Shown here: one piece after another, positions 1 through 20,104 of the stretch
How the letters are laid out: each line of letters starts with the position of its first letter
Position numbering within the stretch: position 1 is the stretch's first letter
Virus record (IMG/VR): IMGVR_UViG_3300032334_000094
Coordinates: 1-20,104 of that record
DNA length: 20,104 nucleotides
Strand: one strand, 5' to 3'
Source: a virus
Position numbers and translations under genes: made by a program
Notes under the pieces: generated by a model
What the model was told of the DNA's origin: nothing
Seen by the model: the letters and a program-made list of their open reading frames with translations, nothing else
The model's database searches: none

Positions 1-380
1 CATGTTCCTATTTTCACTCCTTCGCCTGCAATAGAACTACCATGAAATGAATCTTGATCTGGGTTAAATCTTAAATTATGTTTTGCATCTTTTTCGTTAT
101 AGACTTGTGAGCCTTTTATTTGATCTTCTGTAAACTTTACTTCATGGCCAAATATAGATTGTAATGGATGTGGCTTAGGCTTTAAATAATATGTAATGTC
201 ATTGTATTTGTATGATGATAGATGATCTTCATTCCTAAGCCTATACATAACCCATTTAATTCTGTTGTAATGTACACCTAACTTTAAAGACATATCTTGG
301 CAAGTCATTTTATCCTCGCCTATTGCTTCCATGACTGCATCTTTATATTGGTAATAGTATTGCTCTGATTGAAATTTCAA
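1..380 (-). CDS. Winged-helix-like DNA-binding protein, C-terminus cut by window edge
   Basis: The frame is open from a TTG start at 380 to the left edge (126 complete codons, no stop). The TTG is chosen because AAGGA lies 6 nt upstream and because it overlaps the TGA of the upstream gene (TTGA), the junction style of this operon. The nearby ATG at 387 reads only about 14 codons. Residues about 13-50 look like a helix-turn-helix (TCQDMSLKLGVHYNRIKWVM), followed by a short aromatic strand segment (YKYNDITYYL), as in a winged helix. The region after residue 70 is polar and unrecognised. It is the last visible gene of the minus-strand early operon. A regulatory or DNA-packaging role is possible; no family is assigned. 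Confidence 0.6.
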   Translation of the reverse strand, partial: MKFQSEQYYYQYKDAVMEAIGEDKMTCQDMSLKLGVHYNRIKWVMYRLRNEDHLSSYKYNDITYYLKPKPHPLQSIFGHEVKFTEDQIKGSQVYNEKDAKHNLRFNPDQDSFHGSSIAGEGVKIGT

Positions 381-694
381 CTGACATCCTTAACTTTACA
401 ATGCCATTTCTTTTTATCATCTTGATGCCATCCATGAATGTGAATAGTCCAGCCAGCATCACGAACTGCACCTACATATTCATTGTTGGCAATCTTATTA
501 ACTCTTGCTGACATATTACTTGCTGTGGTTGTTTGTACTGCTAATACTTCTTTACCTTTTAAAGCTAGTATATCTATAAATCCAAATAGATCCTGGCGTA
601 TTCTAGCAAATGCGTTCCAATGTTCAACTATAGCAACGGTATATCCCTGATCTCTTAAAAGTTTAAGACTCAGTTGAGTCGGACTTGTTGCCAT
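377..694 (-). CDS. PD-(D/E)XK nuclease-like phage protein
   Basis: A 105-aa protein of a family common in phage early regions. The conserved block is seen here as E24, the segment WNAFARIRQDLFGFIDILAL with D41, then VLAVQTTT with Q54. The order E, D, strand, Q/E resembles the core of PD-(D/E)XK nucleases and resolvases, but the usual ExK is replaced by Q-T-T, so activity is uncertain. The start ATG has AGAAAG upstream and overlaps the preceding gene by 32 nt. The conserved N-terminus (SPTQLSLKLLRDQGYT) argues that this start is correct. It sits downstream of NinB and an HNH protein, so a role in DNA recombination or processing is likely. Function is inferred from motif and context only. Confidence 0.7.
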   Translation of the reverse strand: MATSPTQLSLKLLRDQGYTVAIVEHWNAFARIRQDLFGFIDILALKGKEVLAVQTTTASNMSARVNKIANNEYVGAVRDAGWTIHIHGWHQDDKKKWHCKVKDVS

Positions 695-875
695 TGTCTA
701 CTTTCTGGACTTCTCCGGTGGATTTATTTAATTCGTATTCAGGTAACATATCATCATTGTTAAGTTTTTGGTCGTTAATCCGTTGTCTAAATATACGATC
801 AAAATTAGCTTCAAATTCTTTACTGTTCATGCGTGATTGTAATAAATCACCTGTGATAGGGTTTTTATCTGCCAT
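663..875 (-). CDS. Small hydrophilic hypothetical protein
   Basis: A 70-aa charged protein, rich in Asn, Asp, Lys and Ser, with no membrane segment and no motif I recognise. The central part (residues about 15-40) could form a helix; the C-terminus is low in complexity and ends DSTES. The start is preceded by AGGAA five bases before the ATG. Its last 32 nt overlap the start of the next gene in another frame. It lies in an unbroken early operon, so it is probably translated, but no function can be proposed. Confidence 0.6.
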   Translation of the reverse strand: MADKNPITGDLLQSRMNSKEFEANFDRIFRQRINDQKLNNDDMLPEYELNKSTGEVQKVDNGNKSDSTES

Positions 876-877
876 AA

Positions 878-988
878 TTATTCCTCGTTACAAGAATTAA
901 CAATATAAACACAAGCTGCTTCAAAAGCCACAAAGATTACTGCAAAAGGTAAAAAGCATATACCTATAATACCTACTAAATATTTCAT
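878..988 (-). CDS. 36-aa single-pass membrane microprotein
   Basis: A short frame reading MKYLVGIIGICFLPFAVIFV at its N-terminus, then an acidic tail ending CNEE. Residues about 4-31 are strongly hydrophobic and fit one membrane span. The ATG overlaps the stop of the upstream HNH gene (ATGA), with GGGGGT just before it, and the stop lies 2 nt from the next gene's start. It fills a gap of about 110 nt that would otherwise be empty. Small hydrophobic proteins of this kind occur several times in this genome. Role unknown. Confidence 0.6.
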   Translation of the reverse strand: MKYLVGIIGICFLPFAVIFVAFEAACVYIVNSCNEE

Positions 989-1275
989 TTTACCCCCAAA
1001 TGGTTGTTAATAAATAACCAACCTATAGTTTTTCTGTGCGCTTCTTCCCATGCTGCTATTCTATCATGTTTATCTAATGATTTGTCATTATCTATCATGT
1101 GGTGGCATTGGTGGCATAAGAATGCTATACGGTGATCGTGGGCTTTTATACCTGTGCCTTTACCATCTCTTAGCTGATTACTATGTGCGGCCACTACAGT
1201 ACCGTCTTGCATAGAACACATCATACATGGTGCGCTATCTGCTAGTTTTAATAGTTTAGGGTTTCTGTAATTCAT
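985..1275 (-). CDS. YbcO-type (DUF1364) HNH-like putative nuclease
   Basis: A 96-aa protein that matches the layout of the E. coli prophage protein YbcO. It has a CxxC pair at C17/C20, then AAHSNQLRDGKGTGIKAHD, where the family shows an AH..l...GtG.K..D block, then CHQCHHMID with C54, C57 and H58/H59. These are the expected zinc- and metal-binding residues of a small beta-beta-alpha HNH nuclease. In lambdoid phages this family lies in the nin-like region, as it does here beside NinB. It overlaps the upstream frameshifted gene by 20 nt and is followed by an ATGA overlap with the membrane microprotein. A structure-selective or nicking nuclease role is likely from the family; the substrate is unknown. 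Confidence 0.85.
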   Translation of the reverse strand: MNYRNPKLLKLADSAPCMMCSMQDGTVVAAHSNQLRDGKGTGIKAHDHRIAFLCHQCHHMIDNDKSLDKHDRIAAWEEAHRKTIGWLFINNHLGVK

Positions 1276-1809
1276 TGCATACTTTTGTCATCCAGTTAAT
1301 TAAATCGTCTGGTGTATATTCTCGTTGATATTGAGTACATCTTTTAGTGCCTTTTACATTACCACATATTGATCTGTCTGTAGATGCTAAATTTTTAGGT
1401 GGCATTGGTGGTAAATTATCTTTAGCTATTCCACAAATATATAACTTTGTATTTTTGTGTGCAACATGGCCAAAATCAAATTGGTCAATTTCAATTGTAT
1501 ATCCGCCAAATTCATCTTCCCCCCCCCCGCTAAAGGTAAAGGGGCTTCTTTCCATAAGCGACTGCCAGCAGGATGTTCTAATATGCCACCATTAAGTCTT
1601 ACTTGAGCTAATGCTAAATAAGCTAATTGTTTTTCACCTTCTCTAGGATTGGCCATGTGAGATAACATACCCCAAGCTCTACATGGTGGATGTGCTATAA
1701 CAGGCATTTTTTTACAAAATGTTCTAGCATCACGATTAATGTCATACACATCATACACATTAAAATCTTTGTAGCGACTATCATCTCTAGCAAATAAAAC
1801 TGCTATCAC
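1256..1809 (-). CDS. HPPC-motif phage protein, split by a frameshift in a G10 tract
   Basis: Two overlapping frames read as one protein if a -1 shift occurs in the ten-G tract (plus-strand C 1519-1528). The first frame gives VLFARDDSRYK, VYDINRDARTF, HPPCRAWG (about residues 40-47) and GGILEHPAGSRLW, then falls into a nonsense tail ending at 1426. The other frame supplies EDEFGGYTIEIDQFDFGHVA, LYICGI and PPMPP and ends at 1256. Related phage proteins, as I recall them, carry both halves in one chain, so the join is confident. The joined product is about 184 aa. I prefer the GTG start at 1809, which makes a GTGA overlap with the ninB stop and follows a G-rich ribosome site, over the ATG at 1842. 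PPC recalls motif IV of C5-cytosine methyltransferases, but no SAM-binding motif is seen. The protein may be intact by slippage, truncated, or a product of a read error. Confidence 0.75.
1519..1528. repeat. Ten-base C homopolymer (G10 on the coding strand)
   Basis: Ten consecutive C on the plus strand, in an otherwise AT-rich phage. It lies exactly where the HPPC-motif gene changes frame. The coding strand is read GCG GGG GGG GGG AAG. One extra G, or a -1 ribosomal slip, restores the downstream frame (GAA GAT GAA), as would loss of two G. Confidence 0.9.
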
Positions 1810-2162
1810 AAATCCCATCCCCATCCCATAGTTTGCGCCCATATTTCTATTTGATGCTGATATTCTGACATTTCGCTTGTAGTAAGTTTGGTAGTAGATT
1901 TGATAACTTCACATGGAAAGCCACATATTTCTGTTTGTGATCTAAGCAGCCGGTAAGACATAAGTTCGTGCATGTTTTGTTTGTCTATGCCTAAATGGTT
2001 ACCAATGCTTGTATAAAGCTCCCATAACCTTTCGTTTTGCTCTAAACTACGACTTGCTTTAGCTTCTACAACTGTTACACGCCATCTTTTAGTCCAATCA
2101 AGTGATCTTAATTTTATAATCAGATTTTCTAGGTTGCTTTCTACTAAATTCCATTTCAGCAT
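1806..2162 (-). CDS. ninB: NinB/Orf-like recombination protein
   Basis: A 118-aa protein resembling lambda NinB (Orf), which is 146 aa and acts as a recombination mediator that binds single-stranded DNA and SSB. The recognisable part is the segment WRVTVVEAKASRSLEQNERL, continuing into WELYTSIGNHLG, which corresponds to the RSLDQN-type block of the family, followed by a late segment EYQHQIEIWAQTMGW. The start is preceded by AAAGGATGGGATC. The protein is somewhat shorter than lambda NinB. It overlaps the upstream 56-aa ORF by 65 nt and meets the next gene by a GTGA overlap. It probably works with the annealing protein, exonuclease and SSB-like protein encoded in the divergent operon. Confidence 0.85.
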   Translation of the reverse strand: MLKWNLVESNLENLIIKLRSLDWTKRWRVTVVEAKASRSLEQNERLWELYTSIGNHLGIDKQNMHELMSYRLLRSQTEICGFPCEVIKSTTKLTTSEMSEYQHQIEIWAQTMGWGWDL

Positions 2163-2268
2163 GATCCCATCCTTTACTTTTAAATGTTTGTCCGTCTTTG
2201 GAAGTGGCTTTATATTCTACGTTACCAAAATGCTTTTGTATAGACTTTAAAAATTCATTTATGCTCAT
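2098..2268 (-). CDS. 56-aa hypothetical protein overlapping ninB
   Basis: A short basic frame beginning MSINEFLKSIQKHFGNVEYK, with a Lys/Ser-rich C-terminus (SRKQPRKSDYKIKIT). Support is positional: its ATG overlaps the helicase stop (ATGA), AAGGA lies 8 bases upstream, and without it there would be a gap of about 100 nt between the helicase and ninB. Against it, its last 65 nt overlap ninB in another frame. No domain is recognised. It could be a small DNA-binding or accessory replication protein, or chiefly a translation coupler for ninB. Confidence 0.5.
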   Translation of the reverse strand: MSINEFLKSIQKHFGNVEYKATSKDGQTFKSKGWDHAEMEFSRKQPRKSDYKIKIT

Positions 2269-3179
2269 GGGCTTTCCTTGTATCGTAATCCTTTAGCATC
2301 AAACCAAAAGTTAAAACTACCTTCCCATTGTGCGTTTCTCTGCTTCTGAACAAACACCTTGCAGTCTGGAATAATTTTAAGTTCTTCATCAGATGTTTTG
2401 CCTTCATCAATTAATTTTTCCTTATAACGATTGCGCCATACACATAAGATTGAATCTGATAAATTACGAATATGAGAGCTGCCCATCAAATCTGTTGCAT
2501 CAGGCACTTCTGTTTCATCTTTCATCTTACGAGTGTGAGCTACTAAGAATACATGAATGTTTAAATCTCTGCATGTAACTGCTAGTGAATTAGTTAATCT
2601 TTTTTGTGCATCTAAAGATTCTTCACTTACATCCTGAAGTTTCATCAAACTATCAATTACAAATACATCACATCCTAAAATATGTTTTCCGTAATGCAAT
2701 GTAGCAATCATATCTTGTGATGTTGTTGTGCCTGTTTGATCGTAAATATATAACTTATCTGCAGCTCTACTACAAAACTTTCTAATGTAATCATCTGTAG
2801 GTTCTGGTGATCCTAATGCTTGTGTAATCATACGAGATAATGTTAATACTGGTCGCATCTCTAAAGACGCTACTAAACATTTAGTGCCTTGTCGCATCAT
2901 AGATAATATAACTTGTGATAACCACATTGATTTACCATGACCAGAAGGCCCAGTAATTATCGTAAGTTCAGCCATCCGAACACGAAACTTATCTTCCGTC
3001 TTAACCCACCCCAACGATTTACCAGAATGAATTTCCTCACCGAAATACTTGATGACATCATCAGTAAATATGTCTGTGCTTTTAACTTTAAACTCTGCTT
3101 GAGAATATCCTTCATTGTAGAACTCCTTAACAGTTTCTTGGGTTACTGTGAGTTTTTCTATTACATCTCCTAAGTTCAT
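2265..3179 (-). CDS. DnaB-like replicative helicase (RecA fold, no primase domain)
   Basis: A 304-aa ATPase of the DnaB/Twinkle C-terminal type. The Walker A box is GPSGHGKS (residues 77-84), SLEM follows with E107, the Walker B is VFVIDS with D176, a motif-3-like VAHTRK comes next, and LMGSSHIRNLSDS fits the conserved G-S-IRNLSD region of phage helicases. No zinc or TOPRIM primase domain precedes it; the N-terminal 65 residues are only a short leader. Its start overlaps the stop of the O-like gene by ATGA, giving an initiator-helicase pair like lambda O and P in order, but with a helicase in place of a loader. It presumably unwinds phage DNA and may need the host primase. Confidence 0.9.
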   Translation of the reverse strand: MNLGDVIEKLTVTQETVKEFYNEGYSQAEFKVKSTDIFTDDVIKYFGEEIHSGKSLGWVKTEDKFRVRMAELTIITGPSGHGKSMWLSQVILSMMRQGTKCLVASLEMRPVLTLSRMITQALGSPEPTDDYIRKFCSRAADKLYIYDQTGTTTSQDMIATLHYGKHILGCDVFVIDSLMKLQDVSEESLDAQKRLTNSLAVTCRDLNIHVFLVAHTRKMKDETEVPDATDLMGSSHIRNLSDSILCVWRNRYKEKLIDEGKTSDEELKIIPDCKVFVQKQRNAQWEGSFNFWFDAKGLRYKESP

Positions 3180-3787
3180 ACTCCACCTTCCCAGCTCTTA
3201 CGCTTAGGAGTTAATTCTGTATTAAATCTTTCCTGACGTAAATATGTAGCTGGCATAGGTATCCATTGTCCGTTGTCTTTTTTCCAATCTGTATCTGACA
3301 TGATTTTAACATGATTGATAATTTTGTCACCAATTTCTTCTAACTTTTGAGATTGCCATAATTTTAAGCAACCAACTCTATTAACTTTTCTATTTCCTTT
3401 TGGCCACACTTCCCAAAATTCATTAAATTTATCCAACACTATATCTTCTCTTATCTTCTCTTCTCTTCTCTTCTCTATGCTAGCAGACTGCTGGTAATCC
3501 TCTAACCAACCTCTAGCATGTAATTCACCTACAATTTTTTCAATAAAATCAGAAGGATAATGAAGCCTAAAAGATATTTCAAAATTATCAGGCAATATTC
3601 CATCACTTTCAGATCCTAAACACCATAACTCTACTAAAATAGCTTTTTGTTCAAAATTTAGCTTATGTATTTCAATATTATTTATGTAATCTGTACCATA
3701 AAATTTAAACCAGGTCATACGTTTTTGGTATCTTGGATTCTTAGGACTATAAAGATTAAACTTTTCCCAGTTCTTAATTTTTAGCAT
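3176..3787 (-). CDS. O-like phage replication initiator / replisome organiser
   Basis: With the start at 3787 the product is 203 aa. This ATG is preferred because AAGGA lies 5 bases upstream; an upstream ATG at 3808 lies inside the previous gene and has no good site. Residues about 20-100 look like a winged-helix domain (TDYINNIEIHKLNFEQKAIL, then a strand ending in GWLEDY). A charged linker, EKRREEKIRED, is encoded by a pentamer repeat. The C-terminal part contains FNEFWEVWPKGNRK and MPATYLRQERF, the W-P-K and YLRQERF-type blocks common to phage replication proteins (O, DnaT-like loaders). It directly precedes the helicase gene. It probably binds the origin and recruits the helicase; the exact subfamily is not certain. 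Confidence 0.8.
   Translation of the reverse strand: MLKIKNWEKFNLYSPKNPRYQKRMTWFKFYGTDYINNIEIHKLNFEQKAILVELWCLGSESDGILPDNFEISFRLHYPSDFIEKIVGELHARGWLEDYQQSASIEKRREEKIREDIVLDKFNEFWEVWPKGNRKVNRVGCLKLWQSQKLEEIGDKIINHVKIMSDTDWKKDNGQWIPMPATYLRQERFNTELTPKRKSWEGGV
3441..3476. repeat. Pentanucleotide tandem repeat (TTCTC)n inside the O-like gene
   Basis: Seven near-perfect 5-nt units read ATATC, TTCTC, TTATC and then four TTCTC, giving an all-purine run of about 30 nt on the coding strand. It encodes the EKRREEKIRE linker. Because lambda-type origins lie as iterons within the O gene, this is a candidate origin element, but simple repeat expansion in a linker is also possible. Confidence 0.6.
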
Positions 3788-3795
3788 ATTTTTCC

Positions 3796-3972
3796 TTAAA
3801 ATAGACATTCTTCATATAAATCTGTCATTGGCACAGATTTTGCTTTTGGTAACACATGGAGCTTACAATCAGGTCTATTCTCAAGAAACCACTTAGCAGA
3901 TGCTCTATTACTAAAGGCCCTGATTGGTTTTCCGTCAAATTCATCTAATATAACAAAACGTAAGATTTCCAT
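3796..3972 (-). CDS. 58-aa hypothetical protein, first gene of the minus early operon
   Basis: A small mixed alpha/beta-looking protein: MEILRFVILDEFDGKPIRAF, then NRASAKWFLENRPDCKLHV, ending EECLF. The pattern of a strand, a turn with DGKP, and a helix with A-KWFLE is seen in small phage proteins of unknown function. I chose the ATG at 3972. An upstream TTG at 4008 would add a hydrophobic stretch, and neither start has a clear ribosome site. It ends 8 nt before the O-like gene. Being first after the divergent control region it could be an early regulator, but nothing in the sequence shows DNA binding. Confidence 0.6.
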   Translation of the reverse strand: MEILRFVILDEFDGKPIRAFSNRASAKWFLENRPDCKLHVLPKAKSVPMTDLYEECLF

Positions 3973-4042
3973 AAGCAAGACACTAGCACAAACAATTACT
4001 AGAAGCAAACTAATTTATTACTAACATTTTGTTAAATAATGC

Positions 4043-4071
4043 TTGACATGGCCAAATAGGCTATATACAGT
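4043..4071 (+). promoter_or_regulatory. Sigma70-type promoter for the plus-strand early operon
   Basis: A perfect -35 box TTGACA lies at 4043-4048. Two overlapping -10 choices follow: TATACA at 4064-4069 (15-bp spacer) or TACAGT at 4066-4071 (17-bp spacer). The predicted start, near 4077, leaves a leader of about 30 nt before the first ATG at 4106, which has AGGAG 6 bases upstream. No equally good promoter is seen for the divergent minus operon. Confidence 0.6.
4048..4064. promoter_or_regulatory. Candidate operator: imperfect inverted repeat in the promoter spacer
   Basis: ATGGCC and GGCTAT, separated by AAATA, form an inverted repeat with one mismatch (GCC/GGC core). It fills the space between the -35 and -10 boxes of the early promoter, so a protein bound here would block RNA polymerase. 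No repressor gene is identified in the window. A 17-bp imperfect palindrome may also occur by chance. Confidence 0.35.
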
Positions 4072-4105
4072 CGTATTTGCAACATTTAACCCTTAGGAGA
4101 ATTAC

Positions 4106-4201
4106 ATGAGTATAAAGACAATGATAGTAACAGCAATAGCGTTTTGGTGTTATGTGGCATTATGCCTATATGTAATTGGTAAATTGTCAGGAGCAATATA
4201 A
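4106..4201 (+). CDS. 31-aa membrane microprotein, first gene of plus operon
   Basis: The frame reads MSIKTMIVTAIAFWCYVALC and ends GKLSGAI. Residues about 5-26 are hydrophobic and aromatic, fitting one membrane span with a lysine on either side. The ATG has AGGAG with 6-nt spacing, the best ribosome site in this stretch, directly after the early promoter. It joins the next gene by a TAATG overlap. As the first product of an early operon, a host-takeover or superinfection role could be imagined, but nothing in the sequence shows it. Confidence 0.65.
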   Translation: MSIKTMIVTAIAFWCYVALCLYVIGKLSGAI

Positions 4202-4311
4202 TGGAAAGACATTTAGATCCTGATGCTTATTTAGACGATATGGAACGTCTTGAACAACAAGAACAGTTAGCTGAACATTTATTAGATCAACAGGAGAAAC
4301 ATGATGACTAA
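4201..4311 (+). CDS. 36-aa acidic, Gln/Glu-rich microprotein
   Basis: The frame reads MERHLDPDAYLDDMERLEQQ and then continues in a helical Glu/Gln/Leu pattern to HDD. It is acidic, has no membrane segment and is probably one long amphipathic helix. The start overlaps the previous stop (TAATG), with AGGAG shortly upstream, and its end overlaps the next start. Function unknown. Confidence 0.6.
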   Translation: MERHLDPDAYLDDMERLEQQEQLAEHLLDQQEKHDD

Positions 4312-4372
4312 ATATATATATTGCTTTATGATTGTGTTTGTAGCATACTTTGCCTGGAGAATTATATGTTAA
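4301..4372 (+). CDS. 23-aa membrane microprotein
   Basis: A very short frame, MMTKYIYCFMIVFVAYFAWR followed by IIC. Almost the whole chain after residue 4 is hydrophobic, one short membrane span. AGGAG stands 4 nt before the first ATG (4301) and 7 nt before the second (4304); the second may be the real start. It overlaps both neighbours by a few bases. The fit to the packed operon makes it credible despite its length. Confidence 0.5.
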   Translation: MMTKYIYCFMIVFVAYFAWRIIC

Positions 4373-4542
4373 AGCCTATATCAGAAATACTAAAACAGTT
4401 ACAATTAATCAACCAAGATTTAAAAGATCATAACGATAGGATGGATGCTAAATATGGATCAGATGATGTTTTACCAACAAGTGATGCAAGAACTGGAGAT
4501 GCTAGAATCTGCTGCGGCAAATGTAAAGGAGAATGTGAATGA
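4366..4542 (+). CDS. 58-aa protein with Cys-rich C-terminus
   Basis: The start at 4366 is chosen because GGAGA lies 5 nt upstream; an upstream TTG has no site. Residues about 4-30 (ISEILKQLQLINQDLKDHND) form a likely helix or short coiled coil. The C-terminus CCGKCKGECE contains a C-x2-C-x3-C cluster that could bind one metal ion, perhaps in a dimer. It precedes the annealing-protein gene by an ATGA overlap, so the two are probably co-translated. No named family is recognised. Confidence 0.65.
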   Translation: MLKPISEILKQLQLINQDLKDHNDRMDAKYGSDDVLPTSDARTGDARICCGKCKGECE

Positions 4543-5051
4543 GTAACGGTATAGTTAAAATTCATGGCAAAGAATATAAAACAGTTGCCCTTAGAGTAAA
4601 CGAGTTTAGAGAATCAGCTATTTACAAAGGATGGTCTATTATGACTGAGATTGTAAAGATTGATGATGACCAATGTGTAATTAAAACTCAGATTGTTAAT
4701 CCTGAAAGCAAAATTGTAGCTACAGGCCATGCGCAAGAGTTTAGAAAGGCTAGTCAAATTAATGGTACATCTTATGTGGAAAATTGTGAAACTTCTTCTA
4801 TCGGTAGGGCTTTGGCTTGTCTTGGTCTTGCTGGTAGTGAGTTTGCTTCAGCTAATGAAGTTGTTAATGCTATTCACCAGCAAAGTAACCCAGTTAAGGA
4901 AGTGGTTACTGCAGCTCAATTAACAGTTGCTAAAAACAAACTTTTAGATGCTAGTAAAGAAGGTAAACTTAAAGAAGCATTTTTTGCTTTAACACCAGCA
5001 GTTCAAGAAGAATTGCGTGAATATGCTAATGATCTTAAAAAGTCTGCATGA
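4539..5051 (+). CDS. Rad52/Erf-like single-strand annealing protein
   Basis: A 170-aa protein with the hallmark SSIGRALACLGLAG (residues 86-99) near the end of a conserved core of strands (GWSIMTEIVKIDDDQCVIKT, IVATGHAQEFR) and a helix. This S-IGRAL block is characteristic of phage annealing and Erf-like proteins found next to YqaJ exonucleases. The C-terminal 60 residues are helical and charged. AAAGGAG precedes the start, which overlaps the previous stop by ATGA. It should bind single strands made by the exonuclease in the next gene and anneal them to complementary DNA. The exact subfamily (Erf, Sak or a Rad52-like variant) cannot be settled by eye. Confidence 0.8.
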   Translation: MSNGIVKIHGKEYKTVALRVNEFRESAIYKGWSIMTEIVKIDDDQCVIKTQIVNPESKIVATGHAQEFRKASQINGTSYVENCETSSIGRALACLGLAGSEFASANEVVNAIHQQSNPVKEVVTAAQLTVAKNKLLDASKEGKLKEAFFALTPAVQEELREYANDLKKSA

Positions 5052-5596
5052 GTCACTTATTAGATAATCGTAGGCATAACATAGTAACCGCATCCAATGC
5101 TTGGGCTTCTGTCAATGAAAGACAAAAGCTCTGGCGTCAAATGACTATGCGTGAACCACCTTTTGAAGGTAATGAAGCTACTGCATGGGGTAATTTACAT
5201 GAACGTGATGCTTTATCAGCTTTTGAAAAAGAGATGGGTGATTTTTGTATGCCTGGCAATAAACTTATAGTGCATGATACTTTGCCTATGGGTGCTAGTG
5301 CTGATGCTTACTTTAATGATGATCCTGTAGAGCTTAAATGCCCTTTTAGCATGGAGTTTTATCCTACTATGCCTGATCGTTATTACTACCAAATCCAGAT
5401 GCAAATACATGTATGTGGCCGAGATCAAGGATGGTTTAGTGTATGGACACCTAATGGCATTACAGTTGAGCTAGTAAAGAAAGATGAGAAATGGCTTGAC
5501 TGGTATAAGCCTTTGTTGTTAGAATTTATGGAGTTTGTAGAAACAGATGTAGAACCGACAAGATGGAAACGTAAACCAATTTATACTAAGGAGTAA
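5048..5596 (+). CDS. YqaJ/lambda-Exo family recombination exonuclease
   Basis: A 182-aa nuclease with the ordered motifs of the family: ATAWGNLHERDAL with E52, GASADAYF with D87, VELKCP with E95 and K97 (the D-(D/E)-x-K metal site), and YYYQIQMQIHVCG with the conserved glutamines. Lambda Exo is 226 aa; this is a compact member. It degrades one strand of duplex DNA 5' to 3' and would load the annealing protein encoded just upstream (ATGA overlap). It ends 4 nt before the SSB-like gene. Assignment is firm from motifs and context. Confidence 0.93.
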   Translation: MSHLLDNRRHNIVTASNAWASVNERQKLWRQMTMREPPFEGNEATAWGNLHERDALSAFEKEMGDFCMPGNKLIVHDTLPMGASADAYFNDDPVELKCPFSMEFYPTMPDRYYYQIQMQIHVCGRDQGWFSVWTPNGITVELVKKDEKWLDWYKPLLLEFMEFVETDVEPTRWKRKPIYTKE

Positions 5597-5599
5597 TAT

Positions 5600-5860
5600 A
5601 TGGCAGAATCATTTATACCTAAACCAGGCGTTGCATATTTAAGACCTAACACAAGAAAAACTGAAGATTGGATGGCAGATTATCAAGGTACTATGATTAC
5701 GCCTGAAGATATTCAACCTAATACACCGTATTATATTAATATTACTGATAGGCCTGAAAAAGGTGATTTAAAATTTAGTCTTGGTAAGCAAGTGATTCCA
5801 AGAACACAAGAATCTGCTAAGGGTGCGGATGTTGAAGATAATGGAGATGTTCCTTTTTAG
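5600..5860 (+). CDS. Small SSB-like protein with acidic DVPF tail
   Basis: An 86-aa protein. The body (residues 10-65) contains LRPNTRKTEDWMADYQGTM and GDLKFSLGKQV, a pattern of strands that could be a small OB-type barrel. The C-terminus GADVEDNGDVPF closely resembles the acidic D-D-I-P-F tip that bacterial SSB uses to bind partner proteins. AAGGAG precedes the ATG by 6 nt. It follows the exonuclease and annealing-protein genes. I infer a phage single-strand-binding protein or an SSB mimic. It is shorter than bacterial SSB (about 175 aa) and no standard SSB motif is seen, so this rests on the tail and the context. Confidence 0.6.
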   Translation: MAESFIPKPGVAYLRPNTRKTEDWMADYQGTMITPEDIQPNTPYYINITDRPEKGDLKFSLGKQVIPRTQESAKGADVEDNGDVPF

Positions 5861-5900
5861 GAGCATCCCCATCATTTATAACTATTTGTTCATTACATAC

Positions 5901-6041
5901 ATGGTTACTTCAAATCCAAAACGCATTTCTGTTGCTGCTGGTGTTGTCCACATAGTTGCTCTCCTTTCTTTCATAATGTTTGTATTATACTGCTACCGTA
6001 GATTTAGGGTAACAGTAAAATCATTAACTAGGGGTATGTAA
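5901..6041 (+). CDS. 46-aa single-pass membrane protein
   Basis: MVTSNPKRISVAAGVVHIVA leads into LLSFIMFVLYCY and a basic tail (RRFRVTVKSLTRGM). Residues about 10-32 form one membrane span with positive charges on the C-terminal side. The ATG at 5901 has no good ribosome site. AGGAG sits at the end of the previous gene, about 35 nt upstream, where only rare codons (ATC, ATT) or a TTG are in frame, so the start is uncertain. It ends 3 nt before the hydrolase gene, so a link to cell-wall lysis (holin- or spanin-like) is possible but unproven. Confidence 0.55.
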   Translation: MVTSNPKRISVAAGVVHIVALLSFIMFVLYCYRRFRVTVKSLTRGM

Positions 6042-6044
6042 TAT

Positions 6045-6434
6045 ATGGATATAACTCATTTACATGATTATGATGTTTATTGTATAGCTTTGGCAACTTA
6101 TGCAGAAGCTAGAACAATTAAAGAAAAAACAAGCGTAATTCACTTAATTGCAAATCGTGTTAGGTCTGGTAAATTTGGAGTTGATGCGTGTGAAGTGACA
6201 TTTTCTCATGGCCAATTTATTGGAGTAGAAGATATAGTATCAGGTAAACATGAATACCCAGATAAACAAACTATGCTAGAACATGAATTATTAGTTCTTG
6301 ATACATTATATAAACATAAACATGTTAATCTTATTGCTAACAGTCTTTATTTCCATGATAAATCTATTGTAGATATGTCAAAACAATGGAAACGTAAAAA
6401 AGTTACTCGTGTAGATTCATTAACATTTTATTAG
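6045..6434 (+). CDS. SleB-type cell-wall hydrolase (Hydrolase_2)
   Basis: A 129-aa protein with the family's ordered blocks: ALATYAEARTIKEKTSVIHL with the catalytic-type E21, IANRVRSGKFG, CEVTFSHGQFIGV, and near the end SLYFHDK with a following W. This matches SleB/CwlJ-like lytic transglycosylases that cut the peptidoglycan glycan strand. There is no signal peptide and no separate binding domain; it is essentially the catalytic domain alone. It follows a membrane microprotein and lies in an early recombination operon rather than with the late holin, which is unusual for an endolysin. It could be the endolysin or an early wall-modifying enzyme. Confidence 0.75.
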   Translation: MDITHLHDYDVYCIALATYAEARTIKEKTSVIHLIANRVRSGKFGVDACEVTFSHGQFIGVEDIVSGKHEYPDKQTMLEHELLVLDTLYKHKHVNLIANSLYFHDKSIVDMSKQWKRKKVTRVDSLTFY

Positions 6435-6441
6435 GATAATT

Positions 6442-6675
6442 ATGAATACAGTGTTGGCTTATTTGTACGAAGAGTATGATGTTAAATCAGGTGATCTGAT
6501 AAAGTCTTATTTATGGTCTTTTCATCCTAATCAGCTTTCATATTTGAATGATCTTAAAAATACGACTCATCATATTAAAATTACACCACTTGTGGCTGGT
6601 AAACCTGTAGAAGAATACAAAGGTTTATCTAAGTATGATAGTAAGAAACTTGTAGAAGCTAATGGTGGATTATGA
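6442..6675 (+). CDS. 77-aa hypothetical protein
   Basis: Begins MNTVLAYLYEEYDVKSGDLI and is rich in Tyr, Lys and Ser. The order of a predicted strand, a turn and a helix (SYLNDLKNTTHHIKITPLVA) suggests a small compact fold. AGGATAATT precedes the ATG, and its TGA overlaps the next start (ATGA). No family is recognised and no charge or membrane feature points to a role. It lies between the hydrolase and a helix-turn-helix-like gene. Confidence 0.65.
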   Translation: MNTVLAYLYEEYDVKSGDLIKSYLWSFHPNQLSYLNDLKNTTHHIKITPLVAGKPVEEYKGLSKYDSKKLVEANGGL

Positions 6676-6884
6676 TGGGATCATCTTATTCAGTAGCTAG
6701 AGAAGAACAACAGGCTTTAAAAGTAAGAGAATATATAAGAGCCAATCCTACATCCAATTTAAAATCTATTATTCAAGATTGTGGCGTCACACGTTATAGA
6801 TTGGATTATTTATACAGAACAGGACAAATTAAATTACCTGTAGCAACACCTTATGGAGAACGCAATGTTAGAAAAAATACTTGA
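6672..6884 (+). CDS. 70-aa helix-turn-helix-like protein
   Basis: Residues about 11-55 (EQQALKVREYIRANPTSNLK, then SIIQDCGVTRYRLDYLYRTG) have the spacing of a helix-turn-helix: a first helix, a second helix IIQDCGV, a turn and a recognition helix TRYRLDYLYR. The C-terminus is short and basic. The start may be either of two adjacent ATG codons (6672 or 6675); the first overlaps the previous stop. It could regulate early transcription, although the domain is too short to place in a family. It overlaps the next microprotein by 20 nt. Confidence 0.6.
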   Translation: MMGSSYSVAREEQQALKVREYIRANPTSNLKSIIQDCGVTRYRLDYLYRTGQIKLPVATPYGERNVRKNT

Positions 6885-6984
6885 ATGGATTGTATGGATA
6901 TTAATATTTGGTGGTATAATCGGTTTGCTTGTTGGTATGTATGAAGTAATTAATCTTTTATTGATAAGGAGTCATCATGGTTGA
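6865..6984 (+). CDS. 39-aa membrane microprotein
   Basis: MLEKILEWIVWILIFGGIIG continues as LLVGMYEVINLLLIRSHHG. Residues about 8-24 form a membrane span, with a possible second hydrophobic patch near the end. GGAGA lies 5 nt before the ATG, inside the end of the previous gene. It overlaps the DUF3310 gene by 8 nt. It accounts for the gap of about 90 nt between two clear genes. Confidence 0.6.
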   Translation: MLEKILEWIVWILIFGGIIGLLVGMYEVINLLLIRSHHG

Positions 6985-7258
6985 TATGGTAAATAGACCG
7001 CCACATTACTTGGTGGGTGGGATTGAAGCAATTGATGTAATTAAAAGTCGTTTAACTAAAGAAGAATATATTGGGTATCTAAAAGGATGTAAGCTTAAAT
7101 ATGATTTACGCTATCCATTTAAAGATCATCCAGAGCAAGATTTGGAAAAGTCTGATTGGTATAAGAATAAGCTATTAGAAGCTACAAGGGATGAAGTGGC
7201 TATTAATCCACCAGAAATTGATGCTCAATTGCAGCGTATTGAAATGGCAGATGACTGA
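6977..7258 (+). CDS. DUF3310 phage protein
   Basis: A 93-aa protein with the conserved DUF3310 pattern: NRPPHYLVGGIEAIDVIKSR, then LTKEEYIGYLKGCKLKYDLR and a following KSDWYKNKLLE. The family is widespread in phages of many hosts, and T7 gp1.7, reported to have nucleotide kinase activity, is often linked to it. I cannot tell whether this short member shares that activity. AAGGAGTCATC precedes the ATG, a strong ribosome site. It overlaps the PP-loop enzyme gene by 8 nt, so the two are probably coupled. A role in nucleotide metabolism is plausible. Confidence 0.85.
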   Translation: MVDMVNRPPHYLVGGIEAIDVIKSRLTKEEYIGYLKGCKLKYDLRYPFKDHPEQDLEKSDWYKNKLLEATRDEVAINPPEIDAQLQRIEMADD

Positions 7259-8060
7259 TCCATTTAGGATCATAGAACCCACCGTTATTAGCTTTAGCGG
7301 TGGTCGTACTTCTGCGTATATGCTTTGGCGTATATTGCAATCAAATAATGGTTTACCTTCAGATGCTATTGTATGTTTTGCCAACACAGGCAAAGAAGAA
7401 GAAGCCACTCTTAAATTTATAAATGATTGTTCAAATAATTGGAATGTAGATATTCATTGGGTTGAATATTTACTTGACGATCCTAAATTCAAAAAAGTAA
7501 CATTTGAAACTGCTAGTAGATTAGGTGAACCTTTTGAAGCATTAATTAGGCATAAAAAGTATTTGCCTAATGCTGTTACTAGATATTGTTCTATAGAGCT
7601 TAAAATTAGAACTATAAGTAAGTATTGTAAGTCAATAGGATTAGATTGTGGTGAGAATGATGCTTGGGTAGGTATTAGAGCTGATGAACCAAGACGTGCA
7701 GCTAAAATACAAAGAGATAGAATACCATTAGTATCTGCTCAAGTTACTAAAGAAATAGTAGGTAAATTTTGGGCTAATAACAGTTTTGATTTGGGATTGT
7801 CAAATAACAATGGTGTAACGCCTAATGGTAATTGTGACTTATGTTTCTTAAAGTCTAAAATACCTAGTTTAATTCAAGAAAAACCAGAAAGAGCTATTTG
7901 GTGGGCCAATATGGAATTATTAGCAGAAGAAATTGGTAATAACCCTACAGGCATGAAATTTAGACTTGATAAACCATCTTATGCACAAATGCTTAAATTT
8001 ACTGAAGATCAAGTGCAAATGTTTGATGATGAAGCGATCCCTTGCTTTTGTGGAGATTAA
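7251..8060 (+). CDS. PAPS-reductase-like PP-loop (adenine nucleotide alpha-hydrolase) enzyme
   Basis: A 269-aa protein. The PP-loop is SGGRTS at residues 16-21 (ISFSGGRTSAYML), the ATP-pyrophosphatase signature of the CysH/PAPS-reductase superfamily. FANTGKEEEATLKF and RYCSIELK with C113 follow, as in family members. Later cysteines form CDLC (C195, C198) and CFC (C265, C267), which could bind an iron-sulfur cluster or zinc. The start at 7251 overlaps the DUF3310 gene; an upstream in-frame codon at 7191 lies inside it. Phage members are usually annotated as PAPS reductases, but sulfur transfer or nucleobase/tRNA modification is equally possible. It is the last gene of the plus operon, followed by a structured gap and a terminator. 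Confidence 0.85.
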   Translation: MTDPFRIIEPTVISFSGGRTSAYMLWRILQSNNGLPSDAIVCFANTGKEEEATLKFINDCSNNWNVDIHWVEYLLDDPKFKKVTFETASRLGEPFEALIRHKKYLPNAVTRYCSIELKIRTISKYCKSIGLDCGENDAWVGIRADEPRRAAKIQRDRIPLVSAQVTKEIVGKFWANNSFDLGLSNNNGVTPNGNCDLCFLKSKIPSLIQEKPERAIWWANMELLAEEIGNNPTGMKFRLDKPSYAQMLKFTEDQVQMFDDEAIPCFCGD

Positions 8061-8152
8061 GTACCTAGATTTGGTAATTACTACACGTTTAGCAGAAAGC
8101 CAAAAAATACTAAACTTATTACATCCTCTAACGTAGGCTTAACGGTACTTAA
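8057..8152 (+). ncRNA. Candidate structured RNA (long-range stem enclosing a possible pseudoknot)
   Basis: A perfect 9-bp inverted repeat, TTAAGTACC (8057-8065) and GGTACTTAA (8144-8152), encloses 78 nt that contain no convincing gene. Inside, ACGTTTAG (8085-8092) can pair with CTAACGT (8128-8134) with one bulged base, and AAGCC (8097-8101) can pair with GGCTT (8136-8140). The arms alternate, as in an H-type pseudoknot. A competing local hairpin, GTTTAG/CTAAAC, is also possible. The element starts at the stop of the PP-loop gene and ends 9 nt before a terminator, so it would form a 3' UTR. It matches no RNA class I can name. The base pairs are seen; the function is inferred. Confidence 0.35.
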
Positions 8153-8161
8153 AACGCACAT

Positions 8162-8188
8162 AAAGGGCTGTTTAAGCCCTTTTCTTTT
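8162..8188 (+). terminator. Rho-independent terminator between convergent operons
   Basis: AAAGGGCT (8162-8169) and AGCCCTTT (8175-8182) form an 8-bp stem with a GTTTA loop, followed by TCTTTT. It ends the plus-strand early operon just after the structured gap. Read on the minus strand the same stem follows the last late gene, with a weaker T run, so it may work in both directions. Confidence 0.9.
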
Positions 8189-8190
8189 AT

Positions 8191-8373
8191 TTAGTGAATA
8201 GTATCATCATCTTGATTAAGTTCAGCGTATATAGATAGTTCTTCGCCACTTATTTCTATGTATGATGAATCTGAAAGTTCTAAGATAATAATATTATCGC
8301 CATAGTCTAATTCGGCTGACACAACAGTTTTACCTACAAGGTGATCGCATATTTGTTGTGCTGTAATTGCCAT
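8191..8373 (-). CDS. 60-aa acidic hypothetical protein, last gene of the late operon
   Basis: MAITAQQICDHLVGKTVVSA is followed by strand-like segments (DNIIILELSDSSYIEISGEE) and an acidic end (NQDDDTIH). The pattern of a helix then three or four strands suggests a small beta-rich fold. AAGGA lies 5 nt before the ATG. It abuts the terminator and lies 8 nt after the exonuclease gene. No family or function is recognised. Confidence 0.65.
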   Translation of the reverse strand: MAITAQQICDHLVGKTVVSAELDYGDNIIILELSDSSYIEISGEELSIYAELNQDDDTIH

Positions 8374-8381
8374 ATTAGTCC

Positions 8382-9119
8382 TTAAATAGTTACTAACGAT
8401 TCTTTACTTTTCTTTTCAGCTTTTATAGTCCTAGACCAGCTACCACATTCTTGACATTGAAAACGCTGATATACAGCAACTCTTGATCTTTGCGTTCCTC
8501 TAGCTTGTAATTTGCGTGATGCGCAATTTGGGCAACAAACATCTGGAGAATATGCGTTATGATTAGGATGTGACTTGATCCAGCCTTTAAACTTGTTATA
8601 TACCTTTTCAAGTAAGATAACGTCATTCTTATTGTATTCTTCCATGATCTTCCAAGCTTTACGATCATCATTCATACATTTTAACCATAGCGTATGGCCT
8701 TCATGTGCTGTTTTAGCACCTAAGCCTAAAGCTTGTGATACATAGTCTAGTTTATTAGAAACAAATCTAAACTGTCTACGAGCTACTTGTAATAAGTCTA
8801 TGTGTTTAGCTGGGCTTGGTGGTGGCATACCACTTAAAAGAAATTCTTTGTTTAGGATAGGAATATCAAAACGACTTCCATTGTAATGCACTACTGCATC
8901 AGCTTGATCTAGTAAAGCATGAACATTAGCAAGCATTTTATCTTTGCCTGACTTTTGAACTGAGTCAAACATAATTTTGGGATTGCCATACCATTTAGCG
9001 GCATAGCATAAAGTGTAAGATGATTCTAGTAACTGATTGATTGAGATGTTCTGGTCAAAGATACCCCAGACGTGAGCTGTGTTTGGTGCTACTTCTATAT
9101 CTATGAGCAAAATCTTCAA
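8382..9119 (-). CDS. DEDD-family 3'-5' exonuclease-like protein with C-terminal zinc ribbon
   Basis: A 245-aa protein. The N-terminal domain is an RNase H-like DEDDy exonuclease: LLIDIE with D7 and E9, VVHYNGSRFDIPILN with D85, and YNKND with Y162 and D166. The C-terminus adds a zinc ribbon, CPNC (196-199) and CQEC (222-225), followed by GSWSR, like those on transposases and other DNA-binding proteins. The start is TTG at 9119, supported by AGGAG 6 nt upstream. It resembles the exonuclease domain of B-family polymerases and YprB-type proteins, but no polymerase is present. It lies after the lysis genes in the late operon. It may trim or proofread DNA, or degrade host nucleic acid. Confidence 0.8.
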   Translation of the reverse strand: MKILLIDIEVAPNTAHVWGIFDQNISINQLLESSYTLCYAAKWYGNPKIMFDSVQKSGKDKMLANVHALLDQADAVVHYNGSRFDIPILNKEFLLSGMPPPSPAKHIDLLQVARRQFRFVSNKLDYVSQALGLGAKTAHEGHTLWLKCMNDDRKAWKIMEEYNKNDVILLEKVYNKFKGWIKSHPNHNAYSPDVCCPNCASRKLQARGTQRSRVAVYQRFQCQECGSWSRTIKAEKKSKESLVTI

Positions 9120-9128
9120 GTTACTCTC

Positions 9129-9236
9129 CTAGTGTTGAGTTACATTATTATACACTATAAGAATAATTAAGATTGCAATAACATACTTTAAATGATCTAT
9201 TGCACAAAGCAAGCTACAAAGTAAATAATCTAACAT
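9129..9236 (-). CDS. 35-aa membrane microprotein after the lysis genes
   Basis: MLDYLLCSLLCAIDHLKYVI continues as AILIILIVYNNVTQH. Residues about 17-29 form a hydrophobic membrane segment, and the N-terminal part is also hydrophobic. The ATG overlaps the stop of the DUF5675 gene by 7 nt, and the TAG lies in the ribosome site of the exonuclease gene. It fills the only gap between them. The ribosome site is poor, so translation would depend on coupling. A lysis accessory (spanin- or antiholin-like) role is possible from position only. Confidence 0.45.
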   Translation of the reverse strand: MLDYLLCSLLCAIDHLKYVIAILIILIVYNNVTQH

Positions 9237-9619
9237 ACAAGTAATGTGGCAGTTTTAGCTTCTTTAAGTTTGTCAAAAAATGAATTAAACGCTACTTTAG
9301 AATTACCTACAAAATCTCCATTTGTCCATGTTGTGCCAAGTAAGATACAGCCTTCTGTGTCTTTAGATGTATTGCCAGGATGAATCCTGATGCCTTCAAA
9401 GTTAGGCACACTTAATACATGGGGAAGTTGCTTACCAAAACGAGCAGAAAGATCAATAATGACAGGGTAAGTGCCAATTGGAATAGCTGTTTGTCCATTT
9501 ACTTTTTCTCCTTTTCTTACTACATCCTCTAAAGAAAAACTATGATAAACACCATCAATGTAGAATTTGCCGATAGTATAATTGCTTCCATATTCAAACC
9601 TCTCTAATCGTAATTTCAT
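9230..9619 (-). CDS. DUF5675 family lysis-region protein
   Basis: With the start at 9619 (ATGA overlap with the holin stop) the product is 129 aa; an upstream in-frame start lies inside the holin gene. The conserved parts are MKLRLERFEYGSNYTIGKFY, AIPIGTYPV, and the block IRIHPGNTSKDTEGCILLG with H80 and C91. Histidine and cysteine in an H..(9)..GC spacing resemble the active site of YkuD-type L,D-transpeptidases. The family lies next to holins in many phages and is suspected to act on the cell wall. No signal peptide is seen. The family assignment is firm; the enzymatic role is inferred. Confidence 0.8.
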   Translation of the reverse strand: MKLRLERFEYGSNYTIGKFYIDGVYHSFSLEDVVRKGEKVNGQTAIPIGTYPVIIDLSARFGKQLPHVLSVPNFEGIRIHPGNTSKDTEGCILLGTTWTNGDFVGNSKVAFNSFFDKLKEAKTATLLVC

Positions 9620-9999
9620 CTTTTTATAGCTAAGTACATTCTTTCGCCAATAATAAAGCTCATACAAGCACCTGTCATATCTAGGAATACGCTTACAACT
9701 GCTACAGAAACGCTAGGTGAGTAGATAACAAAGATAGTGGCAATTAGTATGAATGATACGATAACGTATCTATAGCAAGCTCTAAGATCAATAATCCATT
9801 TAGAAGGTTCGCCATTAGGTGTGTCTAATTGAGCTAATGCTTTTAAGCGTTCTGTTTCGGCTTGTATAAGAGATATACGTTCTTGCATGTTTTGTGGTTG
9901 GCCACCAGCTCCGCCTGTTAGTTTGGCAAATATACCTCTAACGCCATCTGTAAATGCAGGAACTAATGCTGGTAATATAAGTGAGATTAAGCTACCCAT
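9616..9999 (-). CDS. 3TM-type holin
   Basis: A 127-aa protein with a hydrophobic N-terminal segment (SLISLILPALVPAF), a charged amphipathic middle (RISLIQAETERLKALAQLD), then two membrane spans at about residues 77-93 (YRYVIVSFILIATIFVI) and 96-117, ending in FIIGERMYLAIKR. The layout and the SFIIGER-type end match phage three-TM holins. It would form pores in the inner membrane at lysis. Its stop overlaps the DUF5675 start and its own start overlaps the His-rich gene by one base (TAATG), so the lysis set is translationally coupled. Confidence 0.85.
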   Translation of the reverse strand: MGSLISLILPALVPAFTDGVRGIFAKLTGGAGGQPQNMQERISLIQAETERLKALAQLDTPNGEPSKWIIDLRACYRYVIVSFILIATIFVIYSPSVSVAVVSVFLDMTGACMSFIIGERMYLAIKR

Positions 10000-10112
10000 T
10001 ATGTTGTTGAACTCCCATGATTGTGATGATGTAATTCAGGTGTGTCAGTTTTAGGTTTAGGCTTTTTAGGGCCTTTAGCAAATAATTCTTTAAGTTTTTC
10101 TAGTATTTTCAT
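9999..10112 (-). CDS. 37-aa Lys/Pro- and His-rich microprotein
   Basis: The frame reads MKILEKLKELFAKGPKKPKP, then TDTPELHHHNHGSSTT. A short amphipathic N-terminal helix is followed by a basic Pro/Lys linker and a histidine cluster (HHHNH) that could bind metal. It is tied to the SprT-like gene by an ATGA overlap and to the holin by a TAATG overlap, so it is almost certainly translated although too short for many gene finders. Function unknown; position suggests a lysis or release accessory. Confidence 0.6.
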   Translation of the reverse strand: MKILEKLKELFAKGPKKPKPKTDTPELHHHNHGSSTT

Positions 10113-10453
10113 AATTCTAACGGATCAAATCCAAATTGTTTAGCAACTTTATGTTGCATACGCTTAAATTCGCCTTTATGGGATAAGTATATTTCTGATT
10201 TAGGATATTTGATGTAGATAATTTGGTGAATCATCTCATGTAAAAGCGTTTTTATAACAGTATCTAAATGACTACATTTACCTAGTGAGATTGTTATTGT
10301 GTGTGGTTCTGGTTCGTATTGTCCGTATAATTCAGGGTTATTACATACCACAAATTCTACACGCTTGGCAGGTGGAAATGGCATAGATACGAAGGGTTCT
10401 ATTTGTATAAATGCGGTATACAAAGCTGCGATAGAATCTTCTGTTATCCACAT
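10109..10453 (-). CDS. SprT-like zinc metallopeptidase
   Basis: A 114-aa protein with LLHEMIHQ (H72, E73, H76), the HExxH zinc motif, and a downstream SHKGEFKRM with H92, the usual third ligand of SprT-like proteins. The protein is compact and lacks the zinc-ribbon tail of bacterial SprT. It starts directly after the stop of the coiled-coil/TM gene, with a weak ribosome site. Phage SprT-like proteins are of unknown role. Placed between tail fibre and holin genes, it could act in particle maturation, in cleaving protein crosslinks, or in lysis. The fold is confident; the function is not. Confidence 0.8.
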   Translation of the reverse strand: MWITEDSIAALYTAFIQIEPFVSMPFPPAKRVEFVVCNNPELYGQYEPEPHTITISLGKCSHLDTVIKTLLHEMIHQIIYIKYPKSEIYLSHKGEFKRMQHKVAKQFGFDPLEL

Positions 10454-10660
10454 TTACTTGCCAGAAAACAGGTGCATAAAATAGCCTATAAAACCACCGA
10501 TAGATGATGCGATCATCATACCAGTCCATAGGCCACCTTTTGATTTATTGGCTAATTCTAATAGCTCTTTTATGTCTTTTTCAAGGCTTTCTACTTTATG
10601 TTCTAAAGATTCTACCTTGCCTATAAGTTTGCCATAAGATACAGGATTAATGTCGTTCAT
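10454..10660 (-). CDS. Coiled-coil plus C-terminal TM protein (XhlA-like)
   Basis: A 68-aa protein. Residues about 8-42 (YGKLIGKVESLEHKVESLEK) form a heptad coiled coil, followed by one membrane span at about 44-64 (LWTGMMIASSIGGFIGYFMH) and a short basic end. This layout matches small XhlA-type lysis-associated proteins. AAGG precedes the start, and it joins the tail-fibre stop with a TAATG-like spacing. It probably acts with the downstream holin, anchored in the inner membrane. The match is by architecture, not by strong sequence motifs. Confidence 0.7.
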   Translation of the reverse strand: MNDINPVSYGKLIGKVESLEHKVESLEKDIKELLELANKSKGGLWTGMMIASSIGGFIGYFMHLFSGK

Positions 10661-10662
10661 TA

Positions 10663-11616
10663 TTAAGCCTTCATAATAAATGCAAGTGCGTAGTATGGTA
10701 CTAAGTTTGCATTTGTACCACTTGAACCTGTTGATGCTAATGTAATACCTGTGGTTGATGTAGTTGAAGTAGTAGTGCCATTTCTTATACTAAAACTACC
10801 TGCATTTAAAGTGTATGAAGTTGGTGAACCTGGTTCATTAACACTAACGGTATGATTATGTCCAGGATCAGTTAATGTATGTGTATGACTTACAGTAATA
10901 GCATCTTTACTACCGCCAGTTTGTGTATCAGCACCTGTAATTGTAGTATAAGCAACGCCAGAAGTATCTTGATAAGCACCTACAATAAATCTATTACGCA
11001 AATCTGGAGTGCCACTAGATCCGTTACATAATAACCATCCTGTAGGAATAGTAGCAATCGTACCAGACCACATACTAATTAAACCAGTAGGGATAGAAAC
11101 AACAGCATTTAATAATTGAAATTGTGTGCCATCATAAAGTACTTGTACTGCACTATTAATTAAAATGTCATTAGCTGTTAAAGATGTTGTACCATTTTTA
11201 GTAACAGACTTAACACCTAAAGAGTTAATGTTAAGAGTAACAGCACCTGTGTTAGTTGCAGCAGCAATAAATCTAAATACCTGTCCAGCAGCTAAAGCAG
11301 TCATAGAAATAGGTGCGGTAGCAGTAATACTATTAGTGCCAGCTACAGATGTTAAGTATTGGAATGTACTATCTTGTACTTGTCCTGCTGAAGCATACAT
11401 ATTACGAACCGTTGCATTACCTACATTGGTATGAGCATAAGTAGCCATAGGTAAGTTAGCTACAGGAGCTGTTTGACCATCATAAGCAAGGGATGCTGTT
11501 AAAGATGATGCAATATCATTTAGCGTATTGTTAGCCCATGTAGATGATATTGTAGTTCCTGTGGTAACTGGATTCCCTGCTGGTAGGGTATACGTTCCTG
11601 ATCCATTTCTTGACAT
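10663..11616 (-). CDS. Tail fibre with collar domain
   Basis: A 317-aa protein. The N-terminus MSRNGSGTYTLPAGNPVTTG with SSTWANNTLNDIASSLT is a conserved phage tail-fibre start. A Thr/Ala-rich beta shaft follows. Residues about 174-215 form the phage tail collar domain (PTGLISMWSGTIATIPTGWL, then LCNGS and PDLRNRFIVGA). Next is an H-x-H cluster, SHTHTLTDPGHNH, typical of metal-stabilised fibre tips, and a C-terminal end ALAFIMKA. It probably trimerises and binds the host surface. The start overlaps the upstream stop (TAATG). It is short for a receptor-binding fibre and may be a shortened or adaptor fibre. Confidence 0.85.
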   Translation of the reverse strand: MSRNGSGTYTLPAGNPVTTGTTISSTWANNTLNDIASSLTASLAYDGQTAPVANLPMATYAHTNVGNATVRNMYASAGQVQDSTFQYLTSVAGTNSITATAPISMTALAAGQVFRFIAAATNTGAVTLNINSLGVKSVTKNGTTSLTANDILINSAVQVLYDGTQFQLLNAVVSIPTGLISMWSGTIATIPTGWLLCNGSSGTPDLRNRFIVGAYQDTSGVAYTTITGADTQTGGSKDAITVSHTHTLTDPGHNHTVSVNEPGSPTSYTLNAGSFSIRNGTTTSTTSTTGITLASTGSSGTNANLVPYYALAFIMKA

Positions 11617-13235
11617 TATTGTTGCTCCTTGTTCTGATTCATTTGATATAAAAGTGTGCCAATTTTATTGGCTTGATCTACTGATAATGGCACTTGATTT
11701 AGTGCTTTTTTGCCTAAACCTTTAGCTTGACCATATTTGTATAATAATTCACCCATAAGTCTAGGTGATGCAAATGGTGCGCCAAGTAATATAGATGGAT
11801 TAGATACAGCAGCAAGACCACCACCATAAGTTTCTATTTGACCGCCTAATCCTCTAGGTAACACAGCACTCATAGATTGACCTGCTAATGCTGGTTTTAA
11901 TTCAGATGCACCTGCATTTATAAGTTCTTCTGCTGCGCCTGTTCTTTGACCATAGTTAGATGTTACATTGTTACGCATAATAGATTGCAATTTACGCATA
12001 GCAGTATCAGCACTAGCTTTTTTACCTAAAGATAATGATTTTTCTATTTCCTTTATAAGATCACTAGCTTCACCATAATCTTGCATTACTTTTGCATAAG
12101 TAGGAGCTTGTTTGCTAATAGTACCTTTTACTGAATTATATATATTTTGTACTGCTGTTCTAGCTGTTCCTTGTTCATAAGGAATAGACTCTAAAATACC
12201 ACCAATTTTTTGCTTAAGTTTATCCATGCCTTCTGGAGTATGAAATTCAGCAGGATCTGCACTTTTCCATTCATTAATAGCAGATTTAACTTCATCCATA
12301 GCATTGGCGGCACGTTCATTAACTACTTTGCCTTTGTATGTTCCAATACCTTCTGTATTAATTTTAGCTAAATCAATGTCATCAAAATTAAGAATAGACT
12401 TATCTTTAGATATGTCTACCATGCCACCACGATATTGTTGATTTTTAGATTGACGAATATTATCTAATGCTCGTCTAGCAATATCTACTGCATCTGATCT
12501 TGCTGGGTTTCTCATGTTTTCTGCAAATGTTGTTGTGCCTTCTAATACATTAGCTTCACCAGCTTTAATTGCTTCTTCTATAGGTGCTTTACCTACACCA
12601 GTAGTAACACCTAATGTGCCTTTAGTAAGATGGCTAGGAATATATGCTGCTCCTTGAGCTGCTTTAGCACCAAGATATAATGGATTACTAAATTTAGCAG
12701 CTTGATTAACTACATCTGCTGCTTTTGTAAGCCCACCTGCTTTTAATGCTGCACCACCACCTGTTAATACAGTAGAAGCGTCAGCTAATATAGCTGCTGG
12801 ATCTTCTGCAAAAGCTGTTTTAAAACCTTCATAAGAACCATATCTTTTAGAATAATCTTCACCTAATAAATTAGCTAATTGTTCTGCTTTTTGTCTTTTT
12901 TCAGGAACAGCATATTGCATAACAGATTCAGGCAATACTTTTGATAAACCACCAGAAGTAGCTTGTATTAAACTTTCCATAGTATTTACTGGATGTCTTA
13001 CAGCTTGATAAGCACCACCAATAAGTTTACCTGTGCTAGGTATAAGATTCATTGCTCCTGTGCCTAAAGCACCCATAGTAGAATAAGATTTAGGTTGCTC
13101 TACTTGTGGTTGAACAGGTGCATTATCTGCAGGTAAGTTATAACCTTTAGCATTAAGTTTAGCAGTTAATTCAGCCTTAGTAGTTCCTTCAGGAACATTG
13201 TTAATGACAGTACCATCAGGTAATCTTACATCCAT
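11616..13235 (-). CDS. Probable internal virion / DNA-ejection protein
   Basis: A 539-aa protein that begins MDVRLPDGTVINNVPEGTTK, with the DGT-I-NVPEGTTKAEL segment found at the start of several podovirus ejection proteins. The next 200 residues are Ala/Gly-rich and alternate amphipathic helices with hydrophobic glycine-rich stretches (LTGGGAALKAGGLTKAAD). The C-terminal half is charged helix. This composition is typical of proteins that leave the head and form a channel in the cell envelope. AAGGAC precedes the ATG. It lies with another likely ejection protein between the S74 protein and the tail fibre. The family is inferred from the N-terminal motif, composition and position. Confidence 0.6.
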   Translation of the reverse strand: MDVRLPDGTVINNVPEGTTKAELTAKLNAKGYNLPADNAPVQPQVEQPKSYSTMGALGTGAMNLIPSTGKLIGGAYQAVRHPVNTMESLIQATSGGLSKVLPESVMQYAVPEKRQKAEQLANLLGEDYSKRYGSYEGFKTAFAEDPAAILADASTVLTGGGAALKAGGLTKAADVVNQAAKFSNPLYLGAKAAQGAAYIPSHLTKGTLGVTTGVGKAPIEEAIKAGEANVLEGTTTFAENMRNPARSDAVDIARRALDNIRQSKNQQYRGGMVDISKDKSILNFDDIDLAKINTEGIGTYKGKVVNERAANAMDEVKSAINEWKSADPAEFHTPEGMDKLKQKIGGILESIPYEQGTARTAVQNIYNSVKGTISKQAPTYAKVMQDYGEASDLIKEIEKSLSLGKKASADTAMRKLQSIMRNNVTSNYGQRTGAAEELINAGASELKPALAGQSMSAVLPRGLGGQIETYGGGLAAVSNPSILLGAPFASPRLMGELLYKYGQAKGLGKKALNQVPLSVDQANKIGTLLYQMNQNKEQQ

Positions 13236-13237
13236 TT

Positions 13238-14659
13238 TTATAAGTCCTTAAAGTCTATGACAGTTGAGTCTGTTGATTTATTACCTGTTGGGCCTGCTGC
13301 TCGTTTAAGACCTTCAATAGCTTCACGTCTATTAGCTTTTTTCTGAGCTTTAACTTCTGGACTGTCACCTGGTTGATTAAAATACTGTTGATTTGCACTA
13401 TCAAATTCACTAGGTTGAATTGTTGCACCAGATTCACGTCTTAATACAGCATTAATAAAGTTACGTTGTGCTTGTTCTGCTTTTTGATCGTTTGCATTTA
13501 ATAAATATTTATTTGCAGCAGTTTCACCACCAGGTATTAATGCTGTTTTTCCTGATGTTTTAATATTGATACTAAATGGATCGTATTTACCTTCTAAACT
13601 ATTAATAATTTTATCAGCAGATTCCATTCTTGTAGAATATGTATAAGCATCAGATTGTTCTTTATTTGGACTTAAAGTTTTATCAGCAGGGCCGCCAGGA
13701 ATAGCTTTTAATATTTTTTGACCGCTAGCATCTACACTATAAGTATATCCTGCTGGTGCTTTATCGCCATCAGTAGTTCCGTATGCTTTTCTAATTTCAC
13801 CTGTGTTAGCATTTCTTTGTAAAAATTCTCCGCCAACTTTGTAAGGTTCTGACCAATTTTCTGTAGCCATCTTAGCACCAGGCAACCGTTCAAACTGATT
13901 AGTTTCTGTATTAAGTCCAAATGTATTACCAGCTTTGTCTGTTTGAATGTCTGTATACTTTTTACCTTCTTTAGGATTACCAAATATCTTAGTGCCTGTA
14001 GAACTATATACAGCTTCACCTGCACCAAGCTTAACTGGTTCATTAGCTTTAAGCATTTTTTCGTAACGACCAGATAACATAGCTTCTAATAACTTAGGAT
14101 TATTTACATCTGTAGCATATTGACCAAATGCTTTTTCTATATCACCTAATGTAGGTTGTGTAGTAGAAGTTTTAGTAATAGGGTTCATCTGTGTAGTTGT
14201 TCCTGCCATGTTTTGTACAGGTGCTTGACCATCATAATTTGGAGCTATTTGATTTACTTGTTCTGTTGTTTGAAATGGTGATGTAGGAACATTCATGCCT
14301 TGTGCTAATGGCATTTCTGTAGCTTGCATTTCTGTTGATGTAGTAATTGTAGGTTCAAATGCACCACCAAGTTTTTTAAGAGCATTAGCCATTTTTTCTT
14401 CTTTAGACTTTGTATACTCGCCATATTGTTTCATAGCATTTTCTTCAGCTTTAGATCCAATATATTTACTAGCTACATTAGCTAAAGATTGTGTCCATGA
14501 TGGAGCTACATAATGACCACTAATCATTTGTCCTTCAGGAGTTTGGCTTTGTTGTAATTGCTGAGCCATTTTAAGTCTACGTTGTAGATCAAGCTGAGCC
14601 ATTGCATCATTAGTAGGTATTCCACTAACGTCTTGTGTATTATCTGGTAAAAATGCCAT
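13238..14659 (-). CDS. Probable internal virion protein, Gln/Lys-rich
   Basis: A 473-aa protein that starts MAFLPDNTQDVSGIPTNDAM. Its N-terminal 110 residues are helical, Gln- and Lys-rich (LDLQRRLKMAQQLQQSQTPE). A low-complexity Thr/Gln/Asn stretch follows, then beta-like repeats with DKAGNTFGLNTETNQF and NANTGEIRKAYGTTDG. The C-terminal part (RRESGATIQPSEFDSANQQY, then FNQPGDSPEVKAQKKANR) is a segment I recall from phage internal or injection proteins. TAGGAGCAAAC precedes the ATG, and it ends 3 nt before the next gene. No enzymatic motif is seen. A role in DNA delivery or particle interior is inferred. Confidence 0.6.
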   Translation of the reverse strand: MAFLPDNTQDVSGIPTNDAMAQLDLQRRLKMAQQLQQSQTPEGQMISGHYVAPSWTQSLANVASKYIGSKAEENAMKQYGEYTKSKEEKMANALKKLGGAFEPTITTSTEMQATEMPLAQGMNVPTSPFQTTEQVNQIAPNYDGQAPVQNMAGTTTQMNPITKTSTTQPTLGDIEKAFGQYATDVNNPKLLEAMLSGRYEKMLKANEPVKLGAGEAVYSSTGTKIFGNPKEGKKYTDIQTDKAGNTFGLNTETNQFERLPGAKMATENWSEPYKVGGEFLQRNANTGEIRKAYGTTDGDKAPAGYTYSVDASGQKILKAIPGGPADKTLSPNKEQSDAYTYSTRMESADKIINSLEGKYDPFSINIKTSGKTALIPGGETAANKYLLNANDQKAEQAQRNFINAVLRRESGATIQPSEFDSANQQYFNQPGDSPEVKAQKKANRREAIEGLKRAAGPTGNKSTDSTVIDFKDL

Positions 14660-14667
14660 GTTTGCTC

Positions 14668-15786
14668 CTAAAGTAAAGCGTAATTAACAAGTTTATAGCC
14701 ATTAGATGCTGTTGTAACAGCTTCAGGAATGACTTTTTCAACTTCTTGAGCCATAACACCCACTTGTACGCCTTCAGGTAAATTATGTTCTTTTTTATAT
14801 TTGAATGAATAAATGCCAATACCAGAACTATGCGTTCCAATTTGTTTAATATCTGTTTTAAGTCTTTCGTCAGAAAAAGTACCTGTTGGGGCCATGATAG
14901 CAGCACCACCTAAATTCATAAGTCCACTCATAAAATTACCAGAAGCAGCATTAGCAGCATTAGTAGCACCTAATTGTGCATTGTATTGATTAGAAGCAGC
15001 ACCTAATAAATCAGGGCCTTGTGTTGTAGCTTGCATAGCTGGATTAACATATTGTGGAGATGCCACTTGTGATCCAGTTCTTAAAGCATTAATAACATTA
15101 ATTGGTTGCATTTGATTGTAACCAGCTTGACTAAATGCTTGTTGATTAGCTGTAAGACCTGCATTAAGACCTTGCACTGTAGCTGAATTAAGTCTGTCAT
15201 TTTGGTTTTGACCTAATAATTGTTTAGCAGTATTATATGCTGGCGTACCTGCACCAATACCTTTATTAGCCATTTCTTGTTCAAAAGATTGATTTTCTCT
15301 AGCAATTTGTGGTGCAAGTCTTGACATCATAGCATCTTGATATGATTGACCTGGATTAAAACCTGTAGAAGGTAGTTTAGATTGATCTATACCTGGTTTA
15401 GCCATTAAATTACCAGCGTAATCTAAACCTTGTTGAGCTGTACCTAATAAACCTGAGCTTAATTGTGCTTGTTGGGTAGCAATCTTTTGTTGATCTGGAG
15501 CTAAAGTTTGTGTAGCAGTCCACATAGGATTGCCATAAGAGTCTGTACCAGATTGAGTATAGTTAAGATTACCATAAGGTGTTACTTGGTTTACTCGGTT
15601 AGCTGCTGCTGCCACTCTAGCTGCATCTAAATTACCTGCTGCTGTAGCTTGTGCTGCTGCAGTATAATCAGGTGCTGGTGGTGCATCATCTTTACCAATA
15701 CCATACAGTATAAAACCACAATCGCCCATGTAATTTGTAATCCATCTATAAAGTGGATCTAATAATCTAGCTAACTTACTTTGCAT
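14668..15786 (-). CDS. Virion protein with C-terminal Peptidase S74 chaperone
   Basis: A 372-aa protein. The N-terminus (LLDPLYRWITNYMGDCGFIL) leads to YGIGKDDAPPAPDYTAAAQA and AARVAAAANRVNQVTPYG, a conserved phage virion block. The middle is Gln/Asn/Ala-rich helix. The C-terminal 68 residues form a short intramolecular chaperone: SDERLKTDI (from residue 305), IGIYSFKYK, VGVMAQEVEKVIPEAV, and LVNYALL at the end. In this family the Ser of SDxRLK is the autocleavage site. GGAGA precedes the start, which overlaps the GNAT gene by 11 nt. It may be a small fibre or internal protein; the chaperone suggests a trimeric beta structure. Confidence 0.75.
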   Translation of the reverse strand: MQSKLARLLDPLYRWITNYMGDCGFILYGIGKDDAPPAPDYTAAAQATAAGNLDAARVAAAANRVNQVTPYGNLNYTQSGTDSYGNPMWTATQTLAPDQQKIATQQAQLSSGLLGTAQQGLDYAGNLMAKPGIDQSKLPSTGFNPGQSYQDAMMSRLAPQIARENQSFEQEMANKGIGAGTPAYNTAKQLLGQNQNDRLNSATVQGLNAGLTANQQAFSQAGYNQMQPINVINALRTGSQVASPQYVNPAMQATTQGPDLLGAASNQYNAQLGATNAANAASGNFMSGLMNLGGAAIMAPTGTFSDERLKTDIKQIGTHSSGIGIYSFKYKKEHNLPEGVQVGVMAQEVEKVIPEAVTTASNGYKLVNYALL

Positions 15787-16126
15787 ATCTATCTCCGAGT
15801 TTTAAAAAGCGACAGTTTTCTGGTCGCATAATATAAACAATCCCATCACCATCAGGAAAGTAATCTTTTATTACGGTTTCACGTTCAAAACCTAAATGTT
15901 CATCTAATTTTTGTGCTTTTAAATTAGCTGTAGAGACTAATCCTGTTAAGCGTTTGACTTTTAATACATTGAATGGGTAATTAAATATTGCCCAATAAAA
16001 TTCTCTTGAAACTTTTGCTGGTATATCACATCTTGAATGAATAGATATTGAACTGCCTGTATAACCGTTATAAAGTACACCTATAACAAATTTACCATCT
16101 GTTACTTGACCAATAGCTTGACACAA
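15776..16126 (-). CDS. GNAT-family N-acetyltransferase with uncertain start
   Basis: At least 116 aa from TTG at 16126. The GNAT core is visible: KFVIGVLYNGYTGSSISIHS, NYPFNVLKVKRLTGLVSTAN, and AQKLDEHLGFERE, the acetyl-CoA-binding and following helix region. GNAT enzymes move an acetyl group from acetyl-CoA to an amine. The same frame stays open upstream to 16201, with VQGQEVGEWVCEKAGGQWNP, which fits the start of phage family members (a W-V....GG pattern before CQAIG). That stretch has no ATG, GTG or TTG; only ATA codons at 16192 and 16189 are available, near an AAGG sequence. Such acetyltransferases are common among podovirus structural genes. Their target is unknown. Confidence 0.75.
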   Translation of the reverse strand: MCQAIGQVTDGKFVIGVLYNGYTGSSISIHSRCDIPAKVSREFYWAIFNYPFNVLKVKRLTGLVSTANLKAQKLDEHLGFERETVIKDYFPDGDGIVYIMRPENCRFLKLGDRYAK

Positions 16127-16188
16127 TGGATTCCATTGGCCACCTGCCTTTTCACATACCCACTCGCCAACTTCTTGACCTTGAACTA

Positions 16189-17721
16189 TTATAGTACTGC
16201 ACCTTTTTCAATAACTAAATCTGTAGAAACCCATCTTACGTCAATACCTTGTGAAGATGTTTTAACAACAGGTGCGCCATAGTAGCCAACACCATTTAAA
16301 CCTTGCCATTGTTGTAGAATAGATAAACCACCACCCCAAACACCTATATCCCACTTAGCACTATCCCATGTTCCAGATGTGGTAGGAGTAAAGTTAAGTG
16401 TTGTAGTAGGTACATCTAAGTTAAAATCTATATTTACGTTTGCATAGATGGCTGGGCTACCAGATGTTCTAAATATAGGTTTCGCCATTGTAAATCGTTT
16501 TAGCTGTCCTGGACTTTCAAATGCTGAAAATGATTGTAATGCAGTAGCATTAATATTAGATCCATTATCTGAGTTAGTATACCATGCTCTACCTACAAAG
16601 CCATTTCCACCAAAGTATGGTTGATCGTTATATATTTCCCAACATGTAGCGTTCCAACCTGTGTAATTACACCAATTTTTTGTAATGGTGTTCATAGCAA
16701 ACTGTGTTTTTTGTACAGAATTAGGTACATTTAACCATAATTGGTTTTCTTCTGGATAAAACAACATTTGCCATCCAAATTCAGAACCATAATTTGTAAT
16801 AGCTTCTGATACAGCAGATTGTATTTTATCTGTAATAGCCACTCTAGGATCAAGCCTAGATGATTGTAATTCTGAAGCTAATGGTGTAAGTCCATCTTTA
16901 CCTAATAATAGTAAATCACCACCGTATTTATACATACAGCGAGTGCCTACTGGAGTACCTAAATCCCATACTCCTACCATAGCCCATGATGTAGATGATG
17001 TAGGATCTGTGCCTGAATATACGACTACTTGACCTTTAGATGTATAAAGAACATAGTAATCATTAACGCCATAACCAGCATCTATTGTCCATGTTGCATG
17101 TTGTACAATATAACCACCTTTGTAAGCAAATGCACTAATATCTATAGATTGTGCAGCTCCACCTACTGATAATGTAGGTAAATACCATGCTCTTAAAGAT
17201 TGAGCTTCTGTAAAGAATACTCTGCTTTTAAATACAATAGGGTTATTAAGTAGTGTAGTAGTAACACCTGTAATAGCCGGTGTAGAAGCACCTGTAATGC
17301 TTGTCCATGTAGTACCATTATATAGATAAGGCGTATTTGTGCCATTAGCCATATATAAGAATGATCCACCAGACGTTGTAATATTACAATACTGCCAACG
17401 TGAATTAGATAATCCTGATAATAATGCTGCACCTACAGTACCTGGATTAGTGACGTTATATACAGCACCACCAGCAATAGCTAGTAATTTAGATGTAGAG
17501 CCACTTTCGTAAGCCATTATAGTGTCTACTTGACCTGTAATGCCTGTTACCCATTGTGTATGGCCATTTCTAAGCAATAGCTCTGTAGTAGCAGGAAACC
17601 AGTTAGTAAGATAGACTGCATCTGTTGCAGGCATGTCTCCTAAGCTGTCTCTTGCGTTCCATCCACCGACTGGTGCTGGTAATGATACGCTTCCTGACGA
17701 TTTTTTCTTTACTGGAAACAT
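16189..17721 (-). CDS. Beta-rich virion protein, tail/head stabilisation-like
   Basis: A 510-aa protein that begins MFPVKKKSSGSVSLPAPVGG with WNARDSLGDMPATDAVYLTN and WFPATTELLLRNG, a conserved N-terminus of podovirus structural proteins annotated as stabilisation or tail proteins. The rest is regular beta structure with aromatic-glycine repeats (LLAIAGGAVYNVTN, GTTWTSITG, FGGNGFVGRAWY), which suggests a beta-propeller. There is no signal peptide and no enzyme motif. It sits after the connector-like gene, where P22-type phages place the gp10 head-closure protein. The ribosome site is weak (GGAC), so coupling with the gene 5 nt upstream is likely. Assignment is by family resemblance and order. 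Confidence 0.7.
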   Translation of the reverse strand: MFPVKKKSSGSVSLPAPVGGWNARDSLGDMPATDAVYLTNWFPATTELLLRNGHTQWVTGITGQVDTIMAYESGSTSKLLAIAGGAVYNVTNPGTVGAALLSGLSNSRWQYCNITTSGGSFLYMANGTNTPYLYNGTTWTSITGASTPAITGVTTTLLNNPIVFKSRVFFTEAQSLRAWYLPTLSVGGAAQSIDISAFAYKGGYIVQHATWTIDAGYGVNDYYVLYTSKGQVVVYSGTDPTSSTSWAMVGVWDLGTPVGTRCMYKYGGDLLLLGKDGLTPLASELQSSRLDPRVAITDKIQSAVSEAITNYGSEFGWQMLFYPEENQLWLNVPNSVQKTQFAMNTITKNWCNYTGWNATCWEIYNDQPYFGGNGFVGRAWYTNSDNGSNINATALQSFSAFESPGQLKRFTMAKPIFRTSGSPAIYANVNIDFNLDVPTTTLNFTPTTSGTWDSAKWDIGVWGGGLSILQQWQGLNGVGYYGAPVVKTSSQGIDVRWVSTDLVIEKGAVL

Positions 17722-17726
17722 ATTAT

Positions 17727-18629
17727 TTATTGTCCGTAGTTAGCGTCAGGGATATTCTCAAAGCCTATTAAGATTGCACCAGGTGTTGGAGCAAAGCTTA
17801 ATGTAGCTGAGCCAGAATCGTTGGCTTTAGCAAAGCTTAATTGTTGTAAATAATCTCTTGTAAATGCTGTTGAATCAAAACCTTTAATTTCAAAGTATTT
17901 CTTTTTCAACGCTGTAACCATTAAACGATCTGGGAATATACAAGTATCTGAGTCTGCTAAGAATGATGATTGTGTCACTCCTGCTGAACTTGTAGCCCAT
18001 TGGTTACTCATGTATTCAAAGCCTAAATACTCATCTGTATTCATAGCAGGCCATACTTGGAAGTATCCACCTAAAATTCTATAACGGATTCTAGGGCCTG
18101 TTGAAATATAGCTAGACTTTAAGAATTGCCATTGTTGAGCATCTGTAGGGCCTAACATTTCCCAGCGTTTAGACTTGTCGTAATGTGTACGATCTACTTG
18201 TCTATCCCAATCACTTGGTAATGGGTATTTAGCTTGTGAAAAGTAAAGTGTAAATACACCGCTTTGTGTTGCGGCCTGTGATAATGTAAGTGTATGTGCG
18301 CCTGTTACAGTATTAACATAAGTATCTTGATTGATACCTGTGCCTGTTACGATATATAAGTTACTTAACCCTGTGGTTGATTCTACCGTTGTTACATTGA
18401 CAGAATCTTCCACAAGTGTACAAGTAAGTGTTGTATAGACAGTATAAAATCTATACTCTTTGTCTAAAGCTTCCCAATTGTGATCTCTTTGAACTTCGTA
18501 CCCAATGCTATTCATAAGTGCATAGATTTGGATTACATCAGATGAAGAATTACCGACAACTTGCGTAGGTTGGTTTAATCCCATTTCACCTGTTGCTTGC
18601 TGTACGAGTTGTAAAAGAGTTGATGCCAT
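17727..18629 (-). CDS. Head-tail connector / adaptor-like virion protein
   Basis: A 300-aa protein with a helical N-terminus (ASTLLQLVQQATGEMGLNQP, then QIYALMNSIGYEVQRDHNWE) typical of podovirus adaptor proteins that dock on the portal. It continues into beta-rich segments and a central block LPSDWDRQVDRTHYDKSKRW with PRIRYRILGGYFQVWPA, also typical of the family. The C-terminal part returns to helix (MVTALKKKYFEIKGFD). AAGGAC precedes the ATG. The order capsid, decoration, this gene, then the stabilisation-like gene supports a neck role. No portal gene is in view, so the docking partner is assumed. Confidence 0.65.
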   Translation of the reverse strand: MASTLLQLVQQATGEMGLNQPTQVVGNSSSDVIQIYALMNSIGYEVQRDHNWEALDKEYRFYTVYTTLTCTLVEDSVNVTTVESTTGLSNLYIVTGTGINQDTYVNTVTGAHTLTLSQAATQSGVFTLYFSQAKYPLPSDWDRQVDRTHYDKSKRWEMLGPTDAQQWQFLKSSYISTGPRIRYRILGGYFQVWPAMNTDEYLGFEYMSNQWATSSAGVTQSSFLADSDTCIFPDRLMVTALKKKYFEIKGFDSTAFTRDYLQQLSFAKANDSGSATLSFAPTPGAILIGFENIPDANYGQ

Positions 18630-18632
18630 TAG

Positions 18633-19232
18633 TTAGTCCTTTTTGGGTTCTTTCGTTTCTAGTTTGGCTTCAGGCTTATCAGATTTAGACTTTTCCTCTA
18701 CCATTTTTGCTAATCTAGTCATCTGATCTTTAAGATCCGCAATTTCTTGCTCTCTTAATTTAAGTTCGTCTGCCTGTCTTTGTACAAATGATGAGTCTTT
18801 AGCGTTTTCTAAGAACGCTTTAGCTTTATCTCTTAATGCTAATGGTGACATACCTGCTGTCATTCCGATAGCCATAAGTTGTTGATCTGAAGCTGCTGCC
18901 ACTTGTTCTACAGTGTAGAACTTAAAGTGTTTTAATTCTGTCGCTTGTGCTGCGTTGAGAATAGGCCAATCTCTTAATATTGTGCCTTGCACGTTATCAG
19001 GATTGTGATTTCCGTCTGCCTTTTCGTTTAAATACATAGACCATTGTGTAGGAAATTGTGATTTATGTGAGTTATTCACAAAAGTATCAATAATACTTAA
19101 TTGATTGCCTGGTATTTCAATTCTAACAAAGTCGGCCATGTAGCTAATTGGTCTGCCTTCTTTATTGGTTAGAAAATCGTTTTGTAGTTCCTTACTATAA
19201 AATCTTACTGCTAGTGCGCCTGTGTCTGACAT
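18633..19232 (-). CDS. Virion-region protein with C-terminal coiled coil
   Basis: A 199-aa protein. The first 120 residues are compact and beta-rich (VRFYSKELQNDF, MADFVRIEIPGNQLSIIDTF, SMYLNEKADG). A helical region follows, and residues about 155-190 form a charged coiled coil (ADELKLREQEIADLKDQMTR) with a Lys/Glu-rich tail. GGAGA precedes the ATG. It lies directly downstream of the capsid-region terminator, so its expression is probably lower than that of capsid. A scaffold, head-completion or assembly role is possible; no family is recognised. Confidence 0.6.
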   Translation of the reverse strand: MSDTGALAVRFYSKELQNDFLTNKEGRPISYMADFVRIEIPGNQLSIIDTFVNNSHKSQFPTQWSMYLNEKADGNHNPDNVQGTILRDWPILNAAQATELKHFKFYTVEQVAAASDQQLMAIGMTAGMSPLALRDKAKAFLENAKDSSFVQRQADELKLREQEIADLKDQMTRLAKMVEEKSKSDKPEAKLETKEPKKD

Positions 19233-19293
19233 TTAATTCTCCAAAGTAGTTTGGTTTGTCAAGCCTACTCACCATGAATAGACTTGAGAAACC

Positions 19294-19309
19294 CCCCTAT
19301 TGCTAGGGG
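19294..19309 (-). terminator. Hairpin terminator after the capsid-region genes
   Basis: On the minus strand CCCCTA-GCAA-TAGGGG forms a 6-bp stem closed by a GCAA tetraloop, followed by GGTTTCTC, a modest T run. It lies between the decoration-like gene and the downstream virion genes. Partial termination here would raise capsid expression relative to later genes, as in other podoviruses. Confidence 0.7.
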
Positions 19310-19320
19310 AGTACTTAATA

Positions 19321-19614
19321 CTATACTGAAGCCTTGCTAAACCAACCATAGTCACCTGATACCATAGCTGTAGCTGGAGATGTATAAGAACCACCTGAAG
19401 CTGCAACTAAGAAAGTTGTTGTGTTGATATCGCAAACAGTTGTTGATGCTGTGATAGTAGCGTTAGCCTTACCAAATACATAACGTAAACCGTCTGAACC
19501 CCAAACTTGCACACCTAATAATTGGTTAGCAACTTGTTGTCCAGCAGTAATTGCTGCTGCTGTAACTGTGTTAGTTAAATCAATTCCCACTAAAGGGGTT
19601 ACTGAAAAAGCCAT
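19321..19614 (-). CDS. Probable capsid decoration / head protein
   Basis: A 97-aa protein, all beta in appearance: MAFSVTPLVGIDLTNTVTAA, then QVANQLLGVQVWGSDGLRYV and FLVAASGGSYTSPATAMVSG. It is rich in Ala, Thr, Val and Gly, with few charges, like small head-decoration or capsid-cementing proteins. AGGGAG precedes the ATG by about 10 nt. It follows the major capsid gene and shares its high-expression unit before the terminator. No specific family motif is visible, so the role is inferred from position and composition. Confidence 0.6.
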   Translation of the reverse strand: MAFSVTPLVGIDLTNTVTAAAITAGQQVANQLLGVQVWGSDGLRYVFGKANATITASTTVCDINTTTFLVAASGGSYTSPATAMVSGDYGWFSKASV

Positions 19615-19632
19615 GTTATATTCTCCCTTTAA

Positions 19633-20104
19633 TTAAGCTGTTAGAACGCCATTAAATTGTGCGCCTGAAGTGGTAAGATTACCAGCCCAGCCGATTAATT
19701 TAACAATAGCGTCTTGATTTACAGATTGACGTTCACCACCAATTGGAACAAAGTTTCTGTCTTTGTGTGGGCGGAAGAAAATGTAGTCTGTGTTTAAGAA
19801 ATACATGTGGTTAGCTGGTTCTTGCGCACCAATACCGCCACCAAGTACCACGTCAGCAGATGTACCACCACCGTAGAATTTGAGTGAAGCGAAACCTGAA
19901 CCGGCCATTTCTGGATCAGTTACACGTTGGATTGCTTGTAAGCTGTTTACATATAGATTGTAGTAGTTATTGTCAGCAACGATTAAGTCAGCCTTATCAG
20001 TACCACGAACTAGCTTGATAGCTAATTGAGTCATGTAAGATTGAATGTTAGCTGCTGAAACTGCTGCACCACCGTTAGTCACGCCAGAAAACGCTTGGTT
20101 TTGC
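19633..20104 (-). CDS. Major capsid protein, C-terminal part (N-terminus outside window)
   Basis: The frame is open to the right edge (first visible residues QNQAFSGVTNGG), so the GTG at 20082 is internal and not a start. The visible part, about 156 aa, contains IQSYMTQLAIKLVRGTDKAD, LIVADNNYYNLYVNSLQAIQ, LKFYGGGTSADVVLGGG, and NHMYFLNTDYIFFRPHKDRN, a typical HK97-type capsid C-terminus with P-domain strands and a P-loop region. The end QFNGVLTA follows. AT-richness is lower here than in the early genes, consistent with strong codon choice in capsid genes. It is the first visible gene of the late operon. Confidence 0.8.
   Translation of the reverse strand, partial: QNQAFSGVTNGGAAVSAANIQSYMTQLAIKLVRGTDKADLIVADNNYYNLYVNSLQAIQRVTDPEMAGSGFASLKFYGGGTSADVVLGGGIGAQEPANHMYFLNTDYIFFRPHKDRNFVPIGGERQSVNQDAIVKLIGWAGNLTTSGAQFNGVLTA

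What the first reader, a model, noticed from the sequence alone, without database searches (positions are those of the whole stretch)
1519..1528. G10 homopolymer splits a conserved phage gene
Two frames encode halves of one phage family protein (HPPCRAWG half and EDEFGGYTIEID half) and meet exactly at ten G on the coding strand. A -1 shift, or one added G, restores the full-length product of about 184 aa. Long G runs are rare in this AT-rich genome and are hot spots for polymerase and ribosome slippage. This could be contingency switching, programmed frameshifting, or a sequencing artefact.
Basis: partly seen in the sequence, partly recalled or inferred. Interest (0 to 1): 0.75.

Follow-up and report, generated by a model that had tools for sequence, protein, structure and literature searches.

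The report
Poly-G switch in phage DNA-modification gene
A run of ten G's splits a probable DNA-modifying gene of a lake phage into two reading frames; the run is kept in a whole clade of related phages, but its length keeps changing, so the gene looks like one that can be switched on and off by copying slips, a trick known from bacteria and rarely if ever described in phages.

Summary
Window 1519-1528 is C10 (G10 on the coding strand) and separates the two halves of one PHROG 12600 gene. Fourteen related freshwater-phage contigs form one clade that carries the tract (9-12 G). Six copies are in frame, seven are -1 and one is +1; 49 tract-free relatives are intact. Two contigs identical over 10,571 bases differ only by one G in the tract, which changes the frame. 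The GGG codons never break up, although G is 2% of comparable third positions (chance about 4e-9). Both halves stay under purifying selection even between two -1 copies. The frame state changes at least four times on the tree. This points to a maintained, length-variable contingency (phase-variation) tract rather than a pseudogene or a fixed programmed frameshift. A sequencing contribution to individual lengths is not excluded. The protein has a C5-methyltransferase-like fold and PPC/EHP motifs but no SAM motif I. Its slot between ninB and an HNH gene holds, in sister phages, true C5 methyltransferases, Mom-like proteins, other methyltransferases, or nothing. It is therefore probably an anti-restriction DNA-modification cassette with a stochastic ON/OFF tract. 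Actual switching and activity are not shown.

The parts
1519..1528 (-). G10 homopolymer on the coding strand, the point where the reading frame breaks; G9-G12 in relatives
1426..1842 (-). frame-0 ORF: N-terminal half (PPC and EHP motifs) plus a 30-residue out-of-frame tail; 138 aa truncated product
   Evidence: PHROG 12600 positions 4-96
1256..1518 (-). C-terminal half (EDEFGGYTIEID...QFDFGHVAHKNTKLYICGI...RCTQYQREYTP) in the -1 frame
   Evidence: PHROG 12600 positions 97-189; the mechanical ORF is 1256-1555
1806..2162 (-). ninB/Orf recombination mediator gene, the upstream border of the cassette slot, overlapping the start of the split gene
   Evidence: (PHROG 72)
985..1275 (-). HNH endonuclease-like gene (YbcO/DUF968 type), the downstream border of the cassette slot

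Best explanation
The G10 is a hypermutable contingency (phase-variation) tract inside an accessory phage DNA-modification gene. Strand slippage during replication changes the tract between about 9 and 12 G. When the tract length keeps the frame, a full-length protein of 182-196 aa is made (ON). In other states, as in this window, translation ends after a 99-138 aa fragment that lacks the FGHxAxKxT motif and the conserved C-terminus (OFF). Phage populations would thus contain both modified and unmodified virions, a hedge between hosts whose restriction cuts unmodified DNA and hosts that cut modified DNA. Shown: conservation and homogeneity of the tract, length variation with frame change, purifying selection on both halves, and a slot that otherwise holds DNA-modification genes. 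Inferred: that the variation is frequent and reversible within populations, that OFF products are inactive, that the protein modifies DNA, and the hedge itself.
For: One gain of the tract in a supported clade (100/96) with at least 4 in/out frame changes inside it, within the range of shuffled labels. Two contigs identical over 10,571 b except one G of the tract, one in frame and one -1. Frame broken in 8 of 14 tract carriers against about 1 of 50 relatives without it. All tract Gly codons are GGG in 14 of 14 copies, while GGG is 2% of Gly codons in window ORFs and G is 2% of four-fold sites in the gene; the chance of three such sites staying G is about 4e-9. A pattern allowing any Gly codons found only the six GGG in-frame copies in the whole viral collection. 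dN is far below dS in the second half between out-of-frame copies: 5 nonsynonymous of 20 changes, p = 1.5e-7. Three contigs begin at the tract, as reported for phase-variable poly-G tracts (PMC4235727). The slot in sister phages holds PF00145 C5 methyltransferases, PF25680 Mom proteins or PHROG 757 methyltransferases. The AF2 model (pLDDT 86.5) has C5 methyltransferases as its top PDB matches.
Against: All data are assembled consensus sequences; no reads or clonal populations were seen, so reversibility and rate are not shown. Short-read poly-G lengths carry errors (PMC4235727, PMC4965091), and the identical contig pair may come from related samples. Motif I (SAM binding) of C5 methyltransferases is not recognisable, so enzymatic activity is uncertain. 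The slot is empty in many sister phages, so the gene is dispensable and loss of frame could simply be tolerated for a time.
Confidence: 0.62

Rival explanations
1. Sequencing/assembly artefact in length: the tract is real, but true copies all have the in-frame length and the -1/+1 consensus calls are short-read or PCR slippage errors.
For: Homopolymer G/C runs of 8 or more are error-prone on Illumina (PMC4235727), and PCR slippage rises from G8 to G11 (PMC4965091). Some contigs end at the tract and one shows G16 at its very end. Homopolymer frameshifts in N4-like Vibrio phages sequenced by 454 were corrected by Sanger data (PMC3670811). Purifying selection in -1 copies fits too.
Against: It needs wrong consensus calls in 8 of 14 independent assemblies, including G9 tracts (L003, L015) that should be read well. 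Both members of two related pairs (window/L003, L014/L015) are -1 with different tract make-up. No other indel separates the two 10.6-kb identical contigs. It does not explain why the tract is kept unbroken.
Confidence: 0.17
2. Recoding: the G run is a slippery site where ribosomes shift -1 (G GGG GGG), or RNA polymerase slips, so full-length protein is made at some level from any tract length.
For: G10 offers a slippery heptamer; -1 is the commonest state (7 of 14). Tract homogeneity and selection on both halves are equally expected.
Against: The frame relation is not conserved: 6 in frame, 7 at -1, 1 at +1. No stable or conserved structure lies downstream (z -1.65 to +0.5). The frame-0 tail runs about 30 codons past the tract. 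Genome-wide data in E. coli and Buchnera found transcription insertions in A/T runs only, not in G/C runs (PMC5574713).
Confidence: 0.11
3. Pseudogene: a poly-G mutational hot spot broke a dispensable gene in this lineage; the gene is decaying.
For: The gene is accessory: the slot is empty in 21 of 52 classifiable relatives, including phages with an identical NinB protein.
Against: Both halves keep dN much lower than dS between -1 copies, with no other frame breaks. In-frame copies are interspersed on the tree. The tract resists synonymous decay.
Confidence: 0.08

Closest known systems
Poly-G phase-variable restriction-modification genes of Campylobacter/Neisseria (e.g. the Type IIG enzyme of C. 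jejuni NCTC11168, PMC4889913)
   Same: Poly-G tract of similar length (about 8-11) inside the ORF; slippage would switch frame; DNA-modification context
   Different: Bacterial and experimentally shown to switch; here phage-borne in an AT-rich freshwater phage, with sequence evidence only and a one-gene cassette
PHROG 12600 / 'putative DNA methylase' gp8 of Rhodobacter phage Ebor (PMC11980548)
   Same: Same protein family by tblastn, 40% identity over 95%; interpreted there as probable DNA methylase against host defence
   Different: Ebor and the tract-free relatives have no homopolymer and an intact frame
C5-cytosine DNA methyltransferases (M.HaeIII, M.HhaI, DNMT3; PF00145)
   Same: Predicted fold; PPC (motif IV-like), E-H-P (ENV-like) and FGH..K.T.L (motif VIII-like) in the same order
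   Different: Compact (about 185 aa), no recognisable motif I, no Pfam match
Mom DNA-modification cassette of Mu-like phages (PF25680)
   Same: Occupies the same ninB-HNH slot in sister phages
   Different: Unrelated fold; no homopolymer of 8 or more G seen in those slots

Membership tests
SSR/homopolymer phase-variable (contingency) gene | Homopolymer tract inside the ORF, longer than expected by chance | tested here: met
   G10, expectation 0.0024
SSR/homopolymer phase-variable (contingency) gene | Tract maintained against codon bias in relatives | tested here: met
SSR/homopolymer phase-variable (contingency) gene | Tract length differs between near-identical genomes and changes the frame | tested here: met
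   (10,571 b, one G difference); consensus-level only
SSR/homopolymer phase-variable (contingency) gene | High-frequency reversible switching within a clone, with a phenotype | not testable with these tools
   no reads, isolates or host available
Programmed -1 ribosomal frameshift gene | Conserved -1 frame relation at the slippery site | tested here: not met
   6 in frame, 7 at -1, 1 at +1
Programmed -1 ribosomal frameshift gene | Downstream stimulatory structure | tested here: not met
   z -1.65 to +0.5, different folds
PHROG 12600 | Profile match over both halves | tested here: met
   E 4.5e-32 and 2e-9
C5-cytosine DNA methyltransferase | Pfam PF00145 match | tested here: not met
C5-cytosine DNA methyltransferase | Motif IV catalytic PPC and motif VI Glu | tested here: met
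   HPPCRAWG and EHP invariant in 34 sequences; assignment to motifs by eye, supported
C5-cytosine DNA methyltransferase | Motif I FxGxG SAM-binding loop | tested here: not met
   invariant LFAR instead
C5-cytosine DNA methyltransferase | Fold | tested here: inconclusive
   all top PDB matches are C5 methyltransferases, E 4e-5, but TM-score only 0.43-0.49
C5-cytosine DNA methyltransferase | Methyltransferase activity | not testable with these tools
   -

The most novel reading that the evidence does not exclude
Phages themselves carry simple-sequence contingency loci: a poly-G tract in a DNA-modification cassette switches the modification state of individual virions, so that a phage population bet-hedges against host restriction in the way phase-variable bacterial methyltransferases do.
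Probability: 0.5. Interest if true: 0.78.

Novelty: new variant of a known kind. Interest (0 to 1): 0.63.

Why it matters
Homopolymer phase variation is a textbook strategy of bacteria, often in restriction-modification genes, but the literature searches here turned up no phage gene described as having one. If confirmed, phages use the same stochastic switch to diversify their own DNA modification against host defences. Their annotated 'broken' genes next to homopolymers should then not be dismissed as errors. The slot (empty, C5 methyltransferase, Mom, PHROG 757, PHROG 12600) also gives a ready set of natural variants for testing which modification beats which defence.

Tried and rejected
Relatives of a virus record cannot be drawn from genome sets (error). 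Pfam and NCBIfam do not name the protein. A profile search of PDB sequences gave nothing useful. No nucleotide match of the structural region in cultured phages; protein matches only below 60% identity. Downstream RNA structure as frameshift stimulator rejected. Most other hits of the tract pattern are unrelated G runs, several next to a matching C-rich arm like a terminator stem. Re-initiation at the ATG inside the second ORF (1555) was considered and dropped by inference: it lies in the conserved LW codons and is out of frame with the second half in the in-frame copies. A paper search on simple sequence repeats in bacteriophage genomes returned nothing. Reading papers outside the open library and read-level data were not possible.

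Full report
What is there. The window is a 20,104-base IMG/VR virus record of 35.6% GC. It has tail, head and replication genes of a podovirus-like phage with no close cultured relative. At 1519-1528 the + strand reads C10, so the coding strand reads G10. It is the only G/C run of 9 or more in the record, against an expectation of 0.0024 runs of 10 or more. The two flanking reading frames match consecutive parts of one family, PHROG 12600 (positions 4-96 and 97-189 of 203).

Relatives. Protein-pattern scans of 2.9 million viral contigs, made without reference to the tract, brought in over 100 contigs with this gene. Fourteen sequences including the window carry the tract, always at the same place...LPLA-GGG-(E)DEFGG.... 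Its make-up is GC+G10+AA in the window and GCT+G9+AA, G11+AA, G11+AG, G11+A, G12+A or G12+AA in others. Six are in frame, seven are short by one and one is long by one. Non-carriers have LPLGDEVDEFGG or LPLAGEFPDEFGG and an intact gene: 49 distinct full-length proteins against one copy seen with an in-frame stop (L038) (Fisher p = 6e-6 for frame breakage). In 15 tract-bearing contigs, two of them over 35 kb, the tract is the only run of 8 or more G on either strand.

The tract is kept. The carriers form one clade (bootstrap/SH-aLRT 100/96) with a single gain of the tract. Within it, all three tract glycines are GGG in every copy. G is only 2% of letters at 45 comparable four-fold sites of this gene, and GGG is 7 of 349 Gly codons in 18 window ORFs. 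With the fitted rate out of G (3.30) and tree length (1.95), three such positions would stay G throughout with probability about 4e-9. This is a rough model and assumes independence. A pattern that allows any glycine codons recovered only the six GGG in-frame contigs.

The length is not kept. On the tree the in/out state needs at least four changes; shuffled labels need 2-6, mostly 5. The sharpest case is contigs 3300046356_000009 and 3300048572_000015: identical over 10,571 bases except for one G in the tract, one out of frame and one in frame. Three further contigs begin at the tract, about 0.03 expected (rough). Contig breaks at poly-G tracts are a known sign of phase-variable genes in short-read data, and also of poor accuracy there (PMC4235727).

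The gene is not dead. Between the window and L003 (both -1) the first half has 9 synonymous and 2 nonsynonymous changes and the second half 9 and 3. Pooled over three pairs of -1 copies, the second half has 5 nonsynonymous of 20 changes where 80% would be expected (p = 1.5e-7). So the out-of-frame state is recent, reversible, bypassed, or wrongly called.

What the protein is. An AF2 model of the in-frame copy L010 (pLDDT 86.5) matches C5-cytosine methyltransferases best: M.HaeIII E 4e-5, then DNMT3 and M.HhaI, with modest TM-scores of 0.43-0.49 (viral library likewise). Invariant residues include HPPCRAWG, EHP and FGHxAxKxT, in the order of motifs IV, VI and VIII. The SAM motif I is not recognisable and Pfam does not match. 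The family member gp8 of Rhodobacter phage Ebor was called a putative DNA methylase by its discoverers (PMC11980548). The tract lies in a loop between the EHP and FGH motifs, so the truncated product lacks the latter.

The slot. Phages with a NinB protein identical to the window's have the same neighbours, ninB and an HNH gene, but something else between them. Found there were nothing; canonical C5 methyltransferases (PF00145, E 1e-52); Mom-like proteins (PF25680, E 8e-39); or PHROG 757 methyltransferases. Of 52 classifiable relatives, 21 were empty, 8 held PHROG 12600, 7 Mom-like, 5 canonical C5, 4 PHROG 757-type and 7 'other'. Most of the 'other' cassettes inspected were again methyltransferase-like by their motifs; the rest were a GNAT-like gene and an ATPase-GNAT fusion (read by eye). 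PHROG 757-type and PHROG 12600 proteins align across the PPC, E-x-P and FGHxAxKxT motifs (hhalign E 4e-4, probability 36%). So this is an exchangeable DNA-modification slot, and the split gene is very probably a DNA-modification or anti-restriction gene.

Mechanism. A maintained homopolymer of labile length in a gene under selection, in a slot dedicated to DNA modification, fits a contingency locus best (0.62). Length miscalling must be taken seriously (0.17) but would have to hit 8 of 14 assemblies, including G9 tracts. Recoding (0.11) is disfavoured by the unconserved frame relation, the lack of structure and the resistance of G/C runs to transcription slippage (PMC5574713). A plain pseudogene (0.08) is disfavoured by dN/dS.

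Not shown: switching within a clone, activity of the protein, host, and any fitness effect. The novelty statement rests on the searches made here in an open-access library and is not exhaustive. The nearest remark found is that N4-like phages have long homopolymers of unclear meaning (PMC3670811).

Noticed in passing
between window 1806-2162 (ninB) and 985-1275 (HNH); loci L280-L359: The ninB-HNH interval is a cassette hot spot that exchanges DNA-modification genes (C5 methyltransferase, Mom, PHROG 757, PHROG 12600) or is empty, with a conserved overlapping start MG(A/S)(N/D)YG(M/L)G(M/L)G.
   Followed up: partly
L203, L246, L248, L244, L259 (WGG motif about 15 nt downstream of the tract site): In distant family members the D-x-W-G-G motif is coded TGGGGGGGG (G7-G9); L259 (Saprospiraceae MAG) is frameshifted exactly there with G7.
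   Followed up: partly
L031:3439-3448: A run of nine or more C in the C-terminal part of an in-frame relative's gene, a second homopolymer site in the same gene.
   Followed up: no
L186/L195 (IMGVR 3300045049_000339) and L158/L179 (3300029959_000046): Two unrelated phage contigs have both their ends at a long G run, with different run lengths at the two ends (G10/G11 and G11/G12), as if genomes were broken at a length-variable tract.
   Followed up: partly
L083 and L005 (3300027754_000222): The two ends of this 37.5-kb contig carry the same region from two different strains (77% identity), one end starting right after the G tract: probably an assembly chimera at the tract.
   Followed up: partly
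L294, L295, L310: A 384-aa ABC-ATPase-GNAT fusion-like gene sits in the same slot, in L295 directly upstream of a tract-free PHROG 12600 gene.
   Followed up: no
window 7191-8060: PAPS-reductase-like gene (PHROG 424), a common phage accessory gene of uncertain role.
   Followed up: no
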